Assembly: GCA_025451235.1 (NCBI GenBank)
Contig: JANWKT010000007.1
Span: 62,001-126,000 of the forward strand
From: Flavobacteriales bacterium
GTDB taxonomy: Bacteria; Bacteroidota; Bacteroidia; CAIKAF01
Direction of reading: 5' to 3'
DNA length: 64,000 nt
Of this stretch, positions 1 to 64,000 are shown in pieces (positions within the stretch are counted from its first letter, which is position 1; every line of letters begins with the position of its first letter). The position numbers and the translations under genes were made by a program. A model generated the notes under the pieces. The model did not search any database, had not been told where the DNA came from, and was given only the letters and a program-made list of their open reading frames with translations.

Positions 1-340
<340 letters not shown>

Positions 341-399
341 TTAATGGTGCTGCTATGTCATTTACTATTGTTCAAAATCATATTATCAGAATGTTGCAA

Positions 400-433
400 A
401 GACGGCATCCCGATAGCTATCAGGAGCCCGTCT
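400..433. repeat. Small palindromic hairpin in the guaB/T9SS-gene intergenic region
   Basis: AGACGG at 400-405 pairs with CCGTCT at 428-433, enclosing the near-palindrome tcccgatagctatcagga. The stretch 257-568 otherwise holds only the guaB promoter. An open reading frame runs through it from 272 but has no coding character before the signal peptide at 569. The hairpin lies between divergent genes, so a terminator role is unlikely. Confidence 0.5.
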
Positions 434-568
434 CTACAAAGGAACTGCGAAATAATCTTTGTACAAAAGAAAGAAACACCATCTGTAGGAATCTTTGAGG
501 CTAATAATATTTTAATGCAACGCTATCCATTGTTTGGTTATCTGTATATTAAATATATCCATCTTTCC

Positions 569-1435
569 ATGAGAAAACTCTTTACTTCAAACCAAATAAT
601 CCGGGCGGTTTTATTTTGCGTTTCTGTATTTGCAGGTACATCTCAATTAAGTGCTCAGATCACTATTTTTGCCGAAGATTTTGATCTATCTCCGGTTAAT
701 TCTATTTTCAATGTAGGCGATGTAAGTTTAACCGAAGGCCCCTCCCCTTGCGGTAAAGGCTCAAGAGGGGATACCAGTGATTTTAATTCTTCCAGTATTG
801 ATTTTGATGCAGCAGGTAATCCATCCTTTTTCTTGGGAGTAAATCCACAGGCTCCCTGTGGCGGATTTTATACCGCTAGTTTGTTAACCAATCCGATGGA
901 TCTTTCAGGAATGGATTCCATCCAATTTACTTGCAGTTATTTTAAGACCAATACCCTTGGATGGGGACCTACTTTTTTATCAGTAGTTTTTGAAAACGGG
1001 ACCAATACCGATACCATTCAGGCAGAATTTAGTTCGGTGGGGATCTGGGATGTTGTTTTGGTAAATATTGACCCTTTGTTAATATCAACGAATGTAACCA
1101 TGCATATCCTCATGGGAGGTGGTGAAGGGGTTGGCATCGATAATATCGGTGTTTTGGGATATTCTTCCGCAGTACTAGACCCGGGAATTGCTTCCAATAC
1201 CATTGCTATTTATCCAAACCCCGCTACTCAATATTTAACCATATCTTCCAATGGGAATCCCATCAACCAGGTTTCTATTGTTGATCTCACAGGTAAAGTA
1301 GTTGATCAGAGATCAGGGAGCTTTATGGGGAATACCAACATCCAGGTGAACCAACTCCCCAACGGAGTATATGTTATTGGACTCACCCATGCCAATGGAC
1401 ACCAGGAATACAAACGATTTGTTGTGACACATTAA
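569..1435 (+). CDS. Secreted protein with T9SS type A C-terminal sorting domain
   Basis: 288 residues. The start at 569 (MRKLFTSNQ) is chosen because it begins a normal signal peptide ending in SAQ. The frame is open back to 272, but that extension has no signal character. The body (about residues 30-205) is Cys-containing and beta-rich, with a jelly-roll feel (GVGIDNIGV near its end), but I do not recognise a catalytic motif. The last ~80 residues carry IYPNPATQYLTIS, VSIVDLTGKVV and LPNGVYVIGL, the classic Por-secretion sorting domain. It is predicted to be exported and attached to the surface or released by the type IX system. A strong terminator follows at 1459. Confidence 0.85.
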   Translation: MRKLFTSNQIIRAVLFCVSVFAGTSQLSAQITIFAEDFDLSPVNSIFNVGDVSLTEGPSPCGKGSRGDTSDFNSSSIDFDAAGNPSFFLGVNPQAPCGGFYTASLLTNPMDLSGMDSIQFTCSYFKTNTLGWGPTFLSVVFENGTNTDTIQAEFSSVGIWDVVLVNIDPLLISTNVTMHILMGGGEGVGIDNIGVLGYSSAVLDPGIASNTIAIYPNPATQYLTISSNGNPINQVSIVDLTGKVVDQRSGSFMGNTNIQVNQLPNGVYVIGLTHANGHQEYKRFVVTH

Positions 1436-1458
1436 TAAGCAAAGTTAGACACAGTGCG

Positions 1459-1484
1459 AAGCCCCTATTGCAGGGGCTTTTTTT
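1459..1484 (+). terminator. Intrinsic terminator after the T9SS cargo gene
   Basis: AAGCCCCT (1459-1466) and AGGGGCTT (1472-1479) form an 8-bp stem with a 5-base loop, followed by a run of seven T. Confidence 0.85.
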
Positions 1485-1514
1485 ATGTCTATTTTTGAAA
1501 AAATAATTTTCCTG

Positions 1515-1886
1515 ATGAAAAGAATATTCATTTTTCTCGCCTTAGTATGCTTAGGTAAGGTAAGCGGTTTATACAGTCAAACCAATAAAGCGGATACCAT
1601 GAAATATTTTATGGTGCTCTATACTGTTGGAGAAGCATGGGATACTACCAAACAATATTACGAGCAAAAATATTTTGATGACCATTCTAAATTCCTGGGT
1701 AAGCTTAGAAAAGAGAAGTGGGCAGTTATAGGGGCCCGGTACAGTGATACCGGCATGGTCATCATTAAAGCGTCTGACGAGAAAACCGCCTATCTCATTA
1801 TGGAAGGAGATGTGTCGGTAAGGAACAAACTCTTTAAGTTTGAATTATATGAAATGGATGTTTTCTACGAAGGATGTATCGAATGA
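1515..1886 (+). CDS. Secreted YCII-related (YciI-like) small protein
   Basis: 123 residues. An upstream in-frame ATG at 1485 sits on the T-run of the preceding terminator, so the ATG at 1515 (MKRIFIFLAL) is preferred; it starts a signal peptide ending near LYSQ. The mature part (KYFMVLYTVGEAWD, HSKFLGKLRKEKWAVIGARY, GMVIIKASDEKTA) follows the ferredoxin-like YCII pattern, a small dimeric fold of poorly known function. Export of a YciI-like domain is typical of a Bacteroidota subfamily. The fold is likely; the biochemical role is unknown. Confidence 0.65.
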   Translation: MKRIFIFLALVCLGKVSGLYSQTNKADTMKYFMVLYTVGEAWDTTKQYYEQKYFDDHSKFLGKLRKEKWAVIGARYSDTGMVIIKASDEKTAYLIMEGDVSVRNKLFKFELYEMDVFYEGCIE

Positions 1887-1909
1887 TCTTGTACCGGTTC
1901 TTAAGTAGT

Positions 1910-2269
1910 TTAAATTTCTTCCCAACCCTCGTTTTGAGGATCATACTTTTCAAACTCCTCTGTATCGGTAAATTCAGATGCCGTTAAGCCCATCTCAAAA
2001 ATATCATCCTCATCTCCGCTTGTTGAAAAATACAATGCTCTATCTGTTAATAATGCGTCTATTCCATATTCCGAATTGGTGAAATTCAAACCTGCTTCGC
2101 CTTCTCCAGTGAGTTCATAATCATATTTCTGAAGTCTGTCTTTCAGGTACTGAAATTGTTCCTGAGTGAAAGGAAGAAGGTTGTCTTCGTTGTCAAAAAA
2201 GTCTTCGCCTTTAAACTCCCGTTCTCTTTGTTTTGTTCCGCTCGGATAAAGTGCTATATCGTAACTCAT
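1910..2269 (-). CDS. Hypothetical acidic cytoplasmic protein
   Basis: 119 residues from the ATG at 2269 (MSYDIALYPSG). A nine-codon in-frame extension to 2296 would overlap the upstream gene and is disfavoured. It has no signal peptide or membrane segment and is rich in Asp and Glu (GDEDDIFEMG, TDTEEFEKYDPQNEGWEEI). It is the last gene of a likely three-gene minus-strand operon (2702-3049, 2289-2699, 1910-2269) with gaps of 2 and 19 bases. The compact acidic shape resembles immunity-type proteins, but that is only an impression. Confidence 0.6.
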   Translation of the reverse strand: MSYDIALYPSGTKQREREFKGEDFFDNEDNLLPFTQEQFQYLKDRLQKYDYELTGEGEAGLNFTNSEYGIDALLTDRALYFSTSGDEDDIFEMGLTASEFTDTEEFEKYDPQNEGWEEI

Positions 2270-2288
2270 ATAATGAACATATAAAATA

Positions 2289-2699
2289 TTAATCAAATGC
2301 CAATAACTCCGGTTCCAGGTATTGTTTTTTTGCCAGGTCCGAATTAAATATATCCGTTGAATAATGAAATCCGATCAATTCCTTGAAATGGGTTTTGAGC
2401 CTGGGGTTTTCTTTAATAAAATCACCGAAGTGGCGAGTGGAAGATTTGAGCATAAAATGATATACTGCCCTGATGGCTGCCATGGTAACCGTTTGGTTGT
2501 ACTTATCCGCAGCTCCCAAATGGGCGGTATAAGCTCTTAACTGGTGAGTAATATTTTCAATGGCCTGATCAATTCCATATTTTCTGATATGGATCCAGGC
2601 TAGCCTTAGATGCGCTTCATGGGTAAAGAGTTCTTCTTTCAGTTGACCACGCTGAAATTGTTGCTCAAATTCGAGGTCGGATAATTTGTGGTGTGTCAT
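2289..2699 (-). CDS. Hypothetical helical protein with FTHEAHLRLAW motif
   Basis: 136 residues, soluble and apparently all helical. It carries the motif LFTHEAHLRLAWIHIRKYG near the N-terminus and a conserved-looking NQTVTMAAIRAV segment. Similar HEAH-containing proteins of this size occur widely in bacteria as an uncharacterised family. The two His plus a Glu could be a metal or catalytic site, which is inference only. It lies 2 bases downstream of the membrane protein gene and is probably cotranscribed with it. Confidence 0.65.
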   Translation of the reverse strand: MTHHKLSDLEFEQQFQRGQLKEELFTHEAHLRLAWIHIRKYGIDQAIENITHQLRAYTAHLGAADKYNQTVTMAAIRAVYHFMLKSSTRHFGDFIKENPRLKTHFKELIGFHYSTDIFNSDLAKKQYLEPELLAFD

Positions 2700-2701
2700 T
2701 T

Positions 2702-3049
2702 TTAATCAATATACCATTCAAATACTCCTGACAAAAGTAACAATATGGCAATAAACTGCCCAATAGCCGGGATGATAATGGGTGCCCATTGGATATCTTT
2801 TCTCTTGACAATCAAATAGACAATGCTGAGCATGAACCAGGCTACAAACGACCATAACCAGATATCAACCGACACATCTATAAAAGGGGCATAGTCCATA
2901 TATATATCCAATTCTTTAGGATCAGGTTGGTTATAGGAAGGAGAATGTCCGAGGACACGGCCTGCATGAAAATAAAATGCCATTAAGGAAATGGTAAAAG
3001 CCCAGGGGATCACTCCCAGAACATACAAGAGTATTTTCCAGATCTTCAT
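2702..3049 (-). CDS. Small integral membrane protein, unknown function
   Basis: 115 residues with three probable membrane helices (about residues 5-25, 58-82 and 90-108). The loop between helices 1 and 2 (HSPSYNQPDPKELDIYMDY) is acidic. No family is recognised. It is the first gene of the small minus-strand operon. Confidence 0.6.
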   Translation of the reverse strand: MKIWKILLYVLGVIPWAFTISLMAFYFHAGRVLGHSPSYNQPDPKELDIYMDYAPFIDVSVDIWLWSFVAWFMLSIVYLIVKRKDIQWAPIIIPAIGQFIAILLLLSGVFEWYID

Positions 3050-3148
3050 GACTAGGTGGGTGAACGTAAATAATTAAACTTCATTGTATCTGGATTGGAA
3101 GGAGAGGGTAAATCAGAGTTAGCCCACCTTATTCATATTTTATTATGG

Positions 3149-3682
3149 TCAACGATTTGCACTTTTAATCCCGGCTTCATCATTCGGTGCATTTTCACTC
3201 CAATATTTCTGTATTCTTATTTCAGCTTTATGAAGGTCAAAATATTTTTCTCCTATCTCTAAGCAAAGATGTAGAAATTTAACAATGCATGATCTTTGCC
3301 TTTGATCCAAGATCTCTTGTAATTCATAGGCAGTGGTTTTCGATGTTAATGTGTAGATGATCGAATGGATGATCAATGATTGAGATTCTTTGTAGTTTTT
3401 CAACGTATAGATCATGCAAGCCGGCAAATAAAACTTTAAACCCACGGGATCCAAAAAAGGCATCACACTCTGGTATTTCAAATCTCCAATCAATGCAACT
3501 GGGATCCGGGTCCAATCATTTTTCTCATCCTTATCTCTTGCTACTTTTCTTTCCTCCATGGTCCCATAAGCGTCAAGCACATTCGCTTCGCGCCAGGAAA
3601 CACCATTTTCAAGCGTCACTCCTGAAAATGCCTCCATCGTTTCTTTTATAAGTTCAGGGATCTTTTTGTCCAATTTATCCAT
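3149..3682 (-). CDS. DUF6714-like hypothetical protein
   Basis: 177 residues, cytoplasmic. The central part reads WTRIPVALIGDLKYQ followed by MPFLDPVGLKFYLPACMIY. The layout, an N-terminal helix with AFSGV and then a PFLDPxGxxFYLPAxM signature, matches what I know of the DUF6714 family, whose function is unknown. It is a stand-alone gene on the minus strand. The family call is moderate; no function can be given. Confidence 0.6.
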   Translation of the reverse strand: MDKLDKKIPELIKETMEAFSGVTLENGVSWREANVLDAYGTMEERKVARDKDEKNDWTRIPVALIGDLKYQSVMPFLDPVGLKFYLPACMIYTLKNYKESQSLIIHSIIYTLTSKTTAYELQEILDQRQRSCIVKFLHLCLEIGEKYFDLHKAEIRIQKYWSENAPNDEAGIKSANR

Positions 3683-3759
3683 ATACCCGAGCTATATACT
3701 TTCTTTTTCGTTTTATAAATATCGTAACTTTCCTTTCAGCTGCCCAACCCATGGAGAGA

Positions 3760-4869
3760 TCATTCAGGAGTATTATCCGAAAAATCAGTGATCACTCCGG
3801 TGATAGGATTGTATCGACATAAACCAATATTCCTTGCCCCAAACCATAGATTTCCTTCTTTATCTTCTAAAATACTCCAAACACGGTTGTTGCAGATCCC
3901 CTCTATCTTGGTAAAAGATTTACCATCATAACGGCATATGCCTTCTCCATCGGAACTTAACCAAAGGTTCCCGTTTTTATCTTCCAAAATACAAGTGGTA
4001 TTCGTACTCACTCCATCCTTCCACGTAAAATTAGTAAACAGCTCTGTCGCCGGATCATAGCGACGGACACCTCCATTTACCGTACCGATCCAAATATATC
4101 CGGTCTTATCCTGAAAAATGCAAAAAATATGGTTGTGGCGAATATCATCAGCCACTAGGCTTTTAAAAGATCTCCCCCGCCCGACTGAGTCGTTCAGGCT
4201 GGCATCATAACTACATAGACCTCCTCCGCGAGTACTGAACCAGATATTTCCATTCCGGGAACTATTGGAATGATCTTCTATTATACCTTCAACATAATTA
4301 TTGCATAGACCGTCCTTCTCGGTAAAAATAGTCATTGATTTCTCCTGCCCGACTGAGTCGTTCAGGTTGGCATCATAACGATATACTCCGTATCCACAAG
4401 ACCCAAACCATAAGTTGCCGGTTTTATCCTGAAAAATGCTGCTGATCCAGTTCGGGCTATGGGTAAGAATACCATTGCTGATGGATCGGGCACTGTCGAC
4501 AGGAAACTTAAGTTCGTTCCCGTTAATTGGGAACGGGGTAAAAGTTTTTCTATCATAGTAGCATACTCCGTTCTGAGTTCCAAACCATAGATTTCCTTTG
4601 TTGTCTTCCAGCATACAAGAAACATTATTGTCACTCAGACCATCTTTCACTGTATAATTTGTAAACCTTGAAGTGATAGGATCGAAGCAAAAGATTCCCT
4701 CTGAGGTAGTACCAAACCAAAGATTGCCGGATTTATCCTCTAATCCACAACAAACATTGTCATATATAGTGGTGCGTTGGGTTTTTGTAAGCGTTGGTTC
4801 TGTTATTTTTTGTCCATGGCCAAACAGGGTTGAAATAAATAACAATAGAAAAGAGCAGATCAGCTTCAT
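3760..4869 (-). CDS. Exported seven-bladed propeller of two-component-regulator (Reg_prop) repeats
   Basis: 369 residues with a signal peptide (MKLICSFLLLFISTLFGHGQ). The rest is seven repeats built on ILEDKxGNLWFGTxxxGxxxYD, enough for one complete seven-bladed beta-propeller. Such propellers usually form half of the periplasmic sensor of hybrid two-component systems that detect polysaccharides. Here no transmembrane or kinase part follows, so this is a free-standing periplasmic or surface propeller. At DNA level two blades share a nearly identical ~32-base stretch (4180-4211 and 4348-4379), suggesting recent duplication or gene conversion between blades. Confidence 0.8.
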   Translation of the reverse strand: MKLICSFLLLFISTLFGHGQKITEPTLTKTQRTTIYDNVCCGLEDKSGNLWFGTTSEGIFCFDPITSRFTNYTVKDGLSDNNVSCMLEDNKGNLWFGTQNGVCYYDRKTFTPFPINGNELKFPVDSARSISNGILTHSPNWISSIFQDKTGNLWFGSCGYGVYRYDANLNDSVGQEKSMTIFTEKDGLCNNYVEGIIEDHSNSSRNGNIWFSTRGGGLCSYDASLNDSVGRGRSFKSLVADDIRHNHIFCIFQDKTGYIWIGTVNGGVRRYDPATELFTNFTWKDGVSTNTTCILEDKNGNLWLSSDGEGICRYDGKSFTKIEGICNNRVWSILEDKEGNLWFGARNIGLCRYNPITGVITDFSDNTPE

Positions 4870-4985
4870 CCTTTCAAAGGTAGTATATAGTCGTATTTTT
4901 GGGGAATGTGGTGGTGGTTTTGTGTTTTAATTAACATGTTGGAAGTAAGGATGTAGCTTCACATCGCAGCGACGGGCATCTCCCC

Positions 4986-6275
4986 CTAGAAAATACTTTT
5001 CAAATAATCATTTAACATGATCCCTTTCGGATCACATTCATGCTGGATCCGGCTGAATTGGGTCCAGTTTGGATAGGTTTGAATGAATTGTTCTTTCTTC
5101 ATCGTATTCATCTTTCCAAAATGCGGACGGCCATCGTATTTCCAAAAGATCTCTTCAATGGTCCTGAAATATTCCTGGTAATCCATGCCGTTGTATTGGT
5201 GCACTGCCATATACACAGCATCCCTGCCTGAGGCCGGTGAGATCATGATATCATCTGCTTTTACATAACGAACTTCGAGAGGCATGTGCACACGGAAATC
5301 CCTTTTATGAATGGTTTCGATGATCTCTGTAATACATTCCTGGAATTTATCTTTGGCCACATTGTATTCCATTTCTTTGAACCGAACCCATCGCTTGGTA
5401 GCAAAGATCTTATTGGAATGGTTTCTCCAGGTACCTTTGGGCACTCCCCTGGCAGAAAACTTTGAAAAGGGTTTATAGAATTTTTTATGGGTACGGCTCC
5501 ATTCACTCAAGGCAAAATACCCCATATTCTCGATCACAATATCATCGAAATCTCTCATGAATCCTCCATCCTTAATGGGTTTTACGGTTTCATTCACCAA
5601 TTTGAGCTGAACTTCTTCGGTATACGGAAACCAATAAAACTCATAATTCCGGTATTCGTTATTGTATTTGTCAAAATTATCGATGGCATCCCTGATCTTA
5701 CCCAGTTTCGAAATATATTCGAGGTTAAAGGCTTTGACCACTTTTAGTTTATACCGGGTAATAATACCCAAAGCTCCCAGGGAGATCTGTCCTGCTTTGA
5801 AAAGATCGTGGTTCTGGGTTTCGCTTACTTCTATCAATTCACCTGTAGGCAAGGCAATGGTGATGGCATGAATCTGTGTGGCCAAGGTCCCGAAATCCTT
5901 CCCCGTACCATGGGTACCGGTATTCAATGCGCCTGCGATGGATTGTACATCGATATCTCCCAGGTTTTCCATGGCAAAACCCATGGACCACAGGTCATTT
6001 CCTAGCTTCAACAACTTGGTCCCCGATTTTACTTCCACCCATTTTCCTCCAGGGTCTACCTCTGTGATCCCCTGCCATCGATCTAAAGAAACAAGGATAT
6101 CACTAGTAACAATGAGGTTGGTCCAGCTATGCCCTGAGCCAATGATACGAACCGTTTTCCTATTAAAAGTAGCATTACTTAAGATGGTCAAGATCTCATC
6201 TTCAGAAGCCGGGTACAATACCTGGTCTGCATTGAAATCAAGGCTACGGCCCCAGTTTTGTATCCTAATACTCAT
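4986..6275 (-). CDS. FAD-linked sugar-lactone oxidase (L-gulonolactone/D-arabinono-1,4-lactone oxidase family)
   Basis: 429 residues. An N-terminal FAD_binding_4 domain contains RIIGSGHSWTNL, whose His is the usual covalent FAD attachment site in the VAO family, and the flavin-binding stretch GALNTGTHGTG. A C-terminal ALO-type domain follows, with PHFGKMN near the end. The family oxidises aldonolactones or sugar alcohols with O2 or another acceptor. The substrate cannot be told from sequence. It has no signal peptide and is a monocistronic minus-strand gene. Confidence 0.85.
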   Translation of the reverse strand: MSIRIQNWGRSLDFNADQVLYPASEDEILTILSNATFNRKTVRIIGSGHSWTNLIVTSDILVSLDRWQGITEVDPGGKWVEVKSGTKLLKLGNDLWSMGFAMENLGDIDVQSIAGALNTGTHGTGKDFGTLATQIHAITIALPTGELIEVSETQNHDLFKAGQISLGALGIITRYKLKVVKAFNLEYISKLGKIRDAIDNFDKYNNEYRNYEFYWFPYTEEVQLKLVNETVKPIKDGGFMRDFDDIVIENMGYFALSEWSRTHKKFYKPFSKFSARGVPKGTWRNHSNKIFATKRWVRFKEMEYNVAKDKFQECITEIIETIHKRDFRVHMPLEVRYVKADDIMISPASGRDAVYMAVHQYNGMDYQEYFRTIEEIFWKYDGRPHFGKMNTMKKEQFIQTYPNWTQFSRIQHECDPKGIMLNDYLKSIF

Positions 6276-6405
6276 TCTGCGTGGATTGGTGGTAAAAATA
6301 TCAATATTGATAACAAAGAAGTGCTAAAAAAATAGAATTTTGTGGGATGAAGTCCTCAATCCTTATACTTAATAACGAAAAAATGACCAGGGGTTATTGT
6401 GTAAA

Positions 6406-6440
6406 AACTTTGAACTTTGAACCGTTAAATCTTGAACTTT
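6406..6440 (+). repeat. Word-type repeat (AACTTTGAACTTTGAACC) upstream of rsmE
   Basis: AACTTTGAACTTTGAACC is followed by GTTAAATCTTGAACTTTT, ending 6 bases before the rsmE ATG. Three copies of TTGAAC/ACTTTG words, all direct, with no obvious hairpin. Matches words at 15131-15155. Confidence 0.55.
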
Positions 6441-6445
6441 TCTAG

Positions 6446-7162
6446 ATGCAGCTATTTTATGGAACGGAAATCCTGGGCAACACCATCACCCTTTCGGAGC
6501 AGGAAAGCGCTCATTGTGCCCGTGTACTGCGCATGCAGGCAGGCGATCCGATCGATGTAACGGATGGAAACGGAAATTTATACAAAGGTATTATCCAGAT
6601 TGCCCATGATAAAAAAACGGTGGTGAGCATCGTGTCCTCTTCAGAACAAGCCCCTCTGCCCTACCGGTTGCATTTATATGTGGGCCTTACCAAGCATGCT
6701 GACCGGCTCGAATGGATGCTGGAAAAATGTGTGGAGATTGGTCTTAGTTCTTTCACTCCCCTCCTTACTCACCGTACGGAAAGAAAGAATATCCGGATCG
6801 ATCGGTTGGAATCGATCGCATTATCGGCCATGAAACAAAGTTTAAAAGCATGGTTACCTGTGATCCATCCTTCCGCAAAACTCGAACATGCAGTGAAGAA
6901 TATAACCGAAGGAACAAAACTGATAGCTCATTGTAATGAAGACCCTAAAAAGGTAGCTCTTAATAGCATGAATCTGACTGGTCACACCCATATTTTTATT
7001 GGTCCGGAGGGAGATTTTACGGTAGACGAAGTAGACCTGGCTGTAAAAAACGGGGTGGATGTTGTGAGTCTGGGTGCTTCAAGATTAAGAACTGAAACTG
7101 CGGGACTTATGGTCTGTAGTTGCATGTATTGGTATAATATAAATACGCAAGGAAAAGGATGA
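6446..7162 (+). CDS. rsmE: 16S rRNA (uracil-1498-N3)-methyltransferase RsmE
   Basis: 238 residues, normal length for RsmE. It has an N-terminal PUA-like RNA-binding domain (residues 1-70) and a SPOUT methyltransferase domain with the knot motifs FIGPEGDFTVDEV and LGASRLRTETAGL near the C-terminus. It methylates N3 of U1498 in 16S rRNA using S-adenosylmethionine. It overlaps the next gene by 4 bases (ATGA), so the two are translationally coupled. The upstream region carries the TTGAACTTTGAAC-type word repeat. Confidence 0.95.
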   Translation: MQLFYGTEILGNTITLSEQESAHCARVLRMQAGDPIDVTDGNGNLYKGIIQIAHDKKTVVSIVSSSEQAPLPYRLHLYVGLTKHADRLEWMLEKCVEIGLSSFTPLLTHRTERKNIRIDRLESIALSAMKQSLKAWLPVIHPSAKLEHAVKNITEGTKLIAHCNEDPKKVALNSMNLTGHTHIFIGPEGDFTVDEVDLAVKNGVDVVSLGASRLRTETAGLMVCSCMYWYNINTQGKG

Positions 7163-8499
7163 ATTGGTTAAGTTTACTCAGTCATAAAAGATTAGGCAAC
7201 GAGCATAGATATGTGGCCTTGGGAAATCAGCCCACAAGCCGTAGCGAGTTTGAGGTAGACTTTGACCGGATCATCTTCTCCTACCCTTTTAGAAGACTGC
7301 AGGACAAGACCCAGGTGGTCCCTTTGCCCGAACATGATTTTGTGCATACGAGGCTTACCCATAGCCTCGAGGTATCAAGCGTAGGAAGAAGTCTGGGAAA
7401 GATCGGAGGGAAATATATATTGGAAACCCATGCTGAATTGAAGGAAGCCGGTTATACGGAGTTTGATTTTGGGGCCATCGTTGCTGCAGCCTCCTTAACC
7501 CACGACATTGGCAATCCTCCTTTTGGCCATGCCGGTGAAAAAGCATTGTCTGATTATTTCAATAAGATCAATCCGGCTGATATTACTGATAAGGAATATT
7601 TCGATCTGCAGAACTTCGAAGGAAATGCACAAGGGTTTAGGATCCTGGCTGATCCTCTTTTCCAGGACCTGAAGCTGACCTATGCTTCGCTGGGAGCTTT
7701 TGCCAAATACCCTTGCGAATCTTTATTAGCAGAAAAAGACAAAACCCGCAAGAGCCAAAAGAAATATGGTTTTTACCAAAGCGAAAAAGAGATCTTTAAA
7801 ACCATTGCTACTGAGCTTGGATTAACTTCTTTATCGGATAAGGATATCACCTATACCAGGCATCCATTGGTATACCTGGTGGAAGCCGCAGATGATATAT
7901 GTTATCTCATTATCGACCTGGAGGATGCTTATCGAATGAAGGTGATCTCCTACACTCAGTTTGTGGATATGGTAGCCCCTTTATTGAGAAAAAATTTCGA
8001 TGAAAAGAAGTTAGCCGCCATGAATGATGAGAACCAACAAATAGGTTTATTGCGTGCCTTGGCCATTAATCAATTGGTAACCGAATGTGCAGAGGTATTT
8101 ATGCAAAACGAAGGGGCCATTCTCAAAGGAGAATTCGACAAAGCATTGTCGGATAACATACCTTCTCATTCCTATACAGAGCAGATCGGTAAATATTCTT
8201 TTGAGCATATTTATAATTCACAAAAGGTATTGGAGATCCAGGCGGCAGGGTTCGAGGTATTGCCAGGGCTGATGGAGATCTTTATGGATGCCCTGGAGGA
8301 TTATGCTGCACATGGTAAAAAAGCAGCTGCCAAGCATATAAATATCATCCGGATGTTGCCCAAGCATATAACAGAGCATTCATTTATTGACACTTCTTCT
8401 TTCTATACCCGTTCCAGGAAAGTATTGGATTTTGTTTCCGGATTGACCGATAAGTATGCAGTGAGTTTGTATAGGAAATTGAAAGGGATACAGTTCTAA
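7159..8499 (+). CDS. dgt: Deoxyguanosinetriphosphate triphosphohydrolase (dGTPase)
   Basis: 446 residues. An HD-domain phosphohydrolase: HTRLTHSLEV at residues 63-72 and LTHDIGNPPFGHAGE around 113-127 supply the His/His-Asp metal site. The length matches the dGTPase family, which cleaves dGTP to deoxyguanosine and triphosphate and helps control dNTP pools. It overlaps rsmE by 4 bases. It converges with the 8510-9262 lipoprotein gene with a 10-base gap and no obvious terminator. Confidence 0.92.
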   Translation: MNWLSLLSHKRLGNEHRYVALGNQPTSRSEFEVDFDRIIFSYPFRRLQDKTQVVPLPEHDFVHTRLTHSLEVSSVGRSLGKIGGKYILETHAELKEAGYTEFDFGAIVAAASLTHDIGNPPFGHAGEKALSDYFNKINPADITDKEYFDLQNFEGNAQGFRILADPLFQDLKLTYASLGAFAKYPCESLLAEKDKTRKSQKKYGFYQSEKEIFKTIATELGLTSLSDKDITYTRHPLVYLVEAADDICYLIIDLEDAYRMKVISYTQFVDMVAPLLRKNFDEKKLAAMNDENQQIGLLRALAINQLVTECAEVFMQNEGAILKGEFDKALSDNIPSHSYTEQIGKYSFEHIYNSQKVLEIQAAGFEVLPGLMEIFMDALEDYAAHGKKAAAKHINIIRMLPKHITEHSFIDTSSFYTRSRKVLDFVSGLTDKYAVSLYRKLKGIQF

Positions 8500-8509
8500 A
8501 AAAGGCCCG

Positions 8510-9262
8510 CTAATTCACATTGACCGGATACTCGTAATGGGTAAAATTGTTGAACTCATCGAGTATGGTGATGCGCAACGTATACGAGCCTGAAATGATC
8601 GACATAGGAATGGTATATTGTACCTTCAACGAATCATCCGGATCTACCGGAGGGAATTGGTTGGCAATGCTTAAAGAACCCTGACCAGTAAAATTAGCTT
8701 CCATTACAATTCTTACACGGTAAATAACTCCTTGTAACAAGCCAGTTCTTTTTTCATCCATTAAACCATAGATCCTTAAAATTTCTCCTTTATTAATGGT
8801 AACAGGTCCTGCAGGTTCAGATAAAGTAATGGTAGGATTCAAGGTATCCACCAGGTTTTTTACATATACTGTAACGGTATCTATTCCTTCATTGTATTGT
8901 TGAACAATGCAGGATACAATGCAATGATAAGCTCCCGGAGTAAAATCCCCGGGTAATATTACCGTATGGCTAAAAGTGCTTTGGTCGTAATTGGCAGCAC
9001 TCACATAGAGATAGGTATAAGCTCCGAAATTGATCCCGTCGGAAGTAGTATCAATGGCCTCACAGGGGCTCATCAGGTCCAATTCTACCTTATATTGGTC
9101 CATGGTGCCATCGAGGAGGGATCCATCCACGTTAAAAGTATCCGGTAAAAAAAACATTGAATTATTGTTGGGAGTACCAATGGCCAGGTTAGGTTTTACC
9201 GGGTCTTTAGAACAAGCTAATAAGAGTACGCAAAACCCAAGTACGGGAAAAATTCGCTTCAT
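8510..9262 (-). CDS. Lipoprotein with two Ig-like repeats, TonB-locus partner
   Basis: 250 residues. A lipoprotein signal ends in LLLACSKD (lipobox LLAC). It contains two similar beta-sandwich segments (about 30-135 and 145-250), each ending with a YxxxVxxxDxxxN-like strand pattern (GAYHCIVSCIV, GSYTLRITILDEFNN). This resembles DUF4625-type periplasmic lipoproteins of Bacteroidota, a weak family match. It is the last gene of the minus-strand TonB receptor locus, separated from 9508-10065 by a repeat-filled 245-base gap. It may be an accessory surface lipoprotein of that receptor (inference). Confidence 0.6.
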   Translation of the reverse strand: MKRIFPVLGFCVLLLACSKDPVKPNLAIGTPNNNSMFFLPDTFNVDGSLLDGTMDQYKVELDLMSPCEAIDTTSDGINFGAYTYLYVSAANYDQSTFSHTVILPGDFTPGAYHCIVSCIVQQYNEGIDTVTVYVKNLVDTLNPTITLSEPAGPVTINKGEILRIYGLMDEKRTGLLQGVIYRVRIVMEANFTGQGSLSIANQFPPVDPDDSLKVQYTIPMSIISGSYTLRITILDEFNNFTHYEYPVNVN

Positions 9263-9310
9263 GTATAAAATTTATACCAATATAGGGATTTTTTATGATT
9301 TGGGCGCCCC

Positions 9311-9405
9311 TTTTTAAGAGGCAAGGAACAAGAAGCAAAAGGCAATTTGCCGAAGGGCCTGCCTTTTGCGTTGCGAAGCAACATTTGCCTTTTGCCTCTT
9401 AAAAA
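9311..9405. repeat. Long hairpin with perfect 14-bp outer stem
   Basis: TTTTTAAGAGGCAA (9311-9324) is perfectly complementary to TTGCCTCTTAAAAA (9392-9405). Inside lie further copies of the word GCAAAAGGCAA and its complement TTGCCTTTTGC. It sits between two minus-strand lipoprotein genes, directly beside the composite repeat at 9409. Confidence 0.75.
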
Positions 9406-9408
9406 GAT

Positions 9409-9500
9409 CGGGCTATCCGCTAAACTCCTCTCCTGCGGTTGAAACCACAGGCTGCGGGGTATCGCTTCCCTGCCTACCGGCAGGCAGGTATCCCTGGCGC
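9409..9500. repeat. Composite intergenic repeat, copy 1 (gggctatccgct type)
   Basis: It begins CGGGCTATCCGCT, has a variable hairpin core (CCTGCGGTT..AACCACAGG), then TATCGCTTCCCTGCC, a GCCTACCGGCAGGC palindrome and GGTATCCCTGGCGC. The same order of blocks recurs at 19122-19277. I recall this as a widespread Bacteroidota intergenic repeat, possibly a structured-RNA or MITE-like element. Confidence 0.7.
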
Positions 9501-9507
9501 AAAAAGT

Positions 9508-10065
9508 CTACTCAATCCTCACCGGAAATGTTACTTCAATATCCGTTTCACCCACTAAAATATCTCCAGGACTTGCTGGTTTAATCCCTGGCTGGTGCTT
9601 CAAAGTAATGATCACCGAACCGGTGGAAGCTGTAGTAGTGGTCCATGTATTGGACAATCCTATCGGATTGTTATTGGCATCCAGGTCAGCATAAGCCGAC
9701 ATTAAATTCAAACTCAGTGTCATGCTAAAAAAGAATTGATGATCTATTCCTTCCGCCAATATCTGGGATGTTAAGGTATCATCGGGGTTTTTGGTTTCAT
9801 CGATCAGCTCCAACGTTACATTATAAACAGTTGATGTGGCTAATACAGCGGTATCAATGGCAGGTGGATTCCCACCATTTCCATCCGGATCTGAATAAGC
9901 AAAACTAACTGTATCCGATCCGCTAATAGCAGTTATTCTTAAGGAAGTAATTACTTCCCCTTCATTGGGATTATTGGGGTCGGTGGGATCACATGACCAA
10001 AGTATGATTGAAACGATGGAAGCAACCAAGGCTATTTTGATAAATGCAAATTTTTTCATGTTCAT
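9508..10065 (-). CDS. Lipoprotein of the TonB-locus-associated GETDIEVTFPV family
   Basis: 185 residues. The lipoprotein signal ends in SIILWSCDP. The mature part has a GEVITSLRIT start, a DPDGNGG turn, EGIDHQFFFSM, DANNNPIGLSNTW and a C-terminal GETDIEVTFPVRI. I recognise this pattern from a Bacteroidota lipoprotein family that is repeatedly found next to TonB receptors and is sometimes annotated as a type 1 periplasmic-binding-fold protein; that label is doubtful for such a short beta-rich protein. It slightly overlaps the receptor gene's stop, so it is cotranscribed. Probable accessory factor; substrate unknown. Confidence 0.7.
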   Translation of the reverse strand: MNMKKFAFIKIALVASIVSIILWSCDPTDPNNPNEGEVITSLRITAISGSDTVSFAYSDPDGNGGNPPAIDTAVLATSTVYNVTLELIDETKNPDDTLTSQILAEGIDHQFFFSMTLSLNLMSAYADLDANNNPIGLSNTWTTTTASTGSVIITLKHQPGIKPASPGDILVGETDIEVTFPVRIE

Positions 10066-12380
10066 TTAGTTTTTTTGAGTTTTTTATAAGAGGAAAATTC
10101 CAAAGGTATTTTTAGCTTCAGTACCACATTTCTTCCCATATCATTGCTGAAATACCTGAACCTGTTTAAATAGTCACGATAAGGGGTATCTAATAAATTG
10201 GCAACCGTTAAACTTACCGAGATCGTTTGTACTTTTTTGATCAGGAAATCTACTCCGGCACTTAAGCCCACCAGGAAATAAGCATCGGGCGGTGCAGCAT
10301 AGTCCGAATTGGCCGGGACCATCGATTGCCTGGTAACTACTAATAGATTTGCGCTGATATAAGGTCCCTTCATCGTTTTGGTATCTTTGAACTGGTAGCT
10401 CAATTCATTGTCGAAACGGTAGGACGGCATATTGATCAGGAAATCCTTTTGTGTATAATTCCAGGCCCAGAGTAACGAGGTTTTAGAACTCCAAACAAAC
10501 CTTTTGGTGAGCAATACATCCATATCCACATCAACACCCTTGATATCCACATCTCCAGCCGTGTATTGAAATCCTGGAAAGGCACCCCGAATGGTCAATA
10601 CAGGTTCCAACGTAGGTTTCAGGTATATAAAGTCTTGAATATAATAGTAATAGCCCGTTAGTTCTAATTTAAACCGCGAGAAGTTTAGATTAGCCGAAAG
10701 ATTTACATTATGAGCCCTTTCAGGAAGTAAGGTAGAGTCTCCTATTTCATAGCTGGCAGAACCATGATGGAGCCCATTACTATACAATTCACTGATATGA
10801 GGAGGCCTCCATGCAAGTCCGTAATTTGCCCTGGCAGTAAAATGATCATTCAGGTGAAAGATGGTACCTACGTTGGCTGAAATATTATGATAGAGGAAAG
10901 CTGGATCCTGGTATACATTGTTTACATACATATACGCCTGTAAACTGCTGATATCATAACGTATGCCTGCTTCAAAGTCCCAATGTCCCAATTTCAGGTT
11001 TTCATACCAGTATACTCCCCCATTTACATTCCTGAAATTGGGAATAAAGAAGAAACCATCCCAACGGTTGGTTTGGTACAGCCCAGATATACCTAACGCT
11101 CCTTTGAGTTTTTTATGGAAGGAATGTTGCCAGTTCACCTCTCCAGTAACCGTTTGCAGAATAAAAAACAAGGAAGGGTCTTCATTGAGCGATCCATGAC
11201 TGTCAAACTCTTTTCTCCTGTTTTCCTGGAAAGCAAAAGTAAATTCCAGTTTACTTTTTTGACCGGTTTTTACATAGGCTTTTCCTTTGGCCATATAATG
11301 GGTAATATCCTGGTATGGACGATCGATATCATAAGAAAAATCACGTATAATCAATGGTTGCGGAGAATTGATAGCATTTTGTAGATCTGTTAAGTTCCCA
11401 AAATGTGAGGCCGAAAAAATACCCAGCTTGGTATGGAACATACTAAAGAAAAGTTCAAATCCTGCTTTCTCCTTATAATACCCTAATCCAGTGCTGAAAT
11501 TATATTCTTCCATAGCGGTATTGGCCATATAATAACCGGGGGTAGCCACATCCCCACTTTTCCTGAAGGACCCTTGTATTCTCCAGCTAAGGGCAGATAA
11601 TTTTTTAAAACTCCCTTCCAGCATCAAGGATCCTGCTCCACCAAATCCATTGGTATTACCACTCAGGTATAGGTCTCCTCTTATGCCGGGAGGTGCAATA
11701 ATAGCTGCCGGCTCCACTAAAATAACTCCTGCTATTGCGTCTGATCCATACCGTACACTGCTCGAACCTTTTACAATGGTGATCTTCTTGGCAACAAAAG
11801 CATCGATCTCAGGTCCATGTTCTTGGCCCCATTGTTGTCCTTCCTGCCTCACACCGTTGTTAAGTATCAATAATCTCTTGCTATGCATTCCATGCAGCAC
11901 GGGTTTTGAAATGGAATTCCCTGTATTCAATGTATACATGCCGGTGATCCGTTTGAGGCTTTCTCCTAACGTTGCTCCCCGGTTCTTATCGAGATGCGCC
12001 CCTTCCATGGTATATTTGGTTTGTGATAACTCCACCTTATCATCATGTTCTTCAAGCGTGAATCCATGCAACTCTACTTCGTTTTCCTTGAGGTAAAAAT
12101 CGTAAATGGTATTTTCTTTCAGTTCAATAGTGATCTCTTGGGTAAAGTATCCAACATGGGTGCACACCAAGGTATACTTACCAGTACAAAGGTTATTGAA
12201 AGAATAATACCCCTCTTCATTGGCGGCAGTACCTTTGCCCGTTTCTTTGATCACAATGTCGGCAAAGCACATTTTATCCCGGTCGGCATCGCTAACGATC
12301 TTACCGGAAATGGATAGGTTGCAATTGGTTTGTGACCATGCAATACCTAATAAACCTATCATTAAAAATATATAACGCAC
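10062..12380 (-). CDS. TonB-dependent outer membrane receptor, probably metal-related
   Basis: About 772 residues. An N-terminal carboxypeptidase-regulatory-like domain (ISGKIVSDADRDKMCFADI..GYYSFNNLCTGKYTL) is followed by a plug with the TonB-box region, VLHGMHSKRLLILNNGVRQ and SSVRYGSDAIAGVILVEP, and a 22-strand-type barrel ending in VVLKLKIPL. No ATG suits the N-terminus. GTG at 12380 (or TTG at 12383) starts a good signal peptide ending in GIAWSQ. The frame is open to a GTG at 12461 that would overlap the upstream His-rich gene. The neighbouring His-rich peptide suggests uptake of a transition metal or metal chelate (inference). Confidence 0.85.
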   Translation of the reverse strand: MRYIFLMIGLLGIAWSQTNCNLSISGKIVSDADRDKMCFADIVIKETGKGTAANEEGYYSFNNLCTGKYTLVCTHVGYFTQEITIELKENTIYDFYLKENEVELHGFTLEEHDDKVELSQTKYTMEGAHLDKNRGATLGESLKRITGMYTLNTGNSISKPVLHGMHSKRLLILNNGVRQEGQQWGQEHGPEIDAFVAKKITIVKGSSSVRYGSDAIAGVILVEPAAIIAPPGIRGDLYLSGNTNGFGGAGSLMLEGSFKKLSALSWRIQGSFRKSGDVATPGYYMANTAMEEYNFSTGLGYYKEKAGFELFFSMFHTKLGIFSASHFGNLTDLQNAINSPQPLIIRDFSYDIDRPYQDITHYMAKGKAYVKTGQKSKLEFTFAFQENRRKEFDSHGSLNEDPSLFFILQTVTGEVNWQHSFHKKLKGALGISGLYQTNRWDGFFFIPNFRNVNGGVYWYENLKLGHWDFEAGIRYDISSLQAYMYVNNVYQDPAFLYHNISANVGTIFHLNDHFTARANYGLAWRPPHISELYSNGLHHGSASYEIGDSTLLPERAHNVNLSANLNFSRFKLELTGYYYYIQDFIYLKPTLEPVLTIRGAFPGFQYTAGDVDIKGVDVDMDVLLTKRFVWSSKTSLLWAWNYTQKDFLINMPSYRFDNELSYQFKDTKTMKGPYISANLLVVTRQSMVPANSDYAAPPDAYFLVGLSAGVDFLIKKVQTISVSLTVANLLDTPYRDYLNRFRYFSNDMGRNVVLKLKIPLEFSSYKKLKKTK

Positions 12381-12441
12381 CAAGGCAACCTGATTAAACT
12401 GATTTTTAAAATACTGAGCGGATAGTTCCTGAATGGAAATA

Positions 12442-12762
12442 CTAAGCAATAGGTGGTGCACGTCCGTTTTGGGTAACGGAGATAATAAAAGAAAACCCAG
12501 GTTGAGCTAAGCAGAAATCCTCCTGGTTGGATACCTGAAGGGGTTGATAATGGGTTTCAGATACTTCAAAGGATTCAAAGTTCCAATCCTGGATATGACA
12601 GTTATGTTGGAATTCGCTGATAGAGGCTCCTGACCGGGTTTTTTGCTCCTCTGGCTGGTAATGATGATGCTCATGAAAATAATCGAATACGGTATCTGGC
12701 AATGACCGAAGGACAATGGCCATCAACATAAAGGTTGCCAGGGATATTCTTGCGAATTTCAT
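12442..12762 (-). CDS. Small exported His-rich protein upstream of a TonB receptor
   Basis: 106 residues. It has an N-terminal hydrophobic segment (MKFARISLATFMLMAIVL), a FHEHHHYQ cluster near residue 30, further HNCH and THY motifs, and a C-terminal NGRAPPIA. Small exported proteins with this plan (His/Cys clusters and a terminal RxPP-type tail) are known from other phyla as DUF2946-like neighbours of copper-related TonB receptors. Assignment here is by analogy, not a family match. The gene directly precedes the receptor, so it probably heads the operon and binds or senses a metal in the periplasm. Confidence 0.65.
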   Translation of the reverse strand: MKFARISLATFMLMAIVLRSLPDTVFDYFHEHHHYQPEEQKTRSGASISEFQHNCHIQDWNFESFEVSETHYQPLQVSNQEDFCLAQPGFSFIISVTQNGRAPPIA

Positions 12763-12831
12763 CTAACAAAGTTAGCAAAACCAATTAAATAACAATTTAT
12801 CAACATGGCTTTTTATCCCTCTCCTATTTGC

Positions 12832-12839
12832 TATTTTTG
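12832..12839 (+). promoter_or_regulatory. Bacteroidota -7 box for dnaX
   Basis: TATTTTTG matches TAnnTTTG 29 bases before the dnaX ATG, in the 106-base divergent gap with the His-rich gene. Confidence 0.55.
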
Positions 12840-12868
12840 GCCTCTGTTGACTGGAAGAAGTAATTGAT

Positions 12869-13975
12869 ATGAATGAGTTTATAGTTTCGGCAAGAAAATA
12901 CCGGCCAGCCACTTTCGATAATGTGGTGGGCCAGCTTCATATTACTTCTACGCTCAAGAATGCCATCAAGAACCATAAAGTAGCCCATGCGTTGTTATTC
13001 TGTGGCCCACGTGGAGTAGGTAAAACTACCTGTGCCCGTATCATGGCAAAAACATTGAACTGTTTTAATTTAAAGGATGATATTGAGCCTTGTAACCAAT
13101 GTGAATCATGCGTTGGATTCAATACGTCCCATTCATTCAATATACATGAGTTAGATGCAGCATCTAATAACAGTGTGGATGATATTCGCCGTTTGATCGA
13201 ACAGGTGCGTATTGCACCACAGGTTGGTAAATACAGTATTTATATTATCGATGAGGTTCACATGCTATCCTCTGCGGCCTTCAATGCCTTTTTAAAGACC
13301 TTAGAGGAACCTCCTGCACATGCTATTTTTATTCTTGCAACTACCGAAAAACATAAAATATTACCTACGATCTTATCCCGTTGCCAGGTATTCGATTTTC
13401 ACCGGATCACCATTGATGATATTGCGCAACACCTGGGTAAAATAGCGGTGGCAGAAAATATTGAAGCCGAACATGACGCCTTGTATGTGATCGCTCAGAA
13501 AGCCGATGGTGCTTTACGTGACGCCTTATCCATATTCGACAGGATCGTTACTTTTTCAGGGACGAAGATCACCTATCAGGATGTGATCGATAACCTGAAT
13601 ATCTTGGATTATGATTACTTTTTTAAAGTAGCCGAAGCAGGATTGAATGAGGATTATAAAGAACTCATGATCATTTATGATAAGGTATTGGCCAATGGTT
13701 TTGATGGTCAGCATTTCTTGAACGGTTTGCAGGAACATTACCGTAACCTGCTGATGGGGCTTGATCCCGCCACAATTATCTTGTTGGAAGTAGGCGAAAA
13801 AACCAGGGACCGGTATTTACAGCAGGCCAAACTTTGCGAAACGGTTTATTTGCTTGCAGCTTTAAAGATACTCAATGACGCTGACATTAATTATAGGACC
13901 AGCAACAACAAGAGATTGCATGTTGAATTGGTATTGCTCCAATTGTCCCAATTAAAAAAAAAAATCCGGAATTAG
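12869..13975 (+). CDS. dnaX: DNA polymerase III gamma (short) subunit, in-frame product
   Basis: Standard decoding gives 368 residues ending KKKIRN just past the A11 tract. The AAA+ clamp-loader core is complete: Walker A GPRGVGKT (46-53), a zinc module with Cys 65, 75, 78 and 81, Walker B IIDEVH (126-131), sensor-1 ATTEKHK (157-163), the SRC arginine-finger motif (170-172), and the helical collar domain III up to about residue 360. The stop falls directly after domain III, exactly what a gamma form needs. The ATG follows a -7 box at 12832. Confidence 0.85.
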   Translation: MNEFIVSARKYRPATFDNVVGQLHITSTLKNAIKNHKVAHALLFCGPRGVGKTTCARIMAKTLNCFNLKDDIEPCNQCESCVGFNTSHSFNIHELDAASNNSVDDIRRLIEQVRIAPQVGKYSIYIIDEVHMLSSAAFNAFLKTLEEPPAHAIFILATTEKHKILPTILSRCQVFDFHRITIDDIAQHLGKIAVAENIEAEHDALYVIAQKADGALRDALSIFDRIVTFSGTKITYQDVIDNLNILDYDYFFKVAEAGLNEDYKELMIIYDKVLANGFDGQHFLNGLQEHYRNLLMGLDPATIILLEVGEKTRDRYLQQAKLCETVYLLAALKILNDADINYRTSNNKRLHVELVLLQLSQLKKKIRN

Positions 13976-14601
13976 TCCTTAGCGAATACGAGCAGTTTTT
14001 AGACGATCCTATTTTTAAGATGCTCGATACCAAGATGGGAACCACCCAACAGGGAGGGGCTAAAAAAACAAATCCAACGGCAAACGGATCTGCCAACCAG
14101 GTTGAAACGGCTCATAAAACCACTACTACCACCCAGAAAAAGGTAAATGTTGTTGGGCCTAAGATCTCTATCAAGGCCAAGGTCCATGACAAGAGCCAGG
14201 ATGATTACATTATTAGCCAGGTAGAAAAGCCCCATGATAGTTTTGACAAAGAAAAGCTCATCCAGATCATTGAGGGATACGCTTCCGAACAAGAAAAATT
14301 AAACCGGAAAAGTTGGGCATTTACCATCAAGGCGGGTGAACCTGCGATAAAACAAGAAGATATTATTATTTTTACCTTGTTCAATAAAACCCAGGAGGTT
14401 GAATTCAACAAGAATCGGGAAGAATTCACCCATTACCTGAGGGATAAACTGAATAACCAATTTGTGATGATACAAACTGAATTAAAGGAAAAGGATGATA
14501 CCGTTGTAAAAACGATCGATCCTGTTCAGAAATTCGACAATATGGTGAAGGAAAATCCCTTACTAATAGATCTGCGTAATAAATTTAAACTTGATTTATA
14601 A
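12869..14601 (+). CDS. dnaX: DNA polymerase III tau subunit, full length via -1 frameshift or slippage
   Basis: The dnaX coding sequence is split between two frames. Frame 1 (12869-13975) gives the ATPase core. The frame that is -1 to it is open from the A11 tract (13954-13964) to the stop at 14601. Its product ends in a Bacteroidota DnaX C-terminal domain (KLIQIIEGYASEQEKLNRKSW..NPLLIDLRNKFKLDL). Shifting -1 in the tract gives a protein of about 577 residues, a normal tau length for the phylum. Tau holds the core polymerases and helicase to the clamp loader. The link region is Thr/Lys/Asn-rich (TTQQGGAKKTNPTANGS). If the tract length is a sequencing error, this is an ordinary single-frame dnaX. 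Confidence 0.8.
13926..13965 (+). promoter_or_regulatory. Putative recoding site: A11 slippery tract with upstream hairpin
   Basis: Eleven consecutive A at 13954-13964 begin one base after a codon boundary, so frame-0 reads TTA AAA AAA AAA ATC. A shift of -1, or one extra A in the mRNA, opens the tau frame. Just upstream, AATTGG (13926-13931) can pair with CCAATT at 39-44 or at 48-53 of the same hundred, the latter ending immediately before the A tract. No Shine-Dalgarno-like stimulator was seen. Confidence 0.7.
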
Positions 14602-15092
14602 TGAAAAAGAGCCTTCTTATTTTTAGTTTCCTACTGATAGCAAGTGCTGGTTTTAGCCAATGCGTTAAGTTAAAGGATATGACAAGTCTGCTTACCAAGA
14701 GTATGGATGCCCAGGAGAAATACCTGAAGAAAAAAGGATTTAAAAAAGATGCCAATAGCTTCATGCCCGAATCCTTCGGTTGGGATTATAAGAATTCAAC
14801 CACCAATACCTATATCAACATCAAGTGGGAAGGGAAAGACGTTACCATGATACAGTATAGATTATTGGCGGACCAGTCATGCTTCAACAGTATCTATAAT
14901 GAAGGTCTTAAAATAGGGTTTACCAAGAATTATCAAAAAATTACTGAAAGTACCACCTATCAATATTATAAAACGGATAAATACGGGCTCGAAACAGCAG
15001 AATGGATGAGTGGTGGGGAAAAATACTTTCAGTATAATCTCATTAACATCAAGTATTACGAAAAGCTCAAGCATCAGTGGGATGAATATTGA
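14601..15092 (+). CDS. Secreted hypothetical protein downstream of dnaX
   Basis: 163 residues with a clean signal peptide (MKKSLLIFSFLLIASAGFSQ). The mature part is Lys/Tyr-rich with no recognised motif (SLLTKSMDAQEKYLKKKGF at its start, TAEWMSGGEKYFQYNLINI near the end). Its ATG shares one base with the dnaX stop (TAATG), so it is probably translated by coupling to tau, in the tau frame's operon. The function is unknown. Followed by a word-type inverted repeat at 15094. Confidence 0.7.
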   Translation: MKKSLLIFSFLLIASAGFSQCVKLKDMTSLLTKSMDAQEKYLKKKGFKKDANSFMPESFGWDYKNSTTNTYINIKWEGKDVTMIQYRLLADQSCFNSIYNEGLKIGFTKNYQKITESTTYQYYKTDKYGLETAEWMSGGEKYFQYNLINIKYYEKLKHQWDEY

Positions 15093-15093
15093 T

Positions 15094-15155
15094 GTTCAAG
15101 GTTCAAGGTTCAAGGTTAACCCAATTTTTGAACTTTGAACCTGAAACTTTGAGCC
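15094..15155. repeat. Word-type inverted repeat (GGTTCAAGGTTCAAGG / AACTTTGAACCTGAAAC)
   Basis: Three tandem copies of GTTCAAG at 15094-15117 face an imperfect complementary set AACTTTGAAC..GAAACTTTGAG at 15131-15153, just after the stop of 14601-15092. It shares the word AACTTTGAAC with 6406-6440. The remainder of the 516-base gap to 15608 holds a small ORF, a GGTGAATG/CATTCACC hairpin at 15443-15491 and a promoter. Confidence 0.65.
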
Positions 15156-15347
15156 CTATCTAACCGACAAACCTTCCATTCTGTTCTATCGCCATTGTCG
15201 CATAAGATTCTATTTATCAGCATTTTAAAAATAGTCTGCATGCAGAATTAACTTATTTTTGAACTGATAGACAGTCCAATGTCTTCATAACATATCTGCG
15301 CAACCCACCGTTTACCTAACCATAGAAACAATTTAAATTCAAAAGTT

Positions 15348-15431
15348 ATGAAAAGGTTTTTGTGGATCATGGCAGCAGTTTATGTAGTATTAATGGTAAT
15401 AAATGTAATGGCACATTGCGGAAAGATTTAA
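15348..15431 (+). CDS. 27-residue putative membrane micropeptide
   Basis: ATG at 15348 to TAA at 15431 encodes a very short peptide beginning MKRFLWIMAAVYVVLMVINV and ending in HCGKI. It has a positive N-terminus, one hydrophobic helix and a C-terminal Cys. It lies in a long intergenic region and has the composition of a true small membrane protein, but expression is unproven and no family is recognised. Confidence 0.35.
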   Translation: MKRFLWIMAAVYVVLMVINVMAHCGKI

Positions 15432-15556
15432 GTGTTGTTTTTGGTGAATGAACGATGCTACTAGGGGCCCCTTTATTCTTTCCCATTCACCCACAACCCA
15501 ACCATTAAAAAATGAACTAAATCGTTCGTATTTAAGAGTGTAAACATAAAATACAC

Positions 15557-15586
15557 TTGGTTTTATTCGCTTATTTCATAAGTTTG
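15557..15586 (+). promoter_or_regulatory. Promoter of the second TonB receptor (-33 and -7)
   Basis: TTG at 15557-15559, a 19-base spacer and TAAGTTTG at 15579-15586 match the Bacteroidota TTTG-n19-TAnnTTTG architecture, 22 bases before the receptor ATG. Confidence 0.65.
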
Positions 15587-15608
15587 TAGAGCATTAACTA
15601 CAAAGTGA

Positions 15609-18047
15609 ATGAAACAACTTTACTTAATCCTTATTTCGCTTTTATTTTCCTCCCAAATATTCTCTCAGGTTAATGGTTCGGTTCAAGGCAAAGTATTCGA
15701 TGCCAAGACCAACGAACCCCTGCCCGTAGTTAGTGTTTATATTGCCAAGCCAAATTTGAATGAGACAGATACTTTCAGCGATAATTCGATGAAGGGTACC
15801 GTAAGTGATTTTGATGGGTTCTATCGGGTTGAAATTGCACCTGGTACTTATGTGATCCGTTTTTCTAGTGTGGGTTATACTTCTATTGAAATGCCCATCA
15901 ACATTCAATCTGATTCGATCATTTTTCTGGATATAAAAATGGAAGAGAATATTCTTCAGTTAAACGAATACGTTTATTCGGAAAATAAAAATGCCACCAA
16001 ACTCGAGGAAAGTACCGTAAGTACCACGTTGATCAAACCATCGCTTATACAAAACAGGAATGCTACCAGTGGGGCGGCGGCCGTGGATATGGTCCCTGGA
16101 GTGAATATCGTAGACTCTGAACCACAGATAAGAGGTGCTAGCGGATTTACGGCGGGTTTGGGCAGTAAGGTATTGATCATGATAGACGATATTCCCATGT
16201 TGAGAGGCGATGCCGGAAGGCCGGAATGGAATTTTTTACCCCTGGAAAACATGGACCAGATAGAAGTGATCAAAGGATCAGGATCTGTGCTCTATGGTTC
16301 AGGAGCCAGCAATGGAGTAATCAACATCAGAACTGCTTATCCGAAAGCCAAACCCGAAACCATGATCACCTTTTTTGCCGGGATTTACAATGATCCTGCA
16401 GAAAACTACCAACGACCTTGGAAAGGATTTAATCCTATTAAAGCAGGTCTAAGCTATTATCATTCACGGATCATTAAAAGTAAAAAACTGGAAGTCGATT
16501 TTGTGGTAGGTGGTCAGTTTATATGGGATCAGGGATATAAAGGTGGAGAGCCACTATATAATCCTGGGGTCATCCCTGACTTTGATCAATCCAGGCTCAA
16601 CCAGGGAGAATATAACCAGGGAGGCAGGGTTAATTTCAACACCCGCTTCCGGATAAAGAATGTGCAAGGTTTAACATTTGGATTGAACGGGAACTTTTAT
16701 TATTCTCATAATTCTCAGTCTTACTTCTGGGAAAATGCCGACACCGGTATTTATAAAATGTCACCAGGCTCCCTTACCAACTTCAAGGTTTTTATGTATT
16801 ACCTCGATCCATACATTACCTATTTTTCAAAGAAAAACGATCGGCTTACTTTAAAAACCAGAATATTCCAAAGTTATAGCGATGCAGATGTGCCTCAGGA
16901 TACCAGGTGTACAATTGCGTATGCCGAATTGCAATACAACAAAAGTTTTGCCCATATTAAAAAATGGAAATGGCTTACAAAAGACCTTTCATTTATAGTC
17001 GGAACAACGTTTAATTATACCTATGCCGAAGGGGAAGTGTTCACCAAGGCCCCTACCCCCGATAGTACTTCTACCTCCATTAACGCCGCTGCCTATGTAC
17101 AGGCGGAAAAAAAATTCTTTTCACGGCTCACATTTGTGGTTGGTGGACGATTTGAATATTTCAAGGTGAATAATAAAGAAGTTTTCAAACCTATTTTTCG
17201 AACAGGTCTCAACTTCAGGATCACCGATGGAACATATCTGAGAGGATCATTTGGGCAAGGGTATCGATTTCCTACCATTGGTGAACGGTATATCAATACA
17301 GCCTCCGGAGGCTATGGCTTCTTTAGCAATGATTCGCTGTTGCCTGAAAGTAGCTGGAATGGAGAGCTGGGACTGAAACAACTGTTTAAGATCGGTAAGA
17401 AATTTTTTGGATATGCTGATGTGGCTGGATTCTTACAGTATTATGAAAATTTTGTGGAATTTAATGCAGGCACCTGGACAGGAGAAGGTACCGGGTTCAA
17501 ATTTTTCAACACAGGTAGATCAAGGATCTGGGGAATTGATGCCATGTTATTTTTACAATATAGGATCACCAAGGATATTAGTATTGATCTATTGGGCGGT
17601 TATACCTATAGCATGCCCCAAACCCTTCAACCTCACAAGATCTATGGGTATGATGACAATGGACCTTTGATCTATTCTCAAACCGCCTCGGATACAACGG
17701 ATAATATTTTAAAATACCGGATCAGGCATACAGTAAAAGTGGATTTGAATGTGGATATCAAAAATTTCTATTTTGGCTTCACCACACGCTTCTATGGCCC
17801 TATGGAAAATATCGATAAATTCTTTATCAACCTGGATAATGCAGGAGTAGCATTTGATGGGATCAATCAATTTATGCAGGAACAAAATAAGGGTACGGTA
17901 GTTTTTGATGCCCGTATTAGTTATAAAGTAAAAAACTTTAAATTTGCTTTTATAATAGATAACCTGTTGAGTACAGTTTACTCAGTAAGACCCTTGGGAG
18001 CCGCAGCCCCCAGGTTAACAACCTTACAGGTGACCTATAAACTTTAA
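15609..18047 (+). CDS. TonB-dependent outer membrane receptor
   Basis: 812 residues. A signal peptide ending in IFSQ is followed by a carboxypeptidase-regulatory-like domain (GSVQGKVFDAKTNEPLPVV..SVGYTSIEMP), a plug (GVNIVDSEPQIRGASGF, VLIMIDDIPMLRG, KGSGSVLYGSGASNGVINI) and a beta-barrel ending with LTTLQVTYKL. It imports an unidentified ligand through the outer membrane using TonB/ExbBD energy. The gene after it, 27 bases on, encodes a T9SS-exported protein. No SusD-like partner is present, so a SusCD glycan system is unlikely. Confidence 0.9.
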   Translation: MKQLYLILISLLFSSQIFSQVNGSVQGKVFDAKTNEPLPVVSVYIAKPNLNETDTFSDNSMKGTVSDFDGFYRVEIAPGTYVIRFSSVGYTSIEMPINIQSDSIIFLDIKMEENILQLNEYVYSENKNATKLEESTVSTTLIKPSLIQNRNATSGAAAVDMVPGVNIVDSEPQIRGASGFTAGLGSKVLIMIDDIPMLRGDAGRPEWNFLPLENMDQIEVIKGSGSVLYGSGASNGVINIRTAYPKAKPETMITFFAGIYNDPAENYQRPWKGFNPIKAGLSYYHSRIIKSKKLEVDFVVGGQFIWDQGYKGGEPLYNPGVIPDFDQSRLNQGEYNQGGRVNFNTRFRIKNVQGLTFGLNGNFYYSHNSQSYFWENADTGIYKMSPGSLTNFKVFMYYLDPYITYFSKKNDRLTLKTRIFQSYSDADVPQDTRCTIAYAELQYNKSFAHIKKWKWLTKDLSFIVGTTFNYTYAEGEVFTKAPTPDSTSTSINAAAYVQAEKKFFSRLTFVVGGRFEYFKVNNKEVFKPIFRTGLNFRITDGTYLRGSFGQGYRFPTIGERYINTASGGYGFFSNDSLLPESSWNGELGLKQLFKIGKKFFGYADVAGFLQYYENFVEFNAGTWTGEGTGFKFFNTGRSRIWGIDAMLFLQYRITKDISIDLLGGYTYSMPQTLQPHKIYGYDDNGPLIYSQTASDTTDNILKYRIRHTVKVDLNVDIKNFYFGFTTRFYGPMENIDKFFINLDNAGVAFDGINQFMQEQNKGTVVFDARISYKVKNFKFAFIIDNLLSTVYSVRPLGAAAPRLTTLQVTYKL

Positions 18048-18074
18048 GATTAGCAACAACTAAACATAACATAT

Positions 18075-19016
18075 ATGAGGAGATTAACCTTTACTTTACT
18101 CTTAATGGTGTCAGCCACCTTTGCCGCCAATGCTCAATTAACCAATGGTGATCTAGAAACCTGGACGGCCTTTACAGGCACTGCCAGTTATAATGAACCT
18201 GGTTCAGGTCCAACCAGAACTACCCACTTTTTAAGGACTTTGAATGAATTGAATGATATTACAGGTCCTATATCCGTTTTCAGGGCTGATAGTGCCCATG
18301 GTGGCACTTATGCTGCCAGGATAAGAAGTGTAACATTCGCCACTTATTTTATTCCAGGCTTCTTAGGGACTGGAGATATTAATTTTGGTGCTGCCACTAT
18401 GTATTTGGGTAGACAATACACTTCACAACCAAATAGCTTTTCTACCTGGTATAAATATGCACCTGCAGGAGGATCCGGTGATTCAGCTAAATTCGAAGTG
18501 ATATTTACCAAATACGATGCATTGAACCAGGTATCGGTGCCTATAGGATGGGGTTCTTCTGCTGTTACTACTCCTACCAGTACCTGGACCCAGTTACAGT
18601 TCAATATTACCTGGGATACTGTTGCAGCACCTGATACAGCTATTATTATCGCAGCGGCCAGCGGAGGTTATAATATCAATAATTTCCTTTCTTCTGTAGG
18701 AGATATAGGTAGCACATTATGGGTCGATGATATGACCTTACAATCAGGTTTTGTAAGCACCGATCCTGAGTACATCAATGAAAATGTAAATATCTATCCA
18801 AATCCAGCTACCGATTTTGTAAATATCAGCTTGGGCAACCTTCCTGAGAACCTGAAATTATTTGTGTATGATATCAATGGAAAACAGGTCATGTACAAGG
18901 TGATGAATGGGGGTAATTACCTGCTCGATGTTTCTTCATTGGCCCATGGGGTCTATGGGATCGTTATTCAGGATAATTTTAACCTGATCCATAGGAGCAG
19001 GATCGTGAAGCAGTAA
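18075..19016 (+). CDS. T9SS-sorted secreted protein linked to the TonB receptor
   Basis: 313 residues. Signal peptide ends in ANAQ. The mature part starts LTNGDLETWTAF and has a carbohydrate-binding-like beta-sandwich appearance (DSAHGGTYAARIRSV, GSTLWVDDMTLQSG). The C-terminal ~75 residues are a type A sorting domain (VNIYPNPATDFVNIS, FVYDINGKQV, SSLAHGVYGIVI). Position and spacing suggest an operon with the upstream receptor, perhaps as a surface ligand-capture protein (inference). A strong terminator follows. Confidence 0.8.
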   Translation: MRRLTFTLLLMVSATFAANAQLTNGDLETWTAFTGTASYNEPGSGPTRTTHFLRTLNELNDITGPISVFRADSAHGGTYAARIRSVTFATYFIPGFLGTGDINFGAATMYLGRQYTSQPNSFSTWYKYAPAGGSGDSAKFEVIFTKYDALNQVSVPIGWGSSAVTTPTSTWTQLQFNITWDTVAAPDTAIIIAAASGGYNINNFLSSVGDIGSTLWVDDMTLQSGFVSTDPEYINENVNIYPNPATDFVNISLGNLPENLKLFVYDINGKQVMYKVMNGGNYLLDVSSLAHGVYGIVIQDNFNLIHRSRIVKQ

Positions 19017-19038
19017 ACGATATTCAATTGACAAGGAA

Positions 19039-19069
19039 AAGGCGTATCTATGAGGTACGCCTTTTTTTT
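19039..19069 (+). terminator. Intrinsic terminator after the receptor/T9SS pair
   Basis: AAGGCGTA (19039-19046) pairs with TACGCCTT (19056-19063), followed by eight T. Confidence 0.85.
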
Positions 19070-19121
19070 GGGGCGGCCGGCCTGCCAAGGTGCAGGCCTA
19101 TGTTCCGGCAGGCAGGCTTAA

Positions 19122-19277
19122 CGGGCTATCCGCTTTATCTTTACTGGTGTGTATATATTTGGAAATCGGCCGTCCTCACAAGCCACATATGCCCGGAGAT
19201 TTCCGCCTAAACACACACCAGTAAAGGATATCGCTTCCCCTGCCTGCCGGCAGGCAGGTATCCCTGCCGCAAAAAAA
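19122..19277. repeat. Composite intergenic repeat, copy 2 (gggctatccgct type)
   Basis: CGGGCTATCCGCT is followed by a 14-bp perfect stem CTTTACTGGTGTGT (19139-19152) / ACACACCAGTAAAG (19213-19226), then ATATCGCTTCCCCTGCC, the palindrome CCTGCCTGCCGGCAGGCAGG, GGTATCCCTGCCGC and an A-run. The block order is identical to 9409-9500 but with a different central hairpin. Another CGGCAGGCAGG half-palindrome lies at 19106-19116, facing CCTGCC at 19081. Confidence 0.75.
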
Positions 19278-19332
19278 TCGATATATTTATAGTTCATTAC
19301 AATAAAACCTATATCCACCCGCTAATTAATTT

Positions 19333-20034
19333 ATGCAAAAGATCTTTCCACTCTTTCTATTCATATTTTTACTCAGTTGTGGAGGAAAACCGTCGGCAAA
19401 TGGAATTGAACTAAGTACGGTACCCATCTACCTGAAGAATAGAATTCCGATAGCGAAGACTCCGGACGTAAAAGATACTTTACCGGTAAAAATGGCAACC
19501 CTGGACCATCCTTCCATTACCGGTGATTTTAATGGGGACAGTATACCTGAAACGATCAGCACAAAACTATACTCAAAACGGGATAAAAAATGGATCAAGG
19601 AGGTCCCTGAAGACTGTGAAATGGGTTGCATGTGTGAATATGAACCTGTCCTATGGCTGCAATCTGATAATCCTGAAATACCCAAACTTTATCTGGGGAC
19701 CCATACCTGGCAGATCTATGGTATATCTAAATTAACCAACGTTGGAGATATCAACCATGATGGCAAAGATGAAATGGCCATCATAGTAAACTGGGCTGAT
19801 TATAGTTCGATGAATACCTGTGATATTTATACCCTCTGCAATGGAAAATGGAAAATGATATTTGACTTTGGGATTTCTGAACATGCTCTGTATAATTATG
19901 ATTCCGGTGAACAAAAAGATGGAAATGACCTGAGGGATTACTTCAAACAAAAAGATTCACTGTATTATTACCACGAACTGCAACCCGCAGGTGACGTGTG
20001 GAAAAGAAAGACAAGCTTTAAAACATGCAATTGA
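19333..20034 (+). CDS. Lipoprotein with FG-GAP/EF-hand-like repeats and a Cys cluster
   Basis: 233 residues. The lipoprotein signal ends in FLLSCGG. Calcium-loop-like motifs TGDFNGDSIPE and GDINHDGKDEM are typical of FG-GAP/VCBS-like propeller fragments. Between them lies CEMGCMCEYEP, a dense Cys cluster that might bind a metal. It overlaps the GH25 gene by 10 bases, so the two are one operon. Function unknown. Confidence 0.65.
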   Translation: MQKIFPLFLFIFLLSCGGKPSANGIELSTVPIYLKNRIPIAKTPDVKDTLPVKMATLDHPSITGDFNGDSIPETISTKLYSKRDKKWIKEVPEDCEMGCMCEYEPVLWLQSDNPEIPKLYLGTHTWQIYGISKLTNVGDINHDGKDEMAIIVNWADYSSMNTCDIYTLCNGKWKMIFDFGISEHALYNYDSGEQKDGNDLRDYFKQKDSLYYYHELQPAGDVWKRKTSFKTCN

Positions 20035-20765
20035 TAAAACTCAACATATTAGGGGTACTGCTCTCCATAAACACTGTTGTTCATGCCCAGATCACCGAAT
20101 TCAATCAACCCTGGCTGGATACCAACAAAGCCATTATCATCGATTTTTATTCAGGTAATAATATAGTTTGGGAAGACCTGAAAAAGGATAAACAATTGGT
20201 AGCCATCATCCATAAATCATCTCAGGGATTCAGGGTAGATGGTAAGTATAAAGAAAGAAGAGATATAGCCCTCCAGCAGGGATATAAATGGGGTTCTTAT
20301 CATTTAGGTACACCTGGTGATCCAGTTGCCCAGGCTGATTATTATATATCTCTTGTTGGTGATCATCCGGAAGAATTATTGGCCCTTGACCTGGAAAGCG
20401 ATGATTCAACCAAACATATGAACCTGAGAAATGCTTCCATTTTTATTCACCGGATTTTTGAGAAAACTGGTCGATATCCAGTTGTTTATTGTAATAAGAA
20501 TATGTTGACCCTGATCCATCAATCCGCTTTCACCTATCCTGTTTTTTCAAAATGTAAACTCTGGTATGCCAGGTTCAGGGCCGATATACCGGATTTCCAA
20601 TCGCCGATATGGACATCCTATACCCTATGGCAGTTTTCCAGCGAGATCAATTGTAAAAAAACCGGAGAGTGTTTGTACAATGTCCCTGGAACATTACACG
20701 ATATGGATGTAAATGTTTTCAACGGGACTCGTCAGCAACTAATTGATAATTGGCCATTTAACTAA
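20025..20765 (+). CDS. Exported glycoside hydrolase family 25 (lysozyme-type) protein
   Basis: 246 residues with a signal peptide ending in VVHAQ. The GH25 pattern is visible: IIDFYSGNNIVWEDL (first acidic residue), AIIHKSSQG, GYKWGSYHLG, and LALDLESDD carrying the Asp-x-Glu pair expected at the active site. TGRYPVVYCN and LWQFSSE complete the TIM barrel. It should cleave the beta-1,4 MurNAc-GlcNAc bond of peptidoglycan in the periplasm or outside. Cotranscribed with the lipoprotein before it. Confidence 0.8.
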   Translation: MQLIKLNILGVLLSINTVVHAQITEFNQPWLDTNKAIIIDFYSGNNIVWEDLKKDKQLVAIIHKSSQGFRVDGKYKERRDIALQQGYKWGSYHLGTPGDPVAQADYYISLVGDHPEELLALDLESDDSTKHMNLRNASIFIHRIFEKTGRYPVVYCNKNMLTLIHQSAFTYPVFSKCKLWYARFRADIPDFQSPIWTSYTLWQFSSEINCKKTGECLYNVPGTLHDMDVNVFNGTRQQLIDNWPFN

Positions 20766-20962
20766 TTTGTTAATGAAAATAACAAAATAAATCGGGCCGG
20801 ATGTAATAAACGAAAGTCTACTACTGTTTATATACACATCATTTCTCTTTCACCTTTTTTCAATTCTATTTTTTATAACCCAATGAAGAAAATTTTACAC
20901 TAGTGTGTAGAAGTATCTACATTTTTAATTCACCCGTCCCGCCTTTGGTGGGGCGCATGAAC

Positions 20963-20996
20963 AATCCCCTGGCCTTACCGCCGGGGGTTTTGTTTT
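20963..20996 (+). terminator. Probable intrinsic terminator downstream of the GH25 gene
   Basis: CCCCTGGC and GCCGGGGG form an 8-bp GC-rich stem (one G-T pair) around CTTACC, followed by TTTTGTTTTT. It lies about 200 bases after the GH25 stop; the bases between hold nothing recognisable. Confidence 0.7.
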
Positions 20997-21061
20997 TATA
21001 CACCTTGCATTTCGTTTAGCAGGTATTTGTTCTCAAATGCTCGCAGCTTGCGCTGCTCTTT

Positions 21062-21182
21062 TTGTTCCCGCAGATTTCGCAGATATTCGTTGACTCCTAT
21101 TCTCTGATTTAACCATCCGGCAGTTCCCATTTCGCAGATGAGGCGCTGTAGCGCCTCTCATCTGCGAAATCTGCGAGAACAA
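21062..21182. repeat. Word-type inverted repeat (TTTCGCAGAT family)
   Basis: The 23-base sequence starting TTGTTCCCGCAGATTTCGC (21062-21084) is complementary, with one mismatch, to 21160-21182. A second copy of the word within (ATTTCGCAGATGAGGCGC, 21129-21146) forms an alternative hairpin with GCGCCTCTCATCTGCGAAAT (21151-21170). So one segment, 21160-21170, has two possible partners. It lies in the 504-base gap between GH25 and the DUF1801 gene. Confidence 0.75.
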
Positions 21183-21245
21183 CCCTCTACCGTTAGGCAG
21201 ATGAATAAATAATATATAGAACCTTATATAGTTCTGAGATTTTAT

Positions 21246-21253
21246 TATTTTTG
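21246..21253 (+). promoter_or_regulatory. -7 box for the DUF1801 gene
   Basis: TATTTTTG (TAnnTTTG) 16 bases upstream of the ATG at 21270, giving a very short leader. Confidence 0.55.
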
Positions 21254-21269
21254 AATACATACATTCTCT

Positions 21270-21881
21270 ATGGGAAAAAGGATCAAAGCGGTAGACCAAT
21301 ACATTGCCAAATCAAAACCGTTTGCACAACCTATTATGGAACATATCCGGGATATTGTGCATAGTGTTTCGCCGGATATTGAAGAGGTGATGAAATGGAG
21401 TTTTCCCCATTTCAATTATAAAGGGAATATATGTTCCATGGCAGCCTTTAAAGAACATTGTGCCTTTGGATTCTGGAAAGGTTCTATTATGAAGGATGAG
21501 GACAAGATCATCAACCCTGTTGGTAAAACCGCCATGGGTTCATTGGGTAGAATTGCTTCTATCAAGGAACTACCTTCAAAAAAAATCTTGGTAAAATATA
21601 TTAAAGAAGCCATCCAGCTCAATGAAAAAGGAGTGATTGTCCCTAAGAAAAAACCTGCTACTACCAAGGAAGTAAAAATACCGGAGGACTTTGCCAATGC
21701 ATTGGCCAAAAGCAAAAAGGCAGGAAAAGTATTTGATGAATTCAGTCCATCCCATAAAAAGGAATATATAGAATGGATCGTGGACGCCAAAAGAGAAGAA
21801 ACACGCATCAAGCGGATTGAAACGGCTTTGGAATGGATAGCTGAGGGGAAGGGAAAGAATTGGAAGTATGAAAGAAAATAA
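21270..21881 (+). CDS. DUF1801 plus YdeI/OmpD-associated-type protein
   Basis: 203 residues, soluble. The N-terminal DUF1801 domain (residues 5-115) has IRDIVHSVSPDIEEVMKWSFP, HFNYKGNICSMAAFKEHCAFGFW. The C-terminal segment (IPEDFANALAKSKKAGKVFDEFSPSHKKEYIEWIVDAK split over residues 135-172) is a bacteriocin-protection/OmdA-type helical repeat. Both domains are common together in Bacteroidota; their function is not established. The stop abuts the ATG of the next gene. Confidence 0.8.
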   Translation: MGKRIKAVDQYIAKSKPFAQPIMEHIRDIVHSVSPDIEEVMKWSFPHFNYKGNICSMAAFKEHCAFGFWKGSIMKDEDKIINPVGKTAMGSLGRIASIKELPSKKILVKYIKEAIQLNEKGVIVPKKKPATTKEVKIPEDFANALAKSKKAGKVFDEFSPSHKKEYIEWIVDAKREETRIKRIETALEWIAEGKGKNWKYERK

Positions 21882-22496
21882 ATGAAAAAGAAACCCCAGT
21901 TTTTATTTATAGCTATTGGCCTAACCCTACTCACTTTGTTGGGCGCCGCGGTTATCATTGTATTGGTTTTCTTCCCGAATGCATTTAATGGTGCATTTAA
22001 AACTACCTATGAAAAGGAAATATTCCAGCAATCTATAGAATCCAACCAAAATAAAAGGACCATTTCAGTATCTTATGAAATAGTGAAGCATTCTAAAACT
22101 GCAGATGCTTTGAGGGGCTACCGGATAAAATTGATCGATCCAGGAAACGGAAACATCCTTGACCAGGTCTTCATAAAAAGATATTTAAGCTGGATGCCTG
22201 AAAAAAAGACCGAAGTAATCGTTACATCTGACAACCAGATTTGGATGATTGAAGCATCCGAAAGAGATGTGCTGGTATTGTATGACGAATATAAACCTAA
22301 CAACTTTGAAGGCTTTGCTGCTTTGATCAAACTAAATAATGATAAGCTGGAAGTGCAGAAGATGGGATTTTTGCAAGGATGGACGATCATTGGCGTTAAC
22401 AAGAACAATGCATCGATGCGAAACTTATTCAATCAGGACGGATGCCTGGACTATTCAACCCATGTTATTTCTATTACGAAATGCCCAACGTATTAG
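21882..22496 (+). CDS. Single-pass membrane protein, unknown
   Basis: 204 residues. It has one N-terminal membrane anchor (about residues 7-30) followed by a ~170-residue extracytoplasmic part with beta-strand character (VTSDNQIWMIEASERDVLVLYD). The start immediately follows the DUF1801 stop, so the genes share a transcript. No family recognised. Confidence 0.6.
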   Translation: MKKKPQFLFIAIGLTLLTLLGAAVIIVLVFFPNAFNGAFKTTYEKEIFQQSIESNQNKRTISVSYEIVKHSKTADALRGYRIKLIDPGNGNILDQVFIKRYLSWMPEKKTEVIVTSDNQIWMIEASERDVLVLYDEYKPNNFEGFAALIKLNNDKLEVQKMGFLQGWTIIGVNKNNASMRNLFNQDGCLDYSTHVISITKCPTY

Positions 22497-22526
22497 TTTA
22501 TTTCGGTTATCCCTAAACATTTTTTG

Positions 22527-22534
22527 TATATTTG
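22527..22534 (+). promoter_or_regulatory. -7 box for the SH3-domain protein gene
   Basis: TATATTTG (TAnnTTTG), 25 bases before the preferred ATG at 22559. It supports starting at 22559 rather than at the in-frame upstream codon at 22532, which lies inside the box. Confidence 0.6.
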
Positions 22535-22558
22535 AAACACCCCAAAAAATACGCTCCT

Positions 22559-24313
22559 ATGCATATCATTCAAAGAATTTGCTTATTCTTCCTCACCATC
22601 GCTGCCGGTTCGCTTTGTTACAGCCAACATGAGTTTACCAGCCTGGATGAAGCCCAAATGTTCATTACCTCCAAATTACAGGAGGTTTCTAACCCAGGGA
22701 AAACCTATCAGCATTCATTCAATTTTGAAACCGGAAGAACCGGGATGGTTACAGCCGCCATCAATTCAAAGGACAGTAAAGGGAAAGCCCAACCGGCATA
22801 CAGTGTTGATTTTTTCTTAGAACATATTGATCCCGACAAGATCCTCCAAGTAAGCACTACTAAAGAATTAAAGCTGGAGATCCATGCAAAACGTGATCAA
22901 AAACTATTTAAAATGCTGAAGGATGGAAAGACCTCCTACACAAATACCATGAGCTTGTATTGCAGTGATGCACAAATTGCAAGAGATGTAAAGGATGCGT
23001 TGCTTTACCTGGTCGCAAATTCACCGTCAGATAAAATTGTTTTATATACTGAGGAAGACGCCTATATCTGGCTGGAAAACAATATGAAGAAAAGCTATAC
23101 TTCCAACAAAGTCACGTATGATCTCTCCTTTTCAGTAGATCGGAGCAGCAAAAATAAAATGATCTATAACCTTACTGCAACAGATGATAAAGCACAGAAG
23201 AAACAAATGAAATATGAGTTCTATCTCACCGATTTTAACGATGCATCCTTTAAGGTAATGGTCACTTCGGGCAATATGTTATCTGTAAACCTCCTAACGG
23301 TAAACAATACCAAAGCGATCACCTATTTCGAAAACGGGATTCAAAAAAGCTTTGTGAATAAATTAGACATGGCTGTGAACGATGCTAAACTTGCTGAAGA
23401 TATCATTTCTGTTTTCGAACGGATTAAAACTGCCAACTTCGATAAGGAGGAGATAAAAGTTACCAAAGTGGATGAAACAACAAAGAGATATTGGTCTTCA
23501 CAGGATTATTCTAGTTCCCATTCTATTGGAAGCTTTTCATCTGCGAATCTAAAGAACTATACTGACAAAACATATAAGTTGAATCTACTCTACGAACCAT
23601 CATTGAATATTCAATACACCAGCATGAATTTAAAGTCCGATAAGACCTATCTCATATATACAAATATCCCTGATTTATCAAAAGGCATCGAAAGCAGTGC
23701 TGGTTGGTACGAGGTAAACGAAGGAAGTTATGCAGAAAAGGATGGCAAACTTCAATTAACAACCAAAAGATGTTACAAATTGGCGTATTCTGATTTTGGT
23801 GAAAAAAAACCTACCGGTAAAGAAAAAGGAGAAGTATTAGATTGCAAAAAATCATTTGGTAATAGCATTTATATTGAATTGGTTTTGGATGACCAATCAC
23901 TTTATTACAACGAATATCTTCGTTTACATGCAACTTGTGGTGATAAAAAAAGTAAATGTGTGGATACACTTATGTTTGCAGTTAGTGGAACAGAAGTAAA
24001 GCCCGACGAAGTCCGTAAAAAAGGTGATCAGCAAGTTACCATAATAGGGTTGAAAAGAGGAACAGTTACTGGTGAAACTAAATTGAGAGCAACACCTTCA
24101 ACAAAGGCTGCGGTTAAAACTTACGAATTGGAAATGGGATACGATACAGAGACAACCGAAACAGTTCAGGTGGGTGAAATGGTTACTATTATTGCAAGAA
24201 CCAAATCAAAATCAAAAGTTGGCAAAGTCGAAGACTATTGGTATTTGGTTGATATTGGGCGTTATTCAACAGAGGCTTGGATTCACGGACAATATATCAA
24301 GTTAGGGCAATGA
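22559..24313 (+). CDS. Exported protein with C-terminal SH3-like domain
   Basis: 584 residues. A signal peptide ends in LCYSQ. Residues ~25-290 seem to hold two or three related ~90-residue modules (each with an LYxxxDAQIARDVKDALLY- or NDAKLAEDIISVFERI-like helix), suggesting internal duplication. The C-terminal ~90 residues (GLKRGTVTGETKLRATPS, VGEMVTIIARTKS, YWYLVDIG, AWIHGQYIKL) look like a bacterial SH3 domain, which usually binds cell wall peptides. Function of the rest is unknown. Confidence 0.65.
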   Translation: MHIIQRICLFFLTIAAGSLCYSQHEFTSLDEAQMFITSKLQEVSNPGKTYQHSFNFETGRTGMVTAAINSKDSKGKAQPAYSVDFFLEHIDPDKILQVSTTKELKLEIHAKRDQKLFKMLKDGKTSYTNTMSLYCSDAQIARDVKDALLYLVANSPSDKIVLYTEEDAYIWLENNMKKSYTSNKVTYDLSFSVDRSSKNKMIYNLTATDDKAQKKQMKYEFYLTDFNDASFKVMVTSGNMLSVNLLTVNNTKAITYFENGIQKSFVNKLDMAVNDAKLAEDIISVFERIKTANFDKEEIKVTKVDETTKRYWSSQDYSSSHSIGSFSSANLKNYTDKTYKLNLLYEPSLNIQYTSMNLKSDKTYLIYTNIPDLSKGIESSAGWYEVNEGSYAEKDGKLQLTTKRCYKLAYSDFGEKKPTGKEKGEVLDCKKSFGNSIYIELVLDDQSLYYNEYLRLHATCGDKKSKCVDTLMFAVSGTEVKPDEVRKKGDQQVTIIGLKRGTVTGETKLRATPSTKAAVKTYELEMGYDTETTETVQVGEMVTIIARTKSKSKVGKVEDYWYLVDIGRYSTEAWIHGQYIKLGQ

Positions 24314-24324
24314 TACTTCTAGAG

Positions 24325-24402
24325 TTTTAGACCTCCTTCCTGAACTGCATTAGACATCAGAGAAACCTATAAAGTCTAACGTAAGCAATCTAACGTCTTT
24401 TT
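24325..24402. repeat. Word-type repeat (TCTAACGT family) with T-run
   Basis: Contains TTTAGAC, ATTAGAC, GTCTAACGT and ATCTAACGTC followed by TTTTTT. The GTCTAA words can pair with the TTAGAC words upstream. The same words form the hairpin at 43858-43891. It may terminate transcription of the SH3-protein gene. Confidence 0.5.
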
Positions 24403-24427
24403 TGCCCAATTTACTATCTTTACACCC

Positions 24428-25207
24428 ATGAAATTTATCATTAGCATTGTTACCCGGGTTATTCCCAGGAAATACTTGCACCATATAAGTCATTTCTTTT
24501 TAAGGATCGTGGGATTGTTCTACAGGGGCAAGAGATATGAGGATCCGATCACAGGTATTAAATACAGAAAATTATTGCCCTATGGAAGGGTCCAATCCAG
24601 GAAAAATGCCCTGGCACCGGATAGTATGGCCCTAGAACGCCATCGACTGATGTGGCTTTATTTAAAGACCAAGACCAACTTTTTTTCGGCTAACCTAAAA
24701 CTCCTTCATATTGCCCCGGAGTATTGCTTTATCAAAAGGTTCAAGGCAATGAAAAACCTGGATTATACAACAGCCGACTTGGAAAGCCCATGGGCAGATG
24801 TAAAAATGGACATCAACGACATGCCTTTTGAGGACAATAGCTACGACGTGGTGTTCTGTAACCACGTATTAGAGCATATTCCGGATGATGTGCATGCCAT
24901 GAAGGAAATATTAAGGGTAATGAAGCCAGGAGGATGGAGCATATTGCAAGTACCGCAGGATTATGAAATGGAAAAAACAGATGAAGATGTTACGATTACC
25001 GATCCGAAGGAAAGAGAAAGAAGGTTCAGGCAGAGTGATCATTTTAGATTGTACGGCCGTGACTATGCCGATAGATTAAAAAAAGCCGGCTTTGAGGTGG
25101 AAGAAAACCACCTCGTAAAGGAGATTGCACCCGAGCTGGCCGAAAGATATGCCTTGCCTCTAACCGAAGTATTGTACATTGCCCGAAAACCAGTTACCAA
25201 TCATTAA
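24428..25207 (+). CDS. Class I SAM-dependent methyltransferase
   Basis: 259 residues. A methyltransferase type 11 core: LLHIAPEYC (motif I replaced by a degenerate form), MDINDMPFEDNSYDVVFCNHVLEHIPD (motifs II/III split at residues ~121-145) and LRVMKPGGWSILQVP. The N-terminal ~70 residues (basic, aromatic) are outside the core. It is 18 bases upstream of the sugar nucleotidyltransferase fusion, so it may modify a glycan or nucleotide-sugar-derived product (inference). A TATCTTTA near-consensus -7 lies just upstream. Confidence 0.8.
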   Translation: MKFIISIVTRVIPRKYLHHISHFFLRIVGLFYRGKRYEDPITGIKYRKLLPYGRVQSRKNALAPDSMALERHRLMWLYLKTKTNFFSANLKLLHIAPEYCFIKRFKAMKNLDYTTADLESPWADVKMDINDMPFEDNSYDVVFCNHVLEHIPDDVHAMKEILRVMKPGGWSILQVPQDYEMEKTDEDVTITDPKERERRFRQSDHFRLYGRDYADRLKKAGFEVEENHLVKEIAPELAERYALPLTEVLYIARKPVTNH

Positions 25208-25225
25208 TTACCAATCACCAACACT

Positions 25226-27094
25226 TTGAAAGCTGTTATTCTTGCAGGAGGAAAAGGAACCCGGTTAGGAAAACTCACCGAGGAGATACCTAAACCCATG
25301 TTGCATATCGTGGGTAAGCCACTCATGGAATACCATCTTGAACTATTGAAAAGATATGGGATCACGGAGGTATTCGTAACGGTTAACTATTTGAAAGATT
25401 CCATTATTTCACATTTTGGGAATGGAGAAAGATTTGGGGTTGATCTTCATTATTATGAGGAGAAACAGCCCCTCGGTACAGTGGGAGGAGTAAAGGCATT
25501 ACAAGAGCAATTGGGCAAAGAATTTCTGGTGATCTATGGAGATGTGCTGGTTGAAATGAACTTACAGAAGCTGATCGATTTCCATCAATCAAAAAAAAGT
25601 GATGCTACCCTGGTGGTTCACCCCAACGACCATCCTTACGACAGCGATCTGGTGGAAGCAGGTCCGGATGATAAAATAAAGGCTTTTATTCCCAAGCCAC
25701 ATGCTACCGCGAAATATTATCCCAACCTGGTCAATGCAGGGGTTTATTTATTATCCACAAGGGTGCTTGATTTTGTGGGTGCAAATGAGAAAGCTGATTT
25801 TGGTGCAGATGTTTTTCCAAAACTGGTTCAACAACTTTCTTTTTATGGATACACCACTCCTGAATACCTCAAGGACATGGGTACACCCGAAAGGCTGGTA
25901 AAAGTGGAAGAAGCGGTGATCACAGGCAAAGTCTTCAGACGCAATATTGAACAAAAACAAAAAGCTATTTTTCTTGATCGGGATGGAGTGATCAATGATG
26001 ATACCGAATTCATTAAAACACCCGAGGATATGAAATTATTGCCTTATACCTCTAAGGCAATCAAACAGATCAATCAAAGTGAATACCTGGCCATTGTTGC
26101 CACCAATCAGAGCGTGGTGGCCCGCAACTTATGCACGGAAGATGAGCTGAAGCAAATTCATAATAAGATGGAATCTGATCTTGGTAATGAGCAGGCGTAT
26201 GTAGATAAGATCTATTATTGTCCCCACCATCCCGACAAGGGATTTCCTGACGAAAATCCCATTTATAAGATCGATTGTGATTGTAGAAAACCAAAACCGG
26301 GTATGCTACTGCAGGCAGCTGAAAAATTCAATATTGATCTGAGCGAATCTTATATGGTGGGTGATCATGAAAGGGATATACAGGCCGGTAAGGCAGCGGG
26401 TTGTATGACCATTGGAGTAACCACAGGTAAAGGACTGCGCCAAACACTTACTAAGTCTGATTATTTTTTCGACCATTTAAATGAAGCGGTTGAATTTATT
26501 CTGGAAGAACCGTATAAGGTCCAAGCAAATAGTATTTGTCAAATGGTTGAAAAAGCGGATAAATCACCCTATATCATTGCCATTGGAGGTAATAGCAGAA
26601 GTGGAAAAAGTGTTTTTGCTACTTATCTAAAATATTATCTGATCAAGCAAGGTATCCCTGTTTTAAAAATTGAACTCGATGATTGGATATTATCTAAAGA
26701 AAGGCGTAAAGGGAAGCACGATGTATTGAATAATTTCCAGTATGATAAATTGATCAGTGATCTGAAAAGGATTTTAAACGGTGGATTGATCGAGCTGGAT
26801 GGCTATAGCCGAATAGCAGGTAATAAACCTATTCCAGAGAAATATATGTTTAATAAAGAAAAGGTCGTGATCATAGAAGGCGTGATTGGGTTAGCACTCC
26901 CCTATTTAAGAGAAATAGCAGATCTGAAGATATATAAGGAGATTGAAGATACAAAGCACTATGAACGTACACAGCAGTATCATAGCTGGAAAGGTTACTC
27001 AAAGGAACAGGCAGAATCACAGTATGAGGAAAGAAAAATCCAGGAATATGAATTTATTAAAAATACCCGTAAGTTTTCAGACCTGATTATATAG
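25226..27094 (+). CDS. Three-domain fusion: sugar nucleotidyltransferase, HAD-IIIA phosphatase, P-loop kinase
   Basis: 622 residues, starting at TTG (25226), the only start that keeps MKAVILAGGKGTRLG, the nucleotidyltransferase signature. Residues 1-235 are a hexose-1-phosphate nucleotidyltransferase (IPKPMLHIVGKPLMEYH, VIYGDVLVEMN). Residues ~245-425 are a HisB-N/GmhB-type phosphatase (FLDRDGVINDD, VATNQS, a CPHHPD..CDCRKPKPGM zinc loop, MVGDHERDIQAG). Residues ~445-622 resemble a uridine-kinase-like P-loop kinase (IGGNSRSGKSVFA, IELDDW). GmhB and the nucleotidyltransferase are the last steps of GDP-D-glycero-D-manno-heptose synthesis, so a nucleotide-heptose-like sugar is plausible; the added kinase is unusual. 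Confidence 0.85.
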   Translation: MKAVILAGGKGTRLGKLTEEIPKPMLHIVGKPLMEYHLELLKRYGITEVFVTVNYLKDSIISHFGNGERFGVDLHYYEEKQPLGTVGGVKALQEQLGKEFLVIYGDVLVEMNLQKLIDFHQSKKSDATLVVHPNDHPYDSDLVEAGPDDKIKAFIPKPHATAKYYPNLVNAGVYLLSTRVLDFVGANEKADFGADVFPKLVQQLSFYGYTTPEYLKDMGTPERLVKVEEAVITGKVFRRNIEQKQKAIFLDRDGVINDDTEFIKTPEDMKLLPYTSKAIKQINQSEYLAIVATNQSVVARNLCTEDELKQIHNKMESDLGNEQAYVDKIYYCPHHPDKGFPDENPIYKIDCDCRKPKPGMLLQAAEKFNIDLSESYMVGDHERDIQAGKAAGCMTIGVTTGKGLRQTLTKSDYFFDHLNEAVEFILEEPYKVQANSICQMVEKADKSPYIIAIGGNSRSGKSVFATYLKYYLIKQGIPVLKIELDDWILSKERRKGKHDVLNNFQYDKLISDLKRILNGGLIELDGYSRIAGNKPIPEKYMFNKEKVVIIEGVIGLALPYLREIADLKIYKEIEDTKHYERTQQYHSWKGYSKEQAESQYEERKIQEYEFIKNTRKFSDLII

Positions 27095-27096
27095 GG

Positions 27097-29550
27097 TTAT
27101 TTAACGGGTAAGGTGAGAATGAATTCGGTGCCTTTACCCACTTCACTTTTTACCTCGATATTACCTTTGTGCCGCTCCACGATTCCATATACGATCGACA
27201 ATCCAAGTCCGGTTCCTTTACCAACATCCTTGGTAGTAAAGAACGGTTCGAATATTTTTGACTTTACTTCTTCAGGCATACCTTGACCGCTATCTTTGAT
27301 CGACACCTTTACATGGCCATTGTCTTGCCATGTTTTGATGCGGATCTCTCCCTTATCTGGAATGGCATCAGCCGCATTATAAATAATATTCATAAATACC
27401 TGATTGATCTTACCTGGATAGCAAATGATCTCAGGGATATTGCTGTACTCTTTAATCACCTCTACCCGGTTCTTCAATTGATTACCCAAGATCACCAACG
27501 TGCTGTCAATACCCTCTTCCAGGTTAGCCTTCTTCATGTCATTCTCATCGAGACGCGAAAAGTTCCGGAGCCCTTTTACAATTTCAGAAGTACGTTTGGC
27601 CCCGTTTTTTATACTACTGATCAATTCATCAATTTCCGGGATTAAGTACTCCAGTTCTAATGATTTTTTATCCTTTTCGATCTTGTCCCATAATTCTTTG
27701 GATGAACTATCGGAGTGATAGGTTAACAGGCTTTGCAATAATTCGCGTATCTCCTTGTAATTATCTTCTAAAGACTGGATCCCACCAGATATAAAATTAA
27801 CCGGGTTATTGATCTCATGTGCCACTCCTGCAGTCAACACACCCAGGGAAGCCATTTTTTCGGATTCAACCAATTTGGTCTGAGTGGATTTTAATTGCTC
27901 ATAAGCTTCTATCATTTTCTCATAAGAACGGGAGTTTTGCAATGCAATGGTGATAAAAGACGCAAGGGATCTTAGGATATCAATATGATACTCGTTATAT
28001 GCATAGCTTCTGAAGCTTTGTACAGTGATTACACCAATGGCTTCCCCATTGGTTACCAAAGGCAAATAAAGGATGGATTCTGATGCACCACCGGCAATTG
28101 GTTTCTGGTCCTTTTTGATGTATTTACTATGCTCTGAACTATAATCATTAATAACTACTTCCTTTTGGTTCTTAAAGCACCATACCGGCAAATGATTTTC
28201 ATCGGAAACAGGAATATGGCTGGTTAATAGTTTTTCTCCTTTCTCAATCATTCCTGGAAACTCCAACCATCTCTCCGAAGCATTATAAACACCAATTCCA
28301 AAAATGGTAGCATCCATCAACGCATTCAGGTTTTCGTGAACGGTTTCCAGTATCTTTTCCAGTGATAGGGTTGAAGTGATCTGCTGCCCTATTTCACTTA
28401 ATCTTTTTACCTTATTATGGGTACTTTCCAACTCATCACGTTGACGTTGTACTTCTACATTTTTTTGTTCGAGCTGTTCGGTTCTTTGTTTTACTTTTTC
28501 TTCGAGTTCAGAATTTTTTTGTTCAATTTCTTTTTTATGCTCTTCCACCAAATGATAAGCCTTGGCATTCTCAATCGCTGTAGCCACATAAATGGCCACA
28601 TTCCTTAATATATTGAGGTGATAAGGAGTATAGGTATCCTTTTTAAAACTCTGCACGGTGATCACCCCTATTACTTTATCCTTCAGGAATAAAGGAAGGT
28701 ACATGAATGAATGGGCAAAATCCCCAATGATCGCTTTGGGTTTTCCGGTAAAGTATTTATTAAAATCGTTCAGGTAATCATTGGTGAAAAACTCTTTCCC
28801 GTTTTTAAAAGCCCAGACTGCAGGTTTGTCTTCAACATCCAGGGATACATGGTGCGGAGGTAGCTTATGCCCCTTTTCCATTCCACCTGGAAAAACCAGA
28901 ACATTCTCTTTTTCATCCAACACAGCAATGTTAAATACGGATGCTTCCATTAAAGCATTCACATTTTCATACGTACTTTCGATGATGGCATCTATGGTTA
29001 AATTAGCTATGATCTCCTGCCCTATTTCACTTAAAAGCTGCACATTTTTATCGGCATCATTCACCTGTTTCTGTAGCTGGCCGATTTCCGCTGTGCTATT
29101 GGTATTTCCCTGGGAATGAGAAGCAGGCTTATCGGTCAGTTCCTGAATTGTAGTAGGTTTAGCCACATTCTTTTTGAGACTATCAATGGCTGTATTAATT
29201 ACTTTATAAAGATCATCTTTATCCCAAGGCTTCGTTACATATTTGTGAATCTTCCCTGAGTTCAATGCATCAATAATAGCTTCCACATCACTAAATCCGG
29301 TTAATATGATCTTTACATTTTCATGACCATCCGGAAGGGCTTTCAGAAATTCCACTCCGTTCATTTCTGGCATCCGTTGATCAGAAATGATCACTTCCAC
29401 CTTGTTTTCTTTCAATAAATCGGTAGCTTCTCTTGCCGACTTTGCAGTAAAAACATGATAGTATCTTCGAAAGGAGGAACGAAATACCAGCAGGTTTTCC
29501 TCTTCATCATCTACATATAGCACTCGTGGTTTTGTGTCCTCAGCGTTCAT
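27097..29550 (-). CDS. Hybrid sensor: receiver, two GAF domains, histidine kinase
   Basis: 817 residues, no membrane segments. The receiver domain spans 8-125 with phospho-acceptor Asp 57 in ISDQRMPEMNG and the Lys of VTKPWD. Two GAF domains follow (about 175-325 and 390-540), each preceded by LSEIGQ and containing ENAxxxxLVEE-type helices, with a coiled coil between them. The HisKA box is LTAGVAHEINNPVNF, followed by an HATPase domain (NQVFMNIIYNAADAIP, DSGQGM, GKGTGLGLSIV). It is soluble, so it probably integrates internal signals and a phosphoryl input. It is followed 30 bases upstream by a cyclase with the same receiver type. Confidence 0.92.
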   Translation of the reverse strand: MNAEDTKPRVLYVDDEEENLLVFRSSFRRYYHVFTAKSAREATDLLKENKVEVIISDQRMPEMNGVEFLKALPDGHENVKIILTGFSDVEAIIDALNSGKIHKYVTKPWDKDDLYKVINTAIDSLKKNVAKPTTIQELTDKPASHSQGNTNSTAEIGQLQKQVNDADKNVQLLSEIGQEIIANLTIDAIIESTYENVNALMEASVFNIAVLDEKENVLVFPGGMEKGHKLPPHHVSLDVEDKPAVWAFKNGKEFFTNDYLNDFNKYFTGKPKAIIGDFAHSFMYLPLFLKDKVIGVITVQSFKKDTYTPYHLNILRNVAIYVATAIENAKAYHLVEEHKKEIEQKNSELEEKVKQRTEQLEQKNVEVQRQRDELESTHNKVKRLSEIGQQITSTLSLEKILETVHENLNALMDATIFGIGVYNASERWLEFPGMIEKGEKLLTSHIPVSDENHLPVWCFKNQKEVVINDYSSEHSKYIKKDQKPIAGGASESILYLPLVTNGEAIGVITVQSFRSYAYNEYHIDILRSLASFITIALQNSRSYEKMIEAYEQLKSTQTKLVESEKMASLGVLTAGVAHEINNPVNFISGGIQSLEDNYKEIRELLQSLLTYHSDSSSKELWDKIEKDKKSLELEYLIPEIDELISSIKNGAKRTSEIVKGLRNFSRLDENDMKKANLEEGIDSTLVILGNQLKNRVEVIKEYSNIPEIICYPGKINQVFMNIIYNAADAIPDKGEIRIKTWQDNGHVKVSIKDSGQGMPEEVKSKIFEPFFTTKDVGKGTGLGLSIVYGIVERHKGNIEVKSEVGKGTEFILTLPVK

Positions 29551-29580
29551 AGCCTGTTTATTATTAGGGGTACAAGATAA

Positions 29581-30789
29581 TTAAGCATTCGGGATATTGA
29601 TCAAACAGCTATTGGTAGCACTGTTCTCATTATGCCTGTCTACAAAATACATGTCCATTTCTCCCTTCCCTTTTGCTTCAATTTTGCCTCTATGGGTACA
29701 TTCAAAATGGTCTTTAATGATATTGTAGGTAGCCTCGGATATATTAATTTTGCCAGGTTCACAATTGTATTCCATTCGGGCTGCCGTATTTACGGTATCC
29801 CCCCAAACATCGTAGGCAAATTTTCTTTTACCTACCACACCCGCAATGGCCGGCCCGGTATGGATACCTATCCGGAGATCCACCAGGTGATGGTCAGGAT
29901 TTTTTTCTTTCAAGTCCTGCATAAAACTCTGCATATCCAGGGCTGCCAGCAGCAATCTATGGGAGCTATATTCATCCTGGACCGGAAGTCCACCAACACA
30001 CATATATGCATCCCCGATCGTTTTTATTTTTTCAAGCCCATATCTTTCCACAATATCATCGAATTCCCGGAAACAATGATCCAATTCATTCACCAATTGT
30101 TCCGGGCTTAAGCTGTCTGATATAGTAGTAAAGTCCTTGAAATCGCTGAATAACACGGCCACCTGCTCATATCTCCTGGCCTTTGCCTTCCCATTCAGAA
30201 TAAGTTCCTCCGCAATTTCATCTGGAAGAATATTCAGGAGGAGTTTATTTGCTTTGTCTTTCTCCGTTTCGATCAGTTTTTTCTGCAATTCAATTTCTTC
30301 CTTTTGAAGTTGAATTTGTTGGGTCCTTTCTACTACCTTTTTTTCGAGGGATTCATTGGCCTGTTGTAATTCCTTGATAAGCGTTTTATTGCTGCTTCTT
30401 AGGTCAAGGGTTTCGATGGCATTATCAATGGTTATTTTTAGGTCATTTTTATCCCACGGTTTGGTAATATACTTGTAAACCTTGCCGGTATTAATCGCTT
30501 CAATAATCGTTTCCACATCACTAAAACCGGTTAATACCATACGAATGGTATCTGGAATTTCGGGCAATGATTTGATCAGTTCAATACCCGTCATTTCGGG
30601 CATTCTCTGATCAGTAATTACCAACGCAATTCTTTCCCTGTGAAAAATGTCCAATGCTTCAGAACCTGAAGTGGCAGTTAAAACCTCGTAAAATCTTCGG
30701 AAGGCCGATTTGAATACGACCAGATTATCGGGTTCATCATCCACGTATAAGACCTTGGGCTTTACAGCAATTTCTTCTGCTACACTCAT
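29581..30789 (-). CDS. Response regulator with class III adenylate cyclase output
   Basis: 402 residues. Receiver domain 12-125 with Asp 60 in ITDQRMPEMTG, a coiled coil (140-180, QLQKEEIELQKK-like heptads) and a class III cyclase domain (205-390). Metal aspartates are D216 (FSDFKDF) and D260 (KTIGDAYM). Substrate-selecting residues K256 and D327 (YDVWG) are those of adenylate, not guanylate, cyclases. N334 and R338 (NTAARM) stabilise the transition state. Predicted product cAMP in the cytoplasm under phosphorylation control, most likely by the adjacent kinase. Upstream -7 box at 30839. Confidence 0.9.
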   Translation of the reverse strand: MSVAEEIAVKPKVLYVDDEPDNLVVFKSAFRRFYEVLTATSGSEALDIFHRERIALVITDQRMPEMTGIELIKSLPEIPDTIRMVLTGFSDVETIIEAINTGKVYKYITKPWDKNDLKITIDNAIETLDLRSSNKTLIKELQQANESLEKKVVERTQQIQLQKEEIELQKKLIETEKDKANKLLLNILPDEIAEELILNGKAKARRYEQVAVLFSDFKDFTTISDSLSPEQLVNELDHCFREFDDIVERYGLEKIKTIGDAYMCVGGLPVQDEYSSHRLLLAALDMQSFMQDLKEKNPDHHLVDLRIGIHTGPAIAGVVGKRKFAYDVWGDTVNTAARMEYNCEPGKINISEATYNIIKDHFECTHRGKIEAKGKGEMDMYFVDRHNENSATNSCLINIPNA

Positions 30790-30838
30790 GTTGGGTTAGT
30801 ATCTGGGTTTAAGTTCCTGAATAGATCTTCCGCTAAAT

Positions 30839-30846
30839 CAAAAATA
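30839..30846 (-). promoter_or_regulatory. -7 box for the cyclase/kinase operon
   Basis: Minus strand reads TATTTTTG (TAnnTTTG), 50 bases upstream of the cyclase start at 30789. Confidence 0.55.
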
Positions 30847-30977
30847 CACAATAGGTTGAAGATATAAAAAAAATGTCGTGAACGACCTGTTTAAAGGAAT
30901 AGATAACCTTTTATTCAACCTATTTTAATGAACTGATTAAGAAATGCAGGATGATAGGTCTATTGCGTAATAAATAT

Positions 30978-30985
30978 TAGTTTTG
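30978..30985 (+). promoter_or_regulatory. -7 box for the DUF6265-like lipoprotein gene
   Basis: TAGTTTTG (TAnnTTTG) 18 bases before the ATG at 31004. It overlaps the in-frame ATG at 30983, which rules that codon out as the start. Confidence 0.6.
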
Positions 30986-31003
30986 TACAAAATTATTAAG
31001 TGC

Positions 31004-31522
31004 ATGAAGAAGCTGAATCTATTGATGGTTATCCTTGCAGGAGCCATTGTTTTTTCCTGTGGCGGTCCTAAAAAGCAAAAGGATGAACCTATCCTGGAAA
31101 ACAAAAATACCTATGAACTCATCAAGTCTTTGGATTGGATGCTTGGAAGCTGGCAAAATGTGTCGGATCAAGGGACCATGACAGAAACCTGGACCCTCTT
31201 GAATGATTCCATATATACCGGTAAAAGTATATTTATGGAAGGTAAGGATACGGTCTTTACAGAAGATATTACCATAGAACAAAGGGGAAATGAGGTTTTT
31301 TACATTCCTGTTATTAAAGACCAAAATCAAGGAAAACCAACCTTGTTTAAACTAAGTTCCAACAAAACCGATGGTCAGGTAGCTTCTTTTGAAAATCCCG
31401 AACATGATTTTCCACAAATCATTTCTTATGAATTGAAAGGAGATTCATTGATGGCCGAAATTTCAGGCAAAATGGAAGGTAAAGACCATGCCGAACAATT
31501 CCCTATGGTAAAGGTAAAATAG
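31004..31522 (+). CDS. DUF6265-like lipoprotein
   Basis: 172 residues from ATG 31004; lipoprotein signal MKKLNLLMVILAGAIVFSC. The mature protein starts with SLDWMLGSWQN and contains ENPEHDFPQIISYE, the hallmark of DUF6265, a small beta-barrel-like family of unknown function common in Bacteroidota. Acidic and Lys-rich overall. Followed by an intrinsic terminator at 31551. Confidence 0.75.
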   Translation: MKKLNLLMVILAGAIVFSCGGPKKQKDEPILENKNTYELIKSLDWMLGSWQNVSDQGTMTETWTLLNDSIYTGKSIFMEGKDTVFTEDITIEQRGNEVFYIPVIKDQNQGKPTLFKLSSNKTDGQVASFENPEHDFPQIISYELKGDSLMAEISGKMEGKDHAEQFPMVKVK

Positions 31523-31550
31523 AAAAATACGGAATAGTTCACATATGAAA

Positions 31551-31580
31551 AGACCTTACGTTTTACCGTAAGGTCTTTTA
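31551..31580. terminator. Bidirectional intrinsic terminator
   Basis: AGACCTTACG (31551-31560) pairs perfectly with CGTAAGGTCT (31567-31576), flanked by AAAA on the left and TTTT on the right. It can end the lipoprotein gene on the plus strand and the tRNA/GIY-YIG region on the minus strand. Confidence 0.85.
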
Positions 31581-31585
31581 GTTTG

Positions 31586-31638
31586 TAGCGGAGACGGGAC
31601 TTGAACCCGTGTCCGCCAAAGGCGGATATGAATCCTGT
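31586..31638 (-). pseudogene. Partial tRNA-Met copy (anticodon loop to 3' end)
   Basis: On the minus strand, ACAGGATTCATA (31638-31627) equals the anticodon loop and preceding bases of the intact tRNA-Met, and CACGGGTTCAAGTCCCGT with the 3' acceptor half (31611-31582, 30 bases including flank) is identical to the same part of that tRNA. In between, 15 bases forming a TCCGCC-TTT-GGCGGA hairpin replace the 10 bases of the 3' anticodon stem and variable loop. The 5' half (acceptor, D arm) is missing, so it cannot fold as a tRNA. The homology starts one base after the GIY-YIG stop codon. Confidence 0.85.
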
Positions 31639-31639
31639 A

Positions 31640-31897
31640 TTATACGTTACAGAGAACATTTTCCTTTATCCAATTTCTTCCAACCCCCGTTTTTAGAAAG
31701 GCTTCTCGATACATGGCCTCCTTTTTTGACGGATAAAATTCTATATGAATCATACACCAAGGGCGATACCTTGTTGTGAAACCCTTTTTCGATTTGGTAT
31801 TATGCCAATGAAACCTCTCTATGGAACAATTGCTAAAACCAACATAGGTGATCCTGCCAGAATATGAGTAGAGGATATAAACAACAAATTCTTCCAT
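31640..31897 (-). CDS. GIY-YIG nuclease domain protein inserted next to tRNA-Met
   Basis: 85 residues from ATG 31897 (an in-frame TTG lies two codons earlier). A single GIY-YIG domain: VVYILYS and ITYVGFS form the GIY/YIG strands. An Arg in SIERFHWHN, and a Glu in KEAMYREAFLK, occupy the usual catalytic positions. The length fits stand-alone GIY-YIG/UhbA-like proteins. It lies between an intact tRNA-Met and a partial tRNA-Met copy, all on the minus strand, and its stop abuts the partial copy. That arrangement suggests a homing-type or tRNA-targeted element rather than a repair nuclease. Confidence 0.85.
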   Translation of the reverse strand: MEEFVVYILYSYSGRITYVGFSNCSIERFHWHNTKSKKGFTTRYRPWCMIHIEFYPSKKEAMYREAFLKTGVGRNWIKENVLCNV

Positions 31898-31908
31898 TCC
31901 CAAAAATA

Positions 31909-31939
31909 AAAAAGCCTTTCCAACTGGAAAGGCTTTTTG
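31909..31939 (-). terminator. Intrinsic terminator of tRNA-Met
   Basis: AAAGCCTTTCC (31911-31921) and GGAAAGGCTTT (31926-31936) form a perfect 11-bp stem with a 4-base loop; the minus-strand transcript ends in a U-run. It sits immediately after the tRNA 3' end and before the GIY-YIG start. Confidence 0.85.
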
Positions 31940-32013
31940 TAGCGGAGACGGGACTTGAACCCGTGGCCTCAGGGTTATGAATCCTGTGCTCTAACCAGCT
32001 GAGCTACCCCGCC
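31940..32013 (-). tRNA. tRNA-Met (anticodon CAT)
   Basis: 74 bases without an encoded CCA. The acceptor arm GGCGGGG pairs with CTCCGCT, the D arm is GCTCAGCTGGTTAGAGC, the anticodon stem-loop is CAGGATTCATAACCCTG with CAT at its centre, and the T arm is CGGGTTCAAGTCCCG. It resembles the elongator methionine tRNA of Bacteroidota; a tRNA-Ile with modified CAT is less likely. A TATATTTG -7 box lies at 32027-32034. Confidence 0.95.
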
Positions 32014-32026
32014 AATTTTGGGAGTG

Positions 32027-32034
32027 CAAATATA
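32027..32034 (-). promoter_or_regulatory. -7 box for tRNA-Met
   Basis: The minus strand reads TATATTTG, 13 bases upstream of the tRNA 5' end, as expected for a short-leader stable-RNA promoter. The rest of the gap to 32258 shows nothing else. Confidence 0.65.
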
Positions 32035-32258
32035 GAAATATATCTGAAGAAAATGAGAGTATTCATTGTTGATGGGGCATTCAGGAGGATAAAGTGGGCG
32101 GAATAAAACAGTACAAGCCGAGTCCAGCCATGAATAAAGAGGGATTGAAGATTTTTTGTTATTAACTTAATCCGTTAATTTATAGTTAATTAGGCTTAAA
32201 TGATTGGTTTTAAAATAAAAAATCAGTATTCATTGCACTTTAATCGGCCCCTTTAAAT

Positions 32259-33470
32259 ATGGCATCCAAAAAGACTAGTAAAACCAAACCCGCGGCAAAA
32301 AGTAAATCTTCATCCAAAAAACCGATCAAGAAATCAGCGAAGCCAGCAAAAAAGGCCAAAAAACCAGCTTCAAAAACTGCTAAAAAGCCCGTAAAGAAAA
32401 CTGCCTCAAAACCAGTTAAAAAGGCTATTAAGAAAGCTAAGCCTCAAAAGAAAAAGGCAGTTTCCAAAGCCAAATCAAAACCTGTAGCTAAAAAGAAAGC
32501 CAAACCGGCTCTAAAAGCAAAGGCTAAGTCAAGGCCAAAACCAGCCAAGAAAAAAGTGTCCGCCAAAAAACCAGCTAAAAAGGTGGTTTCTAAAAAATTG
32601 GTCAAAAAAAAGGTGGTTAAAAGACCTCTAAAAAAGGTAGCACCGAAAAAGAAAGCTAAGAAGGTTACAAAGAAATCGACCCCACTCAAGAAAAAGAAAG
32701 CGGTTAAAATACTGAAGAAAAAAGCACCTGCAAAAAAGGTAGCTGCTAAAATAAAACCTAAGAAAACAGCGAAACCCTTAAAGGTGGTCGCTAAAAAACC
32801 GCTGAAATCTTCAGCTCCCCTTCCAAAAGGTAAATCTCTGAAAACGATCGCAGTTGAAAAGGAAAAAGTAAAAGAGAAAGCAGGTCGCAGAAAATCTAAA
32901 AAATCACTCGGTGACGATGATGAACCAAAAATAGATGAACTTGATCCTATCGTAGAAGAACTCATATCCACCAAGAAGAAAGGTAAGGTTCCAAAGGTGC
33001 CTAAAGTACCCTCCCCTATTAAACTGATGCCTACGGTAAAGATCGAAGCAGCTGAGAAAGAGCATGTGATCCCTAAAAACTTCAGAAATGGAGGAAAGGA
33101 AAAGTTTGAAATGGAATTTTATATTAAGTCATCACCTCGTATCCTCTATAATTTTATTAGCTCTCCAAGCGGGCTTTCAGAATGGTTTTCGGATGATGTA
33201 AACATAAAAAATGGCATTTACTCATTTTTCTGGGAAGATAGCATGGAACAAGCCAAGCTTCTGGCCACAAGGGAATTTGAACTCATGAGATTTAAATGGG
33301 TAGCAACAGATGAAGATGATACATATTTTGAAATGCGCATTAAAATTGATGAGCTAACTGGAGACGTTGCCCTTATCATTACCGATTTTGCCAAAAAAGA
33401 AGAACTGGAAGAATCTCAAATGTTGTGGGAATCTCAGATACAGGGGTTATGCAAAGCGCTGGGATCATAA
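32259..33470 (+). CDS. Histone H1-like Lys/Ala tail fused to a START-like domain
   Basis: 403 residues. Residues 1-215 consist almost only of Lys, Ala, Pro, Ser and Val in KKPAKKAxxK-like repeats, like eukaryotic H1 tails and chlamydial Hc1/Hc2. A mixed-charge linker (215-270) follows. The C-terminal ~130 residues (KFEMEFYIKSSPRILYNFIS, GLSEWFSDDVNI, FEMRIKIDELTGDVALIITDFA) are the START-like/AHSA1-type fold well known in Bacteroidota as a separate protein. The tail should bind DNA or RNA non-specifically; what the START-like pocket binds is unknown. It converges with the ArnT-like gene and overlaps it by 6 bases. Confidence 0.85.
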   Translation: MASKKTSKTKPAAKSKSSSKKPIKKSAKPAKKAKKPASKTAKKPVKKTASKPVKKAIKKAKPQKKKAVSKAKSKPVAKKKAKPALKAKAKSRPKPAKKKVSAKKPAKKVVSKKLVKKKVVKRPLKKVAPKKKAKKVTKKSTPLKKKKAVKILKKKAPAKKVAAKIKPKKTAKPLKVVAKKPLKSSAPLPKGKSLKTIAVEKEKVKEKAGRRKSKKSLGDDDEPKIDELDPIVEELISTKKKGKVPKVPKVPSPIKLMPTVKIEAAEKEHVIPKNFRNGGKEKFEMEFYIKSSPRILYNFISSPSGLSEWFSDDVNIKNGIYSFFWEDSMEQAKLLATREFELMRFKWVATDEDDTYFEMRIKIDELTGDVALIITDFAKKEELEESQMLWESQIQGLCKALGS

Positions 33471-35126
33471 TCCATCGTTTCTTTCCCTTCTGTATATCAT
33501 ATAGCCTCCAACCTGTTTTACAAAGCTAACATCGGGTAATTCCTTTACGTACTTCTCTGTGTTCTTTACGACTATATAAACAGGTTTATCAATGATGCCT
33601 TTGGTTAACCAGTCTCTCCGCTCTATTCCGTGCGGTTGGTTGGGATAGTTGGGATGTTGAAAATAGAATAAATGTGCATAGGTTTTAAATCCCACCGGTA
33701 CTACGTAAACTTCTTCTCCCTGAATGGACTGATAAAATTCAATGATCCTGCCTTGGGAATGTTTTTCAATTTTAGGGATCACCTGTTGAAGATAACATGT
33801 AAGTACGATCATGGTAAAAAAACCATAGATAATGATCCCCTGAAGCGTTTTTTTCCTTACCAGATAAATGATCAAAACAATCAAGCCTAAGAGGAAAAGC
33901 CCACCAAAGAGATATTCGGTGCCGGTCCAGTGAATGTTTTGTTCAATGGCAGCTTTTGCAAACGGATCTTTTACATATTGCATGAACTGGCTTTTATGAA
34001 TAAAAAAATATGGGATAAAGATCATGATAACTGAGAATACACTTCCTAAAGCAGCCAGCATGATCATGACCCATTTGGAAATAGATTTTGCATATTGAAT
34101 AGAATGATAAATATAACCTGCTGCGAGGAATGAAAGTGGCAGATAGGCCATAGATGAATAATGTACGATCTTTGTTTGAACAATGGTAAACAATATCATT
34201 ACCACAGCCACTAAAATAATGGTCCACCTGCGATATACATCTAATCCTTCTGCCGAATTGCGTTTTATAAATCCTGGAATGGCAAAAATAGATAGTGGGA
34301 AGCATCCGATCAGCACAACTAAGAAATGATAGAAAAACGGCTGCTTATGTCCTGCTACCGGCTTGGTAAAAAGTTCCACCTGGTATAAAATAAATTCTTT
34401 AAAAAAACTAGGTCCGTTGTTGAGCAGTTCAGGTAAATACCAGAACGAGGAGGTAATGATGGCCCCTAAAAAAAATAGCAATATTTGCTTGAAGGATAAT
34501 ATTCTTTTGAATTTTGAAAGGCTCCAAGCAAAAAAGTAAGTAAGCAGAATAAGCAGAAGTCCAACAGGACCTTTGGTTAATACTGCCATTCCATTCAATA
34601 AGCCCGCAGCTAAGGCAAACAGCAATGCATGAGAAGGTTTTGATGATTGATAAGCCCGGATCAAAAATAGCAGGGTGGTAAAAATAAAATAGTTAAAGAC
34701 TGGATCTATGATCCCCGATTTAAAGTAGAAAAATGGCAAAAAAGAGATGAGGTATATAAAGGCCCATATAAATCCGAACAAACCATTTTTGATCCTCTTC
34801 CCGGTATAATAAAGGGTAAGTAGGGTAAATATGCCCATGATGGCATTGGGCAACCTTGCAGCAAACTCGTTAACACCAAAGGTCTTCATGGACAGGGCCT
34901 GCAGCCAAAAGAAAAAAGGCGGTTTTTCCCAAAAGGGTTGATATTCTATCATCACCCTAAAATAGTCACCCGTAACGAGCATTTCCCGGGATGATTCGGC
35001 AAAATTGATCTCGTCCCAATCGAAGAGGTGAACAGATCCAAGAAAAGGTATATAACAAATCGCTCCAAGGATCAGGATAATGATTCCATAATAGGGTTCC
35101 CAATATTTAAACTGAAACAGTTTCAT
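33465..35126 (-). CDS. ArnT-like glycosyltransferase (GT39/GT83 family), integral membrane
   Basis: 553 residues, about 12 membrane helices. The N-terminal periplasmic loop carries DWDEINFAESSREMLVTGDY with the acidic pair typical of PMT/ArnT enzymes, and EKPPFFFWLQ follows. These enzymes move a sugar from a polyprenyl-phosphate carrier to lipid A, a protein or another envelope acceptor. Gene order with PAP2 and GT2 (gap of 1 base, then a 4-base overlap) forms a complete carrier-sugar pathway. The acceptor is unknown. Confidence 0.85.
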   Translation of the reverse strand: MKLFQFKYWEPYYGIIILILGAICYIPFLGSVHLFDWDEINFAESSREMLVTGDYFRVMIEYQPFWEKPPFFFWLQALSMKTFGVNEFAARLPNAIMGIFTLLTLYYTGKRIKNGLFGFIWAFIYLISFLPFFYFKSGIIDPVFNYFIFTTLLFLIRAYQSSKPSHALLFALAAGLLNGMAVLTKGPVGLLLILLTYFFAWSLSKFKRILSFKQILLFFLGAIITSSFWYLPELLNNGPSFFKEFILYQVELFTKPVAGHKQPFFYHFLVVLIGCFPLSIFAIPGFIKRNSAEGLDVYRRWTIILVAVVMILFTIVQTKIVHYSSMAYLPLSFLAAGYIYHSIQYAKSISKWVMIMLAALGSVFSVIMIFIPYFFIHKSQFMQYVKDPFAKAAIEQNIHWTGTEYLFGGLFLLGLIVLIIYLVRKKTLQGIIIYGFFTMIVLTCYLQQVIPKIEKHSQGRIIEFYQSIQGEEVYVVPVGFKTYAHLFYFQHPNYPNQPHGIERRDWLTKGIIDKPVYIVVKNTEKYVKELPDVSFVKQVGGYMIYRRERNDGL

Positions 35127-35127
35127 C

Positions 35128-35769
35128 TTAGAACAACGATCGGTTGAGAGCCTTTTTACTTGTGATCCATTTTTCCATCAGTAAAAAGACCAATATGGTG
35201 GATATAAATCCTAAGAACGCACCGGCATAAATATCTTCAAAGAAATGTTGAGCCAAATAAACCCTGGAATAAGCGGTAATGATTGCAATTCCCGCAAATA
35301 CAAATCCCCATTTTTTATTTTTTACTACCAGGGTAAGAAACAAAGCCATGGCAAAAACAGAGGCTGAATGTCCTGATGGAAAAGAATGGTAAGCATGGTG
35401 TTTAATTCCTTCGACCAAATGAAGGTTAACATCCGGATCAAAATAATGGGTAGGCCTGTTGAAGCCCGTGAATACTACTTTTTTAAAAAGTTGAGCAAGA
35501 AGTGAAGATACACCGAAGCAAACGAGGCCTAAGATGCCATTTCCACGGTGAAAAAAAAGCACAAGGAGGCTTACCAGTAAAAAGGTAATCCCCTGTCCGA
35601 GCCATGTGATCCAGAGAAAAACCTGATCGGTTGCCGAGGAATAGTAACTATTCATCCATAAAAAAAGAGGCCCTTTTTGGGTGAATAAACATACAAAAAG
35701 CCCAGCAATCATGAATGGTATAAAAAGGATATAATAATACCTGGGTCTTTGAATGAATAAATCCCTCAT
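35128..35769 (-). CDS. PAP2-family membrane phosphatase
   Basis: 213 residues with about six helices. Two of the PAP2 signature blocks are visible: HSFPSGHSASVFAMAL (central) and SRVYLAQHFFEDIYAGAFLG (second His/Arg block). The first KxxxxxxRP block appears as FNRPTHYF. Likely acts on a lipid phosphate, for example undecaprenyl pyrophosphate or lipid A phosphate. Between GT2 and ArnT-like genes it could recycle the carrier or free the acceptor phosphate (inference). Confidence 0.88.
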   Translation of the reverse strand: MRDLFIQRPRYYYILFIPFMIAGLFVCLFTQKGPLFLWMNSYYSSATDQVFLWITWLGQGITFLLVSLLVLFFHRGNGILGLVCFGVSSLLAQLFKKVVFTGFNRPTHYFDPDVNLHLVEGIKHHAYHSFPSGHSASVFAMALFLTLVVKNKKWGFVFAGIAIITAYSRVYLAQHFFEDIYAGAFLGFISTILVFLLMEKWITSKKALNRSLF

Positions 35770-36518
35770 GAATCTTTTTTCTTATAAAGGTTGGCCTTGG
35801 CAATTCCTGTTCTGGCCAGAAAATGTTGTAATGAAACCCGAAGTACTCCCAGCCCATATTTTACACTTCTTCTGAAATTAATCGAAGAAGCCTCATCGAA
35901 GTATTTAGTAGGACAAGATATTTCACCGATTTTATATCCGGCATATACGGTTTGTGAGATAAACTCATTGTCAAAAACAAAATCTTCAGAGTTGTTTTCA
36001 AAGGAAATATTTTCAAGAATGGTTCTGCTATATGCCCGGTAACCGGTATGGTATTCCGAAAGTTTTTCATTGATCAGCAGGTTCTGAACAAAAGTAAGGA
36101 AACGGTTAGCAATGTATTTATAAACAGGCATTCCTCCCTTTAATGCACCCTTTCCCAAAATCCTGGAGCCTAAAACCATATCGTATAAGCCCGATGAGAT
36201 CATAGAAGCCATTACAGGGATGAGTTTAGGTGTATATTGATAATCCGGATGTAGCATGATCACAATATCTCCTCCAAGTTCCAGAGCCTTATGATAGCAT
36301 GTTTTTTGATTCCCGCCATAGCCCCTGTTATTTTCATGTCTGATAATATGCCTGATCCCGAGTTTCCTACCCAATTCGGTTGTGTTGTCCGAACTGGCAT
36401 CATCTACCAGAACAACTTCATCCACAATATCCATAGGTATTTCGGCGAAGGTGGATGACAAAGTCTGTTCTGCATTATAGGCAGGTAACACAACTATCAG
36501 TTTTTTGCCCTGAATCAT
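35766..36518 (-). CDS. Glycosyltransferase family 2, polyprenyl-phosphate sugar type
   Basis: 250 residues. GT-A fold: LIVVLPAYNAEQTL, VVLVDDASSDNT, HENNRGYGGNQKTCYH, and the metal-binding motif MLHPDYQY. It resembles the dolichol-phosphate-mannose/GtrB-like group but lacks C-terminal membrane helices. It probably loads a sugar onto undecaprenyl phosphate for the ArnT-like enzyme downstream. It overlaps the PAP2 gene by 4 bases and is divergent from LptF. Confidence 0.88.
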   Translation of the reverse strand: MIQGKKLIVVLPAYNAEQTLSSTFAEIPMDIVDEVVLVDDASSDNTTELGRKLGIRHIIRHENNRGYGGNQKTCYHKALELGGDIVIMLHPDYQYTPKLIPVMASMISSGLYDMVLGSRILGKGALKGGMPVYKYIANRFLTFVQNLLINEKLSEYHTGYRAYSRTILENISFENNSEDFVFDNEFISQTVYAGYKIGEISCPTKYFDEASSINFRRSVKYGLGVLRVSLQHFLARTGIAKANLYKKKDS

Positions 36519-36564
36519 TTTGTAAAAATATTGAAAATAGTATGAACAGAACCATAGGGTTGTG

Positions 36565-36572
36565 TATTTTTG
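36565..36572 (+). promoter_or_regulatory. -7 box for the LptF operon
   Basis: TATTTTTG (TAnnTTTG), 15 bases before the TTG at 36587. The box lies downstream of the in-frame ATG at 36542, so that ATG would precede the transcript. Confidence 0.6.
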
Positions 36573-36586
36573 TAAAAACTCAGCAA

Positions 36587-38113
36587 TTGAAAAAGCTAGA
36601 CTGGCTCATAATCCGTACATTTCTCGGACCATTTATCCTTACTTTCTTTATTGCAGTTTTTGTATTAGTAATGCAATTCCTATGGAGGCATATTGAAGAT
36701 CTTGCCTCCAAGGGGCTTGATTTGCTCACCATTGGGAAACTATTGTTTTATGCTTCCGCATCCCTTGTACCCATGGCCCTCCCAATTGCTGTACTGCTTT
36801 CCTCTATTATGACCCTGGGAAGTACCGCTGAGAGCTTGGAGCTGGTAGCTGCCAAGTCATCAGGGGTGAGCTTATATAGGTCTATTCGACCTGTCTTCAT
36901 GATGTCTGTTTTAATTGGCGCCATTGCTTTTTTATTTGCCAATAATGTACTTCCGGTCGCCAATTTTAAATTAAAGGGAATTATCAGTGAAATTGCCCGT
37001 ACCATGCCGGCCATTGATATACAGGAAGGGACCTATTATGATGGATTGAAAGGATTTACCATCATGATCGAAAAAAAGGAAAAGGACCAGAAAACCTTTT
37101 ATGGACTGGTAGTATACGATCATACACAAAATACGGGAGGAGCAGAAAACATTGTTAAAGCATCCAAAGGCGACATTACCGTTTCGGATGATGGGAACCT
37201 GATGATATTGAACTTGCAGAACGGGGTGAGATATTCGGATATGAATTTTTATAGCCAGAAACAAAAGGGAAATCCTTTTTCCAGAGAATTCTTTAGAGAG
37301 CAACATATTATTATCGACATTTCCGAACAGAATCAGAAAAACAATACCAGCAGCAATTACATTGGCAACCAATATACCATGATGACCGTTGGGCAGTTAA
37401 ACATTATAAGAGATGAGATCCGGCAAGACATGAAAAAAACGGCTGGTTTTTTAGTAACACGAGTGAATGGATACTATGCATTTGCTCCAGTTGCACCTAA
37501 CCCCCAATTGCAAAACGAACAATTAGATTATTATTTATCGGTGCCTATCCAAGCCAATGATGGTTATGAGAAAATCCCCGAAATAGTAAGAGACAGTACG
37601 ATCCCTTATCGGAATATTGAAAAGGTTGAATTTGGTGCTCCTTTCCTGGAGCCTTATACAGACCGCGAAAAAGGGGCTATTCTCCAGGCTGCACTTGATC
37701 AAGTGAGCAGTATCAAAGTCACTTTTGACCGGCAGATCGGAACCCAAAAATCCAAAAAAATGAACCTAGTGCGTAACAGAAGGGAATTTCATAAAAAATT
37801 CACATTGTCTTTTGCATGCATATTATTGTTTTTTATTGGTGCACCATTGGGAGCTATTATTAAAAAAGGAGGGCTGGGCCTTCCCCTTATATTCAGTATC
37901 GTTATATTTATTTTATACTATGTGGCGAGTACTATATTCGAAAGATTGGTCATGAATCTCACCCTCGATCTTACAGGAATGTGGATATCCTCCTTTATTC
38001 TGTTGCCGTTTGGATTGTTTTTAACCATTAAAGCAAGTACCGATTCCTCATTATTCTCGTTGAGTACTTATACTAAACCCTTTAAACGCCTCTTTGGAAG
38101 ACGCACTGCATAA
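36587..38113 (+). CDS. LptF/LptG family LPS export permease
   Basis: 508 residues from TTG 36587, chosen because it gives the family's usual start (KKLDWLIIRTFLGPFILTF) and because the -7 box lies at 36565; the ATG at 36542 precedes it. Six membrane helices flank a periplasmic jelly-roll (GLKGFTIMIEKK..GNLMILNLQNGVRY). The second half has REFHKKFTLSFACILLFFIG and GAIIKKGGLG. It extracts LPS from the inner membrane together with LptB. First gene of a four-gene overlapping operon. Confidence 0.9.
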   Translation: MKKLDWLIIRTFLGPFILTFFIAVFVLVMQFLWRHIEDLASKGLDLLTIGKLLFYASASLVPMALPIAVLLSSIMTLGSTAESLELVAAKSSGVSLYRSIRPVFMMSVLIGAIAFLFANNVLPVANFKLKGIISEIARTMPAIDIQEGTYYDGLKGFTIMIEKKEKDQKTFYGLVVYDHTQNTGGAENIVKASKGDITVSDDGNLMILNLQNGVRYSDMNFYSQKQKGNPFSREFFREQHIIIDISEQNQKNNTSSNYIGNQYTMMTVGQLNIIRDEIRQDMKKTAGFLVTRVNGYYAFAPVAPNPQLQNEQLDYYLSVPIQANDGYEKIPEIVRDSTIPYRNIEKVEFGAPFLEPYTDREKGAILQAALDQVSSIKVTFDRQIGTQKSKKMNLVRNRREFHKKFTLSFACILLFFIGAPLGAIIKKGGLGLPLIFSIVIFILYYVASTIFERLVMNLTLDLTGMWISSFILLPFGLFLTIKASTDSSLFSLSTYTKPFKRLFGRRTA

Positions 38114-39308
38114 AAAGGTACTGATCGTTTCCAATAAACCTCCTTATCCAGTAGTTGACGGAGGTTGTTTTGCCATGAGCAAGTTTGAGCAATTGGTGAG
38201 ATCTTCGGTGGAGGATGTTTTTTACTTTGCCATATCTACCCCAAAGCATCCTTTCGTTAAAGATGCATTGCCTGAAAACTGGAAGGCAGATGAAAATTTC
38301 TTTACCGGATTTATTGATACCCAAGTTAAAAACAAGCATGTATTGAAATTTATGGCAGGATCTTCCATCCGTGCCAGCAGGTTTTATCACCAGGAAATTG
38401 AAAAAAGGATATTGGATCTGATAGAGAAGAAAAATATCGATCTCGTTATTTTTGAAAGCATTTATGCAGCTATATACCTGCAGGCTGTTAAAAAAAAGGG
38501 GGTAAAAGCTTTTATACGGACACATAATATCGAGCACCAGATATGGGAAAAATACTATGAAGGGATGGTAGGTGGATTAAAAAAAACTGCTTATAAAAGT
38601 GAAACATCCAGGCTCAGATCATTCGAAGAAAAGTTATTGGAACAAAGTGACGGTAATATTTTCATTTCTAAGGCCGATTTGAGGTTCAGCAGGGAAAACC
38701 TTGGTCTGCAAAACGGGATTTACATTCCGGTTCAAATGCAATCGCATCCCTTTTCGGCCAAAGAACCATCCACCCCATTAAAGCTTTTTCATATAGGGGC
38801 TATGGATTGGTTACCCAATATAAAAGGGATCGAAAAGTTTATACTGCATATATTCCCAGCCATACTTGAAAGGTTTCCGGCAACTGAATTACACCTGGCT
38901 GGTAAATCCATGCCGGATTCCTTTTACCAATACCAATCCAACCATATTTTTATTCATGGGCAAGTGAAAGAGGCAACTGAATTTATACAGCCATATGATG
39001 TATCGGTGGTACCGGTTGAATCAGGATCAGGTATAAGAATAAAAATATTAGAGGCAATGGCTGCAGGTAAGCCTGTGATCACCACTTCAACAGGAATTGA
39101 AGGAATAGAAGCGGATAATGGGAAAGAATATATGCTGGCCAATGACCTGGATGGGTGGATACATGCAATTGACTATCTTAGCAACCCAACAGCTTACGAT
39201 AACATAGCCAGGTTGGGTATGGAATTTATTAAAAAAAATTATTCTGGGGAAGCATTGAAAGGTCAATTGATCCCGTTTATTAGAAATCAAATAGCTACGA
39301 ATGATTAA
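38094..39308 (+). CDS. Glycosyltransferase, GT4/GT1 family
   Basis: 404 residues from TTG 38094, which overlaps LptF by 20 bases; no ATG fits because the GT-B fold begins at once (HKKVLIVSNKPPYPVVDGG). The donor-binding C-terminal half has FHIGAMDWLPNIKGIEKFI, and VSVVPVESGSGIRIKILEAMAAGKPVI, the typical E-x7-E motif. It probably adds a sugar to LPS or another surface glycan, fitting the LptF context. Confidence 0.87.
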   Translation: MEDALHKKVLIVSNKPPYPVVDGGCFAMSKFEQLVRSSVEDVFYFAISTPKHPFVKDALPENWKADENFFTGFIDTQVKNKHVLKFMAGSSIRASRFYHQEIEKRILDLIEKKNIDLVIFESIYAAIYLQAVKKKGVKAFIRTHNIEHQIWEKYYEGMVGGLKKTAYKSETSRLRSFEEKLLEQSDGNIFISKADLRFSRENLGLQNGIYIPVQMQSHPFSAKEPSTPLKLFHIGAMDWLPNIKGIEKFILHIFPAILERFPATELHLAGKSMPDSFYQYQSNHIFIHGQVKEATEFIQPYDVSVVPVESGSGIRIKILEAMAAGKPVITTSTGIEGIEADNGKEYMLANDLDGWIHAIDYLSNPTAYDNIARLGMEFIKKNYSGEALKGQLIPFIRNQIATND

Positions 39309-39948
39309 AATAGGGGTCACCATTGTTATTATTGCCGTTACTGTGATCATTTCCCTGATAGCTTTTCAAAATGAACAGCTCATGCGGAAATGGATCTTTA
39401 ATCCATATATTATTCGCAGAAGAAGGGAATATTGGAGGTTTTTAACTGCTGCTTTTTTACATGGAAGCTATTTGCACCTGGCATTAAATATGTTTGTTTT
39501 ATGGCAGTTTGGCAGCATGATCGAATATAGGTTTGGGGAAACCTATCATGGAGATCAGGGAAAAGTGATCTTGTTTTTTCTTTTATTATATGTACCGGCA
39601 GCTATTTTATCATGCTTTTATTCGTACGAAAAGCAAAAAAACAATATTCACTATAATGCCTTAGGGGCTTCTGGGGCTGTATCCGCGGTAGTATTTGCCT
39701 CGATCGGGTTAAGGCCATTAGAAAAATTATACTTGTTCGGTGTTTTGGAACTAAGGGCATTTATTTTTGCCATTCTTTTTTTGGTAGTGAGCTGGGTGCT
39801 TGCCCGTCGGGGAAAAGACAATATCGGGCATGACGCCCATTTTTTTGGGGCTCTATATGGCATTATGTACATTTTCATTATTCAGCCATGGCAGTTGAAT
39901 AACTTTGCCATGGATATTCAGATGTATTTCCAGGAACTGTTCCAATGA
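39301..39948 (+). CDS. Rhomboid-family intramembrane serine protease
   Basis: 215 residues, six helices. The catalytic Ser is S124 in GASGAVSA. The catalytic His is probably H180 in GHDAHFFGALYG. The helix 2 motif HLALNMFVLW matches HxxxN. N-terminal residues have a single extra hydrophobic segment before the RRREYWRFLTAAFLH region. It cleaves membrane proteins within the bilayer; target unknown. Overlaps neighbours by 8 and 4 bases. Confidence 0.9.
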   Translation: MIKIGVTIVIIAVTVIISLIAFQNEQLMRKWIFNPYIIRRRREYWRFLTAAFLHGSYLHLALNMFVLWQFGSMIEYRFGETYHGDQGKVILFFLLLYVPAAILSCFYSYEKQKNNIHYNALGASGAVSAVVFASIGLRPLEKLYLFGVLELRAFIFAILFLVVSWVLARRGKDNIGHDAHFFGALYGIMYIFIIQPWQLNNFAMDIQMYFQELFQ

Positions 39949-40778
39949 CCTATATATTGAATGGCACTTTAATGGCGGGTGAGCAAATCAGCCTTCCTGT
40001 TGAAAAGAACGGATCATTTTGGTATGGAGATGGTTTTTTTGAAGCCATGAAATGGACAGGTAATAAAATCAATTTCCTGGAATTTCATTGGGAAAGGATC
40101 GTTATCAGTTGCTCCATTCTGAAAATGAAGAACCCTTTTAGCAATATTGACTCCTTTGGCCATTTCGTGAATTTATTAGCCGAGGAAGACCGGAATCCGG
40201 TACAAAGGATCAAACTGATCTGCTGGAGGCATAGTTTTAATGCCTATCAACCTGAGGATGATCAGGTGGAGTTCCTACTTACTACCACTCCCCTATCGGA
40301 TATTAATTACTCGCTGAATAACAGTGGATTAAAAGTAGGTATTTATAGTGATAACTTAAAACAAATTTCCAAATTAGGTAATATAAAGTCGACTAGTTCA
40401 CAGTTATATGTGCTCGCTACCCTAAATGCGCAAACTATGCATTGGGATGATTCCATCTTACTGAACAATAAAAACCACGTGATAGAGACCAGTCGTTCAA
40501 ATATTTTCATTGTATCGGGAGGAGTTATTTATACTCCCCCGCTCAACGAGGGCTGTTTAGACGGGATCATGCGTCGTGTTCTGCTTGAGATCTGCAATGA
40601 AAACAATATTCCCATTCAACAGGAGTCTATCAGCATCGAAAGGCTCAAAAATGCCGAGGAGGTTTTTCTAACCGGATCCATCAGAGGGATACAATGGGTA
40701 AGTAAAGTGAATGAAAAGACCTATTCATCGCATCAACATGCCATTCGCCTGAGCGATTTGTTGAATAAGAAGTTCTGA
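39945..40778 (+). CDS. Class IV PLP-dependent aminotransferase or ADC lyase
   Basis: 277 residues. Fold type IV features: YGDGFFEAMKW near the start, LATLNAQTMHWDDSILLN, VIETSRSNIFIV and an EVFLTGSIRGIQWV segment near the end. The size fits PabC (4-amino-4-deoxychorismate lyase) or D-amino acid/branched-chain aminotransferases; the GSIRGI ending and the lack of other markers do not decide between them. It shares 4 bases with the rhomboid gene. A word-type inverted repeat at 40787 follows. Confidence 0.75.
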   Translation: MTYILNGTLMAGEQISLPVEKNGSFWYGDGFFEAMKWTGNKINFLEFHWERIVISCSILKMKNPFSNIDSFGHFVNLLAEEDRNPVQRIKLICWRHSFNAYQPEDDQVEFLLTTTPLSDINYSLNNSGLKVGIYSDNLKQISKLGNIKSTSSQLYVLATLNAQTMHWDDSILLNNKNHVIETSRSNIFIVSGGVIYTPPLNEGCLDGIMRRVLLEICNENNIPIQQESISIERLKNAEEVFLTGSIRGIQWVSKVNEKTYSSHQHAIRLSDLLNKKF

Positions 40779-40786
40779 GTTGAAGG

Positions 40787-40816
40787 ACTGGTAACTGTTT
40801 CTTACCAATTACCAGT
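40787..40816. repeat. Word-type inverted repeat (ACTGGTAA / TTACCAGT)
   Basis: ACTGGTAA (40787-40794) pairs with TTACCAGT (40809-40816) between two convergent stops. The inner word TTACCAA recurs at 25193-25220. A bidirectional termination role is plausible from position. Confidence 0.6.
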
Positions 40817-40818
40817 TA

Positions 40819-41385
40819 CTAATTCATCGATGGATTTTGAGGGAAATTGGCCCAAACAGAATATTTACTGCCCATTTTATTCATCTTAGATTTCCAAGCA
40901 TCCTGACAGTCATGGTCATTGAATATGAATTTAGGGGAATCCTGGGCTAATATCCAAGATTTGGTATGGATCTCTTCTTCCAACTGCCCTTCTCCCCAAC
41001 CTGAATAACCAACAAAGAACTTTACCTGACTGGCATCCACCTGATGATTTTCAATCAATCCTGCTACGAAAGAGAAATCGCCTCCCCAGAATATTTTTTT
41101 GCCTACGGGTACTGAATCAGGAACATGGTTACCTATGGAATGTACAAAATACAAGGTATCGTTACTCACGGGCCCTCCATAATACACCTCAAAGTCTACT
41201 GCCAGGGGTTCGGGTAAAATATCATTCAGACTCACTTCCAGCTTTTTATTCACAATAAATCCAACACTCCCTTGATCGTCATGGCTGGTGAGTAGGATCA
41301 CCGATCTGCCGAAATACGCATCATGCAGGAGTGGATCTGCATATAGCAAAGACCCAGATTGTATTTTAGAAGGCTTCAAGGGCAT
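40819..41385 (-). CDS. yqgE: YqgE/AlgH family protein
   Basis: 188 residues, normal family length. Signature blocks LLYADPLLHDAYFGRSVILLTSHD, VGFIVNKKLEVSL, YYGGPVSNDTLYFVHS and FVGYSGWGEGQLEEEI (each within residues 10-145). The family is conserved but its molecular role is unclear; AlgH has been tied to alginate and stress regulation. Minus strand, convergent with the aminotransferase gene. Confidence 0.9.
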   Translation of the reverse strand: MPLKPSKIQSGSLLYADPLLHDAYFGRSVILLTSHDDQGSVGFIVNKKLEVSLNDILPEPLAVDFEVYYGGPVSNDTLYFVHSIGNHVPDSVPVGKKIFWGGDFSFVAGLIENHQVDASQVKFFVGYSGWGEGQLEEEIHTKSWILAQDSPKFIFNDHDCQDAWKSKMNKMGSKYSVWANFPQNPSMN

Positions 41386-41452
41386 AAACTTATTAATAAT
41401 TTTTGTTCAAAATATAGAAGGACCCTTAAAAGGTGGTTCTGCTATATACCAT

Positions 41453-41460
41453 TATTTTTG
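41453..41460 (+). promoter_or_regulatory. -7 box for the MORN-repeat gene
   Basis: TATTTTTG (TAnnTTTG), 36 bases before the ATG at 41497. Confidence 0.55.
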
Positions 41461-41496
41461 ATTTGAAGTTTATAATATACATTAACCCCTTTTCCT

Positions 41497-43833
41497 ATGA
41501 AGCCATACCTTGGTATAGCCTTGTTTTTTATTTGCACTGTTTCCCTCTGCTCGCAGAATATACTGGAAACCTGGCCTAATGGATACCCAAAGACCGTGGG
41601 ACAATATGCGGATGGAAAAAAAACGGGAAGTTGGATAGAATATTATGAAACCGGAGGGGTCCAATCGGAGGGTATGTATGCGGATGATAAGAAAATAGGC
41701 ATATGGAAAGGTTATTTCCCTACCGGAACCATTAAAAACATAGTAGATCATACCAAAGGTACCGTAAAGATCTTCGATGAGAAAGGAATGGTCTATTCCA
41801 CAGGTACCATTAAGAATGAAAAGAAGGACGGAAAGTGGACTGTTTTTTATGACAATGGAAAGAAAAGGGAGGAAAGTATCTATGTAGCCGGAAACCTGCA
41901 CGGAAAGTATTTAAGCTATCACAAGAATGGTCAGAAAGAAAGCGAATTCTACTATGATAATGGTAAGCGAATCGGACATTGGAGAATGTGGCACGCCAAT
42001 GGCAATCCTATGAGTGATGGAAATTATGACAATGATGAAAAAATAGGGATCTGGAAGCAATGGTTCATTAGTGGTGCACCTCGTTCTGAAATAGATTATG
42101 AGAATAAGACCACTAAGATCCTGCATGAAAACGGAAAGGTACAAACCGAAGGGGTGGGCACTCCCGAATACAGGATGGGTGAATGGAATACCTTTTTTGC
42201 CAATGGGAAAAAGGACCAGGTAAGCCAATATGTAGAAAATAAGCCTGACGGAAAATGGTTAGCTAATTGGGAAAACGGTAAAAAGAAAAGCATCACTGAA
42301 TATAATCAGGGTAAAAAGATCGGGCATTGGACCACCTGGTTCGACGATGCTAAAATGGAATCGGATGGTGATTATACGGATGATAAAAAAACGGGAGTAT
42401 GGAAATACTACTATCCATTTGGAATCATTTGGGAGATCAAGGACTACACCACAGATACCTTGAAAAAGTATTTTTACAATGGAAATCTTGAACTTGTAGG
42501 CAGAGAAAAGGATTCGGTAAAAATGGGCACCTGGCGTACTTATTACGAGGACGGCAAGCTCCATGAAGAAAGCTATTTTAAGGATGGATCATTGGAGGGT
42601 AAATACCTCACCTACTACCCGGATGGCACCCTGGAGAGTGAAGCTTATTTTAGCAAGGGGAAAAAGTCGGGTAAATGGAAGATCTATTTCAACAATGGAA
42701 AAGTAGCTGCCTTAGAGAATTATGCGATGGGCAAGCCTATCGGTAAATGGGAATCTTGGTATTTATCAGGCAACAAAAAAAGCTTTATCAATTATGATGA
42801 AGGTAAATCCGAGGTGTTTTACGAGTCGGGCAAAACAAAGATCAAAGGCGAATATAGGAATGGCCAGAAAAGCGGTACCTGGACCAGCTATTATGAAGAC
42901 GGGACTGTATTGGAGACCGCTACCTACAAGGAAGACTCCGCAGACGGAGAATGGAAATCATACTATATGGATGGGACCCTCGAAGGAATTTATCACTATA
43001 AGAACGGTGCAAAAGACGGCGAATGGATCTGGTATTCGAACAAGGGAAATATGGAGATGAAAGGAACGTTCAGTAATAACAAGCGAAACGGTCCTTTTGT
43101 GGAATATTATCCGAATACTGAGCAACCACAGTACACAGGCCATTATAAAAACGATCAGCGGGATTCAAGCTGGGTCTATTTTTTCGATAATGGAAAGGAA
43201 TGGAAAAAGGGGAATTTCAAACTCAATAAGAAAGAAGGAGAATGGACCTATTATCGGGAAACAGGTAAAATGGAAAGCAAAGGAAATTATAAGGCGGGTG
43301 AAGAACATGGATATTTTGTTACCTATTATCCAGGCGGAAAAATAAAGGATGAAGGATATTTTTATTATGGTACCCTGGATAGTATATGGAAGGGTTTTTA
43401 TGATGGTGGAAACAAAGAATATATTGGATCTTATACGAAAGGACTTAAAAATGGCGAATGGAATTCGTGGCATGCTATAGGAAGTCCCAAAGAAAAATCG
43501 ATCTATAAAAATGGTGAGTTAACCGGTGCATTTATAGAATACTACAAGGACGGACAAGTAATGCGCAAAGGAAATTACAAGAATGGAAAAGAAACCGGTA
43601 AATGGGAATTCTATTATGAGCACGGGATCAAAGCTGCAGAATATACCTTGGGTGATAATGGTTTCAATGGAAAATATACCCAGTATTTTGAAGATGGTAA
43701 AATAAAGGTAGATGGATTTTACCGTAATGGGCAAAAACATGGCACATGGGTGTTTTATAGCCGTAATGGTGAGTTAATCGCCAAAAAGAAGTTCAAGATG
43801 GGCACCGAAGTGGGTGTAATTACTCCATATTAA
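41497..43833 (+). CDS. Giant exported MORN-type (YwqK-like) repeat protein
   Basis: 778 residues. A signal peptide (ends about SLCSQ) is followed by some thirty ~23-residue repeats of the form NGKKxGxWxxYYxNGxxxxEGxY, running to the C-terminus. Such MORN/YwqK-like repeats build a beta-solenoid; in Bacteroidota short versions are often labelled antitoxin-like, a poor guide for this case. There is no C-terminal sorting domain or membrane anchor. The repetitive DNA produces many spurious antisense reading frames. Confidence 0.85.
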   Translation: MKPYLGIALFFICTVSLCSQNILETWPNGYPKTVGQYADGKKTGSWIEYYETGGVQSEGMYADDKKIGIWKGYFPTGTIKNIVDHTKGTVKIFDEKGMVYSTGTIKNEKKDGKWTVFYDNGKKREESIYVAGNLHGKYLSYHKNGQKESEFYYDNGKRIGHWRMWHANGNPMSDGNYDNDEKIGIWKQWFISGAPRSEIDYENKTTKILHENGKVQTEGVGTPEYRMGEWNTFFANGKKDQVSQYVENKPDGKWLANWENGKKKSITEYNQGKKIGHWTTWFDDAKMESDGDYTDDKKTGVWKYYYPFGIIWEIKDYTTDTLKKYFYNGNLELVGREKDSVKMGTWRTYYEDGKLHEESYFKDGSLEGKYLTYYPDGTLESEAYFSKGKKSGKWKIYFNNGKVAALENYAMGKPIGKWESWYLSGNKKSFINYDEGKSEVFYESGKTKIKGEYRNGQKSGTWTSYYEDGTVLETATYKEDSADGEWKSYYMDGTLEGIYHYKNGAKDGEWIWYSNKGNMEMKGTFSNNKRNGPFVEYYPNTEQPQYTGHYKNDQRDSSWVYFFDNGKEWKKGNFKLNKKEGEWTYYRETGKMESKGNYKAGEEHGYFVTYYPGGKIKDEGYFYYGTLDSIWKGFYDGGNKEYIGSYTKGLKNGEWNSWHAIGSPKEKSIYKNGELTGAFIEYYKDGQVMRKGNYKNGKETGKWEFYYEHGIKAAEYTLGDNGFNGKYTQYFEDGKIKVDGFYRNGQKHGTWVFYSRNGELIAKKKFKMGTEVGVITPY

Positions 43834-43857
43834 TTTAAAAAAAAGACTTTAGACTCC

Positions 43858-43891
43858 AGACGTTAGACTTTAGATGGCCTATCTAACGTCT
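43858..43891. repeat. Word-type inverted repeat, perfect 10-bp stem (AGACGTTAGA / TCTAACGTCT)
   Basis: 43858-43867 and 43882-43891 are exact complements with a 14-base loop, between convergent stops. It is flanked by AAAAGACTTTAGAC. It shares words with 24373-24402. Confidence 0.75.
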
Positions 43892-43927
43892 AAAAGCATC
43901 ATACTGATCGTAAGCCTTAACGCTTCA

Positions 43928-44806
43928 TTACCCAAAGATCTCCATCATTTCTCCTTTGTCTTCCGGATGTAAAGTAATCACCGGAACTACACTATGATTC
44001 ACGATCTCTTGTGCCTGTGAACCCAGGAACATTTTAGAAATGGTCATTTCCGTTTCACTCATGATCACGATAAGATCGGCGTTCGAATATTCAGCAAACT
44101 TGAGTACCTCATGGGCAAAATTACCATCCACCGGTTTAGGCGTATGGCTGATAGATTTTTTGCTGAGAAAATCCGTTACCTGCTTAAGATGTTTAGCAAT
44201 GGTATTTTTACGACCCTCATCCGAAACCACCGGATATAAGATCTGAACATTGGCTCCTAAAATACCTGCAAGTTCAACAATATAAGGGAACTTTGCCCTT
44301 GAGTAGTTGGTATCATCCAAAGGGGCCACAATGGTCTTATATGGCGTAAAGGTCTTTTTATCATTGATGGTAAGTACTGGAAGATCGAGCATATTTACCA
44401 CCTTAAAAGCATTGCTGCCGATAAAGAACTCCGCCAATCCGCTTGAACCATGTGTGCCCATAACCACTATATCAATATTCTCTTCTGCCACATAGTCATT
44501 GATGCATTTGGATACACTTCCTTCCATATATTGGATATGGACATTTTTTACTCCATCATTCATTAACTCCTTCCTCATTTCCTCCAATTTATCCATAGAC
44601 AACTTCCTATACTCATCATTCATATCTTCAAGTGGGACATATAAGGACGGGAAAACAGAGACAGTAGCCAACACTTCACGTACGTGAATGAGGGTTACTT
44701 CCGAAAAAAACTTGCTGGCCAACCATTTAACATGGTCAAAAGATTGTTGGGCAGTTTTAGAAAAGTCAACAGGGACTAATATCTTTTTGAAATGTATATG
44801 TTGCAT
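43928..44806 (-). CDS. Tandem-domain universal stress protein
   Basis: 292 residues, two UspA domains (about 5-148 and 150-285). The first has the ATP-binding motif GTHGSSGLAEFFIGSNA (G-2x-G-9x-G/S). The second (VIMSETEMTISKMFLGS) lacks the standard Gly pattern, so probably only the first binds ATP. Cytoplasmic; involved in stress survival. Faces the MORN gene in a convergent pair separated by the 43858 hairpin. Confidence 0.9.
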   Translation of the reverse strand: MQHIHFKKILVPVDFSKTAQQSFDHVKWLASKFFSEVTLIHVREVLATVSVFPSLYVPLEDMNDEYRKLSMDKLEEMRKELMNDGVKNVHIQYMEGSVSKCINDYVAEENIDIVVMGTHGSSGLAEFFIGSNAFKVVNMLDLPVLTINDKKTFTPYKTIVAPLDDTNYSRAKFPYIVELAGILGANVQILYPVVSDEGRKNTIAKHLKQVTDFLSKKSISHTPKPVDGNFAHEVLKFAEYSNADLIVIMSETEMTISKMFLGSQAQEIVNHSVVPVITLHPEDKGEMMEIFG

Positions 44807-44871
44807 AAGATTTTTTTTTCAAGTTTATGCATCTAAGTTATTCAAAAAAATGATGCCCATCATTTAAAAAA

Positions 44872-45714
44872 CTATAACAAATCGCTTAGTTTCATCCTTT
44901 CACCACCTATAACTCCTTTTTCGGTTAGGATGGGAATGGTACACTCTATAAGCGGATCATGTTCAAAAAAGAGAATGGATCGGTTCTCCGCGGCATATTG
45001 CAGTACTTTCCGTTTTTCTTCCATGGCATTTAAAGGCCTGGTATCATATCCCATTACATAAGGAATTTTTAAATGGTGGTAAGAAGGGCTAAGATCTGCC
45101 ATAAAGATCACTTCCTGCTCCTTGTATTTAATCCTGGGTATCATCATGGCATCTGTATGTCCGTATGAATAGTAAATAAACATCTGGTCGTTCCACTGCC
45201 CTTCTTTTTCTATAAATTTAAGCTGGCCTGATTCCTGAATTGGAAGAATATTTTCTTTCAGGAAAGAAGCTTTTTCTCTGGCATTTGGTTCAACAGCGGC
45301 TTTCCAATGGTCCTCATTGCTCCAATAGACAGCATTTGGAAAAGCCGGTAAAAACTTACCCGAAGTTTTATCCAATTCAATAGCACCGCCACAATGGTCA
45401 AAATGTAAATGAGTAAGAAAAATATCTGTAATATCGTTTCTATGAAAACCATGTAATGCTAAGGACTTATCCAACGTATCATTGCCATGGAGGTAATAAA
45501 AAGAGAAGAATTTTTCGTCCTGCTTATTACCGATGCCGCAATCTATCAACATTAATCTGTTATTATCTTCTATTAATAAACAGCGCATAGCCCATGAGCA
45601 CATATTGTTTTCATCCGCAGGGTTCAATTTATTCCATACTGATTTTGGAACAACTCCGAACATTGCCCCACCATCCAATTTAAAATGTCCGGTATTAATT
45701 GCATATAATTTCAT
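44872..45714 (-). CDS. MBL-fold metallo-hydrolase
   Basis: 280 residues. Metal motif FLTHLHFDHCGG, second-sphere YSYGHTDAM and a late acidic/His site (FFEHDP). The arrangement resembles lactonase-like (AHL lactonase, AttM-like) members, but the substrate cannot be read from the sequence. No signal peptide. Upstream gap to 45805 contains a plus-strand TATATTTG that more likely serves the next gene. Confidence 0.85.
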   Translation of the reverse strand: MKLYAINTGHFKLDGGAMFGVVPKSVWNKLNPADENNMCSWAMRCLLIEDNNRLMLIDCGIGNKQDEKFFSFYYLHGNDTLDKSLALHGFHRNDITDIFLTHLHFDHCGGAIELDKTSGKFLPAFPNAVYWSNEDHWKAAVEPNAREKASFLKENILPIQESGQLKFIEKEGQWNDQMFIYYSYGHTDAMMIPRIKYKEQEVIFMADLSPSYHHLKIPYVMGYDTRPLNAMEEKRKVLQYAAENRSILFFEHDPLIECTIPILTEKGVIGGERMKLSDLL

Positions 45715-45805
45715 GAATCATATATTTGCAGTAAAATTAATCAAGAATTAAAAACCGACCCTATCAATAAGCTATATATTGATGTTTTTAATAACTTGAG
45801 ATAAA

Positions 45806-46270
45806 ATGACCCAGGAAGACCCTTCAGACAGGTTTATTGCTGAAAGCCTGCGCTTAATTAACGAGACCAAGGAAAGAGCCTATTACCACGGTGAGAATGA
45901 GAAACTCTTGGTGGCTTCATGGAAGCCAGGTTCACCAGATACATATGATATGCATGCATTTCAGACCAATGCTATGCATTTTGCCAAATTAATAGAAGAA
46001 CGCAAACCAAGACAGGTGATGGTCGATTGCCGGCATATGGGTTTTGAGGTCACTTACCAGGATCATCTATGGTATATCAATCAAACCAGACAACTTTGGG
46101 CCAAATCAACCATTAAACGAATGGCTTTTGTGTTCAAATCAAACCTAGCTGTTCAAATGGCAATGGAAGAATTAAAAGAGGTAGCAGAAGATGAAGGCAT
46201 CCGACAATTTGAGTACCGTATTTTTGAAGATGTTGCCGAAGCAGCCGGATGGTTGAAAGCCGACTCCTAA
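45806..46270 (+). CDS. STAS/SpoIIAA-like hypothetical protein
   Basis: 154 residues, soluble. LLVASWKPGSPD, RKPRQVMVDCRHMGF, IKRMAFVFKSNL and FRIFEDVAEAAGWL-like segments give an alternating beta/alpha pattern typical of the SpoIIAA/STAS-like group found in Bacteroidota. No phospho-Ser site or partner kinase is visible. It ends one base before the convergent thioredoxin-like gene. Confidence 0.6.
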   Translation: MTQEDPSDRFIAESLRLINETKERAYYHGENEKLLVASWKPGSPDTYDMHAFQTNAMHFAKLIEERKPRQVMVDCRHMGFEVTYQDHLWYINQTRQLWAKSTIKRMAFVFKSNLAVQMAMEELKEVAEDEGIRQFEYRIFEDVAEAAGWLKADS

Positions 46271-46271
46271 C

Positions 46272-47741
46272 CTATTGGCTCTTTGTTTTAGCCTTTTTGT
46301 ACTTCTCAATAAATTCTTTGATCTGCTCAACACCCAGTTTTTTAGCGATGATGTTTTTGTTCTTATCCAGTACATATACCACTGGATAACTAAACAGGTC
46401 AAAATTATGTCTGAAGTTTAAGCTGTACAAATCCGTTAACTTTAATTCTATTACATATTTCTGTGGATTACCATTGATCTCCGGATTATCCGAAACATTG
46501 AGCCACGGTAATTTCTGTTCAGCCTGGTATTTTTTCCACTCCTTATCCTCCAATTCTCCTTCTACACCAAAAATTTCGATCCCGTTTGGTTTTAAATATT
46601 CATTATACAGGTCAATCAAAACTGGGGTAGACTTTTTACAATGGCTACAGGTAGCATCCCAGAAATATAAAATGGTAAAGTCGCCCTGCATTTCGTACAA
46701 CGAATGCCATTTACCACTGGTGTCGGGCAATGTAATATTATTCACTTTGGCTCCACATAACAAAGGTTTCAGTTTATCCGACCTTTCGATCATTTTGTCC
46801 ATGGTCTTTTTATCCACCCAGGGGGCCTTACCTGTTTTATAATAGGTCTCAATTAAATGCACAAACACGGCGTCCATACACATAATCTGTGATCTTTCAT
46901 AACTATAGGTGAGATGATGACAAATGAATTTAAACATCTCTGCATTCCCGTTTGTTTTAGCAAGCACTTTATCCGCAGCCACGATAATTGAATCTGGCAT
47001 CTGCATCACCACTTTATCGAAATAATAAGTCAATTTAGATTCCAATACAGGAGTACGAATTAAACGGTTATCACTCAGATCAAAATTATCCAGGAAATGT
47101 GCCCTGAAATAATAAGGCATGGCAACAGAATCCATTTTAGGGATTTCCACATCCTTCATAGCTGTGAATACTTTTCCAACCAACATATCAGGATTTTGCT
47201 TGATCTTATCCTCTCTGAATTTATTGATACTTTCTGTTACTTTATCCCTTCCTGCAACCGCATCCTTGTATTCTTTACTTTCTTTATCCATACCTGGCTT
47301 ACTAATAACATCCGTAAATGCTTTGATCTCTTTCTGCTTGACGATGATCATTTTCATATAATCATACCAAAGTGTATTCTCTGTAGATTTTTTTACCACC
47401 ATTTTCCCTACCAGGTCAAGGGTATCGGTTTCCATTTGAATTTTGGTTTCATTCACCACGAATTCAAAATAGTCCTTTTTAGGGGTAACGAACAGATAGA
47501 TCCCACCCTGCAACGTATCTTTTCCCGAAAACTCAACTTCACCAACACTGTTTACACGTGCCGTGTCCTTAATGAATTTCTTTTCTCCATAATGAAAGCC
47601 CATATAAACATCCACATCCTTTAACCCATTTACTTTGAACTTAAATGAATAATTGGTAATCACAGGTTTTTCTTTCTGGGAGTACCCTGTTTGTAATGCA
47701 GCCACCAAAGGAAGGAGGATTAGGAAAAATCGTAGTTTCAT
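46272..47741 (-). CDS. Exported thiol-disulfide oxidoreductase with DUF4369/DUF5106-like regions
   Basis: 489 residues with a signal peptide (ends GYSQ). Residues 30-130 have a DUF4369-like beta-sandwich. The middle region (150-335) is helical and similar to DUF5106. Residues ~340-485 are a thioredoxin-like TlpA/AhpC domain with FTILYFWDATCSHCKKSTPV containing CSHC. It probably reduces or oxidises periplasmic protein disulfides, potentially for cytochrome or outer-membrane biogenesis. A common Bacteroidota architecture. Confidence 0.85.
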   Translation of the reverse strand: MKLRFFLILLPLVAALQTGYSQKEKPVITNYSFKFKVNGLKDVDVYMGFHYGEKKFIKDTARVNSVGEVEFSGKDTLQGGIYLFVTPKKDYFEFVVNETKIQMETDTLDLVGKMVVKKSTENTLWYDYMKMIIVKQKEIKAFTDVISKPGMDKESKEYKDAVAGRDKVTESINKFREDKIKQNPDMLVGKVFTAMKDVEIPKMDSVAMPYYFRAHFLDNFDLSDNRLIRTPVLESKLTYYFDKVVMQMPDSIIVAADKVLAKTNGNAEMFKFICHHLTYSYERSQIMCMDAVFVHLIETYYKTGKAPWVDKKTMDKMIERSDKLKPLLCGAKVNNITLPDTSGKWHSLYEMQGDFTILYFWDATCSHCKKSTPVLIDLYNEYLKPNGIEIFGVEGELEDKEWKKYQAEQKLPWLNVSDNPEINGNPQKYVIELKLTDLYSLNFRHNFDLFSYPVVYVLDKNKNIIAKKLGVEQIKEFIEKYKKAKTKSQ

Positions 47742-47899
47742 AGTATCTCTTTTGCGTTCTCTTATCTGGATGACAAATAAACAAGTTTCGTTCCCTAAAT
47801 GTATCGAATTAGCAATGCATTAACAATTTTTTGAATAAAAATGGGAAATCTATATTCAAAGTGAAAAATTTATATCTTTATACCAAACTAGTCAGGTGT

Positions 47900-49558
47900 A
47901 TGAAAAAACTCTACCAACTGCTCATTCTATTCATTTCAACCAACGTTTTCATAAGTGCACAAATTCGACTGCAATCGGCTCAATTAATTGAGGATTTCAG
48001 CGTAACTCAAATTGATAGTTTCCTGGTTGCACAGGGAGTTCCAAACGGTGCAGTGGATATCACTAATCCCATCAAAGCTTATAAGATCACGTATTCAACA
48101 GTGAGCTGGGACAGCTCAGCCACGGTGGCAACTGGGGTAGTTTTCCTTCCACAAGGGAATGATAATTGCAAACGACCCATTCTTAACTACTGCCATGGCA
48201 CGATTATCAAAAAAATAGATGCTCCCAGCTATAAAGTAGGTGAATATGTGGTGGGGATTTGCTTTAGCGCAAATGGCTATATTGCCGTTATGCCCGACTA
48301 CCTGGGTCTTGGGGATGTTAGCCCGGGTCTTCACCCTTATATCCATGCGCATTCTGAAGCTACAGCTGTTGTCGATATGTTAAGAGCATCCAAAGAATGG
48401 ATGGACAGTATCAACTATTCCTACAGTGATCAGCTTTTCTTAACCGGTTATTCGCAGGGAGGTCATGCTTCTATGGCTGCTCATCGAATGATACAGGAAA
48501 CTTTACCTGGTGAATTTACGGTAACAGCAGCCGCTCCATTGTCCGGCCCATATGATGTTTCAGGAGTTCAGGCAGAAGTAATTACCAGGGACAGTTCTTA
48601 TGGAGCTCCTGGTTATTTGCCCTTTGTTTTATTCTCCTACAATATGGTATATAGCATGTACAGTAGCTGGGACGCAGTATTGAACATTCCATATAACGGA
48701 GATGTACCTCCGTTGATGGATGGATCCGTAAGCCTTGGTGTGGTTGAAAATTATATCCCCGATACGCCCAATCTCATCATTCTGCCCTTGTTGCTGGATA
48801 CTTTCGAAAATGATATGAGCCACCGATTCAGAGAAGCATTATATGACAATGATCTATACCGTTGGGCCCCCCAATGTCCCACAAGACTTGGATACTGCAC
48901 CGCCGACGAGCTTGTTTCCTATAAGAATGCCTTGGTATGCAGGGATAGTATGATAGCCAGAGGGGCTCCGGATGTTCAAGCCATCTGCGTCAACCCGAGC
49001 CTAAGCCATGGTGATTGTGCTTTGTTTGCCTTGATGGGTATCAATATTTTCTTTGCTCCCTTTAGAGAGGATGTGATTGACCTGAGTTTAAATACTACCC
49101 ATAATACTTCCGCCGGAAGCAATGATGGCTCCGTTATAACCAATATAAATGGTGGAGTACCAGGATATACCTACAGTTGGAGTAATGCTGCCACCACAGC
49201 TAATTTATCCAATATAGGTACCGGCACCTATTCGGTTACTATTACCGATATCAATGGATGCACCGCTTCTGCTACCGCTAATGTAGGGGTCATTGGCATC
49301 GAAAATGAACCTGACCCAATTACCATACAAATCTACCCCAATCCCGCAACGGACCATTTTACCATTCTGTTAAGCAATTTTAAGGAACAGGCTGAGATCT
49401 CCATGATCGATCTGGTTGGAAAAGTGGTATTGAGTAAGTCGATAGCCGTTGGGTCCGATCTGGTAATCATGAATACCCTAGGAATGGCCAAGGGAGTCTA
49501 TCTGGTGAAGATCAGTTCAGGAAATAAGGTAATTACCCGAAGGGTGGTTATCCGATAG
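47900..49558 (+). CDS. T9SS-exported alpha/beta hydrolase (lipase-like) with SprB-like repeat
   Basis: 552 residues from ATG 47900, where the signal peptide starts (MKKLYQLLILFISTNVF); an upstream ATG at 47831 gives 23 surplus residues. An alpha/beta hydrolase domain spans ~40-410 with nucleophile motif FLTGYSQGGHAS and MPDYLGLGD. A SprB-like repeat follows (NDGSVITNINGGVPGYTYSW, ~425-490). It ends in a type A sorting domain (IQIYPNPATDHFTI, MAKGVYLVKI). The hydrolase looks like the secretory-lipase/S9-like group; substrate unknown. Overlaps the convergent acyltransferase gene by 11 bases. Confidence 0.85.
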   Translation: MKKLYQLLILFISTNVFISAQIRLQSAQLIEDFSVTQIDSFLVAQGVPNGAVDITNPIKAYKITYSTVSWDSSATVATGVVFLPQGNDNCKRPILNYCHGTIIKKIDAPSYKVGEYVVGICFSANGYIAVMPDYLGLGDVSPGLHPYIHAHSEATAVVDMLRASKEWMDSINYSYSDQLFLTGYSQGGHASMAAHRMIQETLPGEFTVTAAAPLSGPYDVSGVQAEVITRDSSYGAPGYLPFVLFSYNMVYSMYSSWDAVLNIPYNGDVPPLMDGSVSLGVVENYIPDTPNLIILPLLLDTFENDMSHRFREALYDNDLYRWAPQCPTRLGYCTADELVSYKNALVCRDSMIARGAPDVQAICVNPSLSHGDCALFALMGINIFFAPFREDVIDLSLNTTHNTSAGSNDGSVITNINGGVPGYTYSWSNAATTANLSNIGTGTYSVTITDINGCTASATANVGVIGIENEPDPITIQIYPNPATDHFTILLSNFKEQAEISMIDLVGKVVLSKSIAVGSDLVIMNTLGMAKGVYLVKISSGNKVITRRVVIR

Positions 49559-50423
49559 GGGACCTTTTATGCTTCCATCTTTTATGTGACCATAACCAAT
49601 GGGCCGGATGCTCCTGTATGACCTTTTCGAGCCGTTGCGCAAATAGATTTGTTAATTGGTCTTCTGCCAATTGTCCGGTGCCATCAGTAAGCAATTCAAC
49701 CCTCATTTGATAGTATCCCCTTTTTACTTTCACCAGATAGGCCAAAACCACAGGATAATTCTTTTTCCGGGCTATTTTGTCATAACCATTAAAAAAACAA
49801 GTGTCCTGGCTAAGGAATGAGGTCCAATAAGCATATTCCGGCACAGGTGATTGATCCGCAATAAAAGCCAATACAATGGGATCAACATGGGTTTCATTGA
49901 TCACCCTTGGCAATTGTTGCATAGGAACCAAACGGGCCCCCAATCTCGACCTGAGCTGGAGGAAGAAGGAATCAAACTCTTTGCTTTTCAAGGGCCGGTA
50001 CAAGGCCCATAAATGATTCAACTGATAGGATGAATAAGATAAATTACACCATTCCCAATTGCCCACATGACCCAATAAACAAATAAAATCCTTTTTCCCC
50101 CTATATAGCTTTTCGAACACCTCCAAATCCACGATCGGACAATGTTTTTGCATGCTTTTTTTTGAGGCTCTCAGGGCCCATATATTTTCAACTATCAGAT
50201 CACATAAATGCTTATAATATTCTGATTCTATATGCTTTAATTCAGAAGTACTCTTTTGCGGAAATGAATTTGTTAAATTGGCTTTTACCACTTTTTTCCT
50301 ATAGCCCATGATGTGGTAAACAAAGACGTACATGAACCTGGAACAGATCAACAAATACCATAAAGGGAACCAGGAACAAACCTTTAGAAAAAAAATGGCG
50401 ATATGACTTCCCAGGCTTTTCAA
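49548..50423 (-). CDS. Lipid A/lysophospholipid acyltransferase (LpxL-type)
   Basis: 291 residues from TTG 50423; membrane anchor about residues 8-40. The LpxL family active-site block appears as LLGHVGNWEW (H-x4-D/E-type), followed by VLAFIADQSPVPEYAYWTSF and FFNGYDKIARK. It adds a secondary acyl chain to Kdo2-lipid A or, less likely, another lipid. The LptF gene elsewhere in the window agrees with an LPS-bearing cell. Divergent from ppk2. Confidence 0.87.
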   Translation of the reverse strand: MKSLGSHIAIFFLKVCSWFPLWYLLICSRFMYVFVYHIMGYRKKVVKANLTNSFPQKSTSELKHIESEYYKHLCDLIVENIWALRASKKSMQKHCPIVDLEVFEKLYRGKKDFICLLGHVGNWEWCNLSYSSYQLNHLWALYRPLKSKEFDSFFLQLRSRLGARLVPMQQLPRVINETHVDPIVLAFIADQSPVPEYAYWTSFLSQDTCFFNGYDKIARKKNYPVVLAYLVKVKRGYYQMRVELLTDGTGQLAEDQLTNLFAQRLEKVIQEHPAHWLWSHKRWKHKRSPIG

Positions 50424-50441
50424 ATATTGAATACAAACATG

Positions 50442-50515
50442 AGGATTTATTTGGGATTTAGGAATTAGAAGGGGGGATTTCTTCCAAATTTTGATTTCTA
50501 AATCCTACATCCCAA
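50442..50515. repeat. Word-type inverted repeat (ATTTGGGATTTAGGAATT family) in a divergent gap
   Basis: ATTTGGGATTTAGGAATT at about 50447-50464 faces AAATCCTACATCCCAAAT at about 50499-50516, partially complementary. It sits between the divergent acyltransferase and ppk2 genes. A TATCTTTA -7-like box follows at about 50523. Confidence 0.55.
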
Positions 50516-50546
50516 ATTGTTCTATCTTTACTTTAAATGATCCACC

Positions 50547-51413
50547 ATGAATGAGCTACCCGAAAAACCCGTAAACCCAAAGAAGTTCAGTATCCTTCAA
50601 CGCTCTACCAAATACAAGGGAAAAGGGTTGAACAAGGAAAAGGCGAATTTGATCCTCAACGAGAAATCAAAAAAACTGGCAGAATTACAAGAGGTGTTAT
50701 ACGCTGATGGAAGATGGTCCTTACTAGTGATCCTGCAAGGAATGGATGGAAGCGGAAAAGATTCATGCGTTAAAAGGATCTTCTCTGGAATTAATCCCCA
50801 GGGCTGTCAGGTATATAGTTTTAAAGCCCCTACCAGTGAAGAACTGAAGCACGATTTTCTTTGGCGAAGTGTAAAGCAATTGCCCGAACAGGGTAAGATC
50901 GGGATCTTCAATAGATCGTACTACGAAGAAGTGTTAGTTGTACGGGCCTATAAAGCCTTATTAGAAGCTGAACAATTGCCAGAAGCACATACCGGGAAAA
51001 ATATATGGAAGAACCGGTTTGAAGACATCAATAACTTTGAAAAATACCTGTCAAGAAACGGTACCCGTATCATTAAATTCTATTTGAATATTTCGAAAAA
51101 AGAGCAAGCGGAAAGGTTGCTAAAAAGAGCCATGGATCCAGAAAAATATTGGAAAGTAGGCGAAAATGATCTTCAGATCAACCGGGACTATAAAAAGTTT
51201 ATTGATGAAATTGATGATATGGTTACCCATACATCCACTCAACACGCCCCTTGGCATATAATACCAGCTGACGATAAATGGTATGCTCAATTATTGATGA
51301 TGAATGTGATCCTGGATGAACTGAAATCGTTGAAGGTAAGGTTTCCAAAACCTACTAAAGAGCAAAAGATTGCTATTGAAGAAGCCAGAAAGCTACTCGG
51401 AAGAAATAAATAG
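50547..51413 (+). CDS. ppk2: Polyphosphate kinase 2 (PPK2)
   Basis: 288 residues, one PPK2 domain. Walker A VILQGMDGSGKDS, Walker B FNRSYYEE, and the lid segments WKNRFEDINNFEKYL and KRAMDPEKYWKVGENDL. Transfers phosphate between polyphosphate and nucleotides (the class cannot be told from the sequence). Single-domain length. Divergent from the acyltransferase gene, convergent with bshB1. Confidence 0.93.
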   Translation: MNELPEKPVNPKKFSILQRSTKYKGKGLNKEKANLILNEKSKKLAELQEVLYADGRWSLLVILQGMDGSGKDSCVKRIFSGINPQGCQVYSFKAPTSEELKHDFLWRSVKQLPEQGKIGIFNRSYYEEVLVVRAYKALLEAEQLPEAHTGKNIWKNRFEDINNFEKYLSRNGTRIIKFYLNISKKEQAERLLKRAMDPEKYWKVGENDLQINRDYKKFIDEIDDMVTHTSTQHAPWHIIPADDKWYAQLLMMNVILDELKSLKVRFPKPTKEQKIAIEEARKLLGRNK

Positions 51414-51427
51414 ACCTAAGTTCTAAT

Positions 51428-52138
51428 TTACTTCAACTGGAAAAGGTTATTGACTCCCAATAATTTTTTGCTTATAAACCCTTCGGCATATTGGGCATTG
51501 ATGTATTGCCCATAGTAAGCTGCCCGGTTTTTTATATTTTCTAAAAATTCAGGCTGTGAGATCAAGGTGGCCGACTCTTTTGAGGAGGGATCGTAAAACT
51601 GGGATGTATGTGCCTTAATCGCCTTCATTTTAGCATCCATTACTGTACTAATATCAATCAATACGGTGGGTTTTATATCACGGAACTGGATATAATGCAA
51701 TATTTGTTTGGGTCTCCAGGGTTGCAGACCTCTGGTCTTGATCTTTTCCAGTCCGGCATAAAAGCATGATTCTTCTACCAGCTCCCCTGCCCTGCCATGG
51801 TCAGGATGACGATCCTCCGGCGCATTGCATAGCACTATCTCTGGCTTGTACTTGCGGATCATTTTGATCACTTCAAGCTGGTGTGCTTCATCGTTCTTAA
51901 AAAAGCCATCTTTGAATTTCAGGTTTTCACGAACCTTGGCTCCCATGATCTTTGCAGCCGCCGCTCCTTCCTTCAGCCGAATGGCAGGTGTGCCCCTTGT
52001 ACCAAGTTCTCCCAAGGTAAGATCAACTATACCAAATGCGTAACCAATTTTTTTATGGAAGATCAAGGTTCCTGCGGCCCCTAATTCAACATCATCAGGA
52101 TGTGCCCCAAAAGCCAGGATATCTAGTTGTTGACTCAT
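51428..52138 (-). CDS. bshB1: Bacillithiol biosynthesis deacetylase BshB1
   Basis: 236 residues. LmbE/PIG-L-type zinc deacetylase: FGAHPDDVELGAAG (residues 10-23), LTLGELGTRG, NAPEDRHPDHGRAGELV and the C-terminal LISQPEF-like segment. It removes acetyl from GlcNAc-malate in bacillithiol synthesis. The presence of BshB1 suggests this organism uses bacillithiol instead of glutathione. Lies beside the glutathione-peroxidase-like gene. Confidence 0.92.
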   Translation of the reverse strand: MSQQLDILAFGAHPDDVELGAAGTLIFHKKIGYAFGIVDLTLGELGTRGTPAIRLKEGAAAAKIMGAKVRENLKFKDGFFKNDEAHQLEVIKMIRKYKPEIVLCNAPEDRHPDHGRAGELVEESCFYAGLEKIKTRGLQPWRPKQILHYIQFRDIKPTVLIDISTVMDAKMKAIKAHTSQFYDPSSKESATLISQPEFLENIKNRAAYYGQYINAQYAEGFISKKLLGVNNLFQLK

Positions 52139-52222
52139 GCAGCAAAAATACGAAAACTATTTTGAAGCTCCTGAATTGCGCCAGCGATGTGCAGGGGAAG
52201 TAGAGATTGGAAAGAGCTACCG

Positions 52223-52259
52223 AGCGAATGGCGAGCCCGTAACGTAGCGAAAGGCGCCC
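52223..52259. repeat. GC-rich intergenic direct repeat (AGCGAAtGGCGAGCCC / AGCGAAaGGCGCCC)
   Basis: AGCGAATGGCGAGCCC (52223-52238) and AGCGAAAGGCGCCC (52246-52259) are tandem imperfect copies separated by GTAACGT. They lie in the gap between bshB1 and the peroxidase gene. The GC content exceeds that of the flanking genes. It may belong to the same family as the gggctatccgct elements. Confidence 0.45.
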
Positions 52260-52293
52260 AAATCCTAATTCCTTAATAAATAAATCCTACATA

Positions 52294-52872
52294 TTATTTC
52301 CCTTCGATCCAGTTGGTGATTTCCTCATCCATGGGTTCAACACCACTTTTAAGATGCTTTACGTAGTTCCCATTCTCATCGATGAGGTATTTATTGAAAT
52401 TCCAACTTACTTCAGAATCTTCTACCTTGTTCAGGTCTTTTCTGGTGAGGAACTGAAATACAGGACTCATGTCCGGACCCTTTACATCTATTTTTTCGAA
52501 AAGAGGGAAAGAAACACCATAGTTTTTTTGACAAAATTCCAATATCTCTGTATTGTTGCCGGGCTCTTGGCCCATGAACTGGTTACAGGGAAAACCAAGG
52601 ATCACAAAATTCTTGTCCTTGTATTTCATATACAGATCCTGCAACTGGGCATACTGAGGGGTATAACCACAATGTGAGGCCACATTTACCACCATCACCT
52701 TTTTGCCTTTGAGCTGCGACATGTCGTATTGCTTCCCATTGATATCAACGGCCTTCAGGTCATGGAAAGATTTAACATCTCCCGATAGAAGGTTATTTTG
52801 AAGTCCTATATTATTCATAGGTTTGCAGGCAAAGAAGCTGGTTAGAAAAACAAATACGATTGACTTTATCAT
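52294..52872 (-). CDS. Glutathione-peroxidase-family thiol peroxidase (Cys type), lipoprotein-like
   Basis: 192 residues. The N-terminus has a signal-like segment ending in TSFFACKP, a possible lipobox, so it may be exported and lipidated. Active-site Cys in NVASHCGYTPQ (where eukaryotic forms have selenocysteine), the second Cys site GFPCNQF, and WNFNKYLID with the catalytic Trp/Asn. It reduces peroxides, probably with thioredoxin, or with bacillithiol given the neighbour bshB1 (inference). Confidence 0.9.
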   Translation of the reverse strand: MIKSIVFVFLTSFFACKPMNNIGLQNNLLSGDVKSFHDLKAVDINGKQYDMSQLKGKKVMVVNVASHCGYTPQYAQLQDLYMKYKDKNFVILGFPCNQFMGQEPGNNTEILEFCQKNYGVSFPLFEKIDVKGPDMSPVFQFLTRKDLNKVEDSEVSWNFNKYLIDENGNYVKHLKSGVEPMDEEITNWIEGK

Positions 52873-52904
52873 CGGTTTATTAAATTCTTTATTAATTTGT
52901 ACAG

Positions 52905-52912
52905 CAAATATA
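52905..52912 (-). promoter_or_regulatory. -7 box for the peroxidase gene
   Basis: The minus strand reads TATATTTG (TAnnTTTG) 33 bases upstream of the ATG at 52872. Confidence 0.6.
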
Positions 52913-52949
52913 GGGCAGTTGTTGAAATAAGACCCATTAAAAAATCTTA

Positions 52950-54353
52950 ATGAAACTTAGTTTTTACGGAGCAGCGCAGGAAGTAACAGGGAGTAAGCAC
53001 CTACTAACCACCGCAAAAGGCAAAAAGATCTTATTGGACTGTGGCCTGTATCAGGGACGCAGAAGAGATGCCGAGAAGAAAAATGCGCATTTTGGTTTCA
53101 ATCCTCGGGAAATTGATTATCTCATCGTTTCACATGCACATATCGATCATACCGGTTTAATTCCTAAATTGGTAAAGGAAGGATTTAAAGGACCTATATA
53201 TTGTACTCCAGGTACCCTTGACCTCAACAAGATCATGCTTCCCGACAGTGCACATATACAGGAAAATGATATCCGCTATGAGAACAAGATCAGGGAGAAG
53301 GAAGGAAAGAAATTATTAGAACCTTTATACGACCAGGAGGATGCTGAAAAGGCCTTAGCAATGATGATCCCGGTCCCGTTTTATACAGACGTTGATATTT
53401 CGGACGAAGTGAGCCTACGATATACTGAAAATGGGCATTTGTTAGGCAGTGGAGCCGTTAATCTAACCATACAAGACAATGGAAGTATCATTCGGTTATG
53501 CTATACCGGAGATATTGGGCGCCAAACAAATAGTATGCTCAAACTTCCGCAGCCCTTTCCCCAGGCCGACTATATCATTTGCGAATCCACCTATGGAGAT
53601 CGTTTGCATGACGATGAGGTCTATAGTTTTCATGAGATCATCAAGATCATTACCGAAACCTGTATTGATAAAAAAGGAAAAGTGCTCATTCCAGCTTTTA
53701 GCATTGGTAGAACGCAAGAGATCATTTATGGATTGGATTACCTGAACAGTAATTTTCAGTTGCCAAACATACCTGTATATATAGATAGTCCTTTATCAAC
53801 GAAAGGTACAGGCATCTTTAAAAACCACTTGGAGCTTTTTAACGATGAATTTCAGGAGTTTTTAAAACGGGATAAAAGCCCTTTTGATTTTCCTAATTTA
53901 CGACTGATAGAATCCGTGGACGAGTCCAAAGCTTTGAATGAAAGCAAAGAGCCTTGCATTATCATCAGCGCCTCAGGGATGATGGAAGCTGGCAGGATCA
54001 AGCACCATGTATTCAATCATATTGAAGATCCGAATTGCACTGTTCTTATGGTAGGTTATTGTGAACCTTCAACCTTGGGCGGAAGAATAGCTGCAGGAGC
54101 TAAAGAGGTAAAAATATATGGTGAACTCAAAAGAGTGAATGCCAGGGTAGAATATATCCGTTCGTTTAGCGGACATGGAGATTATAAGGAAATGATCACT
54201 TTTTTGAGTTGCCAGCAGATAGAAAAAGTAAAACATATTTTCCTGGTACACGGTGACCTGGATGCTCAACACGCTTTTTCATCGCATCTAAACAGCGCAG
54301 GTTATAAATTTGTGGATATTCCGGCACCCGGAACAGAGATCACTCTATCGTAA
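52950..54353 (+). CDS. MBL-fold beta-CASP nuclease (CPSF/Ysh1-like)
   Basis: 467 residues. The metallo-beta-lactamase motifs are complete: LTTAKGKKILLDCGLYQG, IVSHAHIDHTGLIP (HxHxDH), YTENGHLLGSGAV, CYTGDIGR, ESTYGDRLH, and the beta-CASP and KH-like part with IISASGMMEAGR and FLVHGDLDA. This family processes RNA; members related to eukaryotic CPSF73 are widespread in bacteria. It lies 2 bases upstream of ccmB. Confidence 0.9.
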   Translation: MKLSFYGAAQEVTGSKHLLTTAKGKKILLDCGLYQGRRRDAEKKNAHFGFNPREIDYLIVSHAHIDHTGLIPKLVKEGFKGPIYCTPGTLDLNKIMLPDSAHIQENDIRYENKIREKEGKKLLEPLYDQEDAEKALAMMIPVPFYTDVDISDEVSLRYTENGHLLGSGAVNLTIQDNGSIIRLCYTGDIGRQTNSMLKLPQPFPQADYIICESTYGDRLHDDEVYSFHEIIKIITETCIDKKGKVLIPAFSIGRTQEIIYGLDYLNSNFQLPNIPVYIDSPLSTKGTGIFKNHLELFNDEFQEFLKRDKSPFDFPNLRLIESVDESKALNESKEPCIIISASGMMEAGRIKHHVFNHIEDPNCTVLMVGYCEPSTLGGRIAAGAKEVKIYGELKRVNARVEYIRSFSGHGDYKEMITFLSCQQIEKVKHIFLVHGDLDAQHAFSSHLNSAGYKFVDIPAPGTEITLS

Positions 54354-54355
54354 AA

Positions 54356-55027
54356 ATGACAAGTGTAAAAGCAATACAGACATTGATCAAAAAAGAATTC
54401 CAGCTGGAGTTCAGGAACAAGGTTTCCATTAGCTCCATGCTGTTATATGTAGTCTCCACTATTTTCATATGCTTCCAATCGTTTAAAGAAATTCCAGATG
54501 CCCAGGTATGGACAGCATTGTTATGGATCATTATTTTGTTTTCAGCGGTAAATGCGGTGAACAAAAGTTTTTTTGCAGAAAACAAAAGCCAGCAAATGTA
54601 TTTTTACCTGCTCACTTCTCCTCAGAATATTATTATTGCCAAGATCATTTATAATGTTATTCTGATCAATGTCTTGGCCATGATCAGCTATATCATTTAC
54701 AATACTGTGCTCAAAATGCCTGGAGAAGACAGCGGTTTTTCGGCACAATTATGGCTGGTACTAATGTTAGGGGCAACAGGCATTTCAAGCATTCTTACCC
54801 TGGTAAGTGCCATGGCCGCCAAAACCAATAATAACCTAGGTTTGATCAGCATCCTGGCATTCCCGGTGATGATCCCTTTGATCATTACCACTCTAAAAGC
54901 CAGCAAAAATGCAGCGGAGCTGATCTCTTTTTCGGCCAATGCCAAATATATCATTATGATGGGAAGTTTAGATGTACTTATCATAGCCCTTGCATTTATA
55001 TTATTTCCTTACCTTTGGCGCGAATAA
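54356..55027 (+). CDS. ccmB: Heme exporter protein B (CcmB)
   Basis: 223 residues, six membrane helices. The N-terminus reads LIKKEFQLEFRNKVSISSML, as in CcmB, followed by FSAVNAVNKSFFAE and YLLTSPQNIIIAKI. CcmB is the membrane part of the ABC transporter that works with CcmA and supports CcmC/CcmE-mediated heme delivery for cytochrome c maturation. No ccmA is visible here. Next gene is 12 bases on. Confidence 0.9.
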   Translation: MTSVKAIQTLIKKEFQLEFRNKVSISSMLLYVVSTIFICFQSFKEIPDAQVWTALLWIIILFSAVNAVNKSFFAENKSQQMYFYLLTSPQNIIIAKIIYNVILINVLAMISYIIYNTVLKMPGEDSGFSAQLWLVLMLGATGISSILTLVSAMAAKTNNNLGLISILAFPVMIPLIITTLKASKNAAELISFSANAKYIIMMGSLDVLIIALAFILFPYLWRE

Positions 55028-55039
55028 ATCCTCTATAGC

Positions 55040-55705
55040 ATGGGTAAACATTGGTGGAAAATTCTCATTTGCATTTTGATGCCTGTTTTATTGTACCTGG
55101 CTTGGACAAAACCAGTATCCACACAATCCATGCTCCACGAAACCATGCGTAATTTATACTTTCATGTTACCATGTGGTTGAGCATGTTTGTTCTGTTCAT
55201 TGTTTCAGTGGTTAACTCCATTCTTTTCCTGCGTAAAGGAGATATTAAGTATGACATCCGTGCCCTCATGTCGGTTCAGGTAGGAATGGTATATGGAACG
55301 GTAGGTATTTTAACAGGGATGGTATGGGCCAACAATACCTGGGGAAAACCCTGGACAAATGATCCTCAGCTTAATTCAGCAGCCATTACCATGCTAGCCT
55401 ACCTGGCTTATTTAATATTGCATAATTCTATTAGCGGAGAACAAAAGAAAGGAAGAGTGGCAGCGGTATATAATATTTTTGCATTTGTGCTCATGTTTAT
55501 TTTACTGGGAATATATCCCCGACTCAATGAATCTCTTCATCCAGGTAAAGGTGACAATCCTGGATTCGGAAACTATAAAGATATATCTGGGTCCATGCGC
55601 TATATATTTTATGGTTCCATCATGGTGTGGACCCTAGTGGGTGTATGGATGTATACGATTAAGTGCAGGATGAAAAGAATTGAAAATGCTTTAAACGAAA
55701 AGTAA
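55040..55705 (+). CDS. ccmC: Cytochrome c biogenesis protein CcmC/CcsA type
   Basis: 221 residues, six helices. It contains the WWD-type segment TWGKPWTNDPQLNSAAI and MRNLYFHVTMWLSMF, carrying heme-ligand-type His residues. It presents heme to the periplasmic heme chaperone CcmE. The gene shares one base with the next gene, so translation is coupled. Confidence 0.88.
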   Translation: MGKHWWKILICILMPVLLYLAWTKPVSTQSMLHETMRNLYFHVTMWLSMFVLFIVSVVNSILFLRKGDIKYDIRALMSVQVGMVYGTVGILTGMVWANNTWGKPWTNDPQLNSAAITMLAYLAYLILHNSISGEQKKGRVAAVYNIFAFVLMFILLGIYPRLNESLHPGKGDNPGFGNYKDISGSMRYIFYGSIMVWTLVGVWMYTIKCRMKRIENALNEK

Positions 55706-56307
55706 TGATGAAAAAAATAGTTAGCGTTATTTTATTTTTATTCCCGGTTCTGACTTTTGCACAAACGGTGGATACCACAGGTGGAGATACATTGCAATTA
55801 GTAAACGCAACAAGAGCTTTTAAACAGGGTGATACAATCATCAATATATTAACCCTCAATATAGGTGTACAAGGTTATCAAATTCCTGAAGAATCCAGAA
55901 AGATCTTAAAGGCCAATGGGCTTGATATACTGGAAAAGGATACTGTTATTATAGATAAAAAAAATAAGCCTAGAACAAGAATAATAAAAGCATTGGTTGT
56001 ACTAAAGGACACTTCCTTGATCAAAAAAGACTTTAGTTTTTTTATTAAGACCTATACGGATAATGATACGAACTACAGCAAAAAAGAATGGTTTGAAAAC
56101 AAGGTGGAGATCAAGGTAAAGAACAACGATATTTATTATATTCAGGTTACTACCGATCAGATCGAAATGGCGAACAGGTTCCATATGGAAGGCAAGATAT
56201 ACGTTGTGGTAGCTGTTTCCATGATCCTATTCTTTACTATTATTTTTTACCTGGTCTATCTGGAAAGAAAGACCAAAAGGCTGGAAAAGCAGTTAAAGGA
56301 TAAGTAA
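55705..56307 (+). CDS. Exported protein with C-terminal CcmD-like membrane domain
   Basis: 200 residues. A signal peptide (ends TFAQ) and a ~130-residue periplasmic domain of unknown type precede a C-terminal helix, EGKIYVVVAVSMILFFTIIF, with a KTKRLEKQLKDK cytoplasmic tail. The GKIYVVVAV-helix-LERKxxxLEK pattern is the CcmD family found after ccsA in Bacteroidota. Here CcmD appears as the tail of a larger protein. CcmD holds CcmC and CcmE together. No ccmE follows. Confidence 0.7.
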   Translation: MMKKIVSVILFLFPVLTFAQTVDTTGGDTLQLVNATRAFKQGDTIINILTLNIGVQGYQIPEESRKILKANGLDILEKDTVIIDKKNKPRTRIIKALVVLKDTSLIKKDFSFFIKTYTDNDTNYSKKEWFENKVEIKVKNNDIYYIQVTTDQIEMANRFHMEGKIYVVVAVSMILFFTIIFYLVYLERKTKRLEKQLKDK

Positions 56308-56375
56308 TCTTAGGGTGGACCGCTGCGGGCTTCGCATTCTTGCCCCAATCATTTTTTATTGTAACTTAGTATTTC

Positions 56376-57029
56376 ATGGAATCTCTATTCATATCCATTT
56401 ATTTTCTAATAGCTGGTATATCGATCCCATCCGTTAATGGGTCAGATATACTACAAAAGAATGGAATACCTCCTGATACTATTCTGGGTGTTTACATGTG
56501 TCACTATTTAAGAACCATGCAATTTGGAATGGATGGAAATGGAAATTGCACTGCCTTTGATCTTCCATTTCCACAGTTAACCACCACAAGGATCGAGATA
56601 TTTCCCGGGAACCAGCTGATCTACCATTGTTATGGTGATGAATCTAGAGGACTATATGATCCCTTCAAACATAAAGGGGACTACATCATGGCAACCGGAA
56701 AATGGGTCCAAAAAAAGGATACATTGCTGGTAGAATTTTTACATGAAACGGTTTACAAAAAGGGAGAAGGATCTTATGTTCTCCAGACTTATGATAGAAT
56801 AGCTTTGGATTCAATTAATATGAAAAAATATGGCATGCATCCTCAACGTTACGCTACCTATATTTTAACTTCCGATTCATCCTTCTGCTTCCTGAATGAC
56901 CAGGGACAGTTTGCTGGTTGTTACCTGAAAAACAATCCTGCACCCGAGGTAAAGAGACTCATACCAGAAAAAATTATTAACGTTAATGACATGAAGAACC
57001 GCAAAAACATAAAAAAACATGGCCAATAA
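56376..57029 (+). CDS. Secreted hypothetical protein
   Basis: 217 residues with a weak N-terminal signal (MESLFISIYFLIAGISIPS). Its mature part has CHYLRTMQFGMDGNG and lipocalin-like strands (TRIEIFPGNQLIYHCYG, GDYIMATGKWVQKKDTLLVEF). No family recognised. Its 3' end overlaps an alternative start of the cupin gene. Confidence 0.55.
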   Translation: MESLFISIYFLIAGISIPSVNGSDILQKNGIPPDTILGVYMCHYLRTMQFGMDGNGNCTAFDLPFPQLTTTRIEIFPGNQLIYHCYGDESRGLYDPFKHKGDYIMATGKWVQKKDTLLVEFLHETVYKKGEGSYVLQTYDRIALDSINMKKYGMHPQRYATYILTSDSSFCFLNDQGQFAGCYLKNNPAPEVKRLIPEKIINVNDMKNRKNIKKHGQ

Positions 57030-57048
57030 ATACAACTACAACCAGCAT

Positions 57049-57396
57049 ATGGACATCAAATACGATCACCTGGAAGTAATTGATGTCCCATCCATCGTAA
57101 ATGAAAATAAAGAGAAATGGTTCAACCAAACCTTAACCCAGATCAACGATTCTGTAGCCCGGCTTGGAATTGTGGAGGGTGAATACCATTGGCATAAACA
57201 TGAAAATGAAGATGAATTCTTTTTTGTACTCTCTGGTCAACTTTTTATCGAACTTGAAGATAAAACCATCGAATTGAATCCCATGCAGGGAACCACCATT
57301 ACCAAAGGGGTCATGCACAAACCAAGGGCCCCTATTAAGACAGTGATATTAATGGTGGAGAGCAGTACAATAGATCCAATTGGCGAAGAAAAATAG
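57049..57396 (+). CDS. Single-domain cupin
   Basis: 115 residues from ATG 57049 (MDIKYDHLEVID); ATG 57019, ten codons earlier, would overlap the previous gene. Cupin motif 1 is EYHWHKHENEDEFFFVLSG with two His and a Glu as metal ligands; motif 2 is PMQGTTITKGVMHKPRAP. It probably binds Fe or Mn; function unknown. Likely cotranscribed with the gene upstream. A strong inverted repeat follows at 57405. Confidence 0.8.
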   Translation: MDIKYDHLEVIDVPSIVNENKEKWFNQTLTQINDSVARLGIVEGEYHWHKHENEDEFFFVLSGQLFIELEDKTIELNPMQGTTITKGVMHKPRAPIKTVILMVESSTIDPIGEEK

Positions 57397-57404
57397 CTGA
57401 AGGA

Positions 57405-57481
57405 TTGAAGTTTGAAGAGTTTGATAAAAGTTTGAGGTTGTGAAGTATAACAACCTCAAACCACAAAGTGTCAAACTTCAA
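57405..57481. repeat. Nested word-type inverted repeat (TTGAAGTTTGA / GTTTGAGGTTGT)
   Basis: Outer stem TTGAAGTTTGA (57405-57415) / TCAAACTTCAA (57471-57481) and inner stem GTTTGAGGTTGT (57430-57441) / ACAACCTCAAAC (57450-57461) are both perfect. It lies between the convergent cupin and 57490-57831 genes. Similar words recur at 6406 and 15131. Confidence 0.85.
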
Positions 57482-57489
57482 ATACAATC

Positions 57490-57831
57490 TTAGGGCCTTG
57501 GATTTCTGTACCCGCCTGTATAAGCATCATAATCCCCAGCATGCACCTTGATCATGATCCCAAAGGCTTTGGCGGTTTTTACCTCCATTTTGCAAAAGAA
57601 GGCGGTATAGCATACGGGACTTTTTAAAACTGAAATGGATTGGGTTTCTTTTGGTGATTTACAGCTTACGCCCATCAAAGAAGGAGTTGTTGAAGAAATG
57701 ACGAAACCATAACTACGTTCTGGGAATTTCAATTGCTTAGGCTGAAAATCCAATAAGTTGGTTTGAGCAGAGGCAAACGCCGCCCAGATCAAGGTTATGG
57801 AAACGATAAAGATGGATTTGAAGCCTTTCAT
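57490..57831 (-). CDS. Small secreted protein, unknown
   Basis: 113 residues, signal peptide ending in AFASAQ. The mature part contains three Cys (VSCKSP, VCYTAFFCKME) and the C-terminus is Gly/Tyr/Arg-rich (YDAYTGGYRNPRP). No family recognised. Small, Cys-containing and exported. Confidence 0.6.
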   Translation of the reverse strand: MKGFKSIFIVSITLIWAAFASAQTNLLDFQPKQLKFPERSYGFVISSTTPSLMGVSCKSPKETQSISVLKSPVCYTAFFCKMEVKTAKAFGIMIKVHAGDYDAYTGGYRNPRP

Positions 57832-57938
57832 ACTTTAAATATACGAAAAAAAGTTTTAAAAGATTTTAATGATGTTTTTCGCAGACCTCCCTAAAAAAGG
57901 GTTTAATTTGAAACATAAATCAAGATAAATAATGAGGC

Positions 57939-58535
57939 ATGGTAAAAGATAAGATCAAAAGAGGGGTAAGGATTTCACGTTACATAGTTTATAGAGAAAC
58001 GTTGGTTGATTTTAAGGAGCATTTCTGGGCTTTTATAGGATCATTCATAGGAATAGGTTTGATCGCATATCTTCAAAGTAATTTCTTAGGGGTCAACGAC
58101 AATCTCTTTTTAATTGGTTCATTCGGTGCATCGAGTGTATTGATCTATGGAGCCATTCAAAGCCCATTTGCCCAACCCAGGAACCTGGTAGGTGGCCATT
58201 TGGTTTCGGCAATTATCGGGGTGAGTATCAACTATGTTTTGCCGGATATCATCTGGATCACTGCTCCATTGGCAGTTTCATTGTCGATTGTTTGTATGCA
58301 GATCACTAAAACACTTCATCCACCAGGAGGGGCAACCGCTTTAATAGCGGTGATCGGATCCGAGAAAATAAAAGACCTTGGATTCTTATATATTCTTTCT
58401 CCGGTGCTCACAGGCTCATTGATCCTCTTAATCGTAGCTTTGATCTTTAATAATATTACCGCCAACAGACATTATCCCACCAATAAAAAGTATACAAAGA
58501 TCATCCGAAAAGTTTTTTCGAGCAGAAAGGATTAA
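57939..58535 (+). CDS. HPP family integral membrane protein
   Basis: 198 residues, four to five helices. The family signature TLHPPGGATALIAVIG is present, preceded by HFWAFIGSFIGIGLIAYLQS and FGASSVLIYGAIQSP. Some HPP proteins have been linked to nitrite transport; no such link is visible here. Converges with the GtrA-like gene. Confidence 0.85.
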   Translation: MVKDKIKRGVRISRYIVYRETLVDFKEHFWAFIGSFIGIGLIAYLQSNFLGVNDNLFLIGSFGASSVLIYGAIQSPFAQPRNLVGGHLVSAIIGVSINYVLPDIIWITAPLAVSLSIVCMQITKTLHPPGGATALIAVIGSEKIKDLGFLYILSPVLTGSLILLIVALIFNNITANRHYPTNKKYTKIIRKVFSSRKD

Positions 58536-58539
58536 GGGA

Positions 58540-59061
58540 TTATTCCGTTTCCTGTTCAGCCGACTTGTCCAATTTAAAGGAAAAGTTACGCTGGCTGATA
58601 TAGCTAAATATGGCTACAATAATGGTAGTAACTACCTTTGCCAAGGTTGGGTAGAAATAAAGCACTTCAACAAATAATTTCAGGAAACCGTAATTCATCC
58701 CAAGGATCACCATGACCAAAACAGCATACCTGAAGAACTGGATCCGGCCCCTGAGCTGGGAATCGGGAAAAACGATGTATTTGGAAAGTATAAAGCCCAA
58801 AGGGAATGTAATGCAAAACCCACAGATAAAAGCCATGATATGGGGTGAAATGTTGAACAACCGGAGAAATGATATTTCCTCGCCATGCAAAAGATAATGA
58901 TAGCTGCAATAATAAATGGCTATATCCAAAAGAGTATTGCTGCTTCCACAGGCCAAATACCTGAATGTATGGCGGGGCATAAGTTTGGCAAATGGAGGAT
59001 AGAAAAAATCCACCACTTTTAAAATGATATCCCTAACTTTTCTGAGCAGTTCCTTCGCCAT
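58540..59061 (-). CDS. GtrA-like flippase-associated membrane protein
   Basis: 173 residues from ATG 59061 (a TTG three codons upstream is also in frame). Four membrane helices with FRYLACGSSNTLLDIAIYY, AFICGFCITFPLGFILSKYIVF and SYISQRNFSFK near the end. GtrA-like proteins assist lipid-linked sugar transport for surface glycan modification. Standing alone here, but functionally related to the GT2 in the 35.7 kb operon. Confidence 0.82.
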   Translation of the reverse strand: MAKELLRKVRDIILKVVDFFYPPFAKLMPRHTFRYLACGSSNTLLDIAIYYCSYHYLLHGEEISFLRLFNISPHIMAFICGFCITFPLGFILSKYIVFPDSQLRGRIQFFRYAVLVMVILGMNYGFLKLFVEVLYFYPTLAKVVTTIIVAIFSYISQRNFSFKLDKSAEQETE

Positions 59062-59143
59062 TGGCTGCAAAGATAAGAGGATTTAGGTAATTGGGAATCA
59101 GTGCTACCCCTTATTTCGCCAACAGGTCATATCCGGAATTACC

Positions 59144-59151
59144 TATATTTG
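59144..59151 (+). promoter_or_regulatory. -7 box for the DUF4829-like lipoprotein gene
   Basis: TATATTTG (TAnnTTTG) directly before the ATG at 59156; the leader must be very short or absent. Confidence 0.6.
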
Positions 59152-59155
59152 GGTT

Positions 59156-59605
59156 ATGAAATCAGCCGTTATATCAATAACTCTATTGTTTGTTATAGCG
59201 ATTACCGGTTGTGGTAAATTCAAGGCCGGTACCAATGAAATTCCTCCTGATGAAGTGATCCGCAGACATTTTCTATTGTTGAATGAAAAAAATGTGGATG
59301 GCGCCGAGTCATGCATTGTGCCCGACAGAAGAAACCAGATCAATTGGGACTTAGAATCAGTGGAATATAGAAAGCTTATTTCTCTGCATGAAGATACAAA
59401 TGAGGCGGTATTGAAGAGTTATATGGAAACAGGTAGAGGCACACTAATCAATTCATTTAGCGTAAAAGTGTTTCAGGTTGTCTTCGAGGTGAAATGTAAA
59501 GAAAAACAATGCTCTGGTCTTACAGATGGTGAATATACGTGGAACTATTTTCTGGTTAAACAAACCGAGGAATCTCCATGGCTCATCGATGATTGGGGAA
59601 TATAA
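59156..59605 (+). CDS. DUF4829-like lipoprotein
   Basis: 149 residues. Lipobox at IAITGCGK. The rest (DEVIRRHFLLLNEKNVDG, NWDLESVEYRKLISL and the end YFLVKQTEESPWLIDDWG) matches the DUF4829 NTF2-like domain, better known from Firmicutes. It is a lone lipoprotein upstream of phoD. Confidence 0.7.
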   Translation: MKSAVISITLLFVIAITGCGKFKAGTNEIPPDEVIRRHFLLLNEKNVDGAESCIVPDRRNQINWDLESVEYRKLISLHEDTNEAVLKSYMETGRGTLINSFSVKVFQVVFEVKCKEKQCSGLTDGEYTWNYFLVKQTEESPWLIDDWGI

Positions 59606-59663
59606 CAATCAATTAATCTTGATTCTCATCTTTTTTTCGAACATTTGAGGAAATTTTTAAAGT

Positions 59664-61211
59664 ATGAGATCATCCAGGATATCTATATGGCTATTGTTTG
59701 TATTTGCTCATGCTATCTTGAGTGCTCAAAACCTGGATGTGCTCAATATTCATCCTGATCTGGTTCCACTGCTTGATAAAAACATGGCGCCTTTCTATCA
59801 TGGTGTTGCCTCTGGCGATCCAACTCAAAATTCAGTCATTATTTGGACAAAAATCACCTTACCTGTTTCAAAAAAAATAGCCCTGGTCAATTGGGAGGTA
59901 TCCAAAGATTCATCCTTCAAAGAATTGGTGAATTCGGGTAAATTGATGACCACTGAGCAAAAAGGTTATTCAGTAAAAATCGACGTAACGGGGTTACAAG
60001 AAAATACAAGATATTATTACCGGTTTTCATATGGAAATACAAGATCCATTATCGGCCAGACCCAAACCTTACCCCAAAATCCTTCTCAGTTTTCAATTGC
60101 TTTTGCATCCTGCTCAAATTATGAATGGGGTTTTTTTAATAATTACCGGTTAATTGCTGAAGACAAAGAAGTAGCCCTGGTGGTGCATCTGGGTGATTAT
60201 ATCTATGAATATGCACCCAATGTATATGGTGATACCTCCATAGGTCGGGTGAATGTTCCAGCTAAGGAAATCACCAGTCTCTATGACTATAGGACACGTT
60301 ATGGCCTATATCGGTTGGATAAGGATCTTATCAAACTTCATCAGATGAAACCCATGATCACCACATGGGACGATCATGAGATCGCAAATAACGGATATGT
60401 GGAAGGTGCCCAAAACCATCAGGTGGAGGAGGGTGATTGGCTCACCAGAAAAGCAGATGGAAAAAAAGCTTATTATGAATGGATGCCTGTAAGAGACAAT
60501 ACCTATCATGAGCTATACAGGTCATTTAAGTTAGGAAATCTCATGGAATTGATCATCCTGGATACAAGAATTGCTGGTAGGACCAAACAGGTAGATGTAG
60601 AATCAGATCCTCTGTTTATGGACACTTCCAGGACCATTCTGGGAAAGGACCAATACAATTGGTTGTTGACCGAACTGAGAGATCCATCTACTGGCTGGAA
60701 GGTCATTGGGAACCAGGTGCCTTTTGGTCCTCTTTTTCAACCTGATTTTAAAGGTAGTGCCAATAAATATATGGATGGTTGGGATGGATATCCATACGAA
60801 AGAAAAAAGCTGATCAAAACTATTCAAAAAGAAGACTTAAAAAATATTGTTTGGATCACTGGAGATTATCATTGCTCCTTTGCTTTTGAAAATGACCTGG
60901 AAGCAACGGCTGATCAAAAAGACAATGCTTCGGTTGAATTTGTGGTAACCAGTATTACGTCTGCTAATGATGATGAATGGGTATCACAAGATACAGCCAT
61001 CATGGCTCAGAAAGATTACCTGAAATTCAATCCACATTGCAAATATGTGAACAATGTGGATCATGGATACATTGTTGTTAAAATAGAACAGGATAAGATC
61101 ACTTCCAGTTTTTATTATGTCGATACGGTGAAAAAACGATCTGCGGTTAAGAAGAAAGGAAAAACTTTTGTTGTGTATAAAAACAAGGCTATATTACAGG
61201 AAGAAAAATAG
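59664..61211 (+). CDS. phoD: Alkaline phosphatase D (PhoD) family phosphodiesterase
   Basis: 515 residues, signal peptide ending in LSAQ. N-terminal PhoD_N (MAPFYHGVASGDPTQNSVIIWTK) and metallophosphoesterase core: FASCSNYEWG, HLGDYIYEYAP, MITTWDDHEIANNGY, ITGDYHCSF. PhoD cleaves phosphate mono- and diesters outside the cytoplasm using Ca and Fe. No Pho box-like site was seen. A C-terminal basic stretch (KKRSAVKKKGK) is atypical. Confidence 0.93.
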   Translation: MRSSRISIWLLFVFAHAILSAQNLDVLNIHPDLVPLLDKNMAPFYHGVASGDPTQNSVIIWTKITLPVSKKIALVNWEVSKDSSFKELVNSGKLMTTEQKGYSVKIDVTGLQENTRYYYRFSYGNTRSIIGQTQTLPQNPSQFSIAFASCSNYEWGFFNNYRLIAEDKEVALVVHLGDYIYEYAPNVYGDTSIGRVNVPAKEITSLYDYRTRYGLYRLDKDLIKLHQMKPMITTWDDHEIANNGYVEGAQNHQVEEGDWLTRKADGKKAYYEWMPVRDNTYHELYRSFKLGNLMELIILDTRIAGRTKQVDVESDPLFMDTSRTILGKDQYNWLLTELRDPSTGWKVIGNQVPFGPLFQPDFKGSANKYMDGWDGYPYERKKLIKTIQKEDLKNIVWITGDYHCSFAFENDLEATADQKDNASVEFVVTSITSANDDEWVSQDTAIMAQKDYLKFNPHCKYVNNVDHGYIVVKIEQDKITSSFYYVDTVKKRSAVKKKGKTFVVYKNKAILQEEK

Positions 61212-61240
61212 TCCCTACCCTGTTTAGAGGATATCTATCA

Positions 61241-61612
61241 TTACTTGTTCACCACAGCAGATCTATTAAAGATCACTCCATTCATAGTGATTTGATCATC
61301 CTTCACATATACCCATTGCTCGTGGTTTTCATAAGAAGGATCTGATTTTTCAACGATAAATTCTATCAACAAGGAATCACCCTTGCTCTCTTTTAATTTC
61401 ATTCTACCACTTTCTGATATGGGTGGATAACCGGTCATAGAATAAAAATTCCCTTTAAACGTATATTCCAAATACCAGGAGTGGCCCTCTCCCTGGTCAC
61501 CAGCAGCAGTCCATTTACCTTCCATCTTCTTGAATGGACTGGTTGGGTGCGAACATTCCACCCAAAAAACATTTGACAGGCATATGAGGGATATGAGAAG
61601 AAATTTATTCAT
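61241..61612 (-). CDS. Small secreted beta-barrel-type protein
   Basis: 123 residues with a signal peptide containing WVECSHP (possibly a lipobox-like Cys). The mature part starts FKKMEGKWTAAGDQGEGHSWYLEYTF, similar in style to DUF6265-like or lipocalin-like small barrels. It overlaps the upstream gene by 8 bases, so both are cotranscribed. Function unknown. Confidence 0.6.
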   Translation of the reverse strand: MNKFLLISLICLSNVFWVECSHPTSPFKKMEGKWTAAGDQGEGHSWYLEYTFKGNFYSMTGYPPISESGRMKLKESKGDSLLIEFIVEKSDPSYENHEQWVYVKDDQITMNGVIFNRSAVVNK

Positions 61613-62069
61613 TACTCTCTTTTATTAATCGATAAGTGGCATGATGAATTACATTAAACACACGGTGAACGACCTGGTCTCCAATAAACATATCCTGTTC
61701 CTCTACCACCCATTCTCCGGTTATCTCCACTTTTTTTCCAAGATACAAATCCGCGTCCCATTCGGTCATTTGTTCAAGGGGTAGATAATAGGTTGAATAA
61801 TCATCCGTCTCAATAAAAGCCCCTGGATTGGCATTCCTTGCTATTCCTTTTACTGTGATAACCTTACTTGAATAGATGCTATCCTTGTCCAAAAGACTTT
61901 CAAAAAGGTTGGTTTCCATCAACGCTGCTATACTTAAACCGGCGGTATCTATGTTCGCATTATACTTGTGATAATAATCCTCTGCCCCATCGTAATAATC
62001 ATTGCAGTGGGAATAAGTAATTCCTGTTCCAACCAAAATCATGAATAGTATAAGCAACCGTTTTTTCAT
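61605..62069 (-). CDS. Secreted OB-fold (tRNA_anti-like) protein
   Basis: 154 residues. Signal peptide ending near TYSHC. The mature part contains SKVITVKGIARNANPGAFIE, YLGKKVEITGEWVVEEQD and FNVIHHATY, the strand pattern of a periplasmic tRNA_anti-like OB fold common in Bacteroidota. Its last bases overlap the following gene. Ligand unknown. Confidence 0.7.
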   Translation of the reverse strand: MKKRLLILFMILVGTGITYSHCNDYYDGAEDYYHKYNANIDTAGLSIAALMETNLFESLLDKDSIYSSKVITVKGIARNANPGAFIETDDYSTYYLPLEQMTEWDADLYLGKKVEITGEWVVEEQDMFIGDQVVHRVFNVIHHATYRLIKESNE

Positions 62070-62114
62070 ATATTTACGCTAGCTAGTATGGCTTTTCCAA
62101 ATATAACCTAATCC

Positions 62115-62711
62115 ATGCGATATTTAATCACCTTTCTGCTAAGTTTTTTTACCGTTTGTGGAAGTTTTACTTCTGCTCTAACTGCTCAGAAAGACCATCT
62201 GAAAGTATACTTCGACTGGAATGATACCCTTCCCCCCTTTTTTATTAAAACTCAAAATGAATCTAACGACAGTCTACAATTTGAATTTACTATCCAAACG
62301 GTTGGCGTTTTGAAATCAAGAAACCCCATTTTCTACCTTCCTGATTCTGGTTCTTACTCTGTTTTTGTAAAAGCATTTGATAAAAAAGGGGATCTGGTAG
62401 CAGAAGAACTGCGTTTTTTGAAAACGGACCTGAAGGATACCCTCCTATTCTATTCCCCCAATTACTATGGGGGCTGCGGAGGTGGAGATATCATGGAAGT
62501 AAAGATCCTTGGTGAATTTACCGATTTCCATTTAATGGTCTTCAATCGTTGGGGACAAATATTGTTTGAATCATGGGACTACCAAAAACAATGGAACTTT
62601 AGGACCGAACCCATTCATTCATCACAGGAGAATTATGTGTACAAGGTTGATTTTACAAGCTATACTGGCAAGCACCATGAAGTGATAGGGCATTTTACCG
62701 TGGTCCAATAA
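62115..62711 (+). CDS. Small protein ending in a T9SS type B-like (CHU_C) domain
   Basis: 198 residues, signal peptide with SALTAQ. The C-terminal ~75 residues (LMVFNRWGQILFES, ENYVYKVDFTSYTGKHHEVIG) match the gliding-motility-associated type B sorting domain. The region before (20-120) has one short Ig-like domain. Type B domains usually end very large adhesins; here they cap a tiny protein. Confidence 0.7.
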   Translation: MRYLITFLLSFFTVCGSFTSALTAQKDHLKVYFDWNDTLPPFFIKTQNESNDSLQFEFTIQTVGVLKSRNPIFYLPDSGSYSVFVKAFDKKGDLVAEELRFLKTDLKDTLLFYSPNYYGGCGGGDIMEVKILGEFTDFHLMVFNRWGQILFESWDYQKQWNFRTEPIHSSQENYVYKVDFTSYTGKHHEVIGHFTVVQ

Positions 62712-62772
62712 TATTTGGCATAGTTTTTATATATTTATTCCTTCAGTTTTCACACCTTAATTTCTTTTTGAT

Positions 62773-64000
62773 ATGAAACGGAACTCAATATTTCTACCCT
62801 TTATCTTATTGTTATTAATTACATCCCCTTTGTTTTCGCAAGCACCAGCCTGGGAAGCTATACTGGGAGGTACCATCAACTGGCAACGCATCACTCCCTA
62901 TGGTACGCTGATCGTTTCTACTTCCGAAGGGATCAAAGGTGTTGACCCTCAGAATGGGAGCATCTTGTGGACCACTAAACCCTCTCTGGGAGCTGCTCCT
63001 GAAACCTCTTTTAAAATGATCGACAATACTCCTTTCTTTAGTGTACAGTCTGGAGATGGCAGCAATGAGGATTTTTGCATTATAGAATCATTCGATGGTG
63101 CACAGGTATTTTCTTCGATCGATGCGGGCTTACAAAAAGTGAATTCAAGGTATTTTCTTCACCTATCGGGGACCATACTAGTATTAGGTTCCGAATTCGG
63201 TTCAAAATCCCCGCAGGTATATATGATTGACATGGCCACTGGTAAAAGGATCTGGGACAAACGAGCTGATTTTGGGATCGTAACTGCCTGTAAAGATTTG
63301 GGGAAGAATGAATGTATCGTAACAACAGGATTTTTTATCATTAAAATGAACGTAAGGACCGGTGAGGAGATCTGGAAGAAAGCCATTGATCCGAAGTACG
63401 ATAACATGTCGGGCTTGATGGAATTATTTGATAAAGGGTCGGCCGAATTTTTAAATCCCGATCAGATCACTGCCGCAATCTTAACTACACCTTTAAGTCC
63501 AAATGGAGTATATGTAACCGTTCAGGCAACCAATAAAAAACAGGTAACCGATTCTCAAGGCAAAGTAACCACCCAGGTTACGATTGAAAGACATTATATG
63601 GGTTTTGAGATCAATGATGGATCCGCTCTTTGGCCGGCTTTAAAAACAATGCCGGGGCCTGTAGGACTGCTTTATGCTGGACAGGAAGGTTTAGTGGTGG
63701 CTGTTGGTGAATATCCGAAGAATGTGCCCAACCTTGTCCAAACATCTGGAATGGATGTACATTGTTTTGATTATGAAACAGGCGAGGGGAAATGGGGCAA
63801 AAAAGGAAACGGGATCAATATCCGCGGTGGGGTGCTCAGGACCATTGCTCCGATGGATGATGGATTGTTATTGGTTTCGGGCAGGGATAATAATTTTACT
63901 GATATGGTAGATCCAGGCACAGGCACATCGGTGGTTGATAAGGAGGTGAAGGTAAATGGTCAGGTAGAATATGTGAGCAAAATCGGGGCAGGTATTTTAT
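62773..64000 (+). CDS. Exported PQQ/BamB-like beta-propeller protein (runs off the window)
   Basis: From ATG 62773; 409 residues visible with no stop. Signal peptide ends in PLFSQ. PQQ-like repeat pieces are seen: GTLIVSTSEGIKGVDPQNGSILW, VYMIDMATGKRIWDKRADFG, IKMNVRTGEEIWKKAID and VHCFDYETGEGKWGKKG. Such propellers act as outer-membrane assembly or signalling platforms; here no lipobox is present. The 3' end is outside the window. Confidence 0.8.
   Translation, partial: MKRNSIFLPFILLLLITSPLFSQAPAWEAILGGTINWQRITPYGTLIVSTSEGIKGVDPQNGSILWTTKPSLGAAPETSFKMIDNTPFFSVQSGDGSNEDFCIIESFDGAQVFSSIDAGLQKVNSRYFLHLSGTILVLGSEFGSKSPQVYMIDMATGKRIWDKRADFGIVTACKDLGKNECIVTTGFFIIKMNVRTGEEIWKKAIDPKYDNMSGLMELFDKGSAEFLNPDQITAAILTTPLSPNGVYVTVQATNKKQVTDSQGKVTTQVTIERHYMGFEINDGSALWPALKTMPGPVGLLYAGQEGLVVAVGEYPKNVPNLVQTSGMDVHCFDYETGEGKWGKKGNGINIRGGVLRTIAPMDDGLLLVSGRDNNFTDMVDPGTGTSVVDKEVKVNGQVEYVSKIGAGIL

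Follow-up and report, generated by a model that had tools for sequence, protein, structure and literature searches.

A tRNA-Met gene in the window, the 64,000-nucleotide stretch of Flavobacteriales DNA analyzed here, stands beside a small GIY-YIG nuclease ORF and a partial, hairpin-interrupted copy of the same tRNA gene. With a probability of roughly 0.7, we read this locus as a ~370-bp unit of a chromosomal selfish element of tRNA genes, of a minimal, free-standing homing-endonuclease type resembling SegB. Read cyclically, the unit would comprise a tRNA 3' part, the element's terminator, the GIY-YIG ORF, the 5' arm of a tRNA anticodon stem and a hairpin. The GIY-YIG protein would break DNA in or near a tRNA gene, and the tRNA-derived flanks would guide the recombination or copying that installs the unit, much as for free-standing homing endonucleases. 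One tRNA copy would be spared, so that the host is not killed; the hairpin may block re-cutting of the leftover copy, or its expression or recombination as a tRNA; and the units can be repeated in tandem. This mobile element of ~370 bases is widespread in Bacteroidota and apparently undescribed before: a full-text literature search returned no description of it, with preprints and most subscription journals outside its scope, and an earlier description is possible.

The tRNA-Met locus of the window

The first-pass annotation had described an intact tRNA-Met, a terminator, an 85-residue GIY-YIG ORF and a partial tRNA-Met in this order on one strand, and ARAGORN, Pfam and the pairing of the hairpin arms confirmed it (Table 1). 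Every element lies on the minus strand. The 12-base and 30-base identities reported on either side of the 15-nt hairpin also held, with the small correction that homology to the tRNA ends at 31585, so that the partial copy spans 31638-31585; it starts one base past the stop codon of the ORF. The intact tRNA-Met is uninterrupted and the ORF, which has its own start and stop, lies between the two tRNA copies and hence not in an intron or intein. An upstream TTG would lengthen the product from 85 to 87 residues. By analogy with the empty and filled Flavobacterium sites described below, the terminator that follows the intact tRNA is probably an element-borne trailer, and the second terminator would be the host gene's own trailer, pushed downstream when the unit came in.

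Table 1. Parts of the tRNA-Met locus, in window coordinates
Feature	Position	Strand	Basis
tRNA-Met (CAT, elongator-type anticodon arm), intact; putative occupied target	31939..32013	-	ARAGORN
Terminator hairpin 3' of intact tRNA-Met	31909..31938	-	14-bp arms, 100% complementary
Stand-alone GIY-YIG nuclease ORF, 85 aa from ATG	31640..31897	-	PF01541 E = 1e-12
Partial tRNA-Met, 5' segment (anticodon 5' arm and loop to A37)	31627..31638	-	12 nt identical to intact tRNA
15-nt hairpin TCCGCCTTTGGCGGA (TCCGCC-TTT-GGCGGA), replacing tRNA positions ~38-48	31612..31626	-	
Partial tRNA-Met, 3' segment (T-arm, acceptor 3' strand, 3 trailer bases)	31582..31611	-	30 nt identical
Second terminator, behind partial tRNA-Met	31541..31586	-	

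The layout is far beyond chance, as is evident from its recurrence across the phylum, from the hairpin pattern, which occurs eight times in the window's genome (a control pattern does not occur), and from a twin at tRNA-Asp. The latter locus, L003, holds a second of the eight PF01541 matches of the genome and consists of an intact tRNA-Asp, a terminator, the ORF and then GAATACATGCCTGTCA + TCCCGGCTGAGCCGGGA + CGGGTTCGAGCCCCGTCCCGACCGCCA; its breakpoint is the same as that of the window's partial copy, one base past the anticodon. A third tRNA-linked GIY-YIG ORF in this genome, of the Leu/Arg lineage, lies 76 nt upstream of a tRNA(CAT) in a locus cut by the contig end (L004, G000:C21:1-1712). 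The same-genus genome G001 carries the element within an inverted block; the tRNA-ORF-partial block at 31541-32014 of the window is inverted relative to positions 2383-2844 of L039, which is from the same genus and has the same neighbouring genes.

The ORF scores 48.7 bits against PF01541, for which the curated cut-off is 22.6, and thus belongs to the superfamily; among the libraries of named families, NCBIfam and PADLOC gave no match. Residues Y7, G20, R28, H32 and E65 are invariant in 25 relatives. An AlphaFold model (pLDDT 85) has a GIY-YIG-like fold whose nearest solved structures, at modest E-values, are SLX1 and UPF0213, with the catalytic domain of I-TevI ranking well below both. The 85-residue protein has no separate DNA-binding domain. 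Across 54 Flavobacterium pairs the median dN/dS of the ORF is 0.076, and a ratio near 0.08 indicates that, as judged from codon changes, the ORF is under purifying selection and has presumably retained its function.

Recurrence and layouts across Bacteroidota

Loci were collected by a protein search of 149 relatives, by a scan of genome contigs (41 loci) and by adding 39 distant matches chosen without sight of tRNAs; a separate sample of the phylum was drawn with an Asn-lineage ORF as query, and all sets were run through one procedure. Counting a few loci that were sampled twice, 115 of 143 Bacteroidota loci have a tRNA gene no more than 620 nt from the small GIY-YIG ORF; the two lie on the same strand in all 115, and a partial copy of the same tRNA is found nearby in 99. 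The first set contributed 89 tRNA-linked loci out of 113 (same strand, 89/89; partial copy, 76) and the phylum sample 26 out of 30 (same strand, 26/26; partial copies, 23; hairpin gaps, 24/30). The sets are not phylogenetically independent, with Flavobacterium over-represented and a few loci, such as L128/L209, present in two of them. A perfect stem of at least 5 bp occurs in 70 of 75 internal gaps of the partial copies in the first set, against 11.4% of random segments of the same length, and in 94 of 105 gaps after pooling (random segments, ~11%). A few GIY-YIG loci of the tRNA-linked clades have no recognizable partial copy. The first-pass annotation had made its idea of mobility depend on such a linkage of GIY-YIG ORFs to intact and partial tRNAs in other Bacteroidota, and most of the sampled genomes have it. 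The phage records and viral contigs that were searched contained no match to the ORF, and hence not the phage location known for SegB; a plasmid search returned a single weak match, in Azospirillum.

Two layouts are seen. In Type A, to which the window's locus belongs, the intact tRNA precedes the ORF and the broken 3' part follows it. Type B is the mirror image: a broken 5' part precedes the ORF and the intact tRNA follows; this type comprises loci at tRNA-Arg (L030, L031, L125), Leu (L142, L154), Asn (L037) and Ser (L131). At the last of these (G148:C88), several different hairpins in succession break the tRNA-Ser copy. The cut near the anticodon loop supposed in the first-pass annotation is hypothetical, and the position of the hairpin follows the lineage: approximately 38-48 for Met and Asp, 26-35 for Asn and the anticodon stem for Val and Ala, while in the Arg lineage it is a pure insertion at 22/23. 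The duplicated tRNA segments begin and end at positions that differ between lineages, and a target-site duplication of fixed length was rejected on this ground.

The hairpin had been taken provisionally for a scar of repair or targeting. A one-off repair scar does not fit a component that recurs, is conserved within lineages and undergoes double changes that keep its pairing. Among 25 distinct Met-lineage hairpins, six base pairs are kept with almost no exceptions even though pair 5 appears as CG, TA, GC or AT and pair 2 as CG or TA, so that it is the pairing, not the sequence, that is conserved. Nor is the hairpin, as a full account, merely a common genomic repeat: all ten occurrences of its core in the G120 genome fall inside one tandem array of the element, and Flavobacterium genomes contain few.

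Insertion at tRNA genes and choice of target

A search of 150 Flavobacterium genomes for the elongator tRNA-Met locus gave a match in 146. This orthologous site is filled in L058, L046 and L049 and empty in close relatives, a presence/absence polymorphism at a defined position. The filled site of L058 contains 372 extra bases, while 473-483 of 500 upstream bases are identical to those of its relatives. Downstream of the partial copy, L058 matches the sequence that lies 3' of the tRNA in the empty sites of L091, L094 and L095 (90/101, 93/100 and 92/100, respectively); the sequence 3' of its intact tRNA has no such match (about 64/118). The filled sites thus hold ~372 nt within the tRNA 3' end, the intact tRNA being followed by the element's own terminator. 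As far as such alignments can show it, a unit was inserted into the 3' end of the tRNA gene and the host terminator was displaced behind the broken copy. The length of the insert agrees with the period of Flavobacterium arrays (about 369-370), and its content is the GIY-YIG ORF alone, with no tyrosine or serine recombinase. A scan of the other 29 fetched Flavobacterium sites for the hairpin and the GIY motif revealed none; the trailers of L096, L101 and L106, read by eye, are element-like, and these three look like deletion remnants. In the family of the window's genome, G008 and G010 have a tRNA-Met by the same START-domain gene and no element. Neither these nor the Flavobacterium empty sites carry a partial copy; had they done so, the first-pass proposal, in which a mobile element targets tRNA genes and leaves their 3' part in duplicate, would have failed. 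The proposal is supported by the filled and empty sites together with the tRNA linkage.

Amplification is most evident at L137 (G120:C9:904500-912500), where ten tandem units of 457 bp stand behind one intact initiator tRNA-Met and seven of eight unit comparisons gave 457/457 identity. The comparison of its units shows tandem amplification with one intact tRNA preserved.

Mapping of isoacceptor labels onto the ORF tree required 13 changes, compared with a mean of 31.6 after shuffling (80 rows), and 21 compared with 50.1 on a larger tree (105 rows). In none of 200 shuffles was the number as low as observed; the trees rest on fewer than 80 columns, so that their deep forks are weak, and the Ser and Ala labels do not cluster in them. 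Within the Met lineage, the initiator/elongator label needs about nine changes, at least three of which are forced by well-supported branches. The partial copy switched along with the element and matches the tRNA of its site, initiator or elongator. In Flavobacterium the same element terminator stands 5' of the ORF at initiator sites, at elongator sites and between the units of arrays. These trees show ORF lineages that are to all appearances isoacceptor-specific, with a Met lineage that has switched between initiator and elongator targets. Insertion through one simple crossover with a foreign circle was rejected: it fits the displaced host trailer but not the local-type flanks after a switch. 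Since both flanks of the hairpin match the tRNA of the site, gene conversion at a later stage, or some other way of copying, would be needed. A related GIY-YIG clade without tRNA linkage (L001, L002, L005, L138, L144, L153) serves as a natural negative control and indicates that linkage to a tRNA is not automatic for GIY-YIG ORFs.

Several of these results bear on a reading in which unequal crossing-over or slippage duplicates tRNA regions, the ORF is a passenger that by chance sits within the duplicated block, and the hairpins are dispersed, independent palindromes that gather in dead tRNA copies. We consider it unlikely, because at filled sites a foreign terminator and the ORF arrive jointly inside the tRNA end, one element terminator is found at different tRNA genes, ORF clades match isoacceptors, the control clade does without tRNAs, and the ORF is apparently held by purifying selection; in its favour are the tandem arrays, the hairpins within other repeats and the hairpin-bearing tRNA copies that have no ORF (the tRNA-Cys copies of L084, and L023). 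Still less probable is a system acting on RNA, with the protein a tRNA-specific ribonuclease of the anticodon-nuclease toxin kind and the hairpin-bearing fragment its decoy or antitoxin RNA. Isoacceptor specificity, the usual disruption of the anticodon arm by the hairpin and the compensatory changes that maintain its pairing would all suit such a system, but Type A fragments lack the tRNA 5' half and hence a tRNA fold, the footprint is that of a DNA insertion with existing empty sites, the nearest structures are those of DNA nucleases (SLX1) and UPF0213 proteins, and PADLOC gave no match. That the locus is the remnant of an integrase-type element with a tRNA attachment site, its GIY-YIG ORF being surviving cargo, is very improbable despite a tRNA 3'-end direct repeat resembling attL/attR, because the 372-nt insert is too small for an integrase and the same content recurs throughout the phylum, the hairpin interrupts the repeat, Type B duplicates the tRNA 5' part, and a search for the ORF found nothing in phages or viral contigs and a single weak match in plasmids.

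Related systems

The selfish-element reading has its closest precedent in SegB of T-even phages, a free-standing GIY-YIG homing endonuclease reported to cut DNA within tRNA genes (PMC13096335; Brok-Volchanskaya 2008 cited there). That paper also reports tandem amplification of a tRNA+segB unit via homologous recombination, with microhomology between the ends of the tRNA and nuclease genes, and no preference of SegB for tRNA isotypes (PMC13096335). SegB and the element share a free-standing GIY-YIG enzyme beside tRNA genes and tandem units of tRNA and nuclease. SegB is phage-borne, whereas the Bacteroidota elements are chromosomal, mostly about 80-90 aa in their protein, and isoacceptor-specific; they also carry hairpin-bearing tRNA remnants, whereas the available text on SegB describes no hairpin-interrupted partial tRNA copies.

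I-TevI and the intron-encoded GIY-YIG homing endonucleases have the catalytic fold in common with the element and, we propose, the principle of selfish spread by targeted cuts. The element differs from them in having neither an intron nor a separate DNA-binding domain. By sequence profile and fold, the best matches to the ORF are UPF0213/YhbQ-like proteins, UPF0213 being of similar size, and SLX1. These are host genes, SLX1 being a structure-specific nuclease of branched DNA, and we know of no reported link of either to tRNA genes or to hairpin-bearing tRNA copies. Integrative elements that target tRNA genes duplicate the tRNA 3' end and keep a functional tRNA, as the element does; in contrast to them, the element measures ~370 bp, has no integrase, bears a hairpin in the duplicate and occurs in the mirrored Type B layout.

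To our knowledge, the mobile DNAs that use tRNA genes as their classic docking sites carry integrases. For the element, a nuclease of ~80 residues seems to be enough without one, in lineages for Met, Asn, Val, Leu, Asp, Gly and other tRNAs. In a wider form, for which we see about even odds, such minimal selfish elements, with units of about 350-460 bp, would extend through the phylum as lineages of ~80-aa nucleases, each dedicated to one isoacceptor. They would spread by breaking tRNA genes and duplicating them anew, always sparing one functional copy; the element-borne hairpin would confer immunity to re-cutting, and hairpin copies without an ORF would be non-autonomous derivatives. If true, this would account for many small GIY-YIG ORFs and many of the degenerate copies of tRNA genes seen in Bacteroidota, and would provide a natural set of tiny nucleases with diversified targets, useful for the study of tRNA-gene recognition.

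The element also brings the origin of GC-hairpin insertions within reach of direct tests. REP/RAYT and the GC-hairpin elements of mitochondria are short GC-rich palindromes with a link to a small nuclease-type gene or apparent mobility. In contrast to REP/RAYT, the hairpins of the element lie within tRNA-derived copies and their partner is a GIY-YIG protein rather than a tyrosine transposase. A process of its own may be responsible for the hairpin, given its presence in ORF-less tRNA-Cys copies and in other dispersed repeats; the latter indicate that hairpin insertion is not confined to tRNA copies. The tRNA-Cys copies (L084, G000:C20:227602-227661) repeat the 5' part of the gene as two 46-bp units in tandem, each with a TCCGCCAAGGCGGA hairpin in place of the D-arm; an intact tRNA-Cys follows directly downstream and no GIY-YIG ORF is present. 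This locus is possibly a non-autonomous derivative. Elsewhere in the window's genome, the same short GC hairpin is found within an arm of further palindromic repeats that are dispersed (L081, L082, L083, L086, L087), for example in two cases in the CAAGAAGCAAGAACCAAGA family. A GIY-YIG ORF of the clade without tRNA linkage (L001, G000:C25:24625-24843) has REP-like palindromes of the TCCCAGCTGTAGCTGGGA type on both sides, hinting at a different association with hairpins.
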